Assembly: GCF_019457475.1 (NCBI RefSeq)
Contig: NZ_CP080413.1
Span: 3,286,001 to 3,350,000 of the forward strand
Direction of reading: 5' to 3'
DNA: 64,000 nt
Source of the DNA: Shewanella acanthi
Lineage (GTDB): Bacteria > Pseudomonadota > Gammaproteobacteria > Enterobacterales > Shewanellaceae
In this document: positions 1 to 64,000 of the stretch, one piece after another
How positions within the stretch are numbered: position 1 is the stretch's first letter
Layout of the letters: the number at the start of each line of letters is the position of its first letter
Notes under the pieces: model-generated
Told to the model about the DNA's origin: nothing
Database searches by the model: none
The model's input: the letters and a program-made list of their open reading frames with translations, nothing else
Translations under genes and position numbers: made by a program

Positions 1-267
1 TTTATCAGAGAGTCAATTCAACATAAATTCACGTAAATGTGACAAATGACGTGATCTATCACAAAGTACAATCGGTTTAGCTAACAAAAGATTTAACCTT
101 TAATCTAAAACAAGAATCAATCACTGTATACCACCCTAGAGATACAGCCCAATTGGGGCATTATGATCCCCGAGTGCAAATCACATTATTTATCCCTTGG
201 CTTAATAAACTTAAGTCATCAGCCAAATTAACTGATTGATAAATTAAGTAATGACATGAGGATATTA

Positions 268-1095
268 ATGATGAGTATGAATCGTCGCCAAGCATTAACA
301 CGCATTATCGGTATCAGCACCGCGGCAGCAGGTGCTACCTTAGTCGGAACATCTGCCTTTGCTGCAACCGACGAAAATGGTCAATACCAATTAGAGATGG
401 GAGAAAAACTTAAGTACGTCCCACTTGACGCTATGGCAACGGCAAAACTTGCCTACGAGACCAGTGGCGGCTGCATGCGCCAAGTGTTCCACTCAGTTAT
501 CACTATGCTTGCACAATCGGCGAGTGTCGATGCGGATAAATTTAAAACAATTCCAACCGCGTTAACTGCCTATGGCGGTGGTGGGATCGCAAGCCAAGGT
601 ACTATTTGCGGTAACCTTAATGGCATAGGTATGCTGGTCAATATTTTAGATGATATCAATGACCAAAATAGCGCGATTATCGCCAATGCCTTCCGCTACT
701 ATGAGAAAACCCCCCTCCCATATGCCGACGATGCCTTTCTTACAGGCATAGCCACTACAGCAGAAAAATCCGTGGCAGCGGGGAAAACGTCGATTTCCAA
801 CAGTGTGCTATGCCACTCCTCAATCAGTAATTGGTCACGCGCCTCTAATCTCCCTTTCGCGAAAAAGGGCGAACGTTGTCTACGTCTATCCGCATCAATG
901 ACCTATTACATAGTCGATTTACTCAATCGCGCCTACAAAGGTGAAGACATCAGCGCCCTTGTAGCCACTAAACCTTCAGGTGAAACTCAAGCCTGCCAAA
1001 GCTGCCATGGCGCCAGTGGCACTATTGATGAACAAGCGGCAAGCGTGAAAACCGATATGGAATGCACCACTTGCCACACAGGACACTTTAACTAA
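268..1095 (+). CDS. split-Soret-like dihaem cytochrome c, TAT-exported
   Basis: Periplasmic dihaem cytochrome resembling the split-Soret cytochromes of Desulfovibrio. The 275-residue product opens with a twin-arginine signal (NRRQAL, Arg6-Arg7, then a hydrophobic stretch ending near residue 33). A middle region has GGC and GGGIASQGTICG segments like the C_GCAxxG_C_C redox family. Two c-type haem sites, CQSCH near 243 and CTTCH near 266, lie at the extreme C-terminus. I start at 268 because GAGG sits six bases upstream; an in-frame ATG at 256 lacks such a site. A lipoprotein gene follows 7 bases after the stop, so the two are probably co-transcribed. The electron partner is unknown. The split-Soret assignment rests on overall pattern and recalled Shewanella synteny. 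Confidence 0.75.
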   Translation: MMSMNRRQALTRIIGISTAAAGATLVGTSAFAATDENGQYQLEMGEKLKYVPLDAMATAKLAYETSGGCMRQVFHSVITMLAQSASVDADKFKTIPTALTAYGGGGIASQGTICGNLNGIGMLVNILDDINDQNSAIIANAFRYYEKTPLPYADDAFLTGIATTAEKSVAAGKTSISNSVLCHSSISNWSRASNLPFAKKGERCLRLSASMTYYIVDLLNRAYKGEDISALVATKPSGETQACQSCHGASGTIDEQAASVKTDMECTTCHTGHFN

Positions 1096-1102
1096 GGAGC
1101 GT

Positions 1103-1618
1103 ATGATGAACTATCCATTGCTCAAAGCTGCCTTAGCCGCACTGTTTTTATCGGGCTGTGGCAGCGATAGCGAGACTATCGAAGATAAACCCACGACTCC
1201 TGAGCAACCTGTCATTAGCACTATCAATGTCGATGACGCAGAACAAATTAATCTCACCGTGGATGAATATCGCGCCGATAGTCAGAGCTTGCTCTTCACC
1301 CTTAATGACGGCGAACAAAAACCCATTATTGGTGCTCAATATTATGATGCTTATTTCTTTGGTTTTGCTGATAAAAAATCTTCGAACCCTAAGGCTTGGA
1401 AGCGTTGGCATGTTACCCAAACCTATCGCTGCCAGACTGAAGGCGAATGTACCGGCACCTTAACCGAATTGGGAAATGGCCAGTATCAATTCGATATTCC
1501 GGGTTTGAACTGGCAGGCACAGGATCCAAGTGGTGCAGCATCCACAGTTAAAGTCTCGATGTTAATTTATGGCGCCAAGGCCAACAGCGAATTTAATTTA
1601 GTCCCTATCGCACCCTAG
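1103..1618 (+). CDS. hypothetical lipoprotein downstream of the cytochrome
   Basis: Predicted 171-residue lipoprotein. A short hydrophobic leader ends in the lipobox LSGC (Cys near residue 19), followed by an acidic, Ser/Thr-rich linker. The remainder (CQTEGECTG, GNGQYQFDIPGL) resembles the N-terminal part of the outer-membrane decahaem cytochromes and related lipoproteins of Shewanella, but no haem motif is present and I assign no function. The start is well supported by AAGGAGCGT before ATG. Seven bases separate it from the cytochrome gene, suggesting an operon and possibly an envelope partner for that cytochrome. An intrinsic terminator follows at 1631. Confidence 0.7.
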   Translation: MMNYPLLKAALAALFLSGCGSDSETIEDKPTTPEQPVISTINVDDAEQINLTVDEYRADSQSLLFTLNDGEQKPIIGAQYYDAYFFGFADKKSSNPKAWKRWHVTQTYRCQTEGECTGTLTELGNGQYQFDIPGLNWQAQDPSGAASTVKVSMLIYGAKANSEFNLVPIAP

Positions 1619-1630
1619 TTGTACCTACGC

Positions 1631-1659
1631 AAAACGGCCTCTAATTAGAGGCCGTTTTC
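1631..1659. terminator. bidirectional intrinsic terminator
   Basis: Perfect inverted repeat AAAACGGCCTCT / AGAGGCCGTTTT with an AATT loop, lying between the convergent lipoprotein gene and the minus-strand ToxS-like gene. A/T runs on both sides let it serve both directions. Confidence 0.8.
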
Positions 1660-1687
1660 ATTAAAAATAGTTTCTATTCAAGCCAAA

Positions 1688-2233
1688 TTATCGACCAGAG
1701 CAAGCCCAGAGGTTTCCGCTTGGATAAAACTTGATCAAAGTAAAGTCATTGATCCTATCCATTTCCACAATCTGCAGATCGTAACTCATTTCACCCAACT
1801 CTAAGAGTGATACACGGGCCTGTTTGATTTCATCACGGATAGGTTCTGGCACTTCATCTTCAAGTAAATCCATTTTCAAATTGGCTTGGTCTAAATCCAA
1901 TTTGTAGGTCATAGTACCTGCCTCTAATGTCGAGACTGTTCCATTATAAATAATGGCTGCCAAGTCATGATCATCGATGCGATAGCGATAATTCAATTTC
2001 ACCCTCTTATCCTTGATCTCAACGTCGAGTTTCAGGGATTGGCTAAAGTGCGCAGCGTTAACATTGAACGGCGATTTATATAACCTAGCATCACAGGTCA
2101 AAGCAATATGCTTATTGTTCACAGCATTAGCCTTGAATACAACAAACAGACTGAATAAAAGCACCATTAACACAACCAGATGCCATAATTGCAGCCCACG
2201 ACCAAATAGCGTTGAATTGATTCGATTAAGCAC
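1688..2233 (-). CDS. membrane-anchored periplasmic protein, possible ToxS/TcpH-like partner
   Basis: Unrecognised 181-residue protein with one N-terminal membrane segment (residues about 17-36, rich in Val/Leu/Phe) and a soluble, presumably periplasmic domain with two conserved-looking Cys (TCDARLY near 44 and the C-terminal WACSGR). GTG start behind GGGGAT. The reading frame overlaps the end of the upstream winged-helix membrane regulator by 8 bases, so the two are translationally coupled. By analogy with ToxR-ToxS, TcpP-TcpH and CadC-like systems, a small single-pass protein encoded directly after a membrane winged-helix regulator may stabilise or tune its periplasmic domain. That role is inference from arrangement, not sequence similarity. 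Confidence 0.6.
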   Translation of the reverse strand: MLNRINSTLFGRGLQLWHLVVLMVLLFSLFVVFKANAVNNKHIALTCDARLYKSPFNVNAAHFSQSLKLDVEIKDKRVKLNYRYRIDDHDLAAIIYNGTVSTLEAGTMTYKLDLDQANLKMDLLEDEVPEPIRDEIKQARVSLLELGEMSYDLQIVEMDRINDFTLIKFYPSGNLWACSGR

Positions 2234-2972
2234 AGATCCCCACCATTTTTAACCAAAACTCATCGATAACATCGGCATTAAAATCTTCCGACATCATTTT
2301 TATAGTCTCAAATCGCAATCCATTAGCATCTTGATTTTTGAGCACTAAGCTGACTAATCGACGATCCTCGGAAATCGTTGCCGCAATGGATTGCCACGGG
2401 AAAACAGAACAGGAAGAAATCTGTGTTAAAAAGTGATTGACCAGCGGACGCATAGCGTGGTCCTTACGCTGACCAGTATAAAACTGAATTTCAGATAAAG
2501 TACCATCCTGCATCGGCAGTTGTTTAGCGTAATCGGGAGCAATCACCGTCGGATGGGAAATCCGTGACCCCATCCAAAACACTAGGCTTACTGCAAGCGC
2601 AATGATGAAAAAAAACTGCTTAGTGGAAATCGTCCGCTTAGAAAGATAAAGCGCTTGTTTAGCTTGGTTTCGAGGTATCGCGTGGAGTATAAATCCTTGA
2701 TCGGCAACATTCACAAGCAGATGTGTAGCTTCTCTGCCAAGGAAAGAACGCAACCGTTGGATACAAGTATTAAGCCGTTCATCGGCTTTTGATGGCTTAA
2801 CTTTTGGAGCAATCACCTGCTGCAATTCGAGACGAGACACAACCTTCCCACTTTGTTTACTTAACAAAGTCAGAATGTTGAACTCATCTTCACTTAATAA
2901 CCAGCTGCTCCCTGAGCTTGCATCTACAAGCACTTGTTCCTGTGCATTAAACCAACAAGTACCAATCTGCAT
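2226..2972 (-). CDS. ToxR/CadC-like membrane-bound winged-helix transcriptional regulator
   Basis: A 248-residue one-component regulator. Residues about 15-100 form an OmpR/PhoB-type DNA-binding domain (LLSEDEFNILTLLSKQSGKV, then RLNTCIQRLRSFLG and a GFIL wing). A transmembrane helix follows at about 118-136 (FFFIIALAVSLVFWMGS) and a roughly 110-residue periplasmic domain with two Cys (SSCSVF and the C-terminal GICA) completes it. There is no receiver domain, which is the ToxR/CadC layout. Start supported by AAGGGG upstream of ATG. It is coupled to the downstream single-pass protein gene and lies convergent to the cytochrome-lipoprotein pair. The signal is unknown; a periplasmic disulfide or envelope cue is conceivable. 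Confidence 0.8.
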   Translation of the reverse strand: MQIGTCWFNAQEQVLVDASSGSSWLLSEDEFNILTLLSKQSGKVVSRLELQQVIAPKVKPSKADERLNTCIQRLRSFLGREATHLLVNVADQGFILHAIPRNQAKQALYLSKRTISTKQFFFIIALAVSLVFWMGSRISHPTVIAPDYAKQLPMQDGTLSEIQFYTGQRKDHAMRPLVNHFLTQISSCSVFPWQSIAATISEDRRLVSLVLKNQDANGLRFETIKMMSEDFNADVIDEFWLKMVGICA

Positions 2973-3135
2973 CTCGGCCCCTTCACTTTCTTACGAGGGC
3001 TGAGTATACATTTTGCGCTAAAAAATCACTGTGATCTCACCCCCTCTAACAGGAGTAGTGAAATAATCTGTGATTGCAATCAACAAAACATTTAATGCTA
3101 AAAAAAGTGATAGATACAAACTGTTTCAGTTGTTT

Positions 3136-4605
3136 TTAGAACATTGCAGAATTGAGCCACATATGAACCCAAATACTCACGACATAACCCAAAGCAATAA
3201 CAGGTGACCAACGTAAATGGGCGCCAAAGGTATAAATTCCCCGAGCTTGCCCCATCAGTGCCACCCCTGCAGCGCTGCCAATTGATAGTAAACTGCCCCC
3301 AACACCTGCGGTTAAGGTCACCAGTAACCATTGACCAAGAGCCATATCCGGGTTCATCGTCAACACTGCGAACATCACCGGAATATTATCAATGATTGAA
3401 GATAACACCCCGATTGCAACGTTGGCATAGGTGGCATCCCAGTGGGAATACATGGCCTCAGAAACAAGACTCAGATACCCCATAAAGCCTAATCCGCCCA
3501 CACATAACACTACGCCATAGAAAAACAGTAGCGTATCCCATTCTGCACGGGAGATACGGTTAAACACGTCGAAGGGCACCACACTGCCAAGCTCTTTTAA
3601 ACGATGTAAATCTTGACGCAGCTCTGCCTTAGCACGTTCACGTTCAAGCGAACGCTCAAAGGTTTTACGCAGGTAAAAACCGAAAAATTGCAGGAAACCT
3701 AGGCCTGTCATCATCCCGAGTACTGGTGGCATCCCAAGGAACGAATGCGCGCACACGGCGGTAGCAATAGTCATTAAAAACAGCGCGACAATCCGCTTGG
3801 CGCCGGTTTTGGTATATATCTGTTCCTTTTCCGGCTCAGGCACAAAACTGGGAATGAAAATACTCATGATGGCTGCAGGTAGGACAAAGTTAATCAGCGC
3901 AGGAATAAACAGATGGAAGAAATCGCCAAAGTGCACTAGTCCCTTCTGCCACACCATCAAAGTAGTGATATCGCCAAAGGGACTAAATGCGCCCCCTGCA
4001 TTAGCGGCCACCACAATATTGATACAAGCTAAAGTGATAAATTTACGTTGCCCAGCCCCAACCTTCATCACGACAGCACACATCAACAAGGCCGTCGTTA
4101 AGTTATCGGCGACGGGCGAGATAAAAAACGCCATGAATCCCGTTAACCAAAATACGGTTCTTAAACTAAATCCCCGCCCGACTAACCAGCCACGAATAGC
4201 ATCGAAAAGATTTCGCTCTTCCATGGCGTTGATGTAAGTCATAGCAACAAGCAAAAACAGGAGCAGTTCAGCATACTCTAACAGGTTATGTTTAAAAGCG
4301 GCTTCAGCCACCTCAGACATGCCGTTTTGGGTATAAACAAAGCCTATCATTCCCCAAATTAATCCCGCAGCGACCAACACAGGTTTTGATTTACGTAAAT
4401 GCAGCACCTCTTCAGCCATCACCAGTAAATAGGCAATGATGAATACCCCCACGGCAATATAACCCACAGAGGCTGTCGTTAAATTAAGTCCTTCCGCTCC
4501 CTCAGTCATTGCCCAAGCTGTAGGTGAAAATCCACTCAAAGTTGCAACACATAAAGCGCTAAACAGCGTCATTCCACTGTCTTTAAACCACCGCTGTAAT
4601 CTCAT
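3136..4605 (-). CDS. nhaD: Na+/H+ antiporter NhaD
   Basis: Inner-membrane sodium/proton antiporter of the NhaD family (ion transporter superfamily), expelling Na+ or Li+ in exchange for protons. The 489-residue protein has an N-terminal signal-like segment ending AWA and about 12 hydrophobic helices. Family features include SPVADNLTTALLMCAVVMKVGAG near residue 165, NAGGAFSPFGDITTLMVW near 203 and DNIPVMFAVL near 410, matching the substrate-binding Asp/Thr/Ser cluster of NhaD. A TTG one codon upstream is an alternative start; ATG at 4605 is preferred. Monocistronic as far as can be seen. It would complement the sodium-pumping NADH dehydrogenase encoded later in this window. Confidence 0.9.
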   Translation of the reverse strand: MRLQRWFKDSGMTLFSALCVATLSGFSPTAWAMTEGAEGLNLTTASVGYIAVGVFIIAYLLVMAEEVLHLRKSKPVLVAAGLIWGMIGFVYTQNGMSEVAEAAFKHNLLEYAELLLFLLVAMTYINAMEERNLFDAIRGWLVGRGFSLRTVFWLTGFMAFFISPVADNLTTALLMCAVVMKVGAGQRKFITLACINIVVAANAGGAFSPFGDITTLMVWQKGLVHFGDFFHLFIPALINFVLPAAIMSIFIPSFVPEPEKEQIYTKTGAKRIVALFLMTIATAVCAHSFLGMPPVLGMMTGLGFLQFFGFYLRKTFERSLERERAKAELRQDLHRLKELGSVVPFDVFNRISRAEWDTLLFFYGVVLCVGGLGFMGYLSLVSEAMYSHWDATYANVAIGVLSSIIDNIPVMFAVLTMNPDMALGQWLLVTLTAGVGGSLLSIGSAAGVALMGQARGIYTFGAHLRWSPVIALGYVVSIWVHMWLNSAMF

Positions 4606-4798
4606 CAAAGTTTCATCTCTCGAAGGAAATTAGATCGAAAATTACCACAGCTATACATCAGTAAATGTTGATAAAACGCAAACTTTTAGTTGCTCAACTC
4701 TCCCCCAAGGGAGTAAAAATGATTAATTCTTGTTAACGACAGCGTTTACTAATAAAGCATCACTGTCGTTTCCTAAAAAATTAGTTCATAAACGTCCA

Positions 4799-4829
4799 AT
4801 AAAAAAGCACCTTTCGGTGCTTTTTTATT
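4799..4829. terminator. intrinsic terminator after the DUF481 gene
   Basis: AAAAAAGCACC TTTC GGTGCTTTTTT: a strong stem with A/T runs on both sides, just beyond the stop of the minus-strand outer-membrane protein gene. Confidence 0.85.
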
Positions 4830-4854
4830 GATTTCAATTAGATTCGCTAGTGAC

Positions 4855-5592
4855 TTAGAAAGAATACAGCAACGTCATGTTGGTCTCAGTATCGGTACTC
4901 TTCTTGTTATCCAGCGGTTCGCTGTTATAACGCACGATAATCGCGAACTTCATCGCAAGCGCGCCGATAATATTGGCAGTGAGTGCCGTTTCAGAGCGGG
5001 CATCTAACTTTTCACCGTAATCGGCCACAAAACGTTGTTGAAACTTAGAAGTGTCAGAAATTTCAGTCTCGAAGTTCACTACGCCGTGGGCAACCATACT
5101 GGATTCAGAACTATAACCTTCGAGTAATGCTTGCTCTTCATCGAGTCGTTGGTACAGATAACCGGGACCGATTTCCACATCTAGGAATGCGGTGCGAGTA
5201 TCATAGAGTCGGTGACCATAACCCGCCGCGGCAGAGACAGTGTAGTCATAACCAGTAAAAGGGTCGGCTTCAAAGTTGGTGTTAGCAAATAAGTAGCTCT
5301 TATCATTGAGCTTATAGTTACCTTGAGCGCCGATAAAATAACGCTTAGCGGTCACTTCATCGGTATCTTCTTTGTAGAGTCCTTCAAACAGGTATTGGTT
5401 TTCCCAATTGCCTAATTCGTGTTTAAGATTGAGGCGTCCCTTGTAGGACGAGGTATCAGTATTACCTGTTGTTAAGGTTGCCCCTAACTCGGCTTCACCT
5501 GCGAAGGTCTTGTCGCCTTTTACAAAATCGGCACCCGCATTGGCCATTAATGGTGCAGTCATTAATATCGCTGCGGTCAATACTTTCTTCAT
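4855..5592 (-). CDS. DUF481 outer-membrane beta-barrel protein
   Basis: Putative salt-stress-type outer-membrane protein of the DUF481/YdiY family, 245 residues. MKKVLTAAILMTAPLMANA is a clear Sec signal peptide and fixes the start at 5592, with AAGGAA about ten bases upstream; an in-frame upstream extension would bury it. The mature part is made of alternating amphipathic strands (GEAELGATLTTGNTDTSSYKG, KYEL-type repeats) and ends with a C-terminal aromatic residue (LLYSF), the outer-membrane insertion signature. Single gene between terminators. The physiological role of this family is not established; a porin-like or stress function is inference. Confidence 0.8.
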   Translation of the reverse strand: MKKVLTAAILMTAPLMANAGADFVKGDKTFAGEAELGATLTTGNTDTSSYKGRLNLKHELGNWENQYLFEGLYKEDTDEVTAKRYFIGAQGNYKLNDKSYLFANTNFEADPFTGYDYTVSAAAGYGHRLYDTRTAFLDVEIGPGYLYQRLDEEQALLEGYSSESSMVAHGVVNFETEISDTSKFQQRFVADYGEKLDARSETALTANIIGALAMKFAIIVRYNSEPLDNKKSTDTETNMTLLYSF

Positions 5593-5686
5593 GTTTATCC
5601 GTTCCTTTTTTGTGTATCCCCTTAAAAAGCCTGGCAATAGTAACAGCTAGAGCAACAGATTGAAAATTGGACAAAAAGCATCCAAA

Positions 5687-5731
5687 AAAAAGCCCCTAAG
5701 TTAACCAAAAAATGGCGTCACTGAGGGGCGT
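5687..5731 (-). terminator. terminator downstream of fba
   Basis: Read on the minus strand, GCCCCTCAG and CTTAGGGGC form the stem and are followed by a run of eight T. It lies about 50 bases past the fba stop and closes the glycolytic gene group. Confidence 0.7.
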
Positions 5732-5777
5732 TAATTTTTATGCCTTAGGCGATGCTAAGGGTATAAAAGTTAAGCGA

Positions 5778-6845
5778 TTACAGGTTGATCTTAGGATCTA
5801 ATGCACCCGATTGATAAGCCTTGTACATCGCTTGCAGAGACAATGGCTTGATCTTAGAGGCTTGACCGGCACAACCGAAGGCTTCGTAACGAACGGTACA
5901 GATGTCCGCCATCGCATCCATTGACGCTTTTAAGAATTTACGAGGATCGAACTCGCTTGGGTGTTCAGCCAAGTATTTACGTACTGCACCGGTAGAGGCT
6001 AAACGCAGGTCGGTATCGATGTTCACTTTACGCACACCGTGTTTGATACCTTCAACGATTTCTTCTAATGGTACGCCGTAGGTCTCAGGGATTTGACCAC
6101 CGTATTGGTTAATGATCTGTAACCATTCTTGAGGCACAGAAGAAGAACCGTGCATTACTAAGTGAGTGTTAGGAATACGGGCATGGATTTCTTTGATACG
6201 GTCGATACGCAGTACATCACCCGTTGGTTTACGGCTGAACTTGTATGCACCATGGCTGGTACCGATGGCGATAGCTAAAGCATCAACATGGGTATCGGCA
6301 ACAAAACGAGCTGCTTCCTCTGGGCTAGTCAGCAGTTGATCGTGGCTTAAAATGCCTTCTGCGCCAACGCCGTCTTCTTCACCGGCGGTGCCGGTTTCTA
6401 AGCTGCCTAAACAACCGATTTCACCTTCTACAGACACACCACAGGCGTGGGCAAAGGCTACGGTACGGCGGGTTACGTCAACGTTGTACTCGTAAGACGC
6501 AGGTGTCTTACCGTCGGCCATTAACGAGCCGTCCATCATCACAGATGACATACCTAATTGGATAGAACGCTGACAGATATCAGGATCGGTACCGTGGTCT
6601 TGGTGAATACAGACCGGAATATCTGGGTACTGCTCAAGGGCTGCAGTCATCAGGTATTTTAAGAACTGAGGACGGGCATATTTACGAGCACCGGCTGAAG
6701 CTTGAACGATAACAGGACTGTCTGTCGCTTCTGCTGCTTGCATGATGGCACGCATTTGTTCGAGGTTGTTTACGTTGAACGCTGGAACACCATAGCCATG
6801 CTCTGCCGCGTGGTCTAGCAGTTGTCGTAGGGAAATTAACGCCAT
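5778..6845 (-). CDS. fba: class II fructose-1,6-bisphosphate aldolase
   Basis: Zinc-dependent aldolase interconverting fructose 1,6-bisphosphate with glyceraldehyde 3-phosphate and dihydroxyacetone phosphate in glycolysis/gluconeogenesis. The 355-residue product starts [13 protein letters not shown], with GGAG eight bases upstream; a longer frame to 6875 adds no family sequence. Seen motifs are the metal-binding CIHQDHG near residue 83, the GEIG segment, the IGTSHGAYK region and MHGSSSVP near 233. This is the longer class II type (Calvin-cycle-like subgroup), matching other Shewanella. It follows pgk with a 229-base gap that may carry its own promoter; tkt, epd, pgk and fba lie in the same direction. 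Confidence 0.97.
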
Positions 6846-7074
6846 TTTTAACTCCAATAATAGGGTGACTATCACATTCTTAAACGCTTAGTCACCGAGG
6901 TCGCTATCGTTTGGATCGATTCTTATGCTTAAACACTTGAGTCAGTTTAAATAAACTTAAGCGAATGAGCGGTTTATTTATAATTTTTTTAATTGCGGCA
7001 CTTAAGCTCCGCTAACACTTAAGTTCTTCTAAAACTTAACTGCCACTATAGCTTAAGTGCCGCTATGTGGTGAC

Positions 7075-8250
7075 TTAGGCACCACGGGTTTTCAGCATTG
7101 CTACTGCAGGCAGTTCTTTGCCTTCGAGGAACTCGAGGAAGGCGCCGCCGCCGGTAGAAATATAAGAAACTTTATCGGCGATATTGTACTTATCTACTGC
7201 GGCTAAGGTGTCACCACCGCCTGCGATAGAGAAGGCCTTAGAGTCCGCAATCGCCTGAGCAATACGCTTAGTGCCTTCACCGAATTGGTCGAATTCGAAC
7301 ACGCCTACTGGGCCATTCCATACAATAGTACCCGCAGCTTCGATGATTTTCGCAAGGGCTTCAGCGCTGTCTGGGCCGATATCGAAGATCATATCGCTAT
7401 CACCCACCGCGTTCACAGGCTTTAGGGTTGCCGCTGCCGTTGGGCTAAATTCGCCCGCAACGACCACATCGGTAGGCACTGGAATATCGCCACCACGGCT
7501 CTGAGCGTTAGCCACTAAGCGTTTTGCTTCATCAATTAAATCAGCCTCATATAGTGACTTACCCACATTGTGGCCAGCCGCTGCGATGAAAGTATTAGCA
7601 ATACCGCCACCCACAACTAATTGGTCAACGATGCCAGATAAGCTTTCTAATACGGTGATCTTTGTCGATACTTTAGAGCCACCCACGATAGCCACTAATG
7701 GGCGCGCTGGATTGTCTAACGCCTTACCTAAGGCATCTAATTCTTGCGCAAGCAGAGGGCCCGCACAGGCGATAGGGGCGAATAAGCCAACACCATTGGT
7801 CGAGGCTTCGGCGCGGTGCGCGGTGCCAAAGGCATCCATCACGTACACGTCGCACAGTGCCGCCATTTTCTTAGAAAGGGCTTCGTCGTTTTTCTTCTCG
7901 CCTTTGTTAAAGCGAACGTTTTCAAATACAACGACTTCACCTACCGCCACTTCAACACCGTCTAAGTAATCAGTCGCTAAACGTACTGGGCAAGACAAAG
8001 CCTTAGCCAAGTAATCGACCACAGGTTGCATTGAAAATTCGGCGTTGAATTCGCCTTCGGTCGGACGACCTAAGTGGGACATCACCATCACCGCCGCGCC
8101 TTTGGCAAGAGCTAACTCGATGGTTGGTAGAGAGGCACGTAGACGGGCATCGCTGGTCACAACGCCGTTGCTGACTGGCACATTAAGATCTTCACGGATA
8201 AGCACGCGCTTACCAGTAAGATCCAAATCTGACATATTGATAATTGCCAT
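7075..8250 (-). CDS. pgk: phosphoglycerate kinase
   Basis: Cytosolic kinase transferring phosphate between 1,3-bisphosphoglycerate and ADP, giving 3-phosphoglycerate and ATP. The 391 residues start at [27 protein letters not shown] precedes this ATG, whereas the longer frame to 8331 runs into unrelated upstream sequence. Hallmarks are [11 protein letters not shown] at the N-terminus, the substrate-loop MSHLGRP near 61, [10 protein letters not shown] near 195 and the nucleotide-binding [12 protein letters not shown] near 348. It sits 125 bases downstream of epd and upstream of fba, the common gammaproteobacterial epd-pgk-fba order. Confidence 0.98.
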
Positions 8251-8375
8251 GGTAACTCTTCCTTTTAGATTTAAAAACAAACTGTTACAGATCAATCGGT
8301 GGTGATGATTCTCTAGGCTTTCGACGTCCATTCGAATTCACAAATCTTCACTCACCCATTGGCAAGAAAATTTAG

Positions 8376-9392
8376 TTAGCGCTGTTTAGCTGCAATCATT
8401 GCCAAGCTGGTATCCAACATGCGGTTGGCAAAGCCCCATTCGTTATCACACCAGAGTAATAGCTTCACTAAGTGCCCTGCACTCACGCGAGTCTGGGTTC
8501 CATCGACGATACTGGAGCGGGGATCATGGTTAAAATCGCACGAGACTAACGGCTCATCAGTATAGCCCAAGATGCCATGGAATCGTCCGCTTGCCGCCAA
8601 TTCTAACACTTGATTGACGGTCACAATATCCACGGATTTCGCTAGGGTGACAGAAAGATCGATTGCTGTGACATTGATCGTCGGCACCCGCACTGAGATG
8701 GCTTCAAACTTATCTTTCATCTTTGGCAGAATGCGCTCAATACCACGGGCAAGCTTAGTATCGACGGGAATAATCGACTGACCCGCGGCGCGGGTACGAC
8801 GCAGATCGTCATGGTAAGCATCGATCACTTGTTGATCGTTCATCGCCGAATGAATGGTGGTGATAGCACCACTCTTGACCCCAAAATGCTCATCGAGCAC
8901 ATCGATGACGGGCACAATACAGTTAGTGGTGCAGGAGGCATTAGACACCACAGTGTGGTCGGCGCGCAGTAAATCGTGGTTCACGCCATAGACGATAGTG
9001 CCATCGACATCCGCCGATGAGGGGTGACTAATCAGCACTTGCTTAGCGCCAGCGTGGATATGGGCTTCGCAGCTTTGGCGGTCGGTTAACACGCCTGTGG
9101 CCTCATAGACGATATCGATATCCATCTCATGCCAAGGTAATTTTGCTGCATCGGCTTGGTGTAGGAGTTTGATGGCATCATCGCCAATCAACATTAAGTC
9201 GTCTTGAAGACTGACCTTATGCAGGAAACGACCGTGGGTAGTATCGTATTGAGTCAAATGGACTATGGCATCGGGTTTAGCCAATTCATTAATCGCGACA
9301 ATCTGAATTTGCTGGCGTTTTCCCGATTCATATAACGCACGCAGAATTGAGCGGCCAATGCGGCCATAACCATTGATTGCGACTCGGATCAT
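8376..9392 (-). CDS. epd: D-erythrose-4-phosphate dehydrogenase
   Basis: NAD-dependent oxidation of erythrose 4-phosphate to 4-phosphoerythronate, the first step of the DXP-dependent pyridoxal phosphate pathway. The 338-residue protein is of the GAPDH superfamily: an N-terminal Rossmann motif [19 protein letters not shown], the catalytic Cys in NASCTTNC near 155, and the C-terminal [15 protein letters not shown] favour Epd over glycolytic GapA because of the [19 protein letters not shown] segment, the [15 protein letters not shown] stretch and its position between tkt and pgk. GapA activity cannot be excluded from sequence alone. A terminator lies between tkt and this gene, so it probably also has its own promoter. 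Confidence 0.93.
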
Positions 9393-9440
9393 TGAGGTTT
9401 CTATTTCCTCTTAGGCTTCATTTAATAATGCTGTAGGTAC

Positions 9441-9470
9441 AAAAACGGCCTGCAAACGATTGCAGGCCGC
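9441..9470 (-). terminator. terminator between tkt and epd
   Basis: On the minus strand GGCCTGCAA TCGT TTGCAGGCC is a perfect 9-bp stem followed by GTTTTTG. It lies about 60 bases after the tkt stop and may fully or partly separate tkt from epd transcription. Confidence 0.8.
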
Positions 9471-9530
9471 ATTATACAGATTAACCTTTCAAAAGTTTAA
9501 CCTTTTGTCGGTAATCTTAAGCTCGGGCAA

Positions 9531-11525
9531 TTAATCTAAGGCTTTAGCCGTGTTCACTACGTTTTCAACGGTGAAACCGAAGTGTTTGAACAGCACATTG
9601 CCAGGCGCAGACTCACCGAAGGTGGTCATACCAACAACTGCGCCTTCAAAACCAACGTACTTGTACCAGAAGTCAGTGTGAGCCGCTTCGATAGCAACAC
9701 GCTTAGTGACCGCTTTTGGCAGTACCGATTCTTTGTAAGCTGCATCTTGCTTATCAAACTCAGTGTTTGAAGGCATAGACACCACACGTACGTTTTTGCC
9801 CTCTGCAGTCAGTGCTGCGGCAGAATCCATTGCTAACTGCACTTCGCTACCGGTAGCAATCAGGATGTAATCTGGTGTGCCAGCGCAATCTTGTAGTACG
9901 TAAGCACCTTTTGCAACGTCGGCTAATTGCGAAGCCGTGCGCGCTTGAGCCTTCAGGTTTTGACGGCTAAAGATTAACGAGGTTGGCGCATCACGACGCT
10001 CGATAGCTGCTTTCCAAGCCACAGCAGTTTCTGCCGCGTCACATGGACGCCATACCGCCATTCTTGGGGTCATACGCAGGTTAGCTAATTGCTCAACAGG
10101 TTGGTGAGTTGGGCCGTCTTCGCCTTGACCGATAGAGTCGTGTGTGTAAACGAAGATGTTTTGGATGCCCATCAGCGCAGACATACGTACCGCGTTACGA
10201 GCGTATTCCATAAACATCATGAAAGTCGCGCCGTAGTTGATAAAACCGCCGTGCAGAGACACACCGTTCATGATGCCGCTCATACCGAATTCGCGCACAC
10301 CGTAGTAGACGTAGTTACCGGCAGGATCCTCTTGAATACCTTTAGAGCCAGACCACAGGGTCAGGTTAGAACCCGCTAAGTCAGCGCTGCCGCCTAACAG
10401 TTCTGGCAGAATAGCACCGAAGGCTGCAATCGCGTTTTGTGACGCTTTACGGCTCGCAATGCCTTCGCCTTTAGTTTGGCATTCTTGGATGAATGCTTGA
10501 GCTTTAGCTTCGAAATCAGCAGGTAATTCACCCTTGATTACGCGGCGATCAAATTCAGCGGCTAATTCTGGGTAAGCAGCAGCGTAAGCGGCGAACTTGT
10601 CGTTCCATGCAGCTTCACGTGACGCGCCCGTATCTTTTGCATCCCAACCCGCGTATACGTCTGCAGGGATTTCGAATGGCGCATGTGGCCAGCCGAGGAA
10701 TTCGCGAGCCGCAGCAATTTCAGCATCACCTAATGGCGCGCCGTGGCAATCGTGGCTGCCTGATTTGTTTGGCGAACCAAAACCGATGATGGTTTTGCAG
10801 CAAATCATGGTTGGTTTGTCGGTAACCGCTTTAGCGGCTTCGATAGCCGCGCGGATAGCATCGCTATCGTGACCATCTACGCCAGCAATCACGTGCCAGC
10901 CGTAAGATTCGAAACGTTTTGGCGTATCGTCGGTGAACCAGCCTTCTACGTGACCGTCGATTGAAATACCGTTGTCATCCCAGAATGCAATCAGCTTACC
11001 TAAACCTAAGGTACCCGCTAATGAACAGGCCTCGTGGGAGATACCTTCCATTAAACAGCCATCGCCGAGGAAGCAGTAGGTGTAATGGTCAACGATATCG
11101 TGACCTTCACGGTTAAACTGGGCAGCTAAGGTTTTTTCTGCAATCGCCATACCGACAGCGTTGCTGATACCCGCGCCTAATGGACCAGTTGTGGTTTCAA
11201 CACCTGGGGTGTAACCGTATTCTGGGTGGCCTGGGGTTTTAGAGTGTAATTGACGGAATTGCTTTAGCTCATCAATTGGCAGATCGTAACCGCTTAGGTG
11301 CAGCAGAGAGTAGATCAGCATAGAGCCATGGCCGTTAGATAGGATGAAACGATCTCTATCGACCCATTTTGGATTGTTCGGGTTGTGCTTTAGGAAATCG
11401 TTCCACAGCACTTCAGCAATGTCTGCCATGCCCATTGGGGCGCCTGGGTGACCTGAGTTTGCTTTTTGAACTGCATCCATACTTAACGCACGGATCGCGT
11501 TGGCGAGTACTTTACGGGAAGACAT
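9531..11525 (-). CDS. tkt: transketolase
   Basis: Thiamine-diphosphate enzyme moving two-carbon ketol units between sugar phosphates in the non-oxidative pentose phosphate pathway; it also makes the erythrose 4-phosphate used by the neighbouring Epd. The product is 664 residues, the usual bacterial length. Visible features: [14 protein letters not shown] near residue 23, the ThDP motif [13 protein letters not shown] near 154, the middle-domain [10 protein letters not shown] near 380 and the [20 protein letters not shown] segment near 461. ATG at 11525 is preceded by AGGAGAG. It is divergent from metK across a 491-base gap. Confidence 0.98.
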
Positions 11526-12016
11526 GCTCTCTCCTGCTTAATTTGTGAGGTCTAGCGGGCAATTTGGACGCATATTTTCCCTTACATAACGGGCTGACGC
11601 AAACGAAAATTGCATTCAAATAGCCAAAGTATGACGGATAGCGGCTGCTAACTGGTGGAAGATTTTCCCTTAAGCCAACACCGCACCACTCATTTGTAAT
11701 ACAATAACTCAAATAAAGATATTCATTTTTAACCCAGCAACAAACCCTCCCAAGTATAAAAAATCTATCGACGTTATCCTCCCCAAAATACTAATAATGA
11801 GAACGGTGATAATTCCAGCATAAACATACTGCCGTTTTTTCATTTAGTTAGGATAAAAAATCGACTAATGCATTTAAGGCAGAATTTGGGCGACGCCTCA
11901 CTTTAGACACAAATATTTAGATTAGGGGGTGTCATCGAAGTGAATTTCCACTAAAATAGCCGTCTAGATGTAGATGCTTCTACACGTTTGTTTTTTAACG
12001 ACGAGATTTTCCTACT
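11526..12016. other. tkt-metK divergent intergenic region
   Basis: 491 bases with no convincing gene. It must hold the tkt promoter (minus) and the metK promoter (plus). The only element I can support is the candidate MetJ operator close to metK; the remainder is AT-rich without clear hairpins. A frame of 66 codons on the minus strand (to 11712) has no family resemblance and overlaps the tkt leader. Confidence 0.5.
11958..11981 (+). promoter_or_regulatory. candidate MetJ operator upstream of metK
   Basis: Three contiguous 8-mers, AGCCGTCT, AGATGTAG and ATGCTTCT, match the MetJ box AGACGTCT at 7, 5 and 5 of 8 positions, 35 bases before the metK start. MetJ with S-adenosylmethionine represses met genes from such tandem boxes in enterobacteria and their relatives. 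The assignment is by pattern and position only. Confidence 0.6.
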
Positions 12017-13168
12017 ATGGCAAAGCACTTGTTTACTTCTGAGTCGGTCTCAGAAGGTCATCCCGATAAGATTGCAGATCAGATTTCTGATGCTGTGCTA
12101 GATGCGATTCTGGCTCAAGATCCTAAAGCACGCGTGGCGTGTGAAACCTATGTCAAAACCGGTATGGTATTAGTTGGTGGTGAAGTCACTACCTCTGCCT
12201 GGGTTGATATTGAAGAGCTGACCCGTAAAACTGTCCGCGAAATTGGTTACGTCCATTCAGATATGGGCTTTGACGCCGATTCTTGTGCAGTATTAAACGC
12301 GATTGGTAAACAATCTCCAGACATCAACCAAGGTGTTGACCGTGCCGATCCAAAAGAGCAAGGCGCAGGCGACCAAGGTTTAATGTTTGGTTATGCCAGC
12401 AACGAAACTGACATTCTGATGCCAGCGCCTATCACCTATGCCCACGCATTAGTGAAACGCCAATCAGAAGTCCGTAAAGACGGCACTCTGCCATGGCTAC
12501 GCCCTGACGCGAAAAGCCAAGTCACCTTTGCTTACGAAGACAACAAGATTGTGGGCATCGATGCGATCGTTCTGTCTACCCAGCACAGCCCTGACATCGC
12601 ACAAGACGATTTGATCGAAGGCGTGATGGAAACCATCATCAAGCCTGTTCTGCCAGCACAATGGCTGAACAAGGACACTAAATACTTCATCAACCCAACT
12701 GGCCGTTTTGTTATCGGTGGTCCAATGGGTGACTGTGGTTTAACGGGTCGTAAGATCATCGTTGATACCTACGGTGGTATGGCGCGTCACGGCGGTGGTG
12801 CTTTCTCTGGTAAAGACCCATCTAAAGTAGACCGTAGTGCGGCCTATGCTGCCCGTTATGTCGCTAAAAACATTGTTGCAGCAGGCCTAGCTGACCGTTG
12901 TGAGATCCAAGTATCTTACGCCATCGGTGTTGCTGAACCGACGTCTATCAGCGTTGAGACCTTCGGTACAGGCAAAGTCTCTGAAGAAGTCTTAATCAAG
13001 TTAGTACGTCAACACTTCGACCTGCGCCCATACGGCCTGACTGAAATGTTGAACCTAGCTCGCCCAATTTATCAGGCTACCGCTGCCTACGGTCATTTCG
13101 GCCGCAGCGAATTCCCATGGGAAGCGACTGATAAAGCTGATGCACTGCGTGCCGACGCGGGTTTCTAA
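12017..13168 (+). CDS. metK: S-adenosylmethionine synthetase
   Basis: Makes S-adenosylmethionine from methionine and ATP in the cytosol. The 383-residue protein is full length: [19 protein letters not shown] at residue 10 (ATP and metal binding), [12 protein letters not shown] near 118 and the P-loop-like [16 protein letters not shown] near 258 are all intact. It begins at ATG 12017 and is followed within 45 bases by a long perfect terminator, so it is monocistronic. A candidate MetJ operator lies just upstream, consistent with feedback control by its product. Confidence 0.98.
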
Positions 13169-13208
13169 TCACTGTCATTCATGATTTATTGATTTGATAA
13201 GTGATTCA

Positions 13209-13246
13209 GACATAAAAAAACCGCTAATGAGCGGTTTTTTTATGTC
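13209..13246. terminator. terminator after metK
   Basis: GACATAAAAAAACCGCT / AGCGGTTTTTTTATGTC, a near-perfect palindrome of 17-bp arms about 40 bases past metK. A and T runs on both flanks allow use by the convergent gene at 13288 as well. Confidence 0.9.
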
Positions 13247-13287
13247 TTTAATTTGACGCAAGTATTATCAGTGCAACTCAGTTCGTT

Positions 13288-13656
13288 CTAGCAATGATCA
13301 AAATGGCTATTCTGCATACACAACAGCGTAATTTGCTCGTCCGATAACAGCGCGCATTCCTGTTGTTTCATCCCTTGAGCCAGTCTCACCTGCGAGTCAT
13401 TCAGCAATTCGATTTGAGCCAAATAGGCATTGGTTCTGCCGCAATCGAGCCAAACTCCAGCACAGGTTAACCAGTAGTGAGGTTTCGCCTCAGTGAAGCT
13501 CACCTCAAATCCTTCGGCTTGAAATCCATTTAAAGCAAGTTCAGATAACAGCACCCTCAGATTATCCCAGGCGGATAAATTAACTTCTGCGTACTTTACT
13601 AACAGCTGAGTTACCGTCTTATCTATTTCTTCTGCAATATCAGCCATATTACTCAT
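13288..13656 (-). CDS. hypothetical 122-residue protein
   Basis: Unrecognised small soluble protein. It is acidic in its N-terminal half (ADIAEEIDKTVTQLLVKYAEV), has a central YWLTCAGVWLDCGRTNAY segment with two Cys, and ends QNSHFDHC. There is no signal peptide or membrane helix. The start is supported by AGGGGCAGGA directly before ATG. It is followed by the metK-side terminator. A GNAT gene lies upstream on the same strand, separated by a 19-bp tandem array that carries three copies of a TTAAACCG-like core. I cannot propose a function. Confidence 0.65.
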   Translation of the reverse strand: MSNMADIAEEIDKTVTQLLVKYAEVNLSAWDNLRVLLSELALNGFQAEGFEVSFTEAKPHYWLTCAGVWLDCGRTNAYLAQIELLNDSQVRLAQGMKQQECALLSDEQITLLCMQNSHFDHC

Positions 13657-13693
13657 TCCTGCCCCTTAAATTCAGATTGCTTAGGCGCAAAGC

Positions 13694-13757
13694 ATTCGGT
13701 TTAGCCACAGTCACGCGGTTTAACCAAAGTAATTCGGTTTAACAAAAATCACTCGGT
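13694..13757. repeat. 19-bp tandem repeat overlapping the 3' end of the GNAT gene
   Basis: The motif A(T/C)(T/G)CGGT(TTA) recurs at 13694, 13713, 13732 and 13751, exactly 19 bases apart, with intervening TTA(A/G)CCA(C/A)AGT-like sequence. The fourth copy contains the stop codon and final codons of the minus-strand gene at 13749, so on that strand the array reads outward from the gene's own 3' end. Confidence 0.75.
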
Positions 13758-14306
13758 AAGCGCCGCCATTAAGTAATAATCCCGGCCACTAAAGCTAAAA
13801 TAATCGAGCACTTGCATTGAGGCTTTACGGGTATGGGCGGCAAAGGAGCGTTCATTCTCCTCGGCAATAAAGGTCACCATATAGCGAAAATGGGCACGGA
13901 TCTCATGGCTTAAAGCCTTAACCAGCGCCTCAAATACACCTTGACCGCGATATTGACTATTCACCCAAATAGGTCCGTATTGGCAACTATTCTGTTTAGT
14001 TAAACTGCGAAACTCGTCGCTGGCACCTGCGCCAATTTTACTCAAGCGATTAAGCAAGTTGCGATAAATCGGCCAAGCCTCGAAGAATGACCAGCGCCCC
14101 GCTATCACATAGCCAATGATTTGGCCTTTGTCCTCGGCCAACATAATCCAGTGCTGGTTTACCAATTCAATCAATTCGGCCCGACTAAAAGATTGTCCCT
14201 CAAGATTACCGCCCGTCGAACTCAGTTCATCATTCAGATATTGCTTTTCTAATACGGCTAAAACATCGACATCTGTAAGGGTAGCTAAACGTGTGTTCAC
14301 TGGCAT
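13749..14306 (-). CDS. GNAT family N-acetyltransferase
   Basis: Probable acetyl-CoA-dependent acetyltransferase of 185 residues; substrate unknown. The N-terminal RLATLTDVDVLAVLEKQYLNDEL fits GNAT strand 1/helix 1. MLAEDKGQIIGYVIAG near 55-70 gives the central strands. GPIWVNSQYRGQGVFEALVKAL near 112 is the acetyl-CoA pyrophosphate loop (Q/RxxGxG/A; here RGQGVF). The C-terminal part (MQVLDYFSFSGRDYYLMA) fits the last beta strands. The stop codon lies inside the 19-bp tandem array. The Shine-Dalgarno sequence is weak, so the start is tentative. Confidence 0.75.
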   Translation of the reverse strand: MPVNTRLATLTDVDVLAVLEKQYLNDELSSTGGNLEGQSFSRAELIELVNQHWIMLAEDKGQIIGYVIAGRWSFFEAWPIYRNLLNRLSKIGAGASDEFRSLTKQNSCQYGPIWVNSQYRGQGVFEALVKALSHEIRAHFRYMVTFIAEENERSFAAHTRKASMQVLDYFSFSGRDYYLMAALTE

Positions 14307-14478
14307 TCTCGGTACATTGAAGGGCTATTAACAGCGATGATTGCCCGCAGTATACCCCAGTCTGCTAAGTCTTGAGCTATACGGCAGATGAATTGTTGAT
14401 TTTTTAGCTTGTCGATTTGCAAAAAAACCTGTTATTTTCCTAAACTTAACCCATCTTATTGAATAGTAAGGTTCATCC

Positions 14479-15489
14479 ATGCTGCCTGAGACAATAAACC
14501 CCAATGTCAGTCTGCTCGATAGTGACCACCAGCAAATCAACTTAGGCCGCTGGATGCACCAATGCGAATTGATCAAAAGCTATTACAGCGCTACCTGTGC
14601 CTTTGTGCTGCAATTAACTCAATCAGGCTTTGAGATTATTGTCAGCTCTGTCAGCGAAAAGCCTCTATTCACTTCGGGTACTTTCTACCCCGAAGATTTT
14701 CCGCTGTTTCAAAAAATGAAAAATTCACCCAGCGAAGGCGATTTTCTCAATCTAGGCAGCTTTATGCTCGATGAATTACCTCGGGATTTTGACGGCATTC
14801 AACATATCTTATCACGCCCGATTACCTGGCCCGATGGCACTCAATTTGGCTCGCTGTGTGTACTCAATCCGCGCATGACTGAAAGTATGGGCAATAGCGC
14901 CATGATGGAGCCCTTCCAAATTTTGCTACAACAGGATTTGTCGCTGCTATGTCAGAACCATCGAATGGAATCCCTATCGATGCGCGACCAAGATACCGGC
15001 ATGCTCAATCGTTATGGTTTTATGATGATGGCACCAAGGCAACTTAACCTCGGCCGACGCTTCGGTGCACATGCGGGGATTATCTTTTTTGAGCTCATCG
15101 AATCTTCCTATGGCAATAAAGGGGCACCAGAAGAAAAACACCACAGGTTATTAGGTAATATTGTCCAAGATACCATTCGCACCGCCGATGTTGCGGCCCA
15201 TTACAGTACAACCCAATTCGTGGTATTGGCCTTTGTCGATAATGAAAGGGATATATTGCATATCATCAAACGGGTTGAAAAACAGATTGAGCAACATCAG
15301 GACTTTAAGCTCGATACCAGCTACAGTTTTTTCACCCCAGAATCGAGTGCCAAATTAGCGCCGATGATGGATGAGGCACGTGGTAAATTGCGCTCCATGA
15401 ATCCCGTTACCGATGAACCAGAGCAACCAACCCTGGGTATAGATTCAGCGCAGCATGATAATCCCGCGGCCAATTCTGCAGAGCTCTAA
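14479..15489 (+). CDS. GAF-like sensor with degenerate GGDEF domain
   Basis: A 336-residue cytosolic signalling protein. Residues about 20-160 resemble a GAF sensor (HILSRPITWPDGTQFGSLCVLNPR). Residues about 172-290 follow the GGDEF fold, beginning RDQDTGMLNRYGF (the usual D-x-LTGLxNR linker) and GIIFFELIE, but the signature loop reads HYSTTQFV instead of GG(D/E)EF. Metal- and GTP-binding residues are therefore missing and it should not make c-di-GMP; a receptor or regulatory role is more likely. AAGG precedes ATG at 14479. A disordered Pro/Glu/Asn-rich tail follows. Confidence 0.75.
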   Translation: MLPETINPNVSLLDSDHQQINLGRWMHQCELIKSYYSATCAFVLQLTQSGFEIIVSSVSEKPLFTSGTFYPEDFPLFQKMKNSPSEGDFLNLGSFMLDELPRDFDGIQHILSRPITWPDGTQFGSLCVLNPRMTESMGNSAMMEPFQILLQQDLSLLCQNHRMESLSMRDQDTGMLNRYGFMMMAPRQLNLGRRFGAHAGIIFFELIESSYGNKGAPEEKHHRLLGNIVQDTIRTADVAAHYSTTQFVVLAFVDNERDILHIIKRVEKQIEQHQDFKLDTSYSFFTPESSAKLAPMMDEARGKLRSMNPVTDEPEQPTLGIDSAQHDNPAANSAEL

Positions 15490-15528
15490 TCCTCATCAAT
15501 AAGCAACATGATGCACGACAACTGAGAC

Positions 15529-15580
15529 AGGATGAAATCAGGCTTAAATTAGGGCTTAGTCCTTTCATCCTGTTTTTTGG
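15529..15580 (+). terminator. long-loop inverted repeat, possible terminator
   Basis: ACAGGATGAAA at 15529 pairs with TTTCATCCTGT ending near 15574 and is followed by TTTTT. The loop contains the 3' end of the convergent small membrane gene, so this could terminate the plus-strand GGDEF-like gene. The loop is longer than typical. Confidence 0.45.
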
Positions 15581-15782
15581 CCCACTGGATAAAAAGCACT
15601 ACGGGATAGGGCGACATCAAAACCAATCCGAGCCCTATTAGGCTTGAAATGACCAACATCCCAGACACCTTCAAACTCAAGTCCGTCAACAAAAACAACA
15701 CAGCACCGCAACCAAGCATCAAAAAACCTAACCAATGTAAAAACTTAAGCAAGTTCATCGTGCTTTTTATAGCGTCCGACAT
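15549..15782 (-). CDS. small two-helix membrane protein
   Basis: Unrecognised 77-residue inner-membrane protein. Two hydrophobic helices (about residues 15-32, LHWLGFLMLGCGAVLFLL, and 37-58, VSGMLVISSLIGLGLVLM) are joined by a short polar turn and followed by a basic/acidic tail (AKKQDERTKP). GAGGG precedes ATG at 15782; a longer frame to 15827 lacks a ribosome site. It is divergent from the META-domain lipoprotein gene 69 bases away. Function unknown. Confidence 0.6.
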   Translation of the reverse strand: MSDAIKSTMNLLKFLHWLGFLMLGCGAVLFLLTDLSLKVSGMLVISSLIGLGLVLMSPYPVVLFIQWAKKQDERTKP

Positions 15783-15851
15783 ACAACCCTCTTTTGATCT
15801 CAGACTAAACTTGTACACTGTGGCCATGAATAGATAAAAGGAACCAAGACA

Positions 15852-16271
15852 ATGTTAAAGCAAACATTCATGTTAGGTGCACTTCTTTTTGGACTGACTG
15901 CCTGCCAATCTTCTGCCAACATAGCAAATGAACCTGTTCCCCTAGAGGGCAGCTGGCATATCGAAATGGTCCTCGGCCAAGCCACTATCGATTACAGCCC
16001 AGCACAACTGACCTTCGCCGCCGATGGCAAACTCGCAGGCAATAACAGCTGCAACCAGATATTTGGTCAATACCAACAGCAGGGCGAACAACTGACGCTA
16101 ACGACAGCCGGCACCTCCCGACGAGCCTGTGTCAATGCGCTTATGATGCAAGAAAATAAAGTGATGCAGGCGCTTCCTCAAGTCACAAAAGCCAAACTCG
16201 ATGGCGGCCGTTTAAGCCTCTTAAGTGAAGATGGCAAAACCGTGCTACTACTCAGTAAACTCAAGTTGTAG
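15852..16271 (+). CDS. META-domain (HslJ-like) lipoprotein
   Basis: Predicted 139-residue outer-membrane lipoprotein. The leader ends LTAC (Cys near 18). The mature part is a single META/DUF306 domain: LEGSWHIEMVLGQ, then LTFAADGKLAGNNSCNQIFGQY near 55-75 and the conserved TSRRAC near 94, followed by a C-terminal beta hairpin. E. coli HslJ is linked to novobiocin resistance and heat shock; the molecular role of the family is not settled. The two conserved Cys (NSC and RRAC) could form a disulfide. Monocistronic, followed by hairpins before the convergent EAL gene. Confidence 0.8.
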   Translation: MLKQTFMLGALLFGLTACQSSANIANEPVPLEGSWHIEMVLGQATIDYSPAQLTFAADGKLAGNNSCNQIFGQYQQQGEQLTLTTAGTSRRACVNALMMQENKVMQALPQVTKAKLDGGRLSLLSEDGKTVLLLSKLKL

Positions 16272-16390
16272 GTAGTCGAAACAACGACACCGCTTATCCA
16301 TTCGTAAAAATCCGCCCTTGGGCGGTTAAAGATCACACATGACGTGTTAATACCATTAATGCATCCACTTTTTAAGTAAATGTGTATAGC

Positions 16391-16420
16391 AAAGGAGACC
16401 TAGTCTCCTTTGTATTTTTA
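16391..16420. terminator. terminator between convergent genes
   Basis: AAAGGAGACC TA GTCTCCTTT with TATTTTT on the plus side and an A-containing flank on the other, between the META lipoprotein and the minus-strand GGDEF-EAL gene. A second weaker stem (CCGCCC TTG GGCGG) lies at about 16312. Confidence 0.7.
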
Positions 16421-16426
16421 CCGGGT

Positions 16427-18319
16427 TTAGGCTGATGCTGCCCCATCCGAGCTTAGTTTCGCCTGAGTTTGAGTATCCACTTTGTCCAGAGGCTGAGGCC
16501 TCGAATACAAATACCCCTGAATCACATCAACCCCCAGTTGCTGCAATGCATCCAGTTGGTCTGTGGTTTCTACGCCCTCGGCCACGATTTCCATTCCTGA
16601 AATACCGGCTATATCCAATATGGCGCGCACTATGGCCTGCTGTTTGGTATCAGTATGAATGGTATCAATAAAGGATTTGTCTATTTTCAATACATCGGCC
16701 GGTAGCACAGACAGATAACCAAGCGAGGAGTAGCCAGTGCCAAAATCATCGATGGAGAATTTAATCCCTAGATGCTTCAGCTCTGTAATCACCTGATTAA
16801 ACTCAGTGAAATTGCCTATCAGTTCGTTCTCGGTTATCTCCAGTTCCAGCCGGCTTGGATCGATCTGATAGTGGGCCAACGTCGCCCGAATATTGCTGAC
16901 AATATCTTTATCAGCCAGTTGTTTCGGCGACAGATTAACCGAAACTGGAATCGGGCCGTATAAGTCGGTAATTTGATTAAACTGGCGGCACACCAACTCA
17001 AGGATCAGGTAACCGAAGCTGATAATATGTTCATCGGCTTCGACTATAGGAATAAAAATCCCAGGGCTGATAAATTGACCGTCGCGCTGCAGTCTGGCTA
17101 GGGCTTCAATACCCACAACCTGCTTTGTGACGACATTATATTTTTCCTGATAGTGAATTTCGTAGCTGTGGTTGTTGATAGATTCGAGGATAAATTGTTT
17201 ACGCTCTGCGTCGGCTTGCAGCGCTTGTTTTTCCGCTTCATCGACGTACTTAGAGGTAATGCCCTGAGCTTTCATTGCCGCCAGATGATCCTCTGCCAAC
17301 TTATAATAATCTTCTGCCTTCAAGGCATCATCTTCGGGGAGTAGGCAGAGACTATAGAGTTCAAGATTCAGAGCCAGATTTGCCGCTTGGTTGATATCCG
17401 CTTGTAAGGCCTTTACCTTCTGCAAATATTCGTTTTGGCTAACTTTTTTTTGCGTTGACACCACAAAGGTATTGGCGCCTAAGTAGCCGATTAACCCCAA
17501 CTGCACTTGTTTTTGGATTAAACCAGCGATATTGCTCAGAATGGCATCTGCATGTTTCAGTCCATAGAGCGAATTAATTTTTCTAAAGTTTTTGATATCA
17601 ATAAAGACCAAGGCTTTGCAATGGCGCTGACTCAACTGCTGATTGATAAGGTGAGACAGCCGGTATCTGTTATACAGCCCAGTCAGCCTGTCAAAGTAAG
17701 CCAACAGTTCAATTTCGTCAGTTTTTTGCTGCAACAACTCTGTAGTTTGTTCTTCTTCCTTTAGCTTTAGTTGCAGTAGTTCTAGCTTGTTGTAGAGGAA
17801 AAAATAAATCGCCCGAAAGGCAATAGGCATAATACTGATCAGAACTAGGTAAATGGCTAGGCTGTAGGCATAGTTACTCAGCGCAGAAATGTCACCCGCT
17901 GCGCTTCGGAAAAAACTGACAATAACCACCACTGTGGTCAAACTGAGCAGTAGCCATTGTGATTTTGGCTTTTGAAGAAATACGATAATCACAGCATTGA
18001 GAAAGACCAGTAATATGCCCGCTAGCTCGTTATCGGTTAATAGCAAAACCGAACTGTACAGGGTTAAAAATGCGGTTACAGTACTAATTTTCATATCAGC
18101 TGAAACCCTGCGGCGCAGCAGAAAGAGACTGATCAACAAAAAGAAGGTGGCTGAAGTAAAGAACACATGAACCCATGCATCGGGTCGGATAATTAAGGTA
18201 TTGATAAAGGAAATAAAAGCCCCGAAAGCGCCGATTAGCATCATGCGGTTCATCGTAGGTTCCAAATATGCCAACAACTCGTCGCGGTATATCTCGGTAT
18301 TGGTTAATTTAAGTCCCAT
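16427..18319 (-). CDS. membrane GGDEF-EAL protein, probable c-di-GMP phosphodiesterase
   Basis: About 630 residues. The N-terminus has a membrane sensor with roughly six hydrophobic helices. A GGDEF-fold domain begins AYFDRLTGLYNRYRL, with signature loop YLGANTFVV in place of GGDEF, so cyclase activity is lost. An EAL domain with its catalytic set intact follows: EALARL, the LEITENE metal site, IDDFGTGYSSL, LKIDKSFID, VAEGVET and QGYLYSRP. It should hydrolyse c-di-GMP to pGpG, with the dead GGDEF domain possibly sensing GTP. I start at ATG 18319, which has AGGT upstream; an in-frame GTG at 18382 has no ribosome site. The input signal is unknown. Confidence 0.88.
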   Translation of the reverse strand: MGLKLTNTEIYRDELLAYLEPTMNRMMLIGAFGAFISFINTLIIRPDAWVHVFFTSATFFLLISLFLLRRRVSADMKISTVTAFLTLYSSVLLLTDNELAGILLVFLNAVIIVFLQKPKSQWLLLSLTTVVVIVSFFRSAAGDISALSNYAYSLAIYLVLISIMPIAFRAIYFFLYNKLELLQLKLKEEEQTTELLQQKTDEIELLAYFDRLTGLYNRYRLSHLINQQLSQRHCKALVFIDIKNFRKINSLYGLKHADAILSNIAGLIQKQVQLGLIGYLGANTFVVSTQKKVSQNEYLQKVKALQADINQAANLALNLELYSLCLLPEDDALKAEDYYKLAEDHLAAMKAQGITSKYVDEAEKQALQADAERKQFILESINNHSYEIHYQEKYNVVTKQVVGIEALARLQRDGQFISPGIFIPIVEADEHIISFGYLILELVCRQFNQITDLYGPIPVSVNLSPKQLADKDIVSNIRATLAHYQIDPSRLELEITENELIGNFTEFNQVITELKHLGIKFSIDDFGTGYSSLGYLSVLPADVLKIDKSFIDTIHTDTKQQAIVRAILDIAGISGMEIVAEGVETTDQLDALQQLGVDVIQGYLYSRPQPLDKVDTQTQAKLSSDGAASA

Positions 18320-18472
18320 CGAATTTACCTGCATTACAGCGGCTTGAGATTGCGGCTTAGTGGCTAATTTTAGCCCTAGCACGGCAAAGATGCCATAAGA
18401 GACAGTTGCTTAGGTTGACGCCCCAAAAAAATCCATTTGTGGAGCCCCTTTTATCTCTAGCGCGTATAAGGG

Positions 18473-18500
18473 CAAAAAAGGAGGCCTAACCTCCTTTTCG
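18473..18500 (-). terminator. terminator after the DAACS symporter gene
   Basis: On the minus strand AAGGAGG TTAG GCCTCCTTTTTTG: stem plus a T run, about 25 bases past the stop of the symporter gene. Confidence 0.75.
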
Positions 18501-18521
18501 ATGCTATCACTGTGCAATCGT

Positions 18522-19847
18522 TTAGAGCGGCTTTGTTTCCATATCAGACTCCGCATTTTGCTGGGCAATCACCATGCTCTGCTCCATATCGGCGTTGTAA
18601 TGATCCTCATCAAGTTCATCCTCCGATTTGGCAATCACAGTGGTAGCCACTAAGTCACCAGAGACATTCACGACCGTGCGCGCCATATCCAAAATACGGT
18701 CGATACCCGCAATCAGTGCTACGCCCTCAAGGGGTAAGCCCACAGTTGAAAGCACTAAAGTCAGCATCACTAAACCCGCCCCCGGCACACCAGCGGTACC
18801 AATAGAGGCAAGAGTTGCCGTTAAAATAATGGTGAGGTAATCGACCCAGGTTAAGTCGATGCCAAAGGCTTGGGCCACAAACAGTGCCGTTACGCCTTGG
18901 TAAAGTGCAGTGCCATCCATATTGATGGTAGTACCCAGTGGTAGCACGAAGCTTGAAATCTTCTTATTCACCCCAAGGTATTCGCTGGCGCATTTCATGC
19001 TCGCAGGTAAGGTGCCCGCCGAACTTGAAGTGGTAAATGCCACCGCCATCGCATTGCTGATGCCTTTGAAAAACTGCAGCGGATTAAGCTTTGCAAACAG
19101 GCTCAGCACTAAGCTGTAGAAACCTAAAATATGCAAAGCACAGCCTAAGTACACGGCGATAATGACTTTAATCAGCGGCCAGAGCATATCGATACCATAG
19201 GCGCCTGCAACCCATGCCATCAGGCCAAACACGCCATAAGGGGCTAGCTTCATCACCATGTCGGTGAGCTTGTACATGGCTTCAGCGAGACTCTCAAACA
19301 CTTTAACGGCAGGTTTTCCATGGTCGCCTATCAGTACCAGAGCAATCCCAAGCGCCACAGCAAATACAATCACTTGCAGGATTTGACCGCTGGCTAATGC
19401 AGCAACGGGATTAGTGGGCACGATATCAATCAAGGTTTGCATAACCGAGGGGGCTTCCTTAGCGGTTTGCACTACTTCTTCATGCTGCATTAGCGGCACG
19501 CCGGCACCAGGTTGGATGATGTAACCCACGCCTAAGCCCAAACTGATCGCAATCGCGGTCGTGCAAAGGTAGAAACCGAAGGACTTGAAGCCTATTCGCC
19601 CCATCTTAGCGGTGTCTTCCATCGAGGTAACACCCACAATCAGCGAGCAGAAAACCAAAGGCACAATAAGCATCTTGATGGTATTCACAAACAGTGTGCC
19701 AATGGGTTTTAGCAATACTGCCTGCTCACCTAAGCTGACGCCTGCCACAATGCCGAGCACCATACCAACAAAAATTTGCAGCCATAACGGTACTGACATC
19801 CAAGCAGACCAAGCTCGGCCCAGCGCCGATGAGCGTTGTTTTGACAT
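18522..19847 (-). CDS. dicarboxylate/amino acid:cation symporter (DAACS family)
   Basis: Inner-membrane secondary transporter of the GltP/DctA/Glt(Ph) family, 441 residues, coupling uptake of glutamate/aspartate or C4-dicarboxylates to H+ or Na+. Family hallmarks are visible: the serine-rich re-entrant loop TTSSSAGTLPASM near 280, LPLGTTINMDGTALYQGV near 305 (the NMDGT cation-binding motif) and the second hairpin IGTAGVPGAGLVML near 355, then RILDMARTVVNVSGD with the substrate-binding Asp/Arg/Asn set. About eight helices. The Arg in RTVVNV is compatible with an acidic amino acid substrate. AAGG precedes the ATG. Exact substrate cannot be read from sequence. Confidence 0.9.
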   Translation of the reverse strand: MSKQRSSALGRAWSAWMSVPLWLQIFVGMVLGIVAGVSLGEQAVLLKPIGTLFVNTIKMLIVPLVFCSLIVGVTSMEDTAKMGRIGFKSFGFYLCTTAIAISLGLGVGYIIQPGAGVPLMQHEEVVQTAKEAPSVMQTLIDIVPTNPVAALASGQILQVIVFAVALGIALVLIGDHGKPAVKVFESLAEAMYKLTDMVMKLAPYGVFGLMAWVAGAYGIDMLWPLIKVIIAVYLGCALHILGFYSLVLSLFAKLNPLQFFKGISNAMAVAFTTSSSAGTLPASMKCASEYLGVNKKISSFVLPLGTTINMDGTALYQGVTALFVAQAFGIDLTWVDYLTIILTATLASIGTAGVPGAGLVMLTLVLSTVGLPLEGVALIAGIDRILDMARTVVNVSGDLVATTVIAKSEDELDEDHYNADMEQSMVIAQQNAESDMETKPL

Positions 19848-20019
19848 GTTTATAACCTTGAGTAAGAGGAATGATTAGGTGTTTGGTCTATCCCTAGCGT
19901 ACAGATTTTGCCCGTTTTTACGATGCGGCCGCAGAGTCTAACATAGGGCACAAAATACCATGGATGATCTGTATCACGTTGAGACCAACGGCTTCTCTGA
20001 ACACCTTCGGCATTAGTAG

Positions 20020-20316
20020 TTAGGCATCAAAATAGACAGAGTCGGCGGAAGGTGCAAAACGCTGTGGATACAATGATGCGGGGGGTTGCTCCCGCTCGAT
20101 AAGATAACTCCAATAGTCATCGTCAAAACCACTGAAGAGGGACTCATTACCGCCCTGGGATTTCAAAATCAATCGCCACCAGATAATGCCCCATAGGCCA
20201 AAGGTCAGCAAGGTAAGGACAAAGTGCAAACTGTGATTAATCTGCTGTTCCTGCTGGGTATCATAGACATGTGAAAATTGGGGTTTATAGCGACGAGTTG
20301 ATTTTACGAATCCCAT
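20020..20316 (-). CDS. hypothetical small membrane protein
   Basis: Unrecognised protein of 98 residues with one strongly hydrophobic segment (about residues 29-47, LHFVLTLLTFGLWGIIWW). The H-x-LHFVLTLLTFGLWG pattern resembles the membrane motif of small superinfection-immunity/DUF4234-like proteins, but I would not assign that function. An acidic, aromatic-rich tail follows (GFDDDYWSYLIE). GGGAG lies nine bases before ATG 20316; a GTG two codons upstream is possible. It is flanked by gaps of about 170 and 206 bases with no neighbour in an obvious operon. Confidence 0.6.
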   Translation of the reverse strand: MGFVKSTRRYKPQFSHVYDTQQEQQINHSLHFVLTLLTFGLWGIIWWRLILKSQGGNESLFSGFDDDYWSYLIEREQPPASLYPQRFAPSADSVYFDA

Positions 20317-20522
20317 AATCACTCACTCCCGTTGTTCCAATCGACCTTATTTCAAGCCTAGCAGATTAGACTTTAGTCGTATAAAAATCTTTCATCGCTT
20401 GCCAAGTACAGCCCCTCGTCCCCCTCCCCTATTCCGTGTTAAAGTGTGCCGCCCATTTATTCCAGCCCATATATCCCAAGAATTAAGAGCGGTAAGAGAC
20501 CTAACCGCCTAGGAGCAGATAC

Positions 20523-20978
20523 ATGTTGATCCGTAAAGCAAAAGTGCAAGATCTTAACGCCTTGGTGCAATTTAATCAGGCGATGGCACTCGAAACCGAA
20601 GGCTTAGCCCTAGACGAAACCACTTTAGTGAAAGGGGTGAACACCCTGCTGAATCACCCAGATAAGGGGTTTTATCTGGTCGCCGAACAAGGGGGAGAAA
20701 TCCTAGGCTCACTGATGGTGACCTTTGAGTGGAGCGATTGGCGTGCTAAGGATTATTACTGGATCCAGAGCGTGTATATTCGCCCGCAAAACCGTCGTCA
20801 GGGGATCTACAGCAAACTCTATGCTGAGGTTAAAGCCTTAGCGGCGGCTAATGGTGGTGCGGCGAGCTTTCGTTTATATGTCGAGCAGGAAAACCTGCCT
20901 GCTCAGCAAACCTATCAGGCGTTGGGGATGGAACAAAGTTACTACCTGATGTACGAAGAAAAACCCGCGGCAAAATAA
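20523..20978 (+). CDS. GNAT family N-acetyltransferase
   Basis: A 151-residue acetyltransferase with a complete GNAT core: MLIRKAKVQDLNALVQFNQAMALETEG at the N-terminus, the central strand GGEILGSLMVTFEWSDWR, the acetyl-CoA loop SVYIRPQNRRQGIYSKLYAEV near 90 (Q/RxxGxG variant RRQGIY), and the C-terminal FRLYVEQENLPAQQTYQALGM, which follows the usual xN.A...Y..LGF pattern. Monocistronic with a strong terminator 30 bases on. Substrate unknown. AGGAG stands seven bases before the ATG. Confidence 0.85.
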   Translation: MLIRKAKVQDLNALVQFNQAMALETEGLALDETTLVKGVNTLLNHPDKGFYLVAEQGGEILGSLMVTFEWSDWRAKDYYWIQSVYIRPQNRRQGIYSKLYAEVKALAAANGGAASFRLYVEQENLPAQQTYQALGMEQSYYLMYEEKPAAK

Positions 20979-21004
20979 CCCCTGTATGCATCAAATGACA
21001 TCCA

Positions 21005-21039
21005 TAAAAAATGGCTCACCTAGGTGAGCCATTTTTGTT
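21005..21039. terminator. bidirectional terminator
   Basis: AAAAAATGGCTCACCTAGGTGAGCCATTTTTGTT contains perfect 10-bp arms with A and T tracts, between convergent GNAT and acylase genes. Confidence 0.9.
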
Positions 21040-21072
21040 ATTCAACTTAAGCTTAAGCCAACTACTGCAGAC

Positions 21073-23631
21073 CTACTTTTGTAAGCTGAGCTCAGTCGTT
21101 GAAACCACCGCTGGAGCAATATCGTCCTCTTTAAACAGCAGTGGGCGGAAGCTCTTGCTGCTAGAGTAGAGGTTGCTTTGATCCGTGAAGGATGGCGACA
21201 AAATATTGCTCGACTGTGAGTAAGTTAAAATACCGCGCGCTTCAGGACCCTCATCGGTAAAGCTTACCGCCATCATCCAGCTAGAACCGTAACGGATTTG
21301 ATAACCTTGTTGAGTTAAACCAGAGGCCAATGCTTTGCCCGATACGACGTCCATTACTGGCGCGTATTTGTGCTGTGGAATGAGTGTGTCATCACCCGAT
21401 AAACTGGTAGAGAACACGTTAAATCCACCCTCAGCATTGTGGGTGCCAGGCCAAGGTAAACGCACGCCACTAGCAGTACCGTCGGGTAGAGATTTCTCTA
21501 CAAACTGCACATCACCTAAAGGCGCATTTACGGCAAAACCTGCCGCTTCTAAGTTAAGCGCGGCACGAGCCAAGGCCACTAGCGCACTACCGTCAGTCGC
21601 TAAGGTATTAGGCGTTGAGGTAGGTTTAGTCTTATCAAAACCAACAGTTAACATACTGCTTTGGCTGAACTGATGGGCAAACTCACGCCACAGAGCACCG
21701 CCAACACTGTCGTTATCCTGCTGACCATTCCACGCCTTCAGCGCCGCACAAGCTGCACTGACATCCTTAGATAAGGTTTCAGAAACAACCACAGGCGTAG
21801 CACCTTGAGCCTCACACTGAGCAATCAGTTCATCACCAACTAACTCAGCCAGATAGCTACGATTAGACAGTACCGCAGCCTCTAACTCTTCTAAGCTAAA
21901 CTTGCCGTCACTTCCCGCCGCATCTTCCATCAGGGTTAAGCCCATGCGGGTACGCAGGCTTAATTGATTCCCCTCTGGACCATACATTGGCGAAACGTAA
22001 GTCAAAGGCTCGTTAGGGTTAGTCATCCAGAACGAATCGTTAGAGTTCTGAACAAAGTCAGTACGCTCAAGCTTTGGAGCACGCTCGTATGGCGTTGGGC
22101 CGTCGAAGCTAAACAGTGAGGTGTTACCCGGCAGAATGGTAAAGCCCGCCTGCGCTCTTGCCGCTTTAACATCGGGTGATGTTCTTAACACTACAACCGC
22201 TGCATCGGATAATCCAGGTACCGTTGAGTCGTCGATATAGAAGGTATTACCCTCTTTATCGGCGTACATGGTGTTGTTGAAGATCACGCCATCAAAGTCT
22301 TTAAAGGCTTGTTGGAACTCAGCTTTATTGGTTGCACGGTTCATCGCCAACCAATGGTCGAGTACGTCGGTGTTGGCCATGTTGGCGTCTTGGATCATAA
22401 AGGCGCCGCCGTCATCCCAACCAAATGGGGCTAAGGACGGTGGTGCTTCAACCATAGGTCCCTTTGGCGTAGTGTATATGTCCTTCTCGGCCACCAGCAT
22501 GCCCGCAGGACCGCCGTTAACGAGGATAGACACGGTTTCCTTAGTGATTGGCATCGGCTGGCCATCGAACAAGTACTGCATTCTGTCACCGGAAACCATT
22601 TCGAGGTTATACATCACGAAATGCTCAGCGGTTGAGAATGTATGGGTCCAGGCTAAGTCTTTGTTAAAACCGATGTTCACTAAACCCGGCATACCAACTA
22701 ATGAGCCACCCATCATATCCAGTTGACCTGGAATCGTAATGTGAGACTGCCAGAAACGCAGGTTACCGGTGTGCGGGAAGTGCGGGTTACCTAACACCAT
22801 CCCCTTACCGTTCTCGGTCTTATCCTTACCTAAACCCCAACCGTTAGAGCCCATACCGCGTGGGTTAGTCTCAGGGGTTGTAATTCGGCCAGCGCGTGCA
22901 ATCAGTTTTGACTGCATATCGGCGATAAAGGCGGTTTGCGCTGAGCTTGGTGCTGGTCCCACGATACGCGGTAAATATTCCTGCGCGTCACCTGGGTTAG
23001 CATAGAAAATTAAATCGAGGAAGTTTGCCGCACCCGGTAACAGGGCGATAGAGAACAGGTAAGTCACCACATCCTCTGGCTCAATGGCTTTAACCCAAGG
23101 TTGGCCGCCACAGAAAGGTTCTGCGGTTTCTTTACCCGCAGCGACATCCGCGAGATATTGGTTATAACCCGCGGTAAAACCTTGGACGAGAGCACGTGAA
23201 TTTTCGCTAAGCTGTGGCCATTTCTCTTCTGCCTTTTCGCGGATTTTTAACGCTTTGTAGGCAAAGTCAGAAATTAAGTTGCCGTTATCTTCAGCGGTTG
23301 GCATTCCCGTGGTGAAATCAATCGAGGCGTGTGGCCCAAAATACATTGAACGCTCAGAGTTAGCTTTAACAAAGCCATCAGCGAGCACACACAGGTTATC
23401 CTGCGCTTGGGCATAGCCACTACCAAAAGCTAAGCTCTCAAGGTTATCGGCTTGGATATGTGGCACACCGTAGGTGGTACGTCTGATATTCGCCTTTAAC
23501 AGACCATTAGGCGCAAAGGTTTGCAGTTCATTAGTTGCGTCGATTGAGGTGCTATCTTCACTATCGTTACAGCCAGCCAGCATCACGCCGCAGGCCATGC
23601 CCATAGCAAGGACAAGTTTGTTGAATTTCAT
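21073..23631 (-). CDS. penicillin acylase-family lipoprotein (possible acyl-homoserine lactone acylase)
   Basis: An 852-residue Ntn-hydrolase precursor. A lipobox LAGC (Cys21) anchors it to the membrane. The alpha-chain region (ANIRRTTYGVPHIQADNLESLAFGSG) is typical of the family. The autocatalytic site is GSNGW, with Ser262 becoming the N-terminal nucleophile of the beta chain, followed by GKGMVLGNPHFPHTGNLRFWQ. A beta-chain FNNTMYADKEGN motif and a C-terminal MAVSFTDEGPEARGILTYSQS segment complete the fold. The family includes penicillin G acylase, aculeacin A acylase, PvdQ and quorum-quenching AHL acylases; Shewanella members of the aculeacin-type subgroup have been linked to AHL degradation. 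Lipid anchoring instead of free periplasmic export is notable. Substrate is inferred. Confidence 0.88.
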   Translation of the reverse strand: MKFNKLVLAMGMACGVMLAGCNDSEDSTSIDATNELQTFAPNGLLKANIRRTTYGVPHIQADNLESLAFGSGYAQAQDNLCVLADGFVKANSERSMYFGPHASIDFTTGMPTAEDNGNLISDFAYKALKIREKAEEKWPQLSENSRALVQGFTAGYNQYLADVAAGKETAEPFCGGQPWVKAIEPEDVVTYLFSIALLPGAANFLDLIFYANPGDAQEYLPRIVGPAPSSAQTAFIADMQSKLIARAGRITTPETNPRGMGSNGWGLGKDKTENGKGMVLGNPHFPHTGNLRFWQSHITIPGQLDMMGGSLVGMPGLVNIGFNKDLAWTHTFSTAEHFVMYNLEMVSGDRMQYLFDGQPMPITKETVSILVNGGPAGMLVAEKDIYTTPKGPMVEAPPSLAPFGWDDGGAFMIQDANMANTDVLDHWLAMNRATNKAEFQQAFKDFDGVIFNNTMYADKEGNTFYIDDSTVPGLSDAAVVVLRTSPDVKAARAQAGFTILPGNTSLFSFDGPTPYERAPKLERTDFVQNSNDSFWMTNPNEPLTYVSPMYGPEGNQLSLRTRMGLTLMEDAAGSDGKFSLEELEAAVLSNRSYLAELVGDELIAQCEAQGATPVVVSETLSKDVSAACAALKAWNGQQDNDSVGGALWREFAHQFSQSSMLTVGFDKTKPTSTPNTLATDGSALVALARAALNLEAAGFAVNAPLGDVQFVEKSLPDGTASGVRLPWPGTHNAEGGFNVFSTSLSGDDTLIPQHKYAPVMDVVSGKALASGLTQQGYQIRYGSSWMMAVSFTDEGPEARGILTYSQSSNILSPSFTDQSNLYSSSKSFRPLLFKEDDIAPAVVSTTELSLQK

Positions 23632-23874
23632 TATTATTATCTCTTGGTTTGTGTTCCTTCAAAGACATCGCTTTATTGTCGTCCTGCAGAACAGACTGAG
23701 GCACAATGGTGGAATGTCACATCCTGATCCCAGCGCTGGCTATTTCGTATCCCCTTTCGTACGCTGTCTATGGGAATAAATGGCGACTATGGCAAAATAG
23801 AAGGCCCAGGCGCTGACACCTCCGACCATTTAATCAATGATTTTAATTAGCGTCCATATCTAGCTAAAAAATAA

Positions 23875-24423
23875 ATGACTTATATGCAACAAAATATTAT
23901 CAATATCATCGTGGGCTCCAAGAACCCCGTCAAAGTGAATGCCGCCAAAAGCGCCATGGAACAGCTGTTCCCAGACCATAAAATCCTAGTTCAAGGGATG
24001 GATGCCCCCTCAGGCGTACGCGCCCAACCTATGACAGACAAAGAGACCCGCGACGGTGCAGTTAATCGGGTGAAATACTGCCAACAGCAACAGGAAGCTG
24101 ATTTTTACTTTGCAATGGAAGGCGGTGTGGATTACCTCGAATTTGGCCCCGCGACCTTTGCCTACATCGCCATCGCCCACAAGAAACAACTTGCCATTGG
24201 CCGCGGAGCCTTACTCCCTCTGCCAATTCAAGTTTACCGCGCACTCGAAGCGGGCGAAGAGTTAGGTCATGTGATGGATAAACTCTTCAATACGGTCAAT
24301 ATCAAACAAAAGGGCGGTGCGATTGGCCTACTCACCCATGGCCATGCGACGCGGCAGAGTAACTACACCCAGGCGATCATCCTCGCGATGGCGCCATTGT
24401 TAAACCCAGAACTGTACCCGTGA
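23875..24423 (+). CDS. yjjX: inosine/xanthosine triphosphatase (YjjX family)
   Basis: House-cleaning NTPase hydrolysing ITP and XTP, limiting deaminated purines. The 182-residue protein has the N-terminal VGSKNPVKVNAAKSAMEQLFP motif characteristic of YjjX/NTPase, the middle GVRAQPMTDKETRDGAVNRV segment and FAMEGGVDY near 80. It ends at RQSNYTQAIILAMAPLLNPELY, the conserved family C-terminus. There is an alternative ATG three codons in (23884); neither start has a strong ribosome site. Cytosolic, monocistronic, divergent from the acylase gene. Confidence 0.9.
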   Translation: MTYMQQNIINIIVGSKNPVKVNAAKSAMEQLFPDHKILVQGMDAPSGVRAQPMTDKETRDGAVNRVKYCQQQQEADFYFAMEGGVDYLEFGPATFAYIAIAHKKQLAIGRGALLPLPIQVYRALEAGEELGHVMDKLFNTVNIKQKGGAIGLLTHGHATRQSNYTQAIILAMAPLLNPELYP

Positions 24424-24564
24424 CAGCGAATTGATGATTGCAAAGCCCATCAAAGCTCGCTAATTTAGTTGTTGCTTACAACTAAAACCTCTTGCCAGAC
24501 ACTCACTTAAGCTGAGTCATCGTTTGGTACCGACAGATACTCACACAGGTACAAGCCCTTATCT

Positions 24565-25485
24565 ATGACACAGGATTTACCCTCTTCGAGTCAGCTTAGG
24601 CAGCTTTCTCGCTATATAGTGAGAAGCCTTGGCATGCTCAACGCGGCCTATGGGGATTTACCCCTCACCCCAGTTCAAGCCCATGCTCTCTTTGAAATTG
24701 GCACCCAAGCTTTAACCATTAAGGAACTGGCCGCCAAGCTGAGCATTGATAAATCCAATGCCAGTCGCGCCATCAAGCACTTAGTCGATAAGAATCTCGC
24801 CCATAGTCAAATGCACGCAAGGGATCACCGTTGTCTCGTCGTGCAAATCACCCCTGCGGGCAAAAAGCTGCTGGCAAAATTGGACGTGCAGCAAAATACG
24901 CTTTTTAAAGACATTTTGGCGCAATTGACCCAAGAACAAACTCAACAAATCGAACAGGCGCTCATGCTATACAACCAAGCCATTCAACAGGCGAAATTGC
25001 AAAGTAGTTATCAAATACGTCAAGCAACCCAAGAAGATGATGCGGCCATCGCGCAAGTGATTCGTGATGTGTCCGCCGAATACGGCCTAACAGCGGATAA
25101 GGGCTATAGCGTTGCTGATCCAACCTTAGATTGTCTAAGTGACGTCTACTCTCAAGCTGGTGCCAAATACTGGGTAATTGAGTGCGAAGGCAAAGTTGTC
25201 GGCGGCGCCGGTATTGCCCCGCTCGCCGATAATGACGGGGTTTGTGAGCTGCAAAAAATGTACTTTTTACCAGAAGCCCGTGGTAAGGGACTCGCAACAC
25301 GCTTAGCCCTCACTTGTTTCGATTTTGCCCGCGGGGCGGGTTATCAGCAGTGTTATTTAGAGACTACAGCCGTACTGACTGAGGCTCTAAAACTCTATGA
25401 GAAACTGGGTTTTAGTCACCTCGCCGCACCACTTGGCAACACAGGCCACGACGCCTGTGAAATCCCTATGTTGCTGAGCCTCTAG
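24565..25485 (+). CDS. MarR-GNAT fusion protein
   Basis: A 306-residue two-domain protein. Residues about 1-145 form a MarR-type winged helix ([64 protein letters not shown]). Residues about 150-306 form a GNAT acetyltransferase ([53 protein letters not shown] with the RGKGLA acetyl-CoA loop, and YEKLGF near the end). This fused architecture is widespread in bacteria and may couple DNA binding to acetyl-CoA or substrate acetylation. Targets are not visible. No strong ribosome site. Confidence 0.9.
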
Positions 25486-25566
25486 CGTTTTGTATCCCTA
25501 AAGCTTGGTATTGCTCAGGCTTATCCTGACCTTAGGTTCAGATAAATCTGAGCACCTCGCTTTAAA

Positions 25567-26580
25567 CTAAGCTTTTAGCTGTTGCCGATAGGCCCTTGGC
25601 GTCATTGCAAACCAGTCTTTGCAGGCACGGTTAAAGGCCGATTGCTCAGAATAGCCCAATAGGCCGCTAATTTGACTGAGTTTAAAGTTAGGGTCCTGCA
25701 GATAGAAGCGCACCATTTCCTGACGTTCAGCTAAGAGTAACTGCTCGTAGGAAGTATTCTCCTCGGCGAGTCGCCGCTGCAGCGTGCGTTTATGAATCGA
25801 GAGATGGGAGGCAATAGTATTGCTGCTGCATTGCCCCGTTGGCAGTAAGCGCCGAATAAGTCGACTCACCTCCTCCGCTGTTGAGTGCTCAAGGGATATA
25901 TACTGCGAGTCTAGGTAGAGCTTTGCCAGTTTACGGGTTGGCTCATCGACACTGCTTAATGGCCTGGAAAAAGTTGAAAGCGGCAATTCAAATCCAGTCC
26001 ACTGTTGATTGAACTTCACTTTGCCACCGAAAATTTGCTGATATATTTCGACCTTACCCGACTGCGCGTGCATAAAGTGAGTAGAAATTGGCGTAAAGGT
26101 GCCACCGCAAAGTAGCTTTATCACTTGTACAGAATTTGCAAGCCCAAGCTCAAAGGCCTGAACAGAATAATCAAGACCACGCCCCTGAATGCTGTACTCC
26201 AGTTTGATGGTACGTGGAGTCTTATTCAGTTCAATGGAATATTGCACTTTTAACGCCGAACAGTGCAGGTGTAAATAATTGGCAATGTTGTTGATGGCAT
26301 CACCCACGGTAGCCGAGCTACGGGCGATCACTGAGATTGGCCCCAGAATATCCATCCCTTGGTAAGCGGCGAGCTGCAAACCAAAGTCAGGGCAATGAAT
26401 TGACTGGGCGGTTTCTTCCAGCAAACCAATCATATTGCGAAAGATAAGATAGTCATTATCATCCCGTTTTGCCTCAATCGGGAGATGGTACTTAGCCAAT
26501 AACGCGATTGGATCCCCGCCAAGGGATTTCATTAACTTATCGAACCCCCTTAGGTTAGAAGCTCTAATGAGAATCTGCAC
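25567..26580 (-). CDS. AraC-family transcriptional regulator
   Basis: A 337-residue regulator. The N-terminal ~200 residues match the Arabinose_bd (OruR/ArgR-type) ligand-binding domain (ILGPISVIARSSATVGDAINNIANYLHLH). The C-terminal AraC domain has two helix-turn-helices (SNTIASHLSIHKRTLQRRLAEENTSYEQLL, then FKLSQISGLLGYSEQSAFNRACKDWFAMTPRAYRQ). I place the start at GTG 26580 because GGGGAGGG precedes it closely; an in-frame GTG at 26613 is the alternative. It is divergent from the monooxygenase-hydrolase operon, with phased TGTC repeats between, so it probably controls that operon. OruR-type relatives often regulate lipid or ketone degradation. Confidence 0.9.
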   Translation of the reverse strand: MQILIRASNLRGFDKLMKSLGGDPIALLAKYHLPIEAKRDDNDYLIFRNMIGLLEETAQSIHCPDFGLQLAAYQGMDILGPISVIARSSATVGDAINNIANYLHLHCSALKVQYSIELNKTPRTIKLEYSIQGRGLDYSVQAFELGLANSVQVIKLLCGGTFTPISTHFMHAQSGKVEIYQQIFGGKVKFNQQWTGFELPLSTFSRPLSSVDEPTRKLAKLYLDSQYISLEHSTAEEVSRLIRRLLPTGQCSSNTIASHLSIHKRTLQRRLAEENTSYEQLLLAERQEMVRFYLQDPNFKLSQISGLLGYSEQSAFNRACKDWFAMTPRAYRQQLKA

Positions 26581-26670
26581 ACTCCCTCCCCGTTTATCCG
26601 GTTTAAACAGCACCTACCGCCGTTCATGTCACCCAAATCAGTCGGTACTTTATAACATTTTTTTAAAAAT

Positions 26671-26714
26671 TGTCGCATTATGTCAAAAAAATGTCCTTAT
26701 TAGTCAATATTGTC
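26671..26714. promoter_or_regulatory. helically phased TGTC repeats, candidate AraC operator
   Basis: In the 197-base gap between the AraC regulator and the monooxygenase, TGTC occurs at 26671, 26681, 26692 and 26711 with AGTC at 26702, roughly one per helical turn. This arrangement on one face of the DNA suits tandem half-site binding by an AraC-type dimer. Pattern observation only. Confidence 0.4.
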
Positions 26715-26777
26715 CCGCGCGATTCCTGAAATAGTAAAGTTGGTGTAAACCAATATAACTATAAAAAGGAAATCACA

Positions 26778-28280
26778 ATGGACTCAAAGCATTACGACAC
26801 AATCATCATTGGGGCTGGTTTGTCAGGTATTGGTATGGCTTGCCGTTTAGTGACGGAACATCCCAATAAAAACTTCGCCATCCTCGAACGCAGGCAAAAA
26901 ATGGGCGGAACTTGGGATTTATTCCGCTATCCTGGCATTCGCTCCGACTCGGATATGGCCAGCTTTGGCTTCGACTTTAAACCTTGGTATTCTGACAAGG
27001 TCCTCGCCGAAGGGACTAACATCCGCAATTATGTCATCGAAACCGCTAAAGAATTTCGCTTTGATGAGAAGGTCCAATACGGCTTTGCCATCATAAAAGC
27101 GGATTGGTCCGATGCCACTCAGCGCTGGACACTGACCGCCCGCCACGAAGCCACAGGTCAGGAGAAGCTCTTCAGCTGCGCCTTCTTAATTAACTGCGCC
27201 GGTTACTATAATTTTGACCAAGGTTATCGCCCACATTTCGAAGGCGAAGAATCCTTCAAGGGGCAAATTGTTCATCCACAGTTTTGGCCCGAAAACATAG
27301 ACTACAGCGGAAAACGAGTCATCGTTATCGGCAGCGGAGCCACCGCCATCACCCTAGTACCGAGCATGGCCGACAAGGCGGCGAATGTGACCATGTTACA
27401 GCGCTCGCCCAGCTACATAATGTCGGTGCCTTCGGTAGATAAAATATCTATGATGCTCAACCGCATCCTCCCCAAAAAGTGGGTCTTCGACTTCGCCCGT
27501 AAGCGCAATATTCTGCTGCAACGCGGACTGTATCTTGCCTGTCGCAAGTGGCCCAATATGATGCGTAAACGCTTGCTGTCCCATGTGCAAAAGCAAGTTG
27601 GCCCAAATGTCGATATGCGCCACTTTTCACCCCAATATAATCCTTGGGAACAACGTCTGTGTGCCGCTCCCGATGGCGACTTTTTTACCGCCCTTCGCTC
27701 TGGGAAAGCCAATATCGTCACTGACCACATCGAATGTTTCACTGAGAAGGGGATCAGGCTTAAATCGGGTCAACATTTAGATGCCGATGTCATAGTGACA
27801 GCCACAGGGCTCGAAATGCAGCTGATGGGGGGTATGGCATTCTCAGTGAACGGTGCTCAAGTTAATGTGCCAGAGCGCATGATCTACAAAGGCATTATGA
27901 TCGAGGGGCTACCCAATTACGGCTGGATATTCGGTTATACCAACGCGCCATGGACCCTCAAAGCTGATATAGGTGGTCGTTATTTATGTAATCTATTCAG
28001 CCATATGCAAAAAAATGGTTATGCTGTAGCTAAAGCCATTGATACCGCCAATAACAACACGGGTGTCAGTATGATTGAAGGTTTCGCCCCTGGTTATATG
28101 GCTCGCGCCACCGCGAGAATGCCAAGACAAGGCAAAGCAGGTCCTTGGCAGGTGACAATGCATTATGGCAAAGACAAGAAGATCCTCACCGAGGATGCCA
28201 TTGAAGACGGCATTTTACAGTTCACCTCGGCGCACCAAAGTGCAAAGCAAGTGGTCGAGGATTTAAAAGCTATCGCTTAA
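26778..28280 (+). CDS. flavin-containing Baeyer-Villiger-type monooxygenase
   Basis: FAD- and NADPH-dependent monooxygenase of 500 residues. It has the FAD Rossmann motif GAGLSG (12-17), the NADPH motif GSGATA (185-190) and, between them, F160-x-G-xxx-H166-xxx-W170-P171, an exact match to the Baeyer-Villiger fingerprint FxGxxxHxxxWP. GGTWDLFRYPGIRSDSD near 43 is the other conserved BVMO/FMO segment. It should insert oxygen next to a ketone to give an ester or lactone, or oxygenate a soft nucleophile as EthA does. AAAAGGAAATCACA precedes the ATG. The hydrolase gene begins 17 bases after the stop, so the two form an operon. Substrate unknown. Confidence 0.9.
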   Translation: MDSKHYDTIIIGAGLSGIGMACRLVTEHPNKNFAILERRQKMGGTWDLFRYPGIRSDSDMASFGFDFKPWYSDKVLAEGTNIRNYVIETAKEFRFDEKVQYGFAIIKADWSDATQRWTLTARHEATGQEKLFSCAFLINCAGYYNFDQGYRPHFEGEESFKGQIVHPQFWPENIDYSGKRVIVIGSGATAITLVPSMADKAANVTMLQRSPSYIMSVPSVDKISMMLNRILPKKWVFDFARKRNILLQRGLYLACRKWPNMMRKRLLSHVQKQVGPNVDMRHFSPQYNPWEQRLCAAPDGDFFTALRSGKANIVTDHIECFTEKGIRLKSGQHLDADVIVTATGLEMQLMGGMAFSVNGAQVNVPERMIYKGIMIEGLPNYGWIFGYTNAPWTLKADIGGRYLCNLFSHMQKNGYAVAKAIDTANNNTGVSMIEGFAPGYMARATARMPRQGKAGPWQVTMHYGKDKKILTEDAIEDGILQFTSAHQSAKQVVEDLKAIA

Positions 28281-28297
28281 GCAATGGAGAGATTTCC

Positions 28298-29143
28298 ATG
28301 ATGCCAGTTGAATTGATTAAACCGCCGGTGCTGCTCATCCACGGAATGTGGGGAACAGATGAAGCCATGTTCGAACTGAAAGCCGAGTTTGAACAACAGG
28401 GCTACAGTGTCGAGGCCCTATGTTTACCTATGCACAAACCTAAAGCCAGTTACACTAATGCCGATAAAAATGCCTTGGCGCAAACGAGTCTTGAGGATTA
28501 TGTCAACTTTATCATCGCTAAGGTGGACAACTTAAAAGTGCCTCCCATTTTGGTGGGTCACTCCATGGGGGGGGTACTCGCACAGCTTGTCGCCACTAGG
28601 GTACATGTTAACAAACTGGTGCTTATCTCCTCGGCTGCGCCAGGGGGGATTAACAGTTGGAGTTGGTCGATGATTCGTACCTTTGGTCGCAATCTATTAC
28701 TGTTTCCACTGTGGAAGAAAGTCACCGAAATCGGCCTTGCCAATGTGCAATACGGCATTGCCAATACCCAGAGTATTGATGTGCAGCGCTTTATCGCCGA
28801 TAACGCTACCTACGAGTCAGGGCGAGCGACCTTCCAAATTGGGATTGGTGGTATGTTTCCCAATGGCTTTGCACGAGTCGATGCTAAACGTATTCAGTGC
28901 CCCATGTTAATCGTTGGTGGAACGGCTGACCGAATTACGCCTATCACAATCCAGCGAGCCATCGCCAAGAAATACGGAGCTATCGCCAAGCTAGTTGAAA
29001 TACCCGGAGCTTGCCACTGGACCGTGGGCGGCAGTCATCTTAAGGCGGTCAGCACTGAGATTTTTACCTGGCTTAGCAAGCCCTTTATGGTGGAAAACGC
29101 CCAAATTAGCACCTTGCCTCCCAAAGCTAGCGGCGGTAATTAA
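28298..29143 (+). CDS. alpha/beta hydrolase, partner of the monooxygenase
   Basis: A 281-residue soluble alpha/beta-hydrolase. VLLIHGMWGTDE near 11 gives the oxyanion region, GHSMGG (Ser89) the nucleophile elbow, IVGGTADRITP near 206 the acid (Asp) and CHWTVGG the catalytic His near 235. GGAGAG precedes the ATG. With the upstream Baeyer-Villiger-type enzyme it forms a plausible two-step route: ketone to ester, then ester to alcohol plus acid. Comparable esterase-BVMO gene pairs are known in alkanone and cyclic ketone degradation. An esterase function is inference; haloperoxidase- or lipase-like activity would look similar. Confidence 0.85.
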   Translation: MMPVELIKPPVLLIHGMWGTDEAMFELKAEFEQQGYSVEALCLPMHKPKASYTNADKNALAQTSLEDYVNFIIAKVDNLKVPPILVGHSMGGVLAQLVATRVHVNKLVLISSAAPGGINSWSWSMIRTFGRNLLLFPLWKKVTEIGLANVQYGIANTQSIDVQRFIADNATYESGRATFQIGIGGMFPNGFARVDAKRIQCPMLIVGGTADRITPITIQRAIAKKYGAIAKLVEIPGACHWTVGGSHLKAVSTEIFTWLSKPFMVENAQISTLPPKASGGN

Positions 29144-29186
29144 TCGCAAACACTTGAGCGAGAGTAAGCTTCAAACAGCAAAACAA

Positions 29187-29222
29187 AACCCGCGTTAAGG
29201 CTACTTAACGCGGGTTCTTCTT
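29187..29222 (+). terminator. terminator after the hydrolase gene
   Basis: AACCCGCGTTAA / TTAACGCGGGTT, a 12-bp stem with a GGCTAC-type loop and CTTCTT after it, about 45 bases past the hydrolase stop. The T run is weak. Confidence 0.65.
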
Positions 29223-29311
29223 AAAACTTATGCACTCGATTTGATGATTGAGCTTCTAGTCTTAGTGCCCAAGTTCAATTCAAAAAAACAGCCTAAATAC
29301 TAGCCCTCAAA

Positions 29312-30529
29312 TTAGTCACCAAAGTCATCGAGCATAATGTTTTCGCTTTCAACACCAAGGCTCTCAAGCATATTGATAACAGATGAGTTCATGATCGGTG
29401 GGCCACACATATAAAACTCACAATCCTCGGGCGCTTTATGATTTTTGAGGTAATTTTCATATAGCACGTTATGGATAAAACCGGTGTAACCCGTCCAGTT
29501 ATCCTCTGGTAGCGGCTCCGACAGCGCCACATGCCAAACAAAGTTGTCATTCTCAGCGGCTAAGGTATCGAAGTCCTCCTGATAGAAGACTTCACGACTT
29601 GAGCGGGCGCCATACCAGAAGCTCATCTTACGCTTAGTGTGCTTGCTCTTAAGTTGATCGAAGATATGTGAGCGCATTGGCGCCATACCCGCACCACCAC
29701 CGATAAACACCATTTCGGCATCGGTATCCTTCACGAAAAACTCACCAAACGGACCTGATATAGTCACCTTGTCACCCGCTTTAAGATTAAAGATGTAGGA
29801 TGACATCTTACCCGGTGGCAAATCATTTGAAGGCGGGGTCGCGATACGCACGTTCAGCATAATGCGCCCCTTCTCGTCTGGGTAGTTCGCCATCGAATAG
29901 GCGCGCAACACGTCTTCTTTCACGGTCGACACGAGGTCGAACAGGCCGTATTTTTCCCAGTCGTCGCGGTACATCGCAGGAATATCAAAGTCAGCGTATT
30001 TCACCTCATGGGCGGGCGCCTCAATTTGAATATACCCCCCCGCCTTAAAGTGCACATCTTCGCCCTCAGGGAGTTTCAATAATAACTCTTTGATAAAGGT
30101 GGCTTTGTTATCGTTAGATATCACTTCACATTGCCACTTCTTCACGCCAAAGATTTCTTCTTCAAGCTCCAATTCCATATCAGCTTTCACCGCCACCTGA
30201 CAGGCTAAACGGCAGCCCTCTTTGGCTTCTTTCTTGGTGATATGGCCCTGCTCGGTTGGCAGAATATCGCCACCGCCGGATTTCACTTTAACGCGGCACT
30301 GACCGCAGGTACCACCGCCGCCACAGGCCGATGGAATAAAGATGTTTTTACCCGCCAACGCGCCTAATAATTTGTCGCCCGCGGCCACTTTAATGGTCTT
30401 TTCGGCATCGTCGTTGATGCCAATGGTGATTTCACCAGACAAGACTAATTTCTTTTTGGCGATAAGGATCACTATCACCAGCAAGCACACCACTAAGGTG
30501 AACATGCCTATACCAATTGCCATTTCCAT
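29312..30529 (-). CDS. nqrF: Na+-translocating NADH:quinone reductase subunit F
   Basis: NADH-oxidising subunit of the Nqr sodium pump, inserted in the inner membrane, 405 residues. It carries an N-terminal anchor helix, a 2Fe-2S ferredoxin domain ([14 protein letters not shown] near 68-81, then CRLACQV near 110), an FAD domain (RAYSMANYP near 208) and an NADH domain ([12 protein letters not shown] near 275, then the C-terminal [19 protein letters not shown]). NADH electrons pass FAD to 2Fe-2S and onward. Last gene of nqrABCDEF; a 66-base gap separates it from nqrE. Neither an apbE nor an nqrM gene follows, so those maturation factors must be encoded elsewhere. Confidence 0.97.
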
Positions 30530-30595
30530 TCTATAAACCCTTTTATAGCTCTTTATAAAAAGAATGCTGTTCTATGTCTCAGGTACAAATACCCG

Positions 30596-31204
30596 TTAAA
30601 GTGAAATACCAGAGAAAGACATAAAGCCCAGCGCCATTAGCCCAGTGGTAATAAAGGTGATCCCAATGCCCTGCAGCCCCTCTGGGATTGCATGGAATTT
30701 CATCCGCTCACGAAGACCCGCCAGCATCACAATGGCCACCGCCCAACCTGTACCAGAACCCATGGCAAATACCGCCGATTCGGCAAGGCTATAGTCACGG
30801 TTTGCCATAAAAATCACCCCGGCAAAAATCGCGCAGTTAACTGTTAACAGTGGCAGGAAGATCCCGAGTGAGTCATAGAGGCTAGGAATGTATTTATCTA
30901 AAAACATTTCCAAAATTTGTACTAATGCCGCGATAACCCCGATAAAGGTGATGAGCTGTAAGTAGCTTAAATCGATATTGGGTAGGCCCGCCCACGCCAG
31001 CGCACCCGGTGATAACACCTTGGCATAAATCAGCTGGTTTAACGGCACAGCCAAGGTCATCACCACAATGACCGCAATACCCAGTCCAAAGGCTGTTGAT
31101 ACCTTTTTAGACACGGCTAAGAAGGTACACATACCGAGGAAGAACGACAGCGCCATATTGTCGAGGAATGTGGCCTGTAAAAAGAGATTAATATAGTGTT
31201 CCAT
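30596..31204 (-). CDS. nqrE: Na+-translocating NADH:quinone reductase subunit E
   Basis: Integral membrane subunit of Nqr, 202 residues and six helices, of the NqrDE/RnfAE family. The start [34 protein letters not shown] is typical, with a Cys in helix 1 that pairs with one in helix 4 ([10 protein letters not shown]) to hold the intramembrane Fe centre with Nqr[21 protein letters not shown] is the conserved C-terminal half motif. It follows nqrD with 9 bases between, and its fold is an inverted duplicate of NqrD. Confidence 0.97.
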
Positions 31205-31213
31205 ATCCGTTCC

Positions 31214-31834
31214 TTAACCGCGTTTACGCTGGATCACGTTAATGGTCCAAATCAGCACACCAATCAGGAAGAAGGCGCTGGGGGGTAACTTGAACATCTC
31301 GTTGGGTAAGTACCAACCACCGTTCTCTACCGTGGTTAACACGCTATGGCCAAACAAATTACCTGTGCCTAATAACTCACGCACAAAAGCCACACTGATA
31401 AGCACAAAACCATAACCCGCGGCGTTGCCCACTGCATCGACAACGGCAAGGTGCGGTGGATACTTCATCGCAAACGCTTCGGCGCGTCCCATGATGATGC
31501 AATTTGTGATGATAAGTCCCACAAACACTGACAACTGCTTAGACAGTTCGTAGGCCACATCCTGAAGCACCATATCCACGATAATCACCAATGAGGCAAT
31601 GACCGTCATTTGAGCAATGATCCGCACACTATTAGGGATAAAATTCCGGATACTCGAGATAATCAGGTTCGAGAAAACCAATACGAAGGTCACCGCCAGC
31701 GTCATCACCACGGCGGTTTGCATTGAGTTACTCACCGCCAGTGCCGAACACACGCCCAGCACTTGCATCGCCACGGGGTTGTTGGCAAACACCGGCCCCG
31801 CTAACATGTCACGCATCGATAAAGAGTGACTCAT
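31214..31834 (-). CDS. nqrD: Na+-translocating NADH:quinone reductase subunit D
   Basis: Six-helix membrane subunit of Nqr, 206 residues, partner of Nqr[21 protein letters not shown] (Cys in helix 1) and [15 protein letters not shown] (Cys in helix 4) carry the conserved cysteines for the Fe site at the NqrD/E interface; [14 protein letters not shown] follows. Its ATG overlaps the nqrC stop (4 bases), showing tight coupling. Confidence 0.97.
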
Positions 31835-32661
31835 TGCGCACCTCCATTCTCTAGTTGAGAGCCACCTTGAGAGCCTGCTTGCGGATCAGCCAGACCTTCA
31901 GTTGCCTTTAACTGTTTGAAGAAGGTCTGAAAGCCCTCTTCACCGAACCAAAACTCAACGGCACGTTGTAAGCCTCGGCCCGTCATGGTCGCGCCGCTTA
32001 CCGCATCCACGCCATGGGTGTCGCCCTCTTTGGCGCCGCCCTTAACAAGACGCATCGCAAACTTGCCATTGTCATCAAAGAGTTTTTTACCCTTCCACAA
32101 CCCTAGCCAATCTGGATCGGTAATAAAGTCACCAATACCTGGCGTTTCACCATGCTCGTAAACCACTATGCCCTTAACGGTATTGAGATCAGGCTCCACC
32201 GCCATATAACCATAGATAATCGACCAAAGACCCTTTCCGTAGAATGGCACAACCACACTCGATAGCTTGCCGTTATCATCGAACACCTTAAACACACGCA
32301 CATCGTTAGCGCGGGTTTTGATTTTGGCGATATCCTTTTTCGGCGTGCTTGAGGTATCGGGATTAATCGCCGCCATGCGCTCATCGAAATCGAGCACATT
32401 AGTGTCAGAATCCACTTTACCGGTATCGAGGTTAATCAATAATGGCTTCACCGACTTAGCAAAAATATCCCTAAACTCAGTGCCTTCGCCTAAACCCACA
32501 TCGGAGGCCATCAGCACAAAGCGTTGCAGTTCATCGCGTTTTTTAGCCAGCTTGCGCTCTTTTAAAATTCCCGCAGTGCCGGTGATCATAAATGAGCACA
32601 GCAAGCAGAGCGTGATGGTGAAGATCATGGTCCCCACCACAGTATCTTTCTTAAAGGCCAT
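31831..32661 (-). CDS. nqrC: Na+-translocating NADH:quinone reductase subunit C
   Basis: Periplasm-facing FMN subunit of Nqr, 276 residues. One N-terminal membrane helix ([21 protein letters not shown]) is followed by a periplasmic FMN-binding domain. The Thr of SGATMT ([13 protein letters not shown] near 236) is the covalent FMN attachment site filled by ApbE. The C-terminus after the FMN domain is a low-complexity Gln/Gly/Ser tail, longer than in Vibrio. It overlaps the end of nqrB by 11 bases and the start of nqrD by 4. Confidence 0.96.
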
Positions 32662-33865
32662 GACGTTTTACTCTCCGTTTGATGTTGGCACGAGCCACCA
32701 TGTAATCTAAAAGTGGTGCCCAAAGGTTGGCGAACAGAATCGCTAACATCACGCCCTCGGGCATTTTAGGATTCGCCACACGGATAAGAACCGTCATAAA
32801 ACCAATCAGAATACCGTAGGCAATTTTGCCCTGACGGGTATACGCGGTTGTTACAGGGTCAGTCGCCATAAACATCATCGCGATAGCAAAACCACCCGTG
32901 ACTAAATGCCATGTCCACGGCATAGACATCATCTGGTTTGTACTAGAACCGATAACATTGAAGAGGGTTGCGGTCGCAATCATGCCGACCATGACGCCCG
33001 CTACGATGCGCCAATCGGCTAAGCGGGTCACGAGCAACATTAAACCGCCGATAAGAATAGCCAATGTGCTAGTTTCACCAATGGCGCCCACGGTAAAGCC
33101 AAAGAAATTATTCCACCAGTTTGGATCGCTAAAGGCGCTATACCAGCTGTAGTCGGCAAATTGCAGCTTGCCTGCAGCAGCTTGCGTCAGGGCCGTTGCA
33201 CCCGAAAAACCATCCACGGCCACCAGTTGCTTAAGCGCTTGCACTTCGGTTGGGTAGGCAAAATAGATAAAGGCTAGACCCGCCATTGCAGGGTTAAGGA
33301 AGTTATATCCCATACCACCGAACAGCTCTTTAGCCACTACAACACCAAAGCTGATGCCAATCACCACAATCCACAGCGGGGTCGATACCGGCAGGATTAA
33401 AGTGAACAACAGTGCGGTAACGAAGAAACCTTCATGTAATTCCTGACGGCGCACCTTAGCAAATACCACTTCCCAGAAAAGGCTAGTCAGTAAAGCTGTC
33501 AGATAAATCGGTAGGAAAAAACTTAACCCGTAGAAAAAACGTCCAACGCCACCGGTATCGGCACTTAAGCCGCCTGTAACAGTATTGAACAGAAATAATT
33601 TCCAAGTCTCGGGTGTGCCTAGGCCACTCGCCAGTGCGATTTGCGCTTGCAAACCTAAGTTATATAAACCGAAAAGAATGGTCGGTAATAAACACAGGCC
33701 CACTAAGGTCATGGTACGTTTTACGTCAATCGCGTCACGGACATGTACTTTACCCTTAGTACTGCGACCGTTGGCGATCACTAGAGAGCGCACAAACCCC
33801 TTAATCGACTTGCCCGAAGCGTAATAGTCTTCCTGTAAATCAGGCTTTTTAGATTGCTTGGTCAT
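32651..33865 (-). CDS. nqrB: Na+-translocating NADH:quinone reductase subunit B
   Basis: Large membrane subunit of Nqr, 404 residues and about ten helices, carrying covalent FMN and thought to form the Na+ channel and part of the quinone site. GFSGATALTQ near 224 includes the Thr of the SGAT flavinylation motif; GGMGYNFLNPAMAGLAF near 170 and the MFMATDPVTTAYTRQGK segment near 335 are family hallmarks. The start codon overlaps the last base of nqrA and its end overlaps nqrC by 11 bases. Confidence 0.97.
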   Translation of the reverse strand: MTKQSKKPDLQEDYYASGKSIKGFVRSLVIANGRSTKGKVHVRDAIDVKRTMTLVGLCLLPTILFGLYNLGLQAQIALASGLGTPETWKLFLFNTVTGGLSADTGGVGRFFYGLSFFLPIYLTALLTSLFWEVVFAKVRRQELHEGFFVTALLFTLILPVSTPLWIVVIGISFGVVVAKELFGGMGYNFLNPAMAGLAFIYFAYPTEVQALKQLVAVDGFSGATALTQAAAGKLQFADYSWYSAFSDPNWWNNFFGFTVGAIGETSTLAILIGGLMLLVTRLADWRIVAGVMVGMIATATLFNVIGSSTNQMMSMPWTWHLVTGGFAIAMMFMATDPVTTAYTRQGKIAYGILIGFMTVLIRVANPKMPEGVMLAILFANLWAPLLDYMVARANIKRRVKRHGL

Positions 33866-35250
33866 TAACCTTCCCTCTCGATCACATCTAGACAGGCACG
33901 TAACTCTTTACCGAAGTCGTATTTCCCAGGGCACACGAAGGTACACAGGGCCAAATCTTCCTCATCCAGCTCCAGTGCGCCTAAGGCCTGCGCCTCGTCT
34001 GTGTCGCGCACCACTAAGTCGCGCACTAACAGCGTCGGCAAAATATCCAACGGCATCACGCGATCGAGCTGACCAAAGGCCATCATGGCACGGGCAGAGC
34101 CGCCCTGACGGGTGGTAAATTCGAAGGTTTTACTGAGGCCGAATAAACGGGATGTCACTGTGCGGGTAATCGAAAACTTATCCGAACCACCGCGAACCCA
34201 AGGCAATACGCGGTGTTTATCGTCTTCGGCGAGTAATGAAATCTGATTGTGGAAACGCCCTAAAAAGTCGTGCACTGATTTAGCGGTATGCCCCGACAGC
34301 ACTGAGCCCGAAACCACACGAATATTGCCAGGGCGTACTTCATCGGCCACAACAGCGCTTAATTGCGCCCCAAGTTGGGTGCGTAATAGACGGGGATTAA
34401 GCGCACTTGGACCCCCAATAGCCACCACGCGGTCGGTATATAACTCACCAGTCTGGAACAGTTTGCCGTAGGCAATCACATCCTGATAGCCGATATGCCA
34501 GACTTGGCGCTCAATACTCACAGGCAGAATGAAATGAATATGAGTACCCACTAAACCCGCAGGGTGCACACCGGCAAAACGGCGCAGTTCTACTTTAGGC
34601 AACGTTGTTTGAGCGAAGTTAGCATCAATTAAGGCTTCACCTTTGTCTTGGCACAGGTAAACCTTGCCTTCGGTCAAATGGCTCAGCACCTGTAAGCCCG
34701 CCTTAAAGGCATCGGCTTGTTCGCTAATAATCAAACGCGGATCGGCCGCTAACGGATTGGTATCCATCGCCGTCACGAAAATACCAGCAGGTTTAGTGTC
34801 AAGTGCTGGAACGCGGGAGAAAGGACGAGTACGCAGCGCAGTCCAAAGACCACTTTTCACTAATTGCGCCTGCACCACTTCAAAGGAAAGCGAAGCAATA
34901 TCTTGATGAATATCAAAGCGGATTTGCTCCTGCGCATCTTGGCCGTCACAGCGGATCACGACCGATTGCAACACACGGCGCAGCCCACGGTTAATAGCAA
35001 CAACCTCACCGCTGGCGGGGGCAGTAAACAGCACGCCTTCGGTCTTTTTATCTTCGAATAAAGGTTGGCCCTTTTTAACCCTATCGCCAATTTCCACCAG
35101 CATAGTCGGTTTTAAGCCAACATATTCCTCGCCCAGCAGTGCCACTTGCGATGGCCTATTTCCGGGTTCAATGATCTGCCGAGGCTCGCCAGCAATCGGC
35201 AAGTCAAGGCCTTTTTTGATCGTTATAATTTGGTTTGAAAGATCTGCCAT
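33865..35250 (-). CDS. nqrA: Na+-translocating NADH:quinone reductase subunit A
   Basis: Cytosolic subunit of Nqr associated with quinone binding, first gene of nqrABCDEF, 461 residues. The family start [16 protein letters not shown] is preceded by MADLSNQ, so I start at ATG 35250; the frame stays open upstream to 35406 but that stretch is not family-like. [24 protein letters not shown] near 55 is the biotinyl/lipoyl-like beta region, [33 protein letters not shown] near 155 the core motif. The operon as a whole uses NADH to pump Na+ outward, complementing NhaD in sodium cycling. The ribosome site is weak. Confidence 0.96.
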
Positions 35251-35704
35251 CACAAATATCAACCATGAAAAAATTTTTAGATAAAAATAGAGTAGATGCT
35301 TATGGACAGATATTCCGCTATTGAGGTCACACTTCGGCGCATTTTCGTAATTTACATACGTAAATTTACATCCTTTTGTGACATTCATCGCCACATGGTG
35401 GAACAATGAACTTTAAATGTAGTTTTATAACGAACGAAGTAAAACTGAGATAAAATCTGATTTAGAAAGTGCTAATTTTATGAAAAATAACAAAAATAGC
35501 CGTTGTTGACGTCATTTCGACTGAAAAAGCCAAAATCCTCGTTTAGCGATTAAATTTAAACCAAAATCCAGCCCAATCCGTCTCCTGCCTTGAAACTTTA
35601 ACTGGTTATTTTTAAAGCACATCATTAATACCATTCGCATTAACCTTTGCTTTAAAGCAAAAGCTTGATAGCCTCGAAGTAAGACGATTGAGCAGGAGAG
35701 ATAG
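35251..35704. other. nqrA / aldo-keto reductase divergent intergenic region
   Basis: 454 AT-rich bases containing the nqr promoter (minus) and the aldo-keto reductase promoter (plus). TTTACATACGTAAATTTACAT at about 35350 holds the short palindrome TTTACATACGTAAA and is a possible operator. No gene is convincing here. Confidence 0.4.
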
Positions 35705-36745
35705 ATGGAATACAGACGCATACCGCATTCGAATCTCGAAGTCAGTAAAATCTGTTTAGGCACAATGACGTGGGGCGAGCAGAATACACAGGCAGAAGCC
35801 TTTGCTCAGCTCGATTACGCCATCGGAAATGGCATCAACTTTATCGATACCGCAGAAATGTACCCTGTGCCACCTAGGCCAGAAACCCAAGGGGAAACCG
35901 AGCGAATTTTAGGTCAATACATCAAGGCGCGCGGTAACCGTGACGATCTGATTATTGCCACTAAGATTGCGGCTCCCGGTGGAAAGAGCGACTACATTCG
36001 CAAAAAGATGGCGCTGGACTGGAACAACATTCATCAGGCGGTCGATGCATCGCTTGAGCGCTTACAAATCGATACCATCGATCTCTACCAACTGCACTGG
36101 CCGGATCGCAACACTAACTTCTTCGGACAACTCTTCTACGACGAACAAGAGATTGAGCAACAAACCCCCATCCTTGAAACCCTAGAGGCGCTTGCCGAAG
36201 TGATTCGTCAGGGTAAAGTGCGCTATATCGGTGTGTCGAACGAGACGCCGTGGGGCATTATGAAGTACCTACAGCTGGCGGAAAAACACGGCCTACCGCG
36301 CATCATCTCGGTACAAAATCCCTATAACCTGCTTAACCGTAGCTTTGAAGTCGGCATGAGTGAAATCAGCCACCGTGAAGAATTGCCACTGCTGGCCTAT
36401 TCGCCCTTAGCCTTTGGCGCATTATCGGGCAAGTACTGTAATAATCAATGGCCCGAAGGTGCGCGCTTAACCCTGTTTAAACGCTTTGCCCGCTACAACA
36501 GCTCGCAAATCGCCCTCGACGCCACAGCAGCCTATGTCGACTTAGCCCGCGAGTTTAACCTCTCGCCTGCGCAAATGGCATTAGCCTTTGTTAATTCTCG
36601 TAAATTTGTGGGCTCTAACATTATCGGAGCTACGGACTTGTACCAGCTGAAAGAAAATATCGACAGCTTGAAGGTCAGCCTGTCACCCGAGTTACTCACT
36701 CGACTCAACGAGTTATCGGATAAATTCAGACTGCCCTGCCCATAG
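35705..36745 (+). CDS. aldo/keto reductase, Tas-like
   Basis: NADPH-dependent oxidoreductase of 346 residues with the AKR barrel. YRRIPHSNLEVSKICLGTMTWGEQN begins the protein, FIDTAEMYPVPP near 47 has the catalytic Asp/Tyr, IATKIAAPGG near 87 the Lys, and YQLHWPDRNTNFFG near 133 the His. GSNIIGATDLYQLKENI near 304 is the nucleotide-binding C-terminal motif. MYPVPPRPETQG and the length identify the E. coli Tas subgroup, whose physiological substrate is unclear. GGAGAG precedes the ATG. Monocistronic, followed by a terminator. Confidence 0.92.
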   Translation: MEYRRIPHSNLEVSKICLGTMTWGEQNTQAEAFAQLDYAIGNGINFIDTAEMYPVPPRPETQGETERILGQYIKARGNRDDLIIATKIAAPGGKSDYIRKKMALDWNNIHQAVDASLERLQIDTIDLYQLHWPDRNTNFFGQLFYDEQEIEQQTPILETLEALAEVIRQGKVRYIGVSNETPWGIMKYLQLAEKHGLPRIISVQNPYNLLNRSFEVGMSEISHREELPLLAYSPLAFGALSGKYCNNQWPEGARLTLFKRFARYNSSQIALDATAAYVDLAREFNLSPAQMALAFVNSRKFVGSNIIGATDLYQLKENIDSLKVSLSPELLTRLNELSDKFRLPCP

Positions 36746-36763
36746 TGGATTAGCGCTATATGA

Positions 36764-36797
36764 TAAAAAATCGGGGACGTTACGTCCCCGATTTTTT
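36764..36797. terminator. bidirectional terminator
   Basis: AAAAAATCGGGGACG TTA CGTCCCCGATTTTTT: perfect 15-base arms between the convergent aldo-keto reductase and dbpA genes. Confidence 0.92.
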
Positions 36798-36833
36798 AGC
36801 CTGACAAATGCTTATTTCACTAAACGTTAGCGC

Positions 36834-38237
36834 TTATTTCATCAACCATGCGCGATAAGATTTACCTTTGATGCGGCCGCTAGTGATTTTACTGAGCGCC
36901 TTTTTAGCCACCTTGCGATTTACCGCCACATAGGCGCGGTAGTCCGTCACAAGGATTTTGCCGACCTGCGAGCCTTCGATACCATTCTCCCCTGTGAGGG
37001 CTCCTAAGATATCGCCTGGACGTAACTTCTCCTTTTTACCGCCATCAATTTGCAGGGTGATCATAATTGGCGCATTGGGCGCGGTACCCAACAAGCTTAA
37101 TGATGGCAGCGCTTCACTTTGAATATCGCGCTCTAAATACTCTTCTAACAGGGCAATTTTGTAGCCATCCTGATCGTTATAGAAGGTAAAAGCAGCGCCC
37201 TTACTGCCCGCACGGCCGGTGCGGCCAATGCGGTGAATATGCACTTCGGTATCAAAGGCAACGTGGTAGTTAAATACTGCGTCCAGCGCGTCGATATCTA
37301 AACCACGGGCAGCAACGTCGGTTGCCACCAGCACACAGGCACTCTTGTTGGCAAATTGCAGCAGGGTTTCATCCCTGTCACGCTGCTCTAAATCGCCGTG
37401 CAGGGCGATGACGCTAAAGCCAGCATCGCTGAGCTCGTCGGCCACTTTTTGGGTTTCGCGCTTGGTATTGCAAAACACCACAGCACTCTCAGGTTTGCGT
37501 TCCAGCAGTAATAATTGCAGCGCCTGCATGCGCGCCTTATCGTCGTTTAAGTGGTAAAAATGTTGCTCAATGGTGCTTTTTTCGTGGGTAACGGCCACTT
37601 TCACCATCACAGGGTTGTACATGATTTGCTTAGCGATCGATTGGATCTGCTCAGGGAAAGTCGCACTAAACAGCAGCGTTTGGCGCTCGCGTGGCGACTG
37701 CTCGATAATCGCATCCAGCTGGGGTTGGAAGCCCATTTCCAGCATACGGTCGGCTTCGTCCAGCACCAGCATGTTGAGGTTACTCAGGTCTAAACGGTTG
37801 CGTTCTAAGTGATCGACAATCCGACCCGGCGTGCCAACAATAATATGAGCACCATGTTCCAATGAGCCAATCTGCGGCCCCATAGGCACGCCACCACACA
37901 GGGTTAAGACTTTGACGTTGTGGATACCACGGGCAAGGGTGCGGATTTCCTGCGCGACTTGGTCTGCAAGCTCGCGAGTTGGACACAGCACTAAGGTCTG
38001 AATGCGAAAACGTTTCACGTCTAACTTGTTCAGCAACCCCAAACCAAAGGCGGCAGTCTTACCCGAACCTGTCTTGCCCTGACCAATCACGTCCTCGCCT
38101 GCTAAGATGGCTGGCAAGCTCTGCGCCTGAATTGGCGTCATCTCGTTGTAGCCCATAGTGGTAAGGTTCTCAAGCAGTTCGGTTTTTAGCTTAAGAGTCG
38201 AGAAAGCCATTGAAGGCTGAGTATCTGAATTGCTCAA
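36834..38237 (-). CDS. dbpA: ATP-dependent RNA helicase DbpA
   Basis: DEAD-box helicase acting on 23S rRNA hairpin 92 during 50S assembly, 467 residues. All motifs are present: Q motif (MTPIQAQSLP), GQGKTGSGKTAAF, PTRELA, VGTPGRI, DEAD, SAT, and HRIGRTGR. The C-terminal RNA-binding domain (KKEKLRPGDILGALTG and the terminal KGKSYRAWLMK) distinguishes DbpA from other DEAD proteins. I choose TTG at 38237 as start because AGGAT lies eight bases upstream; an ATG at 38270 and an internal ATG at 38210 have no ribosome site. TTG initiation implies restrained translation. Confidence 0.94.
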   Translation of the reverse strand: MSNSDTQPSMAFSTLKLKTELLENLTTMGYNEMTPIQAQSLPAILAGEDVIGQGKTGSGKTAAFGLGLLNKLDVKRFRIQTLVLCPTRELADQVAQEIRTLARGIHNVKVLTLCGGVPMGPQIGSLEHGAHIIVGTPGRIVDHLERNRLDLSNLNMLVLDEADRMLEMGFQPQLDAIIEQSPRERQTLLFSATFPEQIQSIAKQIMYNPVMVKVAVTHEKSTIEQHFYHLNDDKARMQALQLLLLERKPESAVVFCNTKRETQKVADELSDAGFSVIALHGDLEQRDRDETLLQFANKSACVLVATDVAARGLDIDALDAVFNYHVAFDTEVHIHRIGRTGRAGSKGAAFTFYNDQDGYKIALLEEYLERDIQSEALPSLSLLGTAPNAPIMITLQIDGGKKEKLRPGDILGALTGENGIEGSQVGKILVTDYRAYVAVNRKVAKKALSKITSGRIKGKSYRAWLMK

Positions 38238-38629
38238 GGCGAATATCCTGTGGTGGGTAACCCGCGCCATTGGTAGCTGCTCGTTGATTTAGCAGCGTTA
38301 ATCGCTTTAGCAGGTCACTGAAAATGCATTGTTTTTACTAACAAAATTGAATCATTCTGAGGGAAAGTCTGCTAACGCATGCGTATCACTTACATATATC
38401 TTGTAAAAAGCCCATTCCCAAAGCTCGGCTATTGTAGCAATAAAGCGCACGCTTTTCCTGAAGTCTTTGAAGTGTCTTCTGCAGGCTTTGGTAAAACGTC
38501 TTCAACTGGTTTAATAAAACATACTGAAGGGGCACCTCCGCTTGCTTCCCAACCACAACAAAAAGCCCAGCGCAGGGCTGGGCTTAAACTTTCATGGGCC
38601 TTAGATTTAAAAGCGTTCTTTTTCTTGCT
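38238..38629. other. dbpA-pirin intergenic region
   Basis: 392 bases without a convincing gene. It contains the pirin terminator near 38560-38586 and the dbpA promoter region. A plus-strand frame starting at 38379 runs through the terminator stem and looks like chance. Confidence 0.5.
38560..38586 (-). terminator. terminator downstream of the pirin gene
   Basis: Minus strand AGCCCAG CCCTGCG CTGGGCT followed by TTTTG, about 45 bases past the pirin stop. Confidence 0.75.
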
Positions 38630-39487
38630 TTAAGCAATTTGCCCGAAGCGACCTTCTTGGTAGTCACGAATGGCTTGCTGAATTTCCGCTTGGGTGTTCA
38701 TTACAAAGGGGCCCATCTGGACGATCTTTTCGCGGATGGGTTTGCCCACAAACAGTAACATCCCCGCTCCACGCTCATCGGCCTTAAAGTGCAATGGCGC
38801 TTGGCTATCGAGGACTAAAAACTCGCCTTCATTGAATGACCACTGTGAATTATCGCCTTTCTTCAGGCCGCCTTGGTAAAGATACAGCGCCGCAAACTCA
38901 TGCTTGGATAAATCGAGCTGCGCTTCACCGTTAGGGTTAATCATCATATCGCTAATCGCCGCCTCACCCGACAAACCCTGAATGCTAGAGCTAATCGCCG
39001 CTTGGCCAGCAAATGCCCAATCCCCCGCTAAAGCTTTTAGGGTTGCGCCAGTGTCGTTAGTGGTTTCAACACTGGGGACTGATGCAGTGTCCTGATAGGT
39101 CGCTGGGCGCAGTTTGTCTTTAGCTGGCATGTTGACCCAAATTTGGAAGCCATGCAGGCCATCGAGCGCATCGGCCAGCGGCATTTCAGAATGCACCACG
39201 CCGTAACCCGTACTCATCCACTGCACATCACCGGCCCGAATCGCCTTGACATTGCCCATCTGGTCGCGGTGCTCAAAGCCCCCCTTACGGATATAGGTAA
39301 AAGTCTCCATCCCACGGTGCGGATGCGGCGGGAAGCCACCAATAAAATCCTGTTTATCATCGGATTTAATCTCATCCATCATCAAGAATGGGTCGAAATG
39401 GGTAGTGACAAAATCCGCCACACGACGAATATTCACCCCATCGCCATCCATCGCAGGTCTGGCAGAAAACTGACCTAATACTTTCAT
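38630..39487 (-). CDS. pirin family protein
   Basis: A 285-residue bicupin of the pirin family. FLMMDEIKSDDKQDFIGGFPPHPHRGMETFTYIRKGGFEHRDQMGN near 34-80 includes the metal-binding HPHRG (two His), the later His in FEHRD and Glu of VHSEMP. Pirins bind Fe in the N-terminal cupin; roles range from quercetinase to redox-dependent cofactors, so the function here is open. AGGAG precedes the ATG. Last conserved chromosomal gene before the integron-like region. Confidence 0.92.
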   Translation of the reverse strand: MKVLGQFSARPAMDGDGVNIRRVADFVTTHFDPFLMMDEIKSDDKQDFIGGFPPHPHRGMETFTYIRKGGFEHRDQMGNVKAIRAGDVQWMSTGYGVVHSEMPLADALDGLHGFQIWVNMPAKDKLRPATYQDTASVPSVETTNDTGATLKALAGDWAFAGQAAISSSIQGLSGEAAISDMMINPNGEAQLDLSKHEFAALYLYQGGLKKGDNSQWSFNEGEFLVLDSQAPLHFKADERGAGMLLFVGKPIREKIVQMGPFVMNTQAEIQQAIRDYQEGRFGQIA

Positions 39488-39778
39488 TACGCGCTCCTAG
39501 GCTTAACCGCCACAATTTGCTTGCTGGCATTGCTTGCTGACAAAACAGCCTAAACGCCATTTGCCTAATATGAAGGAAAGAATATCAAGGAAATTTACAA
39601 AAGAATAACGCGAAATCACGCTTGGATTATTCGAAAAAGTAGAATGGTTCACTCTTGGTAAATGTATACATTGAACAAGCAAAGTCCTTTAAGGACTAGC
39701 AGTTTAAAAGAGAAAATCCGTGAGATAGAGTTTTAATAAAAGCGAGCGAGCGGTTTACAAGTGCAGAGCTAGTGCAGC

Positions 39779-39882
39779 TAATTGCCATTGTCTCTCCAGT
39801 GACACGCCGTGAACTCATCCATGAGGGCTCGACGGCGACATCCATGTCGCCAACGGTCACAGGTGCTTCAATGGCAATTTAC
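39779..39882. repeat. palindrome-rich dispersed repeat, copy A
   Basis: A non-coding hairpin element of about 100 bases. Outer arms AATTGCCATTG / CAATGGCAATT enclose GTGACACGCC, GGCTCGACGG and the inner palindrome GGCGACAT CC ATGTCGCC. The segment 39796-39843 recurs, inverted and diverged, at about 44107-44157 on the far side of the cassette region. I recall similar sequences scattered in Shewanella genomes, but that needs checking. It behaves like a MITE or other repeated extragenic element. Confidence 0.65.
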
Positions 39883-39972
39883 ACATCCGCACAACCGTTT
39901 CGTCATCTTAAGGGACATTTTTGAGTTAAAGCATTAACTCTAACTAGTCAGTTTCGGATAAAAATTTCTATG

Positions 39973-40088
39973 GATTAACGCCTTGCTTACCGGCCCAACG
40001 GAGCAGAGCAAGCTTGTTGTAAAGCTTGCGCAGCAAACCACAAGCTTGCGGCGCGTAGTTGGGTCCGAGTACAGCAAATTGTTATAAG
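39973..40088 (-). other. attC-like recombination site 1
   Basis: Minus-strand reading from GCTTATAACAA to AAGGCGTTAATCC, about 116 bases, with a long imperfect stem including CCCAAC / GTTGGG. It follows the stop codon of the nuclease-like cassette (TAA lies inside the outer core) and is the distal end of the cassette array. Confidence 0.7.
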
Positions 40089-40618
40089 CTGAACTTGCCG
40101 CCATACTCACTAACCAGATTTCCTGCTTTAAACACTTGAACTATGTAAGAGTAATTTTCACGATCCAGCTCTATAAAGTAACCGAGCTCATAGCCACAAA
40201 CATGTTCTGGATGTGTCTCTCCGTCGTAAGACCAGACGCCATCAAAACTAGATTTTGTTAAAGTCCTCAATCTAGCTCTATCGCTAGATTTCTCTTCTTC
40301 TGGCCGTTCTGACTTTTTCATTTCGATGGCAATGAGATTATCTTTTTCCATGATCTCACCTCGGCTATGCAAAATGAGATCACAAGTTATATTTACAACC
40401 TGCATTTGCTCATCAAGGATTGTTTTCACCTTGCCATTTTGCTTTCTGTTGTATTCAGGATCTGCATAGTACCCGGCGAAGCCATTTTCATTGGCTAATA
40501 TTTGCAGATGCATAGCCAATCTAGCGCAAAGATTACGTTCACTTACACCACTTAAGATGTTTTGCGCTTCTGCCTCAAAAAATATTTTCAAAGCCTTGTC
40601 AAAAACTTGTGATGGCAC
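40082..40618 (-). CDS. cassette gene 1: PD-(D/E)XK nuclease-like protein
   Basis: A 178-residue soluble protein. A helical N-terminus with a conserved-looking Glu (SGVSERNLCARLAMHLQ near 21) precedes a core ITCDLILHSRG (Asp near 86) and LIAIEMKKS (ExK near 105). The spacing of E, D and ExK is that of the PD-(D/E)XK nuclease fold, so it may be a restriction-type or anti-phage nuclease; this is inference. GTG at 40618 is the start, with AGGGAGGG just upstream; a longer frame to 40705 runs through the attC site and is rejected. The stop lies inside attC site 1. AT-richer than the flanking chromosome. Confidence 0.65.
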   Translation of the reverse strand: MPSQVFDKALKIFFEAEAQNILSGVSERNLCARLAMHLQILANENGFAGYYADPEYNRKQNGKVKTILDEQMQVVNITCDLILHSRGEIMEKDNLIAIEMKKSERPEEEKSSDRARLRTLTKSSFDGVWSYDGETHPEHVCGYELGYFIELDRENYSYIVQVFKAGNLVSEYGGKFSL

Positions 40619-40631
40619 GAACCCTCCCTGG

Positions 40632-40749
40632 CTTATAACGCCTTGCTCATTTGCGCAGCGGTTGTAGTGGATTTTTGTGCAACAATGAGCGAAGCGAATG
40701 CACAAAAAGGAACGTAGACCGCTGCGTCAAATGGAGCAATTTGTTATGC
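40632..40749 (-). other. attC-like recombination site 2
   Basis: Minus strand from GCATAACAAATTGCTCC to GGCGTTATAAGC. The arms CATTTGACGCAGCGGT and ACCGCTGCGCAAATG pair with one bulged base, as in true attC sites. The stop of cassette gene 2 lies inside the first core, and cassette gene 1 starts 14 bases beyond the last core. Confidence 0.85.
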
Positions 40750-41106
40750 ATGACGCCCGTTATACCAATAGGTATGTTTGCAAGGTACGCAGCCGAATGC
40801 TGTTTGATTCAAATCTGAATGATATCCTTCATTAACCAGGTGAACGGCCTTTCCTTCGCTTTCCCAACATTTCGGGCAGTAAGGTGTAGCATCTCCTTCG
40901 CTATAGTAGAAAGGCGCGTTGAAAGAAAGTGATTTATTTAATAGCACCTTCTTTTTTAGCTCGTCGACTTCTATTTGCAATGCGTGATTCGTTCGCGAAA
41001 GGTCAATAATTTCACCTTCTAACTCGACAATTTTACGATATAGCTCAATGTCGCCTAACTTTTTTACCAACTCTGCGACTTCTTTTGCATTTGAGATGAT
41101 GCTCAT
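40744..41106 (-). CDS. cassette gene 2: coiled-coil protein with zinc ribbon
   Basis: A 120-residue protein. Residues about 8-58 are a predicted coiled coil (ELVKKLGDIELYRKIVELEGEI and onward heptads). The C-terminal half has CPKCWESEGK near 79 and CVPCKHTYW near 106, a four-Cys zinc-binding ribbon. This plan occurs in several phage- and integron-borne hypothetical proteins; function unknown. AAGGAAAACGT precedes the ATG. It is bounded by attC sites on both sides, with the TAA stop in the core of site 2. Confidence 0.7.
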   Translation of the reverse strand: MSIISNAKEVAELVKKLGDIELYRKIVELEGEIIDLSRTNHALQIEVDELKKKVLLNKSLSFNAPFYYSEGDATPYCPKCWESEGKAVHLVNEGYHSDLNQTAFGCVPCKHTYWYNGRHA

Positions 41107-41117
41107 ACGTTTTCCTT

Positions 41118-41199
41118 AGGCATAACGCCGCCAGCAGCGGCCGAGTGTAACGAGGTCCAGCGACCGAAGGGAGCGATGTTGGCTGGCCTTGTTATATGG
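41118..41199 (-). other. attC-like recombination site 3
   Basis: Minus strand from GCCATATAACAAGGCCAGCC to GCTGGCGGCGTTATGCC, 82 bases. Core boxes TATAACAA and GCGTTATGC with inner GGCCAGC / GCTGGC arms are typical of attC. It separates cassette genes 3 and 2. Confidence 0.85.
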
Positions 41200-41512
41200 C
41201 AAACTCTTCATTAGGCTCCTCCAATTGCTCAACTTCATCTAGACCGCAAATTCCATTACCGCCAGTTAAATAACGCAGCCCCAAATAGACTTGGTCCCCA
41301 GCTTGTTCGGCCTGAATTACAACTGCAGGCGTTCTCTCTCCAGTATCTTCATCGATCTGAATAACACATGTTGGCAACATTGCATTCAGTGCAAAACTTC
41401 CTTCAGGGATGTAAAAAACAGCAACACCATTTTTCACATCGTCTTCGGTCGCAACTCTACCAGACAAGTGAGGCAAGCTTTCCCAATCACTTGGTTCGAA
41501 CGATTCCCACAT
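41192..41512 (-). CDS. cassette gene 3: hypothetical 106-residue protein
   Basis: Unrecognised acidic soluble protein beginning MWESFEPSDWESLPHLSGRV, with a middle ...VAVFYIPEGSFALNAMLP and ending EQLEEPNEEFAI. No catalytic motif, signal or membrane helix. ATG 41512 has AAGGTGATT upstream and lies directly after attC site 4; the in-frame extension to 41677 runs through that site and into cassette 4 and is rejected. A compact acidic single domain is common among integron cassette products. Confidence 0.6.
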   Translation of the reverse strand: MWESFEPSDWESLPHLSGRVATEDDVKNGVAVFYIPEGSFALNAMLPTCVIQIDEDTGERTPAVVIQAEQAGDQVYLGLRYLTGGNGICGLDEVEQLEEPNEEFAI

Positions 41513-41522
41513 AATCACCTTG

Positions 41523-41604
41523 CCATATAACGCCGCCAGCAGGGGACGAAAAACCAGAGCGAAGCGGCGGTTTTTTTGTTCCCTCTGGCTGGCCTTGTTA
41601 GGCA
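41523..41604 (-). other. attC-like recombination site 4
   Basis: Minus strand from GCCTAACAAGGCCAGCCAGA to CTGCTGGCGGCGTTATATGG, 82 bases. The stem includes AGGGAAC / GTCCCCT and AAAAAACC / GGTTTTT with a GCTTCGC tip. Very similar in its ends to site 3, as expected within one array. Confidence 0.85.
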
Positions 41605-41930
41605 TTTGCATGGAGCTTACTACGCAAGCGCTGTTGATTAGTTTCATTAGCGTTTTCCCATGCCCCAAAAAGACCAAACCAATATAGCCTTTCGTTTAAT
41701 GTTAAGCCGCCAATATTGTCTATGGCGGCATTTTTGAAATTATGAAAATCAGAGTGAAATTTGTTTGAAGCTTCCGTATCTTGGAACCAAACATTTCCAT
41801 GCCACTTGCTAATTAGATACGCGAGCGCTTCCACATCTTTGTCATCTTGCTTCCATTCCCCGACCAAATGAGAAAGCCTTTCTCTTAATTCTGGCTCTTG
41901 CACGGAGTTGACTAGCTCATCTAAGTTCAT
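41598..41930 (-). CDS. cassette gene 4: hypothetical 110-residue protein
   Basis: Unrecognised, mostly helical soluble protein (LDELVNSVQEPELRERLSHLV, then ALAYLISKWHGNVWFQD and ERLYWFGLFGAWENANE). Trp-rich C-terminal half. No known domain seen. The stop TAA lies within the GCCTAACAA core of attC site 4. The ribosome site is weak (AGGCATCACT before ATG), overlapping the core of attC site 5. Confidence 0.6.
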   Translation of the reverse strand: MNLDELVNSVQEPELRERLSHLVGEWKQDDKDVEALAYLISKWHGNVWFQDTEASNKFHSDFHNFKNAAIDNIGGLTLNERLYWFGLFGAWENANETNQQRLRSKLHANA

Positions 41931-41936
41931 AGTGAT

Positions 41937-42028
41937 GCCTAACGGGCAAATAATAGTTGGCTAAAATAGTGAACGAAGTGAACAAAAGCCAACTGTTATT
42001 TGTCCCTGTTGAATTGCTTGTTATATGG
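41937..42028 (-). other. attC-like recombination site 5
   Basis: Minus strand from CATATAACAAGCAATTC to GCCCGTTAGGCA. The stem arms AGTTGGCT / AGCCAACT extend through AAATAA(T/C), nearly 20 paired bases with small bulges. The outer core GTTAGGC matches the GTTRRRY consensus exactly. Confidence 0.85.
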
Positions 42029-42032
42029 CTGG

Positions 42033-42380
42033 TTAACCTTTCTTGGTTTTTATTAGCAAAACGAATTTATGAAACAGAATTGGTAAATAATACCACCATG
42101 CCGTACCGACAATTCCGGTGTAAATAGCTGGCACCCAAAAGTTATTAATATCCCTAAATATATTGTAATTACCATTTTCGTCAATAGAGCTTAAAAGCCA
42201 ATTACCGTCGAAAATATAGCTGACAGGAAACATACCTAAAGAAATGGGAAAATCTAAAGGAATAAATAAAAGCCACGCATTAACTGCCACGGGATCTGAT
42301 GACGTAGCAATTACGTAAGCCATAAATATGACAAAGCTTAAATGTAAAACTCCAAAGGTAATCGCAATCTTCTTAATCAT
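42033..42380 (-). CDS. cassette gene 5: small membrane protein
   Basis: Unrecognised 115-residue inner-membrane protein with about three hydrophobic segments: residues 5-26 (IAITFGVLHLSFVIFMAYVI), 35-55 (NAWLLFIPLDFPISLGMFPV) and 84-110 (VPAIYTGIVGTAWWYYLPIL), with a basic tail KTKKG. An acidic loop (SIDENGNYNIFRD) lies between helices 2 and 3. Function unknown; small multi-pass proteins are frequent in cassette arrays. Bounded by attC sites 5 and 6. Confidence 0.6.
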   Translation of the reverse strand: MIKKIAITFGVLHLSFVIFMAYVIATSSDPVAVNAWLLFIPLDFPISLGMFPVSYIFDGNWLLSSIDENGNYNIFRDINNFWVPAIYTGIVGTAWWYYLPILFHKFVLLIKTKKG

Positions 42381-42383
42381 GAT

Positions 42384-42459
42384 GCCATATAACGCCCGTA
42401 TTTGCGGCTGGTTTGGAGCGCAGCGGGAAACCAGTCCGACAACATGCGCTTGTTAGGCG
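42384..42459 (-). other. attC-like recombination site 6
   Basis: Minus strand from CGCCTAACAAGCGCATG to ACGGGCGTTATATGGC, 76 bases, with GGACTGGTTT / AAACCAGCC as inner stem. It separates cassette genes 6 and 5. Confidence 0.8.
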
Positions 42460-42460
42460 A

Positions 42461-43231
42461 TTACAAAGCCTTAAACTCTACTTTGAATGAGCCGTGGGCT
42501 TTTTCACCTTTAAAAAAGTTAATGTCAGTTAAACCTTTGCTACAACATATTTTACGTATTTCATCAATATCTTCTTGAGTAGTGTTGATTCCAAAATAGA
42601 TTTCACGAATAGCCTTTTCACTAATTTTGTGTAGCCCTGATTTATTTTTATATATCCTTATTTCACTTTCATAGCTCCATTGAGACGATTTAATCTTTAG
42701 TGTATCAATGGTTGACTTTTCTGGATCATCTAAGTAATTAAGCTCTTCATAACTATCTTTGTAATCGACTCTTATCGGTGTCACAAAGAAATCTAAGTCG
42801 GCTTCCATATCTAAGCCGAAAACAGCCCCTTGGTGATATTGAGAATAATGTGACCACATTAAGATGTCATCAAATCTTTCTGAGAGAGATAGAACACCTT
42901 TAGTATAAATAGTCTTCTCCTTTGTAGTTTTTACAAGTTCAGCTAATTTTTCTGGATTTCTTTGTAGCCACTCTATTGTTTGCTCTATTGTCTCTTCAGG
43001 GATCATCAGCCTCTTAAAGTGCTTTCGTGCGTCACCCAAAGTCGGAGCCGGATTCTCTGAAAGACCACAATCAAATGGGTCATTAAATGTGTCTGGAGTA
43101 GCAAACCAAAATGAGAAATTATCTAATATTTGTTTTGCTTGATCTATTGTCCTGTACTTATATAGCAGCTTAGGAAAATTCCCGTTATCGATGCCTCTTT
43201 GTATCAGTTCTTTTTTATGCTCTTGATTCAT
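42461..43231 (-). CDS. cassette gene 6: DUF2971 family protein
   Basis: A 256-residue soluble protein of the DUF2971 family. Family features in order: LLYKYR near 22, FSFWFATPDTFNDPFDCGLS near 40-58, LSLSERFDDILMWSHYSQYHQGAVFGLDM near 113-142, KSSQWSYESEIRIYK near 181 and IREIYFGINTT near 208. The family's biochemical role is unknown to me; members are frequent in accessory islands and cassette arrays. It is the largest and first cassette relative to the vanished integrase. The stop falls beside attC site 6 and a further attC lies upstream. Confidence 0.8.
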   Translation of the reverse strand: MNQEHKKELIQRGIDNGNFPKLLYKYRTIDQAKQILDNFSFWFATPDTFNDPFDCGLSENPAPTLGDARKHFKRLMIPEETIEQTIEWLQRNPEKLAELVKTTKEKTIYTKGVLSLSERFDDILMWSHYSQYHQGAVFGLDMEADLDFFVTPIRVDYKDSYEELNYLDDPEKSTIDTLKIKSSQWSYESEIRIYKNKSGLHKISEKAIREIYFGINTTQEDIDEIRKICCSKGLTDINFFKGEKAHGSFKVEFKAL

Positions 43232-43249
43232 GACGTACTTCTCTTTTCG

Positions 43250-43309
43250 CCTAACGTCTTAGTATTGATGCCCTGTGCTGTTTGCTGGGCATCAATCGAT
43301 TGTTGGACT
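43250..43309 (-). other. attC-like recombination site 7
   Basis: Minus strand from GTCCAACAATCGATTGATGC to AAGACGTTAGGCG, 60 bases. The outer cores GTCCAAC and GTTAGGC match RYYYAAC and GTTRRRY exactly, and ATTGATGCCC / GGGCATCAAT forms the stem. No intact gene lies on its 5' side, so the cassette it belonged to has been lost. Confidence 0.85.
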
Positions 43310-43583
43310 TGGCCGCTGCCACATCCGTACTATTTGGTATTAATCATGCTATAGGAATTTGCTTTTTTACGGTAGGGGGTTCTTTAACCAATTGAGGACT
43401 AATTGCTTGAATTATTTTGTGCTTTAACCTCCTCAGCAACGGTTTTGGCCGTGTTTAGTGCTGCCGATTACGCGTGTTGGCCCGTAAGTTCAAGTGACAA
43501 ACATGACTCTTCCCCTGCATAGGCATCACGCCATCCACTCTCATCCCCTCACACGTTAACTACCGCTTACGTTATCCTCGAGT
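43310..43583. other. intergenic stretch between attC site 7 and the transposase remnant
   Basis: About 270 bases with no convincing gene on either strand. It should contain whatever remains of the attI site, the integrase promoter and the lost first cassette. I could not recognise any of these. Confidence 0.4.
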
Positions 43584-43782
43584 TCAAGGCAACCCTGCGG
43601 CGCGAGGCAACTCAAACTGAGCTGTATTTATCAGTAATCCAGCAGGCTTTATTACCCCCTGAAATTGCAGATGACCGTGCTGACATTTTGGGCAGAGCCA
43701 CGTATAGAGCTCCTTCACCGCTGGACTCGCTATGGCTGGCTGAGATTGATGCAAGTGTGGCTTAATGAGCGCGAGTTTTTTA
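43584..43782 (-). pseudogene. IS91-like transposase C-terminal remnant
   Basis: About 65 codons open on the minus strand, encoding KKLALIKPHLHQ, then LYTWLCPKCQHGHLQFQGVI and a Gly/Ala-rich end before the stop. The CPKC-x-HGHL ribbon near a transposase-like C-terminus resembles the tail of IS91-family rolling-circle transposases. No upstream part of the gene is present. Its upstream edge coincides with the point where the integrase remnant on the other strand begins. Family assignment is tentative. Confidence 0.4.
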
Positions 43783-43784
43783 CG

Positions 43785-43878
43785 CCTTGGGCATAATGAT
43801 GTGAGTACCACACAAATCTATACCCATGTACTTGGCCAACATTTCGCAGGGACAACTAGTCCGTTAGACACACTATAA
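43785..43878 (+). pseudogene. integron integrase (intI) 3' remnant
   Basis: About 30 codons on the plus strand read LGHNDVSTTQIYTHV and end AGTTSPLDTL before a TAA stop. This is the C-terminus of an IntI-type tyrosine recombinase, with the conserved LGH of the third motif and the catalytic Tyr of QIYTHV. Further upstream the frame is closed by stops, so at least nine tenths of the gene is missing. Its orientation, opposite to the cassettes, and its position beyond the array are those expected for intI. Confidence 0.8.
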
Positions 43879-44106
43879 AGTCAGAGTCCTTTAGTTATTC
43901 CGTAGCATTACTAAAATTTGGTCAACTTACAGCTTGTAGAGTTAATTGCTAGCAGCCCCGATAATGCGCAATGGGGCAAAAAAGCTTTTAGTCAGATGAA
44001 CAATTCGATGGTCGTAAAGATTGGCATTGTTGCAACTGTTACTGTTGGCGGCATGGCCGCTCTTTCACATCCATGTGATCGCGCCATTAGTACATCTATG
44101 TACAAC

Positions 44107-44157
44107 AGATGTCGCCGTCGAGCCTTCAAGGATGTGTTTATGGCGTGTCACAGGGGA
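44107..44157 (-). repeat. palindrome-rich dispersed repeat, copy B
   Basis: On the minus strand GTGACACGCC, CATCC, TGAAGGCTCGACGGCGACAT reproduce copy A at 39796-39843 with about eight substitutions. Neighbouring palindromes (TCACATCCATGTGA near 44068, GTACATCTATGTAC near 44090) suggest further degraded repeat units. A plus-strand frame 43918-44199 covering this is not a gene. Confidence 0.6.
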
Positions 44158-44232
44158 AACAATGATAATCCTGTGCCGCGAGTTGAAGGAACTTTTTAAA
44201 TTCTGTTTTTAACAGTTAAGACGAACCCAAAC

Positions 44233-44433
44233 CTAGTCTGGTTTAAACACCCCAATCACGGCGCCAGTCGCTTTTTCAGCGACTTTAACGTCGGTTTGCT
44301 GTTCGCGGTAATCGCAGTCGGTACATTCTACGGTTTCGATACCGTTTTCTTTAAACAGCAGAATGCTGTCTTTGGCGCCACATTTAGGGCATTTAGCGCC
44401 AGCTACGAAGCGCTTTTTGATTTTGGTTGTCAT
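44233..44433 (-). CDS. yheV: YheV-family zinc-ribbon protein
   Basis: A 66-residue protein of the YheV/DUF2387 family: TTKIKKRFVAGAKCPKCGAKDS followed by VECTDCDYRE, four Cys forming a zinc ribbon. The start at 44433 is set by AAGGTATTAGC; six more codons upstream are possible but atypical. In E. coli yheV lies with kefB and slyD; here it is divergent from yheS. Function unknown. Confidence 0.85.
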   Translation of the reverse strand: MTTKIKKRFVAGAKCPKCGAKDSILLFKENGIETVECTDCDYREQQTDVKVAEKATGAVIGVFKPD

Positions 44434-44823
44434 GCTAATACCTTTACGCACAGACCAGTACAGTTGAATCAGAAGATGACTACGCTTAGCTTGATAAACC
44501 GAAAGCGTGAGCCCGAAATTGGCGGCTATTTTGCCACAGTGCCCAGCTATTGCCAGCCTTTAAACCAAGTTGTGATGCCATAAAAGGTGAGCAGGTGTTA
44601 GCATCTTGCGGGATTCACTCAAGAAGGATTTGCCAAATCGGCCGTACACTCGCTTTACCACTCATCATAAGAGCGCCATAAAAGCCGCCACAACACTCGC
44701 CAAAAAGAAGAGGTAAAAAGTGTAAGAAATACTCAGCAACACGGCCTAAATTGTGGTTTGCCATTAGCTTGTACGCTATCATCACAGCCCTTAACCATTC
44801 ACGATATGACCAAGTTGTAGTTA
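44434..44823. other. yheV-yheS intergenic region
   Basis: 390 bases with no convincing gene, hairpin or operator. It holds both divergent promoters. Confidence 0.5.
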
Positions 44824-46734
44824 ATGATCAGCATCAACCAAGCACAATTAATCCGTGGCAGCAAAACCCTGCTCGATGAAGCCTCTCTGACCATCTATCC
44901 CGGCCATAAGGTCGGCCTAGTCGGTGCCAACGGCACGGGTAAATCCTCATTGCTGGCATTAATTATGGGTCACCTGAGCTTAGATAAAGGCGAGTTTGGC
45001 ATGCCGTCGGGCTGGCTGATTGCCAGCGTTGCCCAAGAAACCCCAGCGCTTGAAGTGTCTGCCCTTGAGTATGTGCTTGATGGTGATAAAGAATATCGCC
45101 AACTTGAGGCTGATTTGCATATCGCTCAGGAACACAACGATGGCCATGCGATTGCGACTTTGCACGGTAAAATCGACGCCATTGGCGGCTACGCCATTCG
45201 CGCCCGCGCGGGTGCCCTGCTGGCGGGTTTAGGCTTTAGTGAAGCCGAGCAAAACAACCCTGTGAAAAGCTTTTCGGGTGGTTGGCGGATGCGCCTTAAC
45301 CTTGCCCAAGCGCTACTGTGCCGCTCCGACTTACTGCTGCTCGACGAACCCACCAACCACTTAGACTTAGATACCATGTACTGGCTCGAAGGTTGGATTA
45401 AGTCCTATCAAGGCACGCTGATTTTAATCAGCCACGACAGGGATTTTATCGACGAAATTGTCGATGAGATTGTTCACGTCGAAAATCAAAAACTCAATTA
45501 TTACAAAGGCAACTACAGCGCCTTCGAGCGCATCCGCGCCGAGCGAATGGCGCAGCAACAGGTCGCCTTTGAGCGCCAACAAAAAGAACGGGCGCACATG
45601 CAGTCCTTCGTTGACCGCTTCCGCTACAAGGCTAGTAAAGCTAAGCAGGCGCAGAGCCGCCTAAAGGCGCTAGAGCGGATGACAGAGCTACTGCCATCGC
45701 AAGCCGATAGCCCGTTTTATATGGAGTTTCGCCCGCCCGAAGCCCTGCCCAATCCATTAATTAAAATGGAGCAAGTCGCCGTGGGTTATGGCGACAAGCA
45801 AATCCTGAGTAAAGTGCATTTGAACTTAGTGCCCGGCGCCCGTATCGGTCTTTTGGGTCGCAACGGCGCGGGTAAATCGACGCTGATCAAACTGTTATCG
45901 GGTCAATTATCGCCGATGACAGGCCTGTACGAGCCAAATCCAGGGCTCAATATCGGATACTTTGCCCAGCATCAAATCGAATTTTTACGTTTAGACGACT
46001 CACCGCTGCAGCATTTAGTGCGCCTTGCGCCAAACGCCCGCGAACAGGAACTGCGTAACTTCCTCGGCGGTTTTGGCTTTAACGGCGATATGGCGCTCAG
46101 CCCCGTTAGCCCCTTCTCGGGCGGCGAGAAAGCCCGTTTAGTGCTGGCACTATTAGTGTGGCAACGCCCTAACCTGCTGCTGCTCGACGAGCCCACCAAC
46201 CACTTAGACCTAGAGATGCGCCATGCCCTAACTATGGCACTTCAAACCTTTGAAGGCGCAATGGTTATCGTCTCGCACGACCGCCACTTACTGCGGTTGA
46301 CCTGTAGTGATTACTATCTGGTAGATCAGGGTGAAGTGCGCTCATTCGACGGCGATTTAGAGGATTACCACCAATGGTTGCTCGATGCTGCTAAAGCGAG
46401 CGCAAACCAAGCTAGCTGTGGCGAAGAATCCAAACCTGCTGTCGATAAGAAACTGCAAAAACGATTAGAGGCCGAGCTGCGCCAAAAGGTATCGCCGCTA
46501 AAACGCAAACAGGCCAAGTTAGAAACCGAGCAGCAAAAGCTGAACGACCGTCTCGCCGAACTAGAAACCATGCTCGCCGATGGCGATATTTACGAGCAGG
46601 ACAACAAGGCCAAACTAACAGCCGTACTGACCGAACGAACGGGCCTTACCCAAACGCTGGAAGACAGCGAAATGCAATGGCTCGAACTGCAAGAAGAAAT
46701 CGATGCCATTGAACTTGAGCTGATGAGCCAGTAA
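44824..46734 (+). CDS. yheS: ABC-F ATPase YheS
   Basis: A 636-residue ribosome-associated ABC-F protein with two ATPase cassettes and no membrane domain. First cassette: Walker A GANGTGKSS near 34, signature SGGWRMRL, Walker B LLLDEPTNHLDLD. Linker PtIM region with a charged coiled coil (RFRYKASKAKQAQSRLKALERM). Second cassette: GRNGAGKST near 350, SGGEKARL, LLLLDEPTNHLDLE. The C-terminal ~100 residues form a long Glu/Lys/Gln coiled coil. ABC-F proteins of this type relieve stalled ribosomes. First gene of a plus-strand pair with the TIGR02444-type gene. Confidence 0.95.
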   Translation: MISINQAQLIRGSKTLLDEASLTIYPGHKVGLVGANGTGKSSLLALIMGHLSLDKGEFGMPSGWLIASVAQETPALEVSALEYVLDGDKEYRQLEADLHIAQEHNDGHAIATLHGKIDAIGGYAIRARAGALLAGLGFSEAEQNNPVKSFSGGWRMRLNLAQALLCRSDLLLLDEPTNHLDLDTMYWLEGWIKSYQGTLILISHDRDFIDEIVDEIVHVENQKLNYYKGNYSAFERIRAERMAQQQVAFERQQKERAHMQSFVDRFRYKASKAKQAQSRLKALERMTELLPSQADSPFYMEFRPPEALPNPLIKMEQVAVGYGDKQILSKVHLNLVPGARIGLLGRNGAGKSTLIKLLSGQLSPMTGLYEPNPGLNIGYFAQHQIEFLRLDDSPLQHLVRLAPNAREQELRNFLGGFGFNGDMALSPVSPFSGGEKARLVLALLVWQRPNLLLLDEPTNHLDLEMRHALTMALQTFEGAMVIVSHDRHLLRLTCSDYYLVDQGEVRSFDGDLEDYHQWLLDAAKASANQASCGEESKPAVDKKLQKRLEAELRQKVSPLKRKQAKLETEQQKLNDRLAELETMLADGDIYEQDNKAKLTAVLTERTGLTQTLEDSEMQWLELQEEIDAIELELMSQ

Positions 46735-46791
46735 TTTAGGCTTAAGTGTAAGGCATTCTATTTCTGACACTAGTATTCAAGGGATTGAAAA

Positions 46792-47277
46792 GTGGAAAAT
46801 AAACCGTTGGACAACCAAGTATGGCAATGGGGAGATGCTTGCTACGCGAAGAATCAAGCCCTGTGCCTAATGCTACAGGACAGCTATGCGGTGAATGTGA
46901 ATCTGCTGCTACTGGCTTTGTATTTGGATAATACAAGGACAGGTGTAAGCGCCGATACTTCGAGTAAACAGACCTCAAGCAATCTTTTTTCTAGTAAGCA
47001 GTGGCAGATCTTAATCACAGGCGTGATGGAGTGGGACGATAAATTAATCGTCCCCTATCGCCGCCTGCGACGTCTTGCTAAGGATCGCCTAAGCCAAACG
47101 GAATACGAGCAGATGCTTGCTGTTGAGCTGATGTTGGAACGTAAGGCGCAGCGCACGATTCTAAATGCCGTCAATGGGTTATCGCCAACCGGCCAACAAA
47201 CCAATCTGGTAAGTTACCTCACCCTATTTGGCCTATCCGCAGCGGATGTTAACGCGCTGGATTTTATCGCGCCTTAA
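46792..47277 (+). CDS. TIGR02444/DUF2390 family protein
   Basis: A 161-residue soluble protein. QVWQWGDACYAKNQALCLMLQDSYAVNVNLLLLALYLD near the N-terminus is the TIGR02444 family signature, often encoded beside yheS in gammaproteobacteria. No catalytic residues are recognised and function is unknown. GTG start with AAGGGA seven bases upstream. It follows yheS by 57 bases. Confidence 0.85.
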   Translation: MENKPLDNQVWQWGDACYAKNQALCLMLQDSYAVNVNLLLLALYLDNTRTGVSADTSSKQTSSNLFSSKQWQILITGVMEWDDKLIVPYRRLRRLAKDRLSQTEYEQMLAVELMLERKAQRTILNAVNGLSPTGQQTNLVSYLTLFGLSAADVNALDFIAP

Positions 47278-47293
47278 TAGACCGAACGTTAGC

Positions 47294-47704
47294 TTACTTA
47301 GTACGCGCCTGAGGATAGCGTAGGCAGTTATCCTCAATCTTGAGCCAACTTGGCTGCTGCTCGGTATAAATATGGTAATTAGGCTGCACTAAATTCGGAT
47401 CGTCTAAGCTTGCGATCGTCAGGGTGAGATAGTCGGGATACTCAGTGTGCCTGTAGGACAATGAGCAGCCGCAGTGGGCGCAAAAGCCACGTCTCACACA
47501 CTCAGATGAAGCAAACTCAGTCACTTGCCCCTTAACCCAAGTCACCTGTTGCAGCTTAAAATCCATCCAAGCACCAAATACGGCCCCAATGCTTTTTTGG
47601 CACATGCGGCAATGGCAATAATCGGCGTCGAAGGGCTTGCCCTCAATCCGATAACGTATCGCCCCACATAAACAGCCGCCCTCCAAGGATGTTACCGATC
47701 CCAT
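47294..47704 (-). CDS. GFA / CENP-V-type zinc protein
   Basis: A 136-residue protein of the glutathione-dependent formaldehyde-activating (GFA) fold. Zinc ligands are visible: GGCLCGAIRY near 10, DYCHCRMCQKS near 31 and GFCAHCGCSLSY near 74. The family name reflects one enzyme; most members have unknown substrates. It starts 12 bases downstream of the GMC oxidoreductase gene on the same strand, suggesting an operon. Confidence 0.88.
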   Translation of the reverse strand: MGSVTSLEGGCLCGAIRYRIEGKPFDADYCHCRMCQKSIGAVFGAWMDFKLQQVTWVKGQVTEFASSECVRRGFCAHCGCSLSYRHTEYPDYLTLTIASLDDPNLVQPNYHIYTEQQPSWLKIEDNCLRYPQARTK

Positions 47705-47716
47705 AAAGACCCCACA

Positions 47717-49318
47717 CTATTGCGGCTCGCGGCCATCGGTGAGCTTTTGTGCTAACGCCGTGGCATTACGCGCAGTAATACCATAGATAGACAGCTGCGG
47801 GTTAGCGCCAAGGCTGGTTGGGAAGATAGAACCATCCATTACTGAGAGGTTTTCGAGGTAATGGGACTGGCCATAACTATCTACCATTGAGAGCTTTTCA
47901 TCCTCACCAAATGGACAGCCGCCCATCACATGGGCCGAAGCCACCACAGTCTTAAGCGGTGCCAACGTCATCTGCTCAATCCCCTCTTTCGCATCCTTCC
48001 AAGAGGTGAAATACGGCATACCATCACTCACTGGCATCACCTTCATCGCACCAGCAGCGAACTGCAGTTCAGCCATGCTGGCAAAGGAGCGGCGCGCTGC
48101 GCGCCAGAAGGTCTCAGTTAACGGATAATCGAGCTCAAAGCCCTTGTCAGTTAAACGCACTTGACCGCCTTGACTATCGGGATGGTAGCCGTCTCGGACG
48201 AGGGCAATCGTTAGTTGAAACTGATTAAAGTTAGCCATGGCTTCAGCGTGCTCTTTACCGTGACCGAGCAACTTAGACGCCATTAACACAGGATGGATCG
48301 GCGGCACTTCGAGCTTATAACCCAGTTCTCCCGCTACGCCGTTTTTCCAGACAAATTCGTCGGAATAAATCGACTGAGGCGCACCACTGTGACCATTAAT
48401 GGCGTCACTAAAGATGGCGCCAGAGAGCAGAACAGGATGTAAAAAGGTGCGCTTACCTAAGAGTTTATGTGGGTCTGGCACATCGGATCGCATCATCAGC
48501 ACAGGCGTGTGAATGGCACCACCGCTCATAATATAGTGCTTGGCCTTAAACATCAGCTCAACGGACGTCGGTTTGGAGTTGCTATCGAGAGCCTGCGCCT
48601 TAAGGGCGAGTACCTTGCCGTTATGGTGCTCAATCTTAACCACTTTAACACGGCTAAAGAGTTGGGCTCCTTTATCGAGCGCCGAAGGAATGGTCGTCAC
48701 TAACATCGACTGTTTGGCATTGACCGGACAGCCCATGCCGCAATAACCTGTGTTCCAACAGCCCGCCACGTTTCGTTTAATGACAGTGTAATCCCAACCA
48801 AGATTAATACAGCCCTGCTTTAGCGCGGCATTATTACGATTAGGTTCGAATTTCCATTCATGGATATTAAGACGCTGCTCCATCTGCTCAAACCATGGGT
48901 CGAGTGTTTCGCGGCTAAGGCCCTTAACGGATTTTTGTTGCTCCCAAAAGGCTAAGGCTTCAGTTGGGGTGCGGATGGAGGTTGTCCAGTTGATTGTGGT
49001 CGAGCCACCCACAGAGCGACCTTGAAAAATACCAATCGCCTTGTCTGAGGTTTTCATTGCCGCAGCCTGCTGGTAAAGATTGGGATAGGCGACGCGCTCC
49101 TCCATATTAAAATCGGTGGATGAGCGCAGTTGTCCCGCCTCTATCATGATCACGCTAAGCCCTGCTTGGCTTAAAATTTCTGCCGCGACTCCCCCGCCAG
49201 CGCCAGTACCAACGATCACTACATCGGCTTCAAATTGTTGATTTTCTTTTAACTGGCTACCATCGGTGTGTAGCCACCCCGAGTTAAGTCCATTGATAAT
49301 GGGATCTACTATTGCCAA
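47717..49318 (-). CDS. GMC-family FAD oxidoreductase
   Basis: A 533-residue glucose-methanol-choline oxidoreductase. VVIVGTGAGGGVAAEILSQAG near 30 binds FAD, EAGQLRSS near 61 completes the site, GRSVGGSTTINW near 100 is the flavin-loop signature, and VMGGCPFGEDEKLSMVD near 465 and NPQLSIYGITARNA near 508 close the fold. There is a CWNTGYCGMGCPVNAK Cys cluster near 186, as in the membrane-type sugar/alcohol dehydrogenases and cholesterol oxidase-like group. TTG start with GGAG eight bases upstream. No signal peptide; a small TAT-exported protein is encoded 62 bases upstream on the same strand and may carry it across. Substrate unknown. Confidence 0.9.
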   Translation of the reverse strand: MAIVDPIINGLNSGWLHTDGSQLKENQQFEADVVIVGTGAGGGVAAEILSQAGLSVIMIEAGQLRSSTDFNMEERVAYPNLYQQAAAMKTSDKAIGIFQGRSVGGSTTINWTTSIRTPTEALAFWEQQKSVKGLSRETLDPWFEQMEQRLNIHEWKFEPNRNNAALKQGCINLGWDYTVIKRNVAGCWNTGYCGMGCPVNAKQSMLVTTIPSALDKGAQLFSRVKVVKIEHHNGKVLALKAQALDSNSKPTSVELMFKAKHYIMSGGAIHTPVLMMRSDVPDPHKLLGKRTFLHPVLLSGAIFSDAINGHSGAPQSIYSDEFVWKNGVAGELGYKLEVPPIHPVLMASKLLGHGKEHAEAMANFNQFQLTIALVRDGYHPDSQGGQVRLTDKGFELDYPLTETFWRAARRSFASMAELQFAAGAMKVMPVSDGMPYFTSWKDAKEGIEQMTLAPLKTVVASAHVMGGCPFGEDEKLSMVDSYGQSHYLENLSVMDGSIFPTSLGANPQLSIYGITARNATALAQKLTDGREPQ

Positions 49319-49380
49319 TTTAAGTACTCCAGATTTATGTTCTTATTATTATCGAATTGCTAGGGCGCATCTTGAGCTAA

Positions 49381-49890
49381 CTATTTAAATAACACAGGTT
49401 TTGCGTAATGAATTCGGCTCCAATGCTCAGGGCAAGCATAAAAGCTTGCCATGACTAACTCCCTTAACCCTAAGTAGGCAGTCTGCATCAGTGAAAAATA
49501 GCTGTAGCGCCAATTTTCTAACATTTGGGTTAATTCGCTTGGGCTGCGCATTAATAACGGCGTCATGCTTGAGGTCAGCACTAACAGTCCCAAACGGTTC
49601 TCCAGCATATCGAGTAATTGAAATAACTCGTCTTGCTGGGACTCGGATAAGGCGGCAATGGATTGGTTGATGGCATCTAAGGTACGATTTTGCGCCGCTA
49701 ACTTATGGCTGGCTACCTCGGGTAGCGCTCCATCGAGTAATACGGGCAATAACACACTAAATAGCAGACGGTAATCTTTACCTTCTGTTTGCTCATCGGT
49801 AGAACTAAACTCTGGAGAATAGAGATTAACCCCTAAAGCAATTGCCGCCGTAGTGGCAAAGGTGCCTAACAAAAAGGTTCTTCTATTCAT
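49381..49890 (-). CDS. TAT-signal small subunit of the GMC dehydrogenase (putative)
   Basis: A 169-residue protein with a twin-arginine signal (MNRRTFLLGTFATTAAIALG), then a helical body (YRLLFSVLLPVLLDGALPEV, ELFQLLDMLENRLGLLVL, WRYSYFSLMQTAYLGLRELVM) and a short aromatic end. This size and plan match the small subunit that accompanies GMC dehydrogenases (gluconate 2-dehydrogenase subunit 3-like). AGGAG precedes the ATG. The likely job is TAT carrier and structural partner for the signal-less GMC protein. That partnership is inference. Confidence 0.75.
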   Translation of the reverse strand: MNRRTFLLGTFATTAAIALGVNLYSPEFSSTDEQTEGKDYRLLFSVLLPVLLDGALPEVASHKLAAQNRTLDAINQSIAALSESQQDELFQLLDMLENRLGLLVLTSSMTPLLMRSPSELTQMLENWRYSYFSLMQTAYLGLRELVMASFYACPEHWSRIHYAKPVLFK

Positions 49891-49998
49891 CTATTTCTCC
49901 TAAGTCTCATGCTGTTAAACAATTGTGCTACAATACCAGCGATCAGATATCAAACAAACGTTTTAATTTCGAACTTTGTAAAAATAAGATAATAATTG

Positions 49999-50976
49999 AT
50001 GCCAAACGCCTTTGTACCGCCTTGGTGGGCCAAGAGTCCCCATGTTCAGACCATCCTTCCCGTGTTTACTAAAGTGGCAAAACCGACACTCACAAGACAG
50101 CGTGTTGAGCTGCCCGATGGCGACTTTATCGACTTAGATTGGCAGGACACTCCAAAGGCGGGCGAGCCGATTGTGGTGATTATTCATGGCCTTGAGGGCA
50201 GCGCCCAATCCCACTACGCCAGACGGATTTTACAGGCCTGTAAGGCGCAGCAACTTGCCGCAGTGGTGCATCACCACCGCAGTTGTTCGGGTGAAGCCAA
50301 CCGCTTAGCCCGCAGTTACCACAGTGGCGACACCGACGATCTGCAATTTAGCTTGAGCCTGTTGCAACAAGCTTATCCCTACTCGCCGCTGCTCGCCGTG
50401 GGCTACAGCCTTGGTGGTAATGTGCTAACAAAGTATCAGGGCGAATATCAGGATGATAGCCTGCTGAATCGAGCTGTGGTGGTGTCGGCGCCGCTGCAAC
50501 TCTCAGCCTGTGCCAAACGCTTGGAAAATGGCTTTTCTAAGGTGTACCAAAGCCATTTGATTAAACAGCTGCAACAAAAAATTCGCCATAAATTGTCTGA
50601 TCCACACTTGGCGCAATCGATGCCGCTGAGTCCGCAGCAGGTCGATTCACTCAATACCTTCTATGATTTCGATGATAAGGTGACCGCGCCACTGCACGGC
50701 TTTTTAGGCGTTGATGATTATTACACTCGCGCCAGCGGTCTGCCCTATGTGAGCCTGATTACAAAACCCACACTTATTCTGCACGCCAAGGACGACCCCT
50801 TTATGACAGATGCAGTGATCCCACACCCGAGTCAGATTTCGGCGCAGGTGGAATATGAACTGCACCACCACGGCGGCCATGTCGGCTTTATTGATGGCGG
50901 CACGCCGTGGAAACCGCGTTACTATCTAGAGCGCCGCATTCTGGCATTTTTGCTCGCGCCCTCTGAACTAAGCTAA
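49999..50976 (+). CDS. yheT: YheT-family alpha/beta hydrolase
   Basis: A 325-residue hydrolase of the YheT/ABHD1-3 family. FVPPWWAKSPHVQTILPVF near the N-terminus is diagnostic. HGLEGSAQSHYARRI near 62 gives the oxyanion site, GYSLGGNVLTKY near 139 the nucleophile Ser, KDDPFM the Asp and HHGGHVGFIDGG near 293 the catalytic His. Carboxylesterase activity is expected; the natural substrate is unclear. ATG 49999 is preferred to the TTG directly before it. Followed by yheU and prkB, the standard order. Confidence 0.93.
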   Translation: MPNAFVPPWWAKSPHVQTILPVFTKVAKPTLTRQRVELPDGDFIDLDWQDTPKAGEPIVVIIHGLEGSAQSHYARRILQACKAQQLAAVVHHHRSCSGEANRLARSYHSGDTDDLQFSLSLLQQAYPYSPLLAVGYSLGGNVLTKYQGEYQDDSLLNRAVVVSAPLQLSACAKRLENGFSKVYQSHLIKQLQQKIRHKLSDPHLAQSMPLSPQQVDSLNTFYDFDDKVTAPLHGFLGVDDYYTRASGLPYVSLITKPTLILHAKDDPFMTDAVIPHPSQISAQVEYELHHHGGHVGFIDGGTPWKPRYYLERRILAFLLAPSELS

Positions 50977-51034
50977 TTAAGCACTTACCTAACAATCGCT
51001 TGGTTATTAGCGTTGACCCATTTAAGGACAAACC

Positions 51035-51280
51035 ATGTTAATCCCCTACGAAGCGCTACTGCAGCTACCACAGGAAACCTTAGTCAATTTGATTCGGGAA
51101 TATCTGCTTGGGCAAATCGAAGATGGCAGTTTTTCCAGCCTAGATGATCAGGCATTCACAACTGCCATTGCCCAATGCCAACAGGCACTGAAACAGGGCA
51201 AGTTAGTGCTTGAATACAGCGAAGATGATGAATCTTTTGCTATTCGTCACTTTGATGAAGTGGCAAAACGGCAGGATTGA
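51035..51280 (+). CDS. yheU: YheU family protein (UPF0270)
   Basis: An 81-residue acidic soluble protein. LIPYEALLQLPQETLVNLIREYLL and the motif QIEDGSFSSLDDQAF identify UPF0270/YheU. AAGGACAAACC before the ATG. It lies between yheT and prkB. Function unknown. Confidence 0.93.
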   Translation: MLIPYEALLQLPQETLVNLIREYLLGQIEDGSFSSLDDQAFTTAIAQCQQALKQGKLVLEYSEDDESFAIRHFDEVAKRQD

Positions 51281-51358
51281 CCGCCCCCGTCACAGTGCCG
51301 TATAAATAAGCGTATACAGATAACAAACAAGCCGCACTTTGGTTCCTAGGTAGAAAAA

Positions 51359-52246
51359 ATGTCAGCAAAACATCCCATTATCGCAGTCACCGGTTCATCC
51401 GGTGCGGGAACCACCACCACGACCACGGCCTTTAGTCATATCTTCCGTCAGCTCAGCATTAATGCCGCCTTTGTCGAAGGCGACAGCTTCCACCACTATA
51501 CCCGTGCCGAGATGGAAGTGATGATCCGTAAATCCCAAGCTGAGAATCGTAATATTAGCTACTTTGGCCCCGAGGCAAATAACTTTGCCCGCCTAGAGCA
51601 ATGTTTCCGCGACTACGGCACTACGGGTCAAGGCGAAACCCGCAGTTATTTACATACCTTTGATGAAGCTGTGCCTTTTAACCAAATGCCAGGCACTTTC
51701 ACCCAATGGCGACCACTCCCCGAAAACACCGACATGCTCTATTACGAAGGCTTACACGGCGGTGTCGTCACAGACGATGCCAACGTTGCCCAGCATGTGG
51801 ACTTGCTGATTGGCATGGTGCCAATTGTAAACTTGGAGTGGATCCAAAAGATTATCCGTGACACTTCGGAGCGCGGCCATAGCCGTGAGAAGGTGATGGG
51901 GTCAATTGTGCGTAGTATGGATGACTATATTAAACACATGACGCCGCAGTTCTCCCGTACACATATTAACTTTCAGCGGGTGCCAACTGTCGATACCTCT
52001 AACCCATTTAGTGCTAAAGATATCCCAAGCCTAGATGAGAGCTTTGTGGTGATACGTTTTCGCGGTATCAACAATGTCGACTTCCCCTATTACCTAAGCA
52101 TGATCCAGGGCTCCTTTATGTCTAGGATCAACACGTTGGTAGTGCCGGGTGGTAAAATGTCGCTGGCGATGGAGCTTATACTCACGCCGCTAATTAAAGA
52201 TCTGATGGAAAAACGTAAACAATTAAATAGCCCACAGGCGAATTAA
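51359..52246 (+). CDS. prkB: phosphoribulokinase-like protein PrkB
   Basis: A 295-residue protein of the phosphoribulokinase/uridine kinase superfamily. The P-loop GSSGAGTTTT near 12 is intact, followed by VEGDSFHHYTRAEM near 37 and YEGLHGGVVTDD near 127 (the Asp/Glu catalytic segment of PRK). No RuBisCO or other Calvin-cycle genes are present, so its substrate in this bacterium is unknown despite the name. Last gene of the yheT-yheU-prkB run. The 77-bp tandem array begins about 150 bases further on. Confidence 0.92.
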   Translation: MSAKHPIIAVTGSSGAGTTTTTTAFSHIFRQLSINAAFVEGDSFHHYTRAEMEVMIRKSQAENRNISYFGPEANNFARLEQCFRDYGTTGQGETRSYLHTFDEAVPFNQMPGTFTQWRPLPENTDMLYYEGLHGGVVTDDANVAQHVDLLIGMVPIVNLEWIQKIIRDTSERGHSREKVMGSIVRSMDDYIKHMTPQFSRTHINFQRVPTVDTSNPFSAKDIPSLDESFVVIRFRGINNVDFPYYLSMIQGSFMSRINTLVVPGGKMSLAMELILTPLIKDLMEKRKQLNSPQAN

Positions 52247-52397
52247 CTCACCAGCCATTCCAGCGGTCTAAAAAGTCCGCAAGCACTTCAACGAAATCAT
52301 TTTTAATTATTGATTAAGTTTGGTTTAAGTCGATTTCAGTAAGATTATTGGCATCGGGATTTCAGGCGAAAGAACGATAGTTGGCATACTCTCGGGA

Positions 52398-52848
52398 GTT
52401 AATTCCCCCATCTTGATCTGTTGATTTCCTTGAGTATGCCAGCACCCAATTCTTCAACGAATCTATAAATGTTAATTCCCTCGTCTATGTTGATCTGTTG
52501 ATTTCCTTGAGTATGCCAGCACCCAATTCTTCAACGAATCTATAAATGTTAATTCCCTCGTCTATGTTGATCTGTTGATTTCCTTGGGTATGCCAGCACC
52601 CAATTCTTCAACGAATCTATAAAGGTTAATTCCCTCGTCTATGTTGATCTGCTGATTTCCTTGAGTAGGCCAGCACCCAATTCTTCAACGAATCTATAAA
52701 TGTTATTTCCCACATCTATGTTGATCTGCTGATTTCCTTGTGTATGCCAGCCCCCAATTCTTCAACGAATCTATAAAGGTTATTTCCCACATCTATGTTG
52801 ATCTGCTAATACCCTTAGGTAGCCAGCATCCGTATTCCGTATAAAACC
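52398..52848. repeat. 77-bp tandem repeat array
   Basis: Units begin GTTAATTCCC or GTTATTTCCC at 52471, 52548, 52625, 52702 and 52779, exactly 77 bases apart, with a shorter first unit from 52398 and a degenerate last one ending near 52848. Each unit contains GTTGATCTG, GATTTCCTTG and CAATTCTTCAACGAATCTAT. The period is not a multiple of three and the frames contain stops, so it is non-coding. In the first unit GGCATACTC (52383) pairs with GAGTATGCC (52432). Confidence 0.9.
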
Positions 52849-53355
52849 TTAAGCAAGATTTTTATACATCACCTTGCATTCGAGCCTAATGCCCCGAGGC
52901 GAGCAGTATATAGCGTCTTCTTCCAGTCCCTCTCCGCCAAAACCGCAATGTCGGTAAAAGTCCACCGCATTTAGGGTCGACTGCAATCGCAATTGAGCAA
53001 GACCAAGATTAAAGGCTTTGACTTCAATAAAGTGCAGCAATCGTTTGCCCACACCTTGCCCCATCACCTCTGGAGAGACAAAGAGCGCCTCAAGTTGGGC
53101 ATAGGGTTCATCCAACATAATGGTCCCGACCACTCGAGAAAGGTTACCGCCATTATGGGGGGGAATATCTAATAATTCCGCCACATAGAAATGTGCAGCC
53201 ACAATGTGGCAAAAGGATTGGGTCAACTCACCCTCGGTCCAGATAGCCAACTCCTTGGCATCGTAAAATCCCGTACAGCCATATTTTATCGCTGCATTGC
53301 GGATATCCCAGCACGCCTTAGCATCATCCTGTGTGGCCTTACGGATTTTTATCAT
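52849..53355 (-). CDS. GNAT family N-acetyltransferase
   Basis: A 168-residue acetyltransferase: IKIRKATQDDAKACWDIRNAAI at the N-terminus, LSRVVGTIMLDEP central strand, ALFVSPEVMGQGVGKRLLHFIE with the acetyl-CoA loop MGQGVG near 107, and LQSTLNAVDFYRHCGFGGEG near 134, matching the Y..xGF end. ATG 53355 has AGGGAATGCA directly upstream and is preferred to a codon nine residues earlier. The C-terminus borders the 77-bp array. Substrate unknown. Confidence 0.85.
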   Translation of the reverse strand: MIKIRKATQDDAKACWDIRNAAIKYGCTGFYDAKELAIWTEGELTQSFCHIVAAHFYVAELLDIPPHNGGNLSRVVGTIMLDEPYAQLEALFVSPEVMGQGVGKRLLHFIEVKAFNLGLAQLRLQSTLNAVDFYRHCGFGGEGLEEDAIYCSPRGIRLECKVMYKNLA

Positions 53356-53486
53356 TGCATTCCCTATCGGCTGACTCAACAAATGATGAATGTATCTCTA
53401 GCCTAAGATGGCATGGGGAAGTGCTTTCGCCAAGTGCTAAGGCTATGCGATAACCACATGAATGCTTGGGGTCAATGCCAATAAAG

Positions 53487-53516
53487 CATAAAAAAACCGC
53501 CCGAGGGCGGTTTTTA
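53487..53516. terminator. terminator downstream of pepB
   Basis: AAAAAACCGCCC GA GGGCGGTTTTT: strong stem with A/T tracts on both sides, 35 bases past the pepB stop on the minus strand. Confidence 0.9.
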
Positions 53517-53549
53517 CTGAGGGATTGACAAGCCAATCTGCCAACCAAC

Positions 53550-54842
53550 TTAGCCTTTAATCAGCTCACTAATAGTCAATACGCCGTGAGTCGTTGCGCC
53601 CGCGCCCCACAGGGCTGAAGCCGAATCTTCAAAAGCTGCCGCTAAATCCACGTGTAACCAGTTAGCTTCTGGTGAGACGAAGCGTGACAGGAAGCCAGCG
53701 GCATTTGAGGCGCCGCCCGCACCACCACCTTTAACTGCACGGCTGTTAGCCGTATCAGCGTAAGCAGATGGACACATGTCTTTGTGCCAAGGGTCTAATG
53801 GCAGTGGCCATACACGCTCGGCAACGCTCGCCGCTTTTTGCTGCGCCAGTTGCAATACCTCAACCTGTGGCGAGAAAATCGCGTTGTAGTTCGAGCCAAC
53901 AGCGGTGACCGCTGCGCCAGTTAAAGTCGCCGCATCAATAATAAAGGGAGCACCAGTGGCAGAAGCCGCCTGCAGACCATCGGCCAGCACTAAACGACCT
54001 TCAGCATCTGTGTTAACCACTTCGACTGTAACGCCGTTTTTGTAGGTCAGGATATCGCCTAGCTTATAAGCGCGGCCGCTGATTAAGTTTTCAGCGCAGC
54101 ACAGGAATAACTTAACCCGTTTATTCAGACCCGATTTAATCGCTAGGCCTAAGGCCGCTGTCACAGTGGCGGCGCCGCCCATATCGCATTTCATGCCCAG
54201 CATACCTTCAGAAGCTTTAATGCTGTAACCGCCAGAGTCGAAGGTAATTCCCTTACCCACAAGGGCGACTGAGACAGGGGCATCGCTTGAAAGTGGGTTG
54301 AAGTCCAGTTCTAGCATTGCTGGCGGACGCTCACTGCCACGGCCAACGGCATGGATACCAATCCATTGCTCTGCTAACAGGGCTTCGCCCTCAAGAATAC
54401 GATAACTCACCTTATCGCCACCCACATCGGCCAACCAGTTAGCCGCTTGCTGTGCAAGCTTTACTGGCGATAGATTTTCTGGCGTATCGTTAATCAGTTG
54501 ACGTGCAAAGGTCGCTGCCGATAAACGGCGCTCAAGTTCCGCTTGAGTCGCTTCATCACCAGTCCACGCAATGCTGTAGCCTAATTTGGCCGTGGCAAAC
54601 CCTTGGGCGAATACCCATTGACGGTTTAAATCCCAAAATTCGCCAGCAAGCGCCACATGGTTTAAGCCTTGACTACGGAGTTTGCGGGCCGCCATTTGAA
54701 TTTGGCGCAGGTCATCATTGGTGCTTAAGTGCACTAATGCACCCTCAGCGTTGAAGGTTACATCGGCTTTGCCCCAATGGGCAGCAGGGGCTTCTTTGGT
54801 TAATCCAACTCTCATTACTTCAGTCACGTTAAGTTCACTCAT
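53550..54842 (-). CDS. pepB: aminopeptidase B (M17 family)
   Basis: Dinuclear-metal leucyl-type aminopeptidase, 430 residues, the PepB subgroup. The metal-binding core is intact: GKGITFDSGGYSIK near 205 (Lys, Asp), KCDMGGAA near 227 (Asp) and NTDAEGRLVLADGL near 287 (Asp, Glu, Arg). AAGGA precedes ATG 54842; a longer frame to 54911 lacks one. PepB rather than PepA is supported by length, which lacks the extended PepA N-terminal domain. Cytosolic peptide degradation. Monocistronic. Confidence 0.93.
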   Translation of the reverse strand: MSELNVTEVMRVGLTKEAPAAHWGKADVTFNAEGALVHLSTNDDLRQIQMAARKLRSQGLNHVALAGEFWDLNRQWVFAQGFATAKLGYSIAWTGDEATQAELERRLSAATFARQLINDTPENLSPVKLAQQAANWLADVGGDKVSYRILEGEALLAEQWIGIHAVGRGSERPPAMLELDFNPLSSDAPVSVALVGKGITFDSGGYSIKASEGMLGMKCDMGGAATVTAALGLAIKSGLNKRVKLFLCCAENLISGRAYKLGDILTYKNGVTVEVVNTDAEGRLVLADGLQAASATGAPFIIDAATLTGAAVTAVGSNYNAIFSPQVEVLQLAQQKAASVAERVWPLPLDPWHKDMCPSAYADTANSRAVKGGGAGGASNAAGFLSRFVSPEANWLHVDLAAAFEDSASALWGAGATTHGVLTISELIKG

Positions 54843-55010
54843 GAGGGGTCCTTTGTGTTCTATTTGTGATATTTCACAAACTCTTTTCGGCAGTTTACTC
54901 ACACAGGCCATGGACGAAAAGCCATAAACCCGAGTTAGCTAGGTAAAATCTGTAAACAATTGCGAAATTTGGTAGTCTGCAGGCTTGATAAAAGCAATAA
55001 AGGTTAACGT

Positions 55011-55715
55011 ATGCAGTTTATTCCCGCCCTTAAACAGGGGAAATTACTCAAACGCTATAAGCGTTTCCTCGCCGATATACAGCTTGATGATGGCAGCGAA
55101 ATCACCATTCATTGCCCTAATACCGGCTCGATGCGCAATTGCCTTTTTGAGGGCGAGACCGTCTGGTTTTCGACATCTGCTAATCCTAAACGTAAATATG
55201 CCCATACCTGGGAGCTGATGACCACCCCAAGTGGCGGCCTAATCGGTATTCATTCGGGCAATGCCAATGCGCTTGCCGAAGAAGCCATTAATAACGGCAT
55301 CATTAGTGAACTTGCAGGCTATGACAAATTTAGCCGCGAGGTAAAATACGGCGAAGAAAACAGCCGCATCGATATCCTCCTCGAAGCCAAAGATAAACCC
55401 GCCTGCTTTATTGAGGTCAAAAGTTGCACCTTGCTAGAAGATGGACAAGGTTATTTCCCCGATGCGGTCAGTTTAAGGGGCCAAAAACACCTTAGGGAAC
55501 TGATGCATATGGTAAGCCTTGGTCACAGGGCTGTGCTGCTGTTTGTGGTTCAACATACGGAAATAAATAGCGTCTCTGCGGCGGCACATATAGACCCTGA
55601 ATATGCCAAGTTATTGAAAGAAGCTGTTATATCCGGTGTTGAAGTGCTCGCCTATCGCTGTGAAATTACCTCAAATGAGATTCATCTAGCCCAAGCATGC
55701 TCGGTGCGGGTATGA
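55011..55715 (+). CDS. sfsA: SfsA family protein
   Basis: A 234-residue protein: [22 protein letters not shown] at the start, [21 protein letters not shown] near 33, [10 protein letters not shown] near 63 and the nuclease-like [33 protein letters not shown] near 143. The E-x-K in that last segment and the fold resemble PD-(D/E)XK enzymes. E. coli SfsA was named for effects on sugar fermentation; its direct activity is uncertain. AAGG before the ATG. Upstream of dksA, the usual order. Confidence 0.94.
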
Positions 55716-55879
55716 TGTTAAGATTAAGTAAAATTCTAATGAATTTTCAATAAGCGAAGGCAGTCAACTTTTTCAAATAAGCGTAAAATAAAAATTTGCC
55801 TCATTAAGAAGATTCTGCTATAGATAGCGGCCGTTCTAAAGGACGCACAACAAACGCAAATGATGACAGGAGATGCGTT

Positions 55880-56323
55880 ATGCCTGAAGGCACCAAAAAA
55901 CTTGGCGTACTCGCTATCGCAGGTGTAAATCCTTACCAAGAAAAAGCGGGTGAGGAATATATGAACACTAAGCAATTGAGTCACTTCAAGACCATTCTTG
56001 AAGCATGGCGTAATCAATTGCGTGAGGAAGTCGACCGTACACTGAGTCACATGCAGGATGAAGCAGCAAACTTCCCCGATCCTGTAGACCGTGCGGCACA
56101 GGAAGAAGAGTTCAGCTTAGAACTCCGTGCACGTGATAGAGAACGTAAACTGATCAAAAAGATCGAAAAAACGTTGCAAAAAATTGAAGAAGACGATTTC
56201 GGCTTCTGTGATTCTTGTGGTATCGAAATCGGTATCCGCCGTCTCGAAGCACGTCCCACCGCTGACCAATGTATCGACTGCAAAACCCTTGCTGAGATCA
56301 AAGAAAAACAAATGGCAGGCTAA
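55880..56323 (+). CDS. dksA: RNA polymerase-binding transcription factor DksA
   Basis: A 147-residue factor that enters the RNA polymerase secondary channel and, with ppGpp, adjusts rRNA and amino acid promoters. A coiled-coil arm includes [19 protein letters not shown], whose tip Asp residues (near 74 and 77) contact the catalytic region. The zinc finger is CDSCG near 114 and CIDCK near 135. ACAGGAGATGCGTT precedes the ATG. Length equals E. coli DksA within a few residues. Confidence 0.97.
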
Positions 56324-56453
56324 TCAGCCATTTTGGGCGGGGATTTCCCCGCCTAATTGTTTGTGTCGTTGAATGGTTTCACCACTCGCTTTTAGTAAAC
56401 TCGCCCCCTAGACTTCAGCCTTATCAGGCCCGCGTAACAACTATTTCGCTATT

Positions 56454-57350
56454 ATGTTGACTCACACAACTCATCCCACTCAGCCCTATATTGGCCGTTT
56501 TGCACCCTCACCTTCGGGATCGTTGCACTTTGGCTCGCTCATTGCGGCACTGGGCAGTTACTTAAGAGCCCGTTCGCTTGGGGGGAAATGGTTAGTCCGC
56601 ATCGAAGATATTGACCCGCCTAGGGAAGTTGCAGGCGCCGCCGATGATATTTTACGCACCCTCGAAGCCTATGGATTAGAGTGGGACGATACCTTGTTAT
56701 ATCAAAGCCAGCGCACCGAGGTCTATCAGACCACCATCGACACATTACTCAGCCAAGATAAAGCCTATTTTTGCCGCTGCCCCCGTAAGCTTATTCAAGA
56801 GGAAATGAGCGGCATTTACGATGGTCGTTGCCATCAGTTAATGCCTAAACATACGCAAGGTGCAGTAAGAATTGTTAATCATGCAGGGGTCGCTGAATTT
56901 ACCGATACCATAATGGGTAAAATCCGCGTCGAGAGTGCCTTCGCCGCCGAAGATTTTATTATTAAACGCAGCGATGGTTTATACGCCTATCAGCTCGCCG
57001 TGGTGCTCGATGATGCCCACCAAGGCATTACCGAAGTGGTAAGGGGTTTTGATCTGATTGAAGCTAGTTGTCGCCAATTAAGTCTCTATCAGACCTTAGG
57101 GCTTAAAGCCCCCGAATGGCTACATCTACCCCTGGCCTGCCTCACACCGGGTTTTAAGCTTTCTAAACAAAACCATGCCCAAGCTATAGATACCCATAAA
57201 CCGCAGCAAAGCTTGCATGCCGCGCTGGCGTTTTTAGGTCAACCTAAGGTTGAAAATGATGCCAATGTCGCCAATATGATTGCGCAGGCTGTCGCCCAAT
57301 TCGATGTCAACGCCATACCGCGTCAGGGAGAAATCCTGATTGCAAACTAA
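56454..57350 (+). CDS. gluQ: glutamyl-Q tRNA(Asp) synthetase
   Basis: Attaches glutamate to queuosine at the wobble position of tRNA(Asp), 298 residues. It is a truncated GluRS catalytic core: IGRFAPSPSGSLHFGSL near 12 (HIGH-type motif with HFGS), the zinc-binding FCRCPRKLIQ near 105 with a later C-x-H, and GFKLSKQNHA near 237 (KMSKS counterpart). No anticodon-binding domain, which is the defining feature. Located between dksA and pcnB, the conserved order. Confidence 0.95.
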   Translation: MLTHTTHPTQPYIGRFAPSPSGSLHFGSLIAALGSYLRARSLGGKWLVRIEDIDPPREVAGAADDILRTLEAYGLEWDDTLLYQSQRTEVYQTTIDTLLSQDKAYFCRCPRKLIQEEMSGIYDGRCHQLMPKHTQGAVRIVNHAGVAEFTDTIMGKIRVESAFAAEDFIIKRSDGLYAYQLAVVLDDAHQGITEVVRGFDLIEASCRQLSLYQTLGLKAPEWLHLPLACLTPGFKLSKQNHAQAIDTHKPQQSLHAALAFLGQPKVENDANVANMIAQAVAQFDVNAIPRQGEILIAN

Positions 57351-57485
57351 TGGCCCAACAAGATAGTTACCTGAATCACGCGCAACATCATAGGCTAAAG
57401 ACAGCGATATACCCATTGCGGCCCAATTGGTATATCATAGCCGCCAGATTTTTAATCACTTAACAGATACATTTCGAGGTGTCCC

Positions 57486-58922
57486 ATTTTTCGCCGTATC
57501 AGCCAATTCTGTAAGCAGCTATTTGAAGACGCGCCTAAAAAGACCGCTCCAACTCCAGCTCAAACTGAACTCCAGATCCCTGAAGTTTCTTCAGGTGGCT
57601 TAAGCTTGGCCGTTGTGCCACGGGATGGACATTCTATTTCCCGTAAGCAGATCAGTGAAAATGCGCTTAAGGTGTTATATCGCCTCAATAAAGCTGGCTT
57701 TCAAGCCTACTTAGTTGGCGGCGGTGTACGCGATCTCCTCCTCGGACTCGAACCTAAGGATTTCGACGTTGTCACCAACGCAACACCGGAAGAAATCAAA
57801 AAGCTGTTCCGTAATTGTCGTATCGTTGGCCGTCGTTTCCGCTTAGCCCACATAGTGTTTGGCCGCGATGTGATTGAAGTCGCGACCTTCCGTGGTCACC
57901 ACGGTGAAAGCAACGACAAGATTTCGAAGGCGAACTCAGAAGGTCGTTTACTGCGTGACAACGTCTATGGCGACATCGACGAAGATGCCGAGCGCCGTGA
58001 CTTTACCGTTAACGCCCTGTATTACGATATCAGCGACTATTCTATCCGCAGTTACGGCGGCGGTATGGACGATCTCAAAACTGGCACATTAAGACTGATT
58101 GGCGATCCAGAAACCCGTTACCGTGAAGATCCGGTACGTATGTTAAGGGCGGTGCGCTTTGCCACTAAACTCAGCATGGCGATTGAAGATGTCACAGCCA
58201 AGCCGATTCGTCAGTTAGCACCGCTACTGAAAGATATCCCTGCGGCTCGCATGTACGAAGAAGTGCTCAAGTTATTCTTCGCCGGTAAAGCCGTCGATAA
58301 CTTCGAAATGATGCAGGAATACAAGCTGTTTGCACCGCTGTTTCCACAGGTCGATGCCCAGCTAAAAGATGCGCCAAAAGGCCATGCAATGAAGATGGTG
58401 CAGGCCATCATGAAGAGCACCGACGAGCGTGTAAACCAAGACAAACCGGTTACGCCTTCCTTCTTCTATGCCGCCATTTTGTGGTATCCGCTACGCCAAC
58501 GCGCCGAAGATATTGCCGTTGAAAGCGGACTGACATTGTACGATGCGTTTTTCGCCGCCATGGGTGATGTGATTGAGCAGCAATGCCAAACGATCAGCAT
58601 CCCACGCCGCTTCAGTACTCCTGCAAAGGATATTTGGCAGTTACAACTGCGTTTCGATCGCAGCCAAGGCACGCGAGCCTTTAAACTCTTAGAGCATCCA
58701 AAGTTCAGAGCGGCCTACGATTTACTACTGCTACGTGGTGAAGTCGAAGGTGGCAATCTGGCTAAGAGCGCCGCCTGGTGGCAACAATTTGTTGAAGCGG
58801 ATGAAACCGAGCGTTTAGAGATTGCCCGCAGCGGTAACAAAGCCAGTGGCAACCGCAATCGTAACTCACCCCAGCGCCGTCGCCGTCGCCCAAGCGCACC
58901 TAAGCCAAAAGCGGCCGAGTAA
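57486..58922 (+). CDS. pcnB: poly(A) polymerase I, apparent AUU start
   Basis: Adds poly(A) tails to RNA 3' ends, promoting decay; 478 residues. The class II nucleotidyltransferase core is GGGVRDLLLGLEPKDFDVVTNATPEEIKKLF near 80, with the GG and catalytic DxD, then the head domain RRFRLAHIVFG and a basic C-terminus (RRRRRPSAPKPK). I begin at ATT 57486: AGGTG lies six bases upstream, the frame is continuous, and the first residues (FRRISQFCKQLF) match the start of E. coli PcnB (FTRVANFCRKVL), which is known to use AUU. The first ATG/GTG/TTG is a TTG at 57606, 40 codons later. It overlaps folK by one base. Confidence 0.9.
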   Translation: MFRRISQFCKQLFEDAPKKTAPTPAQTELQIPEVSSGGLSLAVVPRDGHSISRKQISENALKVLYRLNKAGFQAYLVGGGVRDLLLGLEPKDFDVVTNATPEEIKKLFRNCRIVGRRFRLAHIVFGRDVIEVATFRGHHGESNDKISKANSEGRLLRDNVYGDIDEDAERRDFTVNALYYDISDYSIRSYGGGMDDLKTGTLRLIGDPETRYREDPVRMLRAVRFATKLSMAIEDVTAKPIRQLAPLLKDIPAARMYEEVLKLFFAGKAVDNFEMMQEYKLFAPLFPQVDAQLKDAPKGHAMKMVQAIMKSTDERVNQDKPVTPSFFYAAILWYPLRQRAEDIAVESGLTLYDAFFAAMGDVIEQQCQTISIPRRFSTPAKDIWQLQLRFDRSQGTRAFKLLEHPKFRAAYDLLLLRGEVEGGNLAKSAAWWQQFVEADETERLEIARSGNKASGNRNRNSPQRRRRRPSAPKPKAAE

Positions 58923-59410
58923 TGACCCAGGTTTTTGTCGCCCTCGGCGCTAATCTTGAGGATCCTAAAGCTCAATTAGACAATGCCGTAACGGCATTGT
59001 CTGCTTTAGCCGAGCAAGATAGCCTCAAGGTCTCACCCTATTATTGTTCGACACCTATGGGTGATGTGGTTCAGCCCGACTACATCAATGCCGTGGCAAG
59101 CTTTAACACTAAGCTTAGGCCTTTAGCCCTTCTCGATGCTTTGCAACAGATTGAAAATACCCAAGGGCGTGTACGCAAGGAACGCTGGGGGCCAAGAACC
59201 TTAGACCTCGATTTGCTATTATATGGCGATGAGATCATTGATGAACCTAGATTAAAAGTGCCCCACTACGGGATGAAGGAGCGCAGTTTTGTGTTGGTGC
59301 CATTAAGTGCCATCGCCCCGGATCTTGTATTACCTTGTAAGACAACGTTACGCAGTCTTATTAGTGACAAATTTTTGGCCGAGTTACAACGACTGGATAA
59401 TGATCATTGA
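58922..59410 (+). CDS. folK: 2-amino-4-hydroxy-6-hydroxymethyldihydropteridine pyrophosphokinase
   Basis: Folate pathway enzyme transferring pyrophosphate from ATP to the pterin, 162 residues. Motifs: VFVALGANLEDP at the N-terminus, QIENTQGRVRKERWGPRTLDLDLLLYGD near 80 (substrate and Mg binding; DLDLL) and HYGMKERSFVLVPL near 116. The ATG overlaps the pcnB stop (TAATG), so the two are translationally coupled. Confidence 0.97.
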   Translation: MTQVFVALGANLEDPKAQLDNAVTALSALAEQDSLKVSPYYCSTPMGDVVQPDYINAVASFNTKLRPLALLDALQQIENTQGRVRKERWGPRTLDLDLLLYGDEIIDEPRLKVPHYGMKERSFVLVPLSAIAPDLVLPCKTTLRSLISDKFLAELQRLDNDH

Positions 59411-59467
59411 AGACCTTGTTCAGTTAGCTTATAACACCACTTCTCAATTGGTTTGAAGATTATCCCT

Positions 59468-60262
59468 ATGTCTAAAGTTACTAGCTCAACCCTGTTGAAA
59501 TTTAAACAGGAAGGTAGAAAGTTCACTGCGCTGACAGCCTATGATGCCAGCTTCGCCGGCGCCTTCGATAATGAAGGTGTCGATGTACTATTGGTCGGTG
59601 ACTCCCTCGGCATGGTGCTCCAAGGCCATGATGATACCCTACCTGTAACGACAGCAGAGGTTGCCTACCATACCCGTTGCGTACGACGTGGTATTAAACG
59701 CTCTTTGCTTATCGCCGACTTGCCTTTTATGAGCTACGCGACTCCAGAGCAGGCCATGGAAAACGCCACCATGCTAATGCAGGCGGGTGCCAATATGGTC
59801 AAACTTGAAGGTGGTCATTGGTTACTCGAAACCGTGACTAAATTGACTGAACGTGGCATCCCTGTGTGTGCCCACTTAGGTCTGACGCCACAATCGGTAC
59901 ACGTCTTCGGTGGCTTTAAAGTACAAGGTCGTGATGCTGAAAATGCTCAGCGCATCATCGATGAAGCCAAGGCGTTAGAAGCGGCTGGCGCCCAATTACT
60001 TGTGGTTGAATGTATTCCAAGCTCACTTGCGACCGCCATCACCCAAGCGTTGACTATTCCTGTCATCGGCATAGGCGCGGGCGCAACGACCGACGGTCAA
60101 ATCCTCGTGATGCACGATGTTTTAGGTATCTCCAGTGGTTATATTCCACGTTTCTCGAAAAACTACCTGAAACAAACTGGCGAAATCCGTGCGGCCGTAC
60201 GTGCCTATATCGAAGAAGTAGCTAATGGCACTTTCCCAAGTGCAGAGCACACGTTCAATTAA
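59468..60262 (+). CDS. panB: 3-methyl-2-oxobutanoate hydroxymethyltransferase
   Basis: First committed step to pantothenate: ketopantoate from 2-ketoisovalerate and methylene-tetrahydrofolate. 264 residues, full length. [33 protein letters not shown] near 18-50 carries the Mg-binding Asp; KLEGG near 110, VVECIP near 178 and [21 protein letters not shown] near 196 follow. ATG 59468 is preferred over TTG 59453. The last codons and stop form the first copy of a 25-bp tandem array. panC follows 127 bases on. Confidence 0.97.
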
Positions 60263-60362
60263 AAGTGCAGAGCACACGTTCAACTAAAAGTGCGGAGCAC
60301 ACCTTTAATTAACAGTGCGGAGCACACGTTTAACCAAGAGTGCCGAACACAAGTTCAACTCA
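60238..60362 (+). repeat. 25-bp tandem repeat of the panB 3' end
   Basis: Five copies of (A)AGTGC(A/G)GAGCACACGTTCAA, with TGC at 60241, 60266, 60291, 60316 and 60341, exactly 25 bases apart. The first copy is the terminal panB coding sequence with its TAA; later copies repeat that stop and diverge progressively. They fill the panB-panC gap. Confidence 0.95.
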
Positions 60363-60389
60363 TTTATTGTTTTAGCAAGGTAAGTAGTC

Positions 60390-61235
60390 ATGATCACTAG
60401 CGCCCATATCGATGATATTCGCACCCAAGTGCGAGCATGGCGTGCAAAAGGCGAAACCGTCGCCTTTGTGCCCACGATGGGAAATCTCCATCAGGGGCAT
60501 ATCACCTTAGTGAAGGAAGCGGCTAAGAAGTGTAACCATGTAGTGGTTTCTATCTTCGTCAACCCAATGCAGTTTGGTAAAAATGAAGACCTTGACGCCT
60601 ATCCACGCACGTTGGAAGCCGACAGTCAGGCACTAATTGCTGCAGGTGCCGAACTTTTGTTTACGCCAACGCCGGCCATTATCTATCCCAAGGGCTTAGA
60701 GCAGCAAACCTATGTTGAAGTGCCGGGGATTTCGGATGTGCTCTGCGGTGAAAGCCGTCCTGGGCATTTCCGAGGTGTTGCAACCGTTGTATGTAAACTC
60801 TTTAATATCGTGCAGCCCGATGTCGCCTTCTTCGGCAATAAGGATTATCAGCAATTGCTCGTGATCCGCACTATGGTTGAAGACCTATCTTTGCCTATTG
60901 AAATCATTGGTATCGATACCATTCGTGAAGCAACAGGCCTTGCCATGAGCTCACGTAACGGTTACTTGACTGCTGAAGAAAAAGCCGCAGCTCCTGCGCT
61001 GAAGCAAGCGATTGATGCAATGGCTACAGGCATTAAACGCGGCGAGAGTATTGAGCTAGTCACTCAAAACGCCGAGCACCATATCATCGCTGCAGGCTTT
61101 ACACCCGATTACCTTGAAGTGCGCCATGCTTTTACCTTAGCCAAGGCATCAGAGAGCGATAGTGCACTAGTCATCTTGGCCGCAGCCTATTTAGGTAAGG
61201 CTCGGCTTATCGATAATTTACGGTTCGATCGCTGA
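60390..61235 (+). CDS. panC: pantothenate synthetase
   Basis: Joins pantoate and beta-alanine using ATP, 281 residues. [19 protein letters not shown] near 25 has the HxGH nucleotide-binding motif, [11 protein letters not shown] near 53 and [20 protein letters not shown] near 147 (KDYQQ) bind substrates, and [11 protein letters not shown] near 182 is the KMSKS-like loop. AAGG precedes the ATG. It follows panB; no panD or panE is in the window. Terminator close behind. Confidence 0.98.
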
Positions 61236-61246
61236 TTAGATTGACA

Positions 61247-61274
61247 TAAAAAGGAGCTTCGGCTCCTTTTTTAT
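61247..61274 (+). terminator. terminator after panC
   Basis: AAAAAGGAGC TTCG GCTCCTTTTTT: stable UUCG tetraloop stem with a T run, 15 bases past the panC stop. Confidence 0.95.
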
Positions 61275-61534
61275 GCTTAAGATATTACCCAAAGTCTATA
61301 TTTTCTCTTTTATAATCAAACGACTCAAACCGTACGACAAACAAGCTTCAAACGTCAAATTACTGGCATTTCATATAAATTTAAGTCATATTAGCGCACC
61401 TAAATTCACTGGAATTCACAGTGAATCAAACAACTTAGGCTTATACTTACTGGATTGCATCCTTGCTCCGTAGAGCGTTGCTCCACCTAAGCGCCATCAT
61501 TACCCATTTTGCAGGCTTAAAAGGACTTATAAAA

Positions 61535-62062
61535 ATGGCTCGACTGATATCGACTCTATGCTGGCTGCTTTTCCCTGTGATTGCGCAGGCCAATACTGTC
61601 TATAAATGTCAAAAGCAGGATAAAATTGTGTTTAGCCAAACCGCCTGCCCCCAAGACTTTAGCCAACACAAGATTGAATACCAATTGGGGATCACCAGAG
61701 AAACCGATTCCGACAAGCGCAATATTCCTGAAGACCCATTCCAAGCACTTCTAAACAAACAACAAACCATTTCCAAGGAAAAGTTAGTTAAGCTGCTCGA
61801 TAGTGAGATTTATCGTCTCAAGCAAGAGAATAACTACTTCGAGATTTTACGGGAGAGTGAAATTCAAAAGCTGGAGCGCAAACGCTACTGGCAAAATAAG
61901 GGCAAGGACGATCCTGAGTACATCGAAGCGGTTCAAGATATTAACGGTCGTTTCAATGAACTGACCTTAAGTAACGACAGTTCAATCAAGCATTTAAGCG
62001 ATCGTAAGACTCAGATCCTTGCTGAGACGCCGCCCGAAGCTGACGAATCAAAGCCTAACTAG
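61535..62062 (+). CDS. DUF4124-like exported protein
   Basis: A 175-residue exported protein. MARLISTLCWLLFPVIAQA is a Sec signal peptide, followed by NTVYKCQKQDKIVFSQTACPQD, the DUF4124-type YKCxxx...FSQxxCP motif with two Cys likely forming a disulfide. The remaining region is charged and helical (KLVKLLDSEIYRLKQENNYFEILRESEIQKLERKRYW), probably coiled coil. AAGGAC lies eight bases before ATG 61535; the longer frame to 61463 would hide the signal peptide. Function unknown. Confidence 0.8.
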   Translation: MARLISTLCWLLFPVIAQANTVYKCQKQDKIVFSQTACPQDFSQHKIEYQLGITRETDSDKRNIPEDPFQALLNKQQTISKEKLVKLLDSEIYRLKQENNYFEILRESEIQKLERKRYWQNKGKDDPEYIEAVQDINGRFNELTLSNDSSIKHLSDRKTQILAETPPEADESKPN

Positions 62063-62191
62063 TATAGACCCGACTCGCCCGTGCTTATTTGGCTTAATCT
62101 AAGGAACACATCTGCGCGTTCCTTAGCTTTCCCCCACTTCCCTAAAAATTGCCAGCATAATCGCAAGTAGCTCAAAAGAGGGCGGGGCTAC

Positions 62192-62794
62192 TTAGTTTGA
62201 TAAGTTTGCGATTTGTTTATCCTGCAAGCGAGACAAGCTAATCAGAGCAACCACAGCACCTATCAGGGCTAAAAACATATCCGATTGGGTATCCCAAACA
62301 TACCCTTGGGTGCCTAAAAACGCTTCGGCATCATCCCCAGTTGCCACTGCCACCCACCATTCGATTAACTCGTAAAAGGCACTCAGTGCTAATGCAAAAC
62401 AAGTCGATAGAAAGGCACACCAGCCACCGGCTTTAACGGCTTGATGTCGAAGCATCACTTCACGAGCCAGCATCACTGGCACAAAGCCTTGAGTAAAATG
62501 ACCTACTTTATCGTAGTTATTGCGCTCGCTACCCATCCATTGGGCAAGAGTGTCAAACAAGGGGACTTCGGCATAGGTATAGTGGGCGCCAACAAACAAT
62601 ACAGCGCAATGTACTAGTACTAAACCATAGGCTAATGGGGTGAGCGGAAAGCCTTTTCGAGTGAAGAATAGGATTGGCAGAGCGATTAATGCGGGGAGCG
62701 CTTCGAGCCACCAAGTAAAAGGATCCGCAGGATTGATAGCTGACCATGCTAAAACAGAGAAGTAGATAGCAGTCCAAACGAGTTTATTATTCAT
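62192..62794 (-). CDS. DUF2238 (YjdF-like) membrane protein
   Basis: A 200-residue integral membrane protein of the DUF2238/YjdF family, with about six helices (KLVWTAIYFSVLAWSAINP, LPALIALPILFF, ALPILFFTRKGFPLTPLAYGLV and so on). The conserved core YDKVGHFTQGFVPVMLAREVML near 95 and SAFYELIEWWVAVATGDDAEAFLGTQGYVWDTQSDMFLALIG near 140 identify the family. His, Glu and Asp in that core suggest a membrane enzyme, but the activity is unknown. Divergent from serA. Confidence 0.85.
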   Translation of the reverse strand: MNNKLVWTAIYFSVLAWSAINPADPFTWWLEALPALIALPILFFTRKGFPLTPLAYGLVLVHCAVLFVGAHYTYAEVPLFDTLAQWMGSERNNYDKVGHFTQGFVPVMLAREVMLRHQAVKAGGWCAFLSTCFALALSAFYELIEWWVAVATGDDAEAFLGTQGYVWDTQSDMFLALIGAVVALISLSRLQDKQIANLSN

Positions 62795-62949
62795 TGTTTA
62801 TCACTCTTATGAGATATTGTTCTAAATCTAGAATATTAACTTTAGCCATCTAGCCCTCCACAGTGCGATAAAAAAGTGCTACTTTGTTGGCTGAAGGCTG
62901 TCAGCATAGCATACAAGAACCATTTCAATTAATTAGAGGGTACCCAATC

Positions 62950-64000
62950 ATGGCGAAACACTCGCTTGACAAGGATAAGATCAAGATCCTGTTGTTGGAA
63001 GGCGTCCACCAATCTGCGGTAGATGTATTTGAACGTGCTGGATATTCTAATATTGAATATCACAAAGCCTCCCTTGGCGATGAAGCCCTGCTTGAAGCCA
63101 TCAAAGATGCGCATTTTGTTGGCATCCGTTCCCGTACCCAACTCACAGCCGACGTGCTAAAGCGCGCTGAAAAACTGATTGCAATTGGTTGTTTCTGTAT
63201 CGGAACAAACCAAGTGGACTTAGCAACTGCCGAATCTCTCGGTATCCCAGTATTTAACGCCCCATTCTCTAATACCCGCAGCGTGGCTGAGCTGGTATTA
63301 GGTGAGATCATCATGCTAATGCGTGGTATCCCTGAACGTAACGCCATTGCTCACCGTGGTGGCTGGATGAAGACAGCTGCAGGCAGCTACGAAGTCCGTG
63401 GTAAAACCTTAGGCGTGATTGGCTACGGTCATATTGGAACTCAGCTCGGTATTCTGGCTGAAACCTTAGGTATGCGTGTGGTGTTCTTTGATATCGAAGA
63501 CAAACTGCCACTGGGTAATGCCCAGCAAATCCATTCGCTAGAGCAGTTATTAGGTATGGCCGATGTCATCAGCTTGCACGTCCCAGAAACGGCACAAACC
63601 AAGGACATGATCAGTACCGCCGAATTTGCCGCCATGCGCAAGGGCAGTATCTTTATTAACGCCTCACGGGGTACTGTGGTAGATATCGATGCGTTAACGG
63701 TCGCCATCAAAGAGCGCCACCTTGCAGGTGCCGCTATCGACGTATTCCCTGTCGAGCCACAATCAAACGATGATGAATTTATCAGTCCATTACGTGGTTT
63801 AGACAACGTACTTCTGACACCTCACGTAGGTGGTAGCACAGCTGAAGCGCAGGAAAACATCGGTATCGAGGTTGCAGGCAAGCTGGCGAAATACTCAGAC
63901 AACGGTTCAACGGTATCTGCAGTTAACTTCCCAGAAGTATCGCTGCCAATGCACAAAGGCACTTCTCGCCTACTGCACATCCACCAAAACCGCCCTGGTA
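62950..64000 (+). CDS. serA: D-3-phosphoglycerate dehydrogenase (3' end outside the window)
   Basis: First enzyme of serine biosynthesis, oxidising 3-phosphoglycerate with NAD. The first 350 residues are present and the frame is still open at the edge. IRSRTQLTADVLKRAEKLIAIGCFCIGTNQVDL near 62, NTRSVAELVLGEIIMLMR near 107, the NAD motif GVIGYGHIGTQLG near 158, NASRGTVVDIDAL near 238 and the catalytic HVGGSTAEAQENIG near 295 (His) are all present. The C-terminal ACT regulatory domain would lie beyond the edge. GAGGG precedes ATG 62950. Confidence 0.97.
   Translation, partial: MAKHSLDKDKIKILLLEGVHQSAVDVFERAGYSNIEYHKASLGDEALLEAIKDAHFVGIRSRTQLTADVLKRAEKLIAIGCFCIGTNQVDLATAESLGIPVFNAPFSNTRSVAELVLGEIIMLMRGIPERNAIAHRGGWMKTAAGSYEVRGKTLGVIGYGHIGTQLGILAETLGMRVVFFDIEDKLPLGNAQQIHSLEQLLGMADVISLHVPETAQTKDMISTAEFAAMRKGSIFINASRGTVVDIDALTVAIKERHLAGAAIDVFPVEPQSNDDEFISPLRGLDNVLLTPHVGGSTAEAQENIGIEVAGKLAKYSDNGSTVSAVNFPEVSLPMHKGTSRLLHIHQNRPG

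Follow-up and report, generated by a model that had tools for sequence, protein, structure and literature searches.

We found that the window, by which we mean the whole 64-kb stretch of Shewanella acanthi DNA analysed here, holds an integrase-less array of integron cassettes that is bounded by the remnant of an IS91-family element and a relic of an integron integrase gene (intI), and that likely belongs to a family of attI-bearing platforms dispersed through the genus. We put the probability of this reading at roughly 0.8. The observations behind it are the grammar of the cassettes, a partial independent support for their attC sites, an intI that is present as a relic only, an attI at the same spot in relatives and platforms at many other loci.

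The cassettes and their attC sites

Six minus-strand cassettes (c1 to c6, positions 39973-43231) lie between a pirin gene and a yheV-like gene, with attC sites after their genes:

38630..39487, minus strand: pirin gene (flank), PF02678
39973..40087, minus strand: attC site S1; R'' mirrors the R' of S2 over 9 nt; matched in part only by attC model R1, E 0.8
40082..40618, minus strand: cassette gene c1, 178 aa, no confident family
40633..40749, minus strand: attC site S2; R'' mirrors the R' of S3 over 7 nt; missed by model R1
40744..41106, minus strand: cassette gene c2, 120 aa, no family over its cut-off
41120..41197, minus strand: attC site S3; R'' mirrors the R' of S4 over 11 nt; model R1 28.8 bits, E 4.2e-4
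41192..41512, minus strand: cassette gene c3, 106 aa, no family
41525..41603, minus strand: attC site S4; 9 nt with S5; model R1 39.6 bits, E 1.7e-6
41598..41930, minus strand: cassette gene c4, 110 aa, no family over its cut-off
41937..42026, minus strand: attC site S5; 10 nt with S6; model R1 13.1 bits, E 1.3
42033..42380, minus strand: cassette gene c5, 115 aa, no family
42387..42458, minus strand: attC site S6; 9 nt with S7; model R1 36.1 bits, E 1e-5
42461..43231, minus strand: cassette gene c6, 256 aa, DUF2971 (PF11185, 29.1 bits against a cut-off of 22)
44233..44436, minus strand: yheV-like DUF2387 gene (flank), PF09526

Four of the ORFs (c1 to c4) end on a TAA stop that lies within the R'' box. 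In all six cassettes, R'' is the reverse complement of the preceding R' over 7-11 nt (sum 55), and a permutation test showed that this sum is reached by 2 of the 720 possible orders, the true one included, two sites sharing one R'. A blind hairpin scan of the whole window, in which a palindrome is counted on both strands, gave 391 candidates; 21 of these had at least 11 outer pairs and 12 of the 21 fell within the 3.3-kb array. Scans of the window with Rfam at gathering scores and for tRNAs returned no match.

For independent support, a covariance model (R1) was trained only on attC sites from outside the window: a script found 38 sites, a filter kept 33 and 12 were then removed by eye, either because the automatic R' appeared misplaced or because the row was a near-duplicate of another, leaving 21. 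The covariation score of this training set was 0.510, compared to 0.111 after shuffling, with a structure that was drawn from two of its own sequences. Run over the 64 kb up to E=10, the model gave five matches, all of them on the minus strand in the array and none beyond it: S3, S4 and S6 were significant and S1 (in part) and S5 marginal, while S2 and S7 had no match. Scores were weaker on 6 kb with filters off (four matches, E 0.002-0.16). A copy of S6 that is 94% identical was found at the same spot in another genome (G006). The sequence-only reading had proposed six minus-strand cassettes with attC-like sites, several with stops inside their cores, and had suggested scoring its seven sites with a covariance model; the R''/R' rule, the hairpin scan and the model, which did not leave all seven unscored, bear out the six cassettes.

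The intI relic and the IS91-family end

Beyond c6, the array ends on three adjoining or overlapping features:

43249..43308, minus strand: S7, attC-like in its sequence pattern; it forms the 3' terminus of an IS91-family element, and 48 copies have this terminus
43252..43784, minus strand: IS91-family 3' remnant, made of the transposase C-terminus and the 3' non-coding end
43786..43878, plus strand: intI C-terminal relic, 30 codons plus stop, TIGR02249 positions 285-315, E 1.2e-8

The relic, in the canonical orientation, is as the sequence-only reading had described it. Its 30 residues are identical in the IntI of six close relatives (L047, L048, L068, L070, L092 and L094), from whose genes it differs at 7-12 synonymous and no nonsynonymous codons, so that the loss of intI at this locus was probably recent, as judged from these substitutions. 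The remaining 8 of the 14 IntI genes compared (16 were queried and two gave no row) differ from it at 2-6 nonsynonymous codons. A search of the window's genome with TIGR02249, a check that had also been suggested, gave 10 matches, all below the cut-off of 265 bits (the best at 80). As the genome retains no intI, this array is probably frozen, barring the arrival of an integrase in trans.

Seven attC-like sites are indeed present, but the seventh is not the ordinary cassette attC that had been supposed. Its sequence is the 3' terminus of an IS91-family element found in 48 copies, with distinct right-hand sequences in 46 of them. In the window, the element is truncated and fused to the intI relic; positions 43300-43784 are 96% identical to at least three copies in two other genomes (G024 and G030), and the remnant matches the C-terminus of an IS91 transposase, the only part that a test for the zinc-binding and Y2 domains has to read. 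Intact elements encode a tyrosine recombinase and an IS91 transposase (NF033538, 397 bits; PF04986 and PF14319 in G061). G061 has four copies that share 99.8-100% identity over 2,382 bp, with a fifth that does so over 1,508 bp; a different sequence follows each of them, and one adjoins intI and attI. The exact 9-nt R'' of the IS end recurs downstream at 16 of 43 junctions, the window's among them (for another 3 of the 46 the sequence was too short), compared to 47 of 1923 mismatched pairs (Fisher p 2e-14, a nominal value as the mismatched-pair controls share sequences and are not independent). Judged from this recurrence, what follows the IS91-family 3' end is a cassette.

Such an element could instead lack an attC altogether, its transposase preferring GTTR targets in attI or attC and S7 being merely attC-like. 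Elements of the IS91-family type insert beside short fixed targets, the left flank of one copy (G083) lies inside intI and S7 is left unscored by model R1, all of which fit this explanation. We nevertheless regard it as possible but doubtful, considering that the R'' of the terminus (GTCCAAC) mirrors the 5' start of the element (GTTGAAC) at 6 of 7 positions, that two copies stand in tandem in L158, joined at the terminus, and that an internally deleted copy sits between two cassettes in L167.

Platforms carrying attI at many loci

Comparison of sequences across the genus pointed to a platform, likely dispersed through Shewanella, that consists of a Shewanella-type attI, cassettes and a conserved end. 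Matches to attI occur in at least 51 of 97 genomes, and in at least 23 of the 36 genomes that show no match to intI at an E of 1e-40; the conserved end, or downstream half (L116 as query), matches in at least 36 of the 97. Among 20 attI copies that were followed, all are within two bases of the published core and 19 have GTT at the crossover; the 9-nt R'' is found in 16, the downstream half in 16, a middle block in 17 and a REP-like match in 17. No IntI lies beside any of the 20 (tblastn with 15 IntI proteins over about 2.5 kb on the intI side and 6.5 kb on the other), using a search that did match its control stretches, the relic alone included.

Outside Shewanella, an IncC plasmid of Escherichia coli carries an attI, a gene annotated as the fosfomycin-resistance gene fosG, an acetyltransferase gene and the downstream end; plasmids of Citrobacter and Enterobacter have attI and end at the same spacing. 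At one other locus, where 1.5 kb was read on each side, 4 of 13 genomes have attI, 1 has the IS91 end and 8 have neither, a pattern that could reflect loss as well as gain. An empty-site search using the flank of one platform (L238) found at least 13 loci and no clean boundary, because REP-like modules abut this flank. We identified no enzyme responsible for moving the platform, and a promoter scan of one copy (L239) gave 0 against a shuffle mean of 1.9.

Junctions free of cassettes were also searched for. None that was clear joined attI to the downstream half among 405 loci fetched, and the sole candidate worth reading (L367) was not one on inspection. An IS91 end joined directly to the downstream half was found in 0 of 97 genomes, both with up to 3 mismatches and by a gapped exact pattern. 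We therefore dropped the notion of cassettes inserting into an IS91 end that is otherwise continuous, and prefer attI platforms combined with a cassette-like IS.

The window shares its outer parts with these platforms:

39780..39878: REP-like hairpin repeat on the pirin side; the repeat to the left of one dispersed attI element (L239) is 84.8% identical to it over 99 nt
39913..39981, minus strand: start of the downstream half, 92% over 39 nt to L116 and 85% over 59 nt to L232
43970..44169: outer REP-like end on the yheV side; parts of it recur 3' of intI in G061 and also to the left of a dispersed attI element

The repeat of the pirin side has an inverted copy at 44108-44169. In dispersed platforms the downstream half comes after the last cassette; in the window it starts at the S1 crossover. 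No attI match was found at the window's locus, nor is the middle block present; the one attI match in its genome, among the candidates scored, is at 2.33 Mb. With attI and middle block absent, the grounds for placing the window in the platform family are synteny, the outer repeat and a downstream half that is short (39-69 nt).

This synteny comes from the 16 loci compared at the pirin-yheV spot, among which attI occurs in 6, the downstream half in 11, the IS91 end in 5, the repeat only in 4 and nothing in 1. The six relatives keep attI together with other genes, and in five of the six the site departs from the published 28-nt core by two bases at most; attI is accompanied by the middle block in L252, L253, L255, L258 and G015, and by part of it in G036. 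Five relatives thus have the middle block, and a sixth a part of it, at the position where the window has the intI relic, so that a plain succession of decay steps does not describe what happened here. The sequence-only reading, in which a site had lost its integrase and become a CALIN, was right about an integrase-less remnant, but not about an isolated one, for relatives keep a dispersed attI platform there.

Could a full sedentary integron instead have decayed in situ into an ordinary CALIN, with the dispersed attI copies as independent relics that form no platform family? Loss of the integrase is an accepted route to CALINs, and an intI relic without nonsynonymous differences to six IntIs does lie at the locus. 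We consider this unlikely, however, because independent decays would not yield the one internal structure common to most of the 20 attI copies, none of which has an adjacent IntI. It is far less probable still that an integrase acting in trans dropped the cassettes one by one at attG sites, without any platform: integration at attG has reportedly been described by Loot in 2024, but it would not account for the attI of the six relatives at this very spot. Lastly, an ordinary operon with chance palindromes, which the short co-oriented genes might suggest, can be set aside given the permutation test, the independent attC model and a gene content that is unrelated between relatives: the suggested comparison across Shewanella found one shared ORF pair among the 16 loci, hence variable content and no conserved operon.

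Origin of the array and comparison with known systems

According to the platform reading, the cassettes would have been captured singly at an attI, by an IntI that worked either in cis or from some other place. The IS91-family element, cassette-like in its build, may have occupied the first position, as does the copy beside intI in G061. Later, a deletion would have taken out attI, the bulk of intI and the 5' part of the IS, joining the final 30 intI codons to the 3' end of the transposase.

A complete integron would have a functional intI and an attI beside its first cassette; the profile search of the genome found no such intI, and no attI lies there. CALINs, which are reported in most Shewanella strains (PMC9229058), have at least two attC sites in an array and no integron integrase nearby. 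The window has six or seven attC-like sites with genes (three of seven significant, two marginal, two missed, and the R''/R' rule in six cassettes) and a relic of 30 codons only in place of an integrase; it differs in that its ends are identified, the IS91-family end with the intI relic against the downstream half, at a spot where relatives keep attI. SALINs are single orphan cassettes, 115 of which were counted in Shewanella (PMC9229058). Like the platforms, they are dispersed and integrase-less in the same genus, but the window is an array of six or more sites where a SALIN has a single attC, and 16 of the 20 attI copies have a conserved end downstream; the accessible part of PMC9229058 does not mention attI at SALINs, which we compared by description. 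A Shewanella CALIN that carries an attI of its own has been described in phage M16-3 (PMC9892861). It has the same attI core and is matched by our attI query at 92.6%; in the stretch that was read, part of the middle block is present and no downstream half was found. It is a single published case, whereas the platforms form a multi-copy family with a common internal structure.

The IS91 family with an extra tyrosine recombinase (ISShvi3, compared by description) likewise combines an IS91 transposase and an attC-like 3' end next to cassettes; here, the 48 copies have 46 distinct neighbours. IMUs and MITE-flanked class 1 integrons are integron segments that spread as short non-autonomous units, as the Shewanella unit would, but the latter has attI and cassettes, no intI and no known transposon ends that were recognised. 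Titles and abstract starts of the open-licence papers searched gave no description of dispersed attI-bearing platforms, which may be described elsewhere.

Beyond this locus, we lean slightly towards a model in which Shewanella would harbor an amplified class of integrase-less mini-integrons. Each would consist of a Shewanella-type attI, a single cassette or a small number of them, and a conserved end; these units would occupy many places in the chromosome as well as plasmids, and would be loaded by an IntI that acts in trans from elsewhere. The orphan cassettes of the genus would be such units, the cassette-built IS91-family element a passenger, and the window a unit that lacks its attI and whose integrase died recently. 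Orphan arrays with their own attI likely account for how such arrays arise and swap genes. Integrase-less cassette clusters may originate from integrase loss, from insertion at ordinary genomic sites or from something else; if the model is true, multi-copy attI platforms would be a third route, giving one integrase many capture sites per genome, and cassette trade would need no neighbouring intI. Considering the plasmid units in Escherichia coli, Citrobacter and Enterobacter, this route may extend past Shewanella.

The cassette array and its intI relic

The array between pirin and yheV includes six minus-strand ORFs (c1 to c6), each with an imperfect palindrome on its 3' side that bears attC-type cores, and the R'' box contains a stop codon in four of them (c1 to c4), in line with the stop codons inside several cores proposed by the sequence-only reading. 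The features are as follows.

39780-39878 and 43970-44169: REP-like hairpin repeats flanking the array, in inverted orientation
39973-43308: array with minus-strand cassettes c1 to c6 and attC-like sites S1 to S7
S7 to 43784: remnant of an IS91-family element
43786-43878, plus strand: intI relic

The first bases of an integron cassette are the TT of the G^TTRRRY before it, and its last part is its own attC; R'' therefore has to mirror the preceding R'. Such mirroring was found for all six cassettes (7 to 11 nt each, sum 55), and a permutation test showed that 2 of the 720 cassette orders attain this sum: the true order and one more, as expected because two sites have an identical R'. At the level of sequence, this cassette rule is the strongest proof for the array, whose 3.3 kb also contain 12 of the 21 top candidates of a blind hairpin scan.

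We then used an attC covariance model trained on 21 sites of other genomes (12 of 33 were removed by eye), with a structure drawn from two training sequences. In the training alignment, 10 of the structure's 15 pairs changed on both sides, compared with a mean of 7.3 in shuffles, and the covariation score was 0.510 versus 0.111 when shuffled. Over the 64 kb and up to E=10, the model gave five matches, every one in the array and on the correct strand: S4, S6 and S3 were significant, S5 and part of S1 were marginal, and S2 and S7 were unmatched; scores were lower with filters off. The possibility that attC models would score none of the seven sites, raised by the sequence-only reading, thus falls away.

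An integron-integrase profile gave ten matches in the S. acanthi genome, the relic among them, but no intI over the cut-off (best 80 bits versus 265); the best-scoring matches look like Xer-type recombinases. The relic (profile match 43783-43875) reads as 30 codons plus a stop, confirming that this is what is left of the integrase. The same 30 residues are encoded by 6 of 14 IntI genes (loci L047, L048, L068, L070, L092 and L094), five of which exceed the profile cut-off while the sixth (genome G083) is itself broken; the remaining eight have in addition 2 to 6 nonsynonymous codons. Since the 7 to 12 differences from each of the six genes are all synonymous, selection appears to have acted on intI until recently, and its loss was therefore probably recent.

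An IS91-family element at the end of the array

The six cassettes with their attC-type palindromes stand, whereas the seventh site is not the attC of an ordinary cassette: the bases from S7 through 43784 form the 3' terminus of an IS91-family element, and 43300-43784 are 96% identical to copies in genomes G024 and G030 (at least three copies). In the window, the element ends prematurely at 43784, adjoining the intI relic. Intact elements carry two ORFs, one for a tyrosine recombinase and the other for an IS91 transposase. Against the integron-integrase model, whose cut-off is 265, the recombinase at L161:1462-2322 reached 159.8 bits, and against a Xer-type model, with a cut-off of 220, it reached 185 bits.

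In 48 copies of the terminus inspected, 46 distinct sequences lie beyond the common G^TT point. Genome G061 has five copies, each preceding a different sequence; four of them share 99.8-100% identity over 2,382 bp, the fifth over 1,508 bp. An exact 9-nt mirror was found as R'' downstream of the IS91 end at 16 of 43 junctions versus 47 of 1923 mismatched pairs, so that, judged by sequence, a cassette in the strict sense follows in many junctions. The element itself appears to be built like a cassette, because six of seven positions of its 3' R'' GTCCAAC mirror its own 5' start GTTGAAC, it stands in tandem at locus L158, and an internally deleted copy lies between two cassettes at L167; a target preference of its transposase, instead of such a build, is a live rival to this reading.

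At L121, L122 and L123 (G024:C2, G030:C23 and G024:C3), on three replicons, the IS91 end, cassettes and downstream end are 99.9% identical; the right end is common and the left end differs for G030, as expected of one-ended transposition. At L114 (G083), the sequence on the left of an IS91-family copy matches the intI gene, which may parallel the fusion in the window.

A dispersed attI platform

Pirin and yheV lie close together in 16 of 56 sequences examined. Among these 16 loci, attI is present at 6, the platform's conserved end ('downstream half') at 11, the IS91 end at 5, the outer repeat only at 4, nothing at 1 (101-bp spacer), and an intI trace in the window only. Five of the 6 attI-bearing loci have an attI core that deviates by no more than two bases from the published one; in G036 the end of attI is replaced by an IS91 end. 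A single pair of ORFs of at least 75 aa is common to two loci (E of 1e-6). The pirin-yheV spot has therefore probably been a resident integron site for a long time, with content that turns over rapidly, which counts against the ordinary conserved operon considered earlier.

An attI-like stretch, homologous to that beside intact intI genes, lies left of several IS91 copies. Its core is the published Shewanella-type attI (PMC9892861), within two bases in 20 of 20 copies examined. The attI query matches in at least 51 of 97 Shewanella genomes, including at least 23 of the 36 that lack an intI match at E of 1e-40 or better, and a second conserved stretch, at the end of the last cassette, matches in at least 36 of 97.

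Twenty attI copies were followed for ~6.5 kb: eight each in G015 and G024 (all among the matches listed) and, in G039, four of eight listed, those without a partner yet known. They showed GTT at the crossover (19), a 9-nt R'' (16), the downstream half (16), the middle block (17) and a REP-like match (17). None of the 20 had an IntI match within ~2.5 kb on the intI side or ~6.5 kb on the other, and control stretches, the window relic alone included, do match. In 18 copies selected for having both ends known (5 shared with the 20), the stretches on the left and on the right align, a few of the copies showing breaks. The middle block (for example at L234) carries TGTATGGGTATACAGT or close variants, which we take, by resemblance, to be a candidate LexA box motif.

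The S. acanthi genome, which has no intI match over the cut-off, holds a second array (G000:C1:2330268-2334893; L384 14269-18894). Here an attI match, at 88% over a length of 147 nt, precedes seven attC matches, of which six have E values up to 0.006 and the other has 0.21. One further REP-like copy lies at G000:C1:4090069-4090170. An Escherichia coli IncC plasmid from urine also carries attI (L382; NZ_AP028311.1, 67951-76097), followed by fosfomycin-resistance fosG (as annotated), a gene for a sugar O-acetyltransferase, two matches to attC and then the downstream half; attI-to-end spacing is the same on Citrobacter and Enterobacter plasmids.

Proposed history and relation to known systems

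The array likely belongs to this dispersed, integrase-less platform family. Against this stand the absence of attI and middle block from the window itself, the lack of a cassette-free junction (IS91 end with downstream half in 0 of 97 genomes, and no clear one of attI with downstream half among 405 loci examined), a pattern at the one other locus tested that fits gain or loss alike, and the lack of a known enzyme moving the platform. Cassettes may have been captured at attI by IntI acting in cis or in trans, with an IS91-family element occupying the first position, the arrangement seen in G061; a later deletion would then have taken away attI, the 5' portion of the IS and the greater part of intI. 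Since no intI remains, the array is probably frozen.

For Shewanella, PMC9229058 reports CALINs, 115 single orphan cassettes and one IS91-like element forming a new cassette structure, and PMC9892861 describes a CALIN in phage M16-3 that carries its own attI. We found no description of a dispersed platform family in searches of open-licence literature. The array is a CALIN, a classification that was right as far as it went and to which likely membership in the dispersed, integrase-less platform family is now added.
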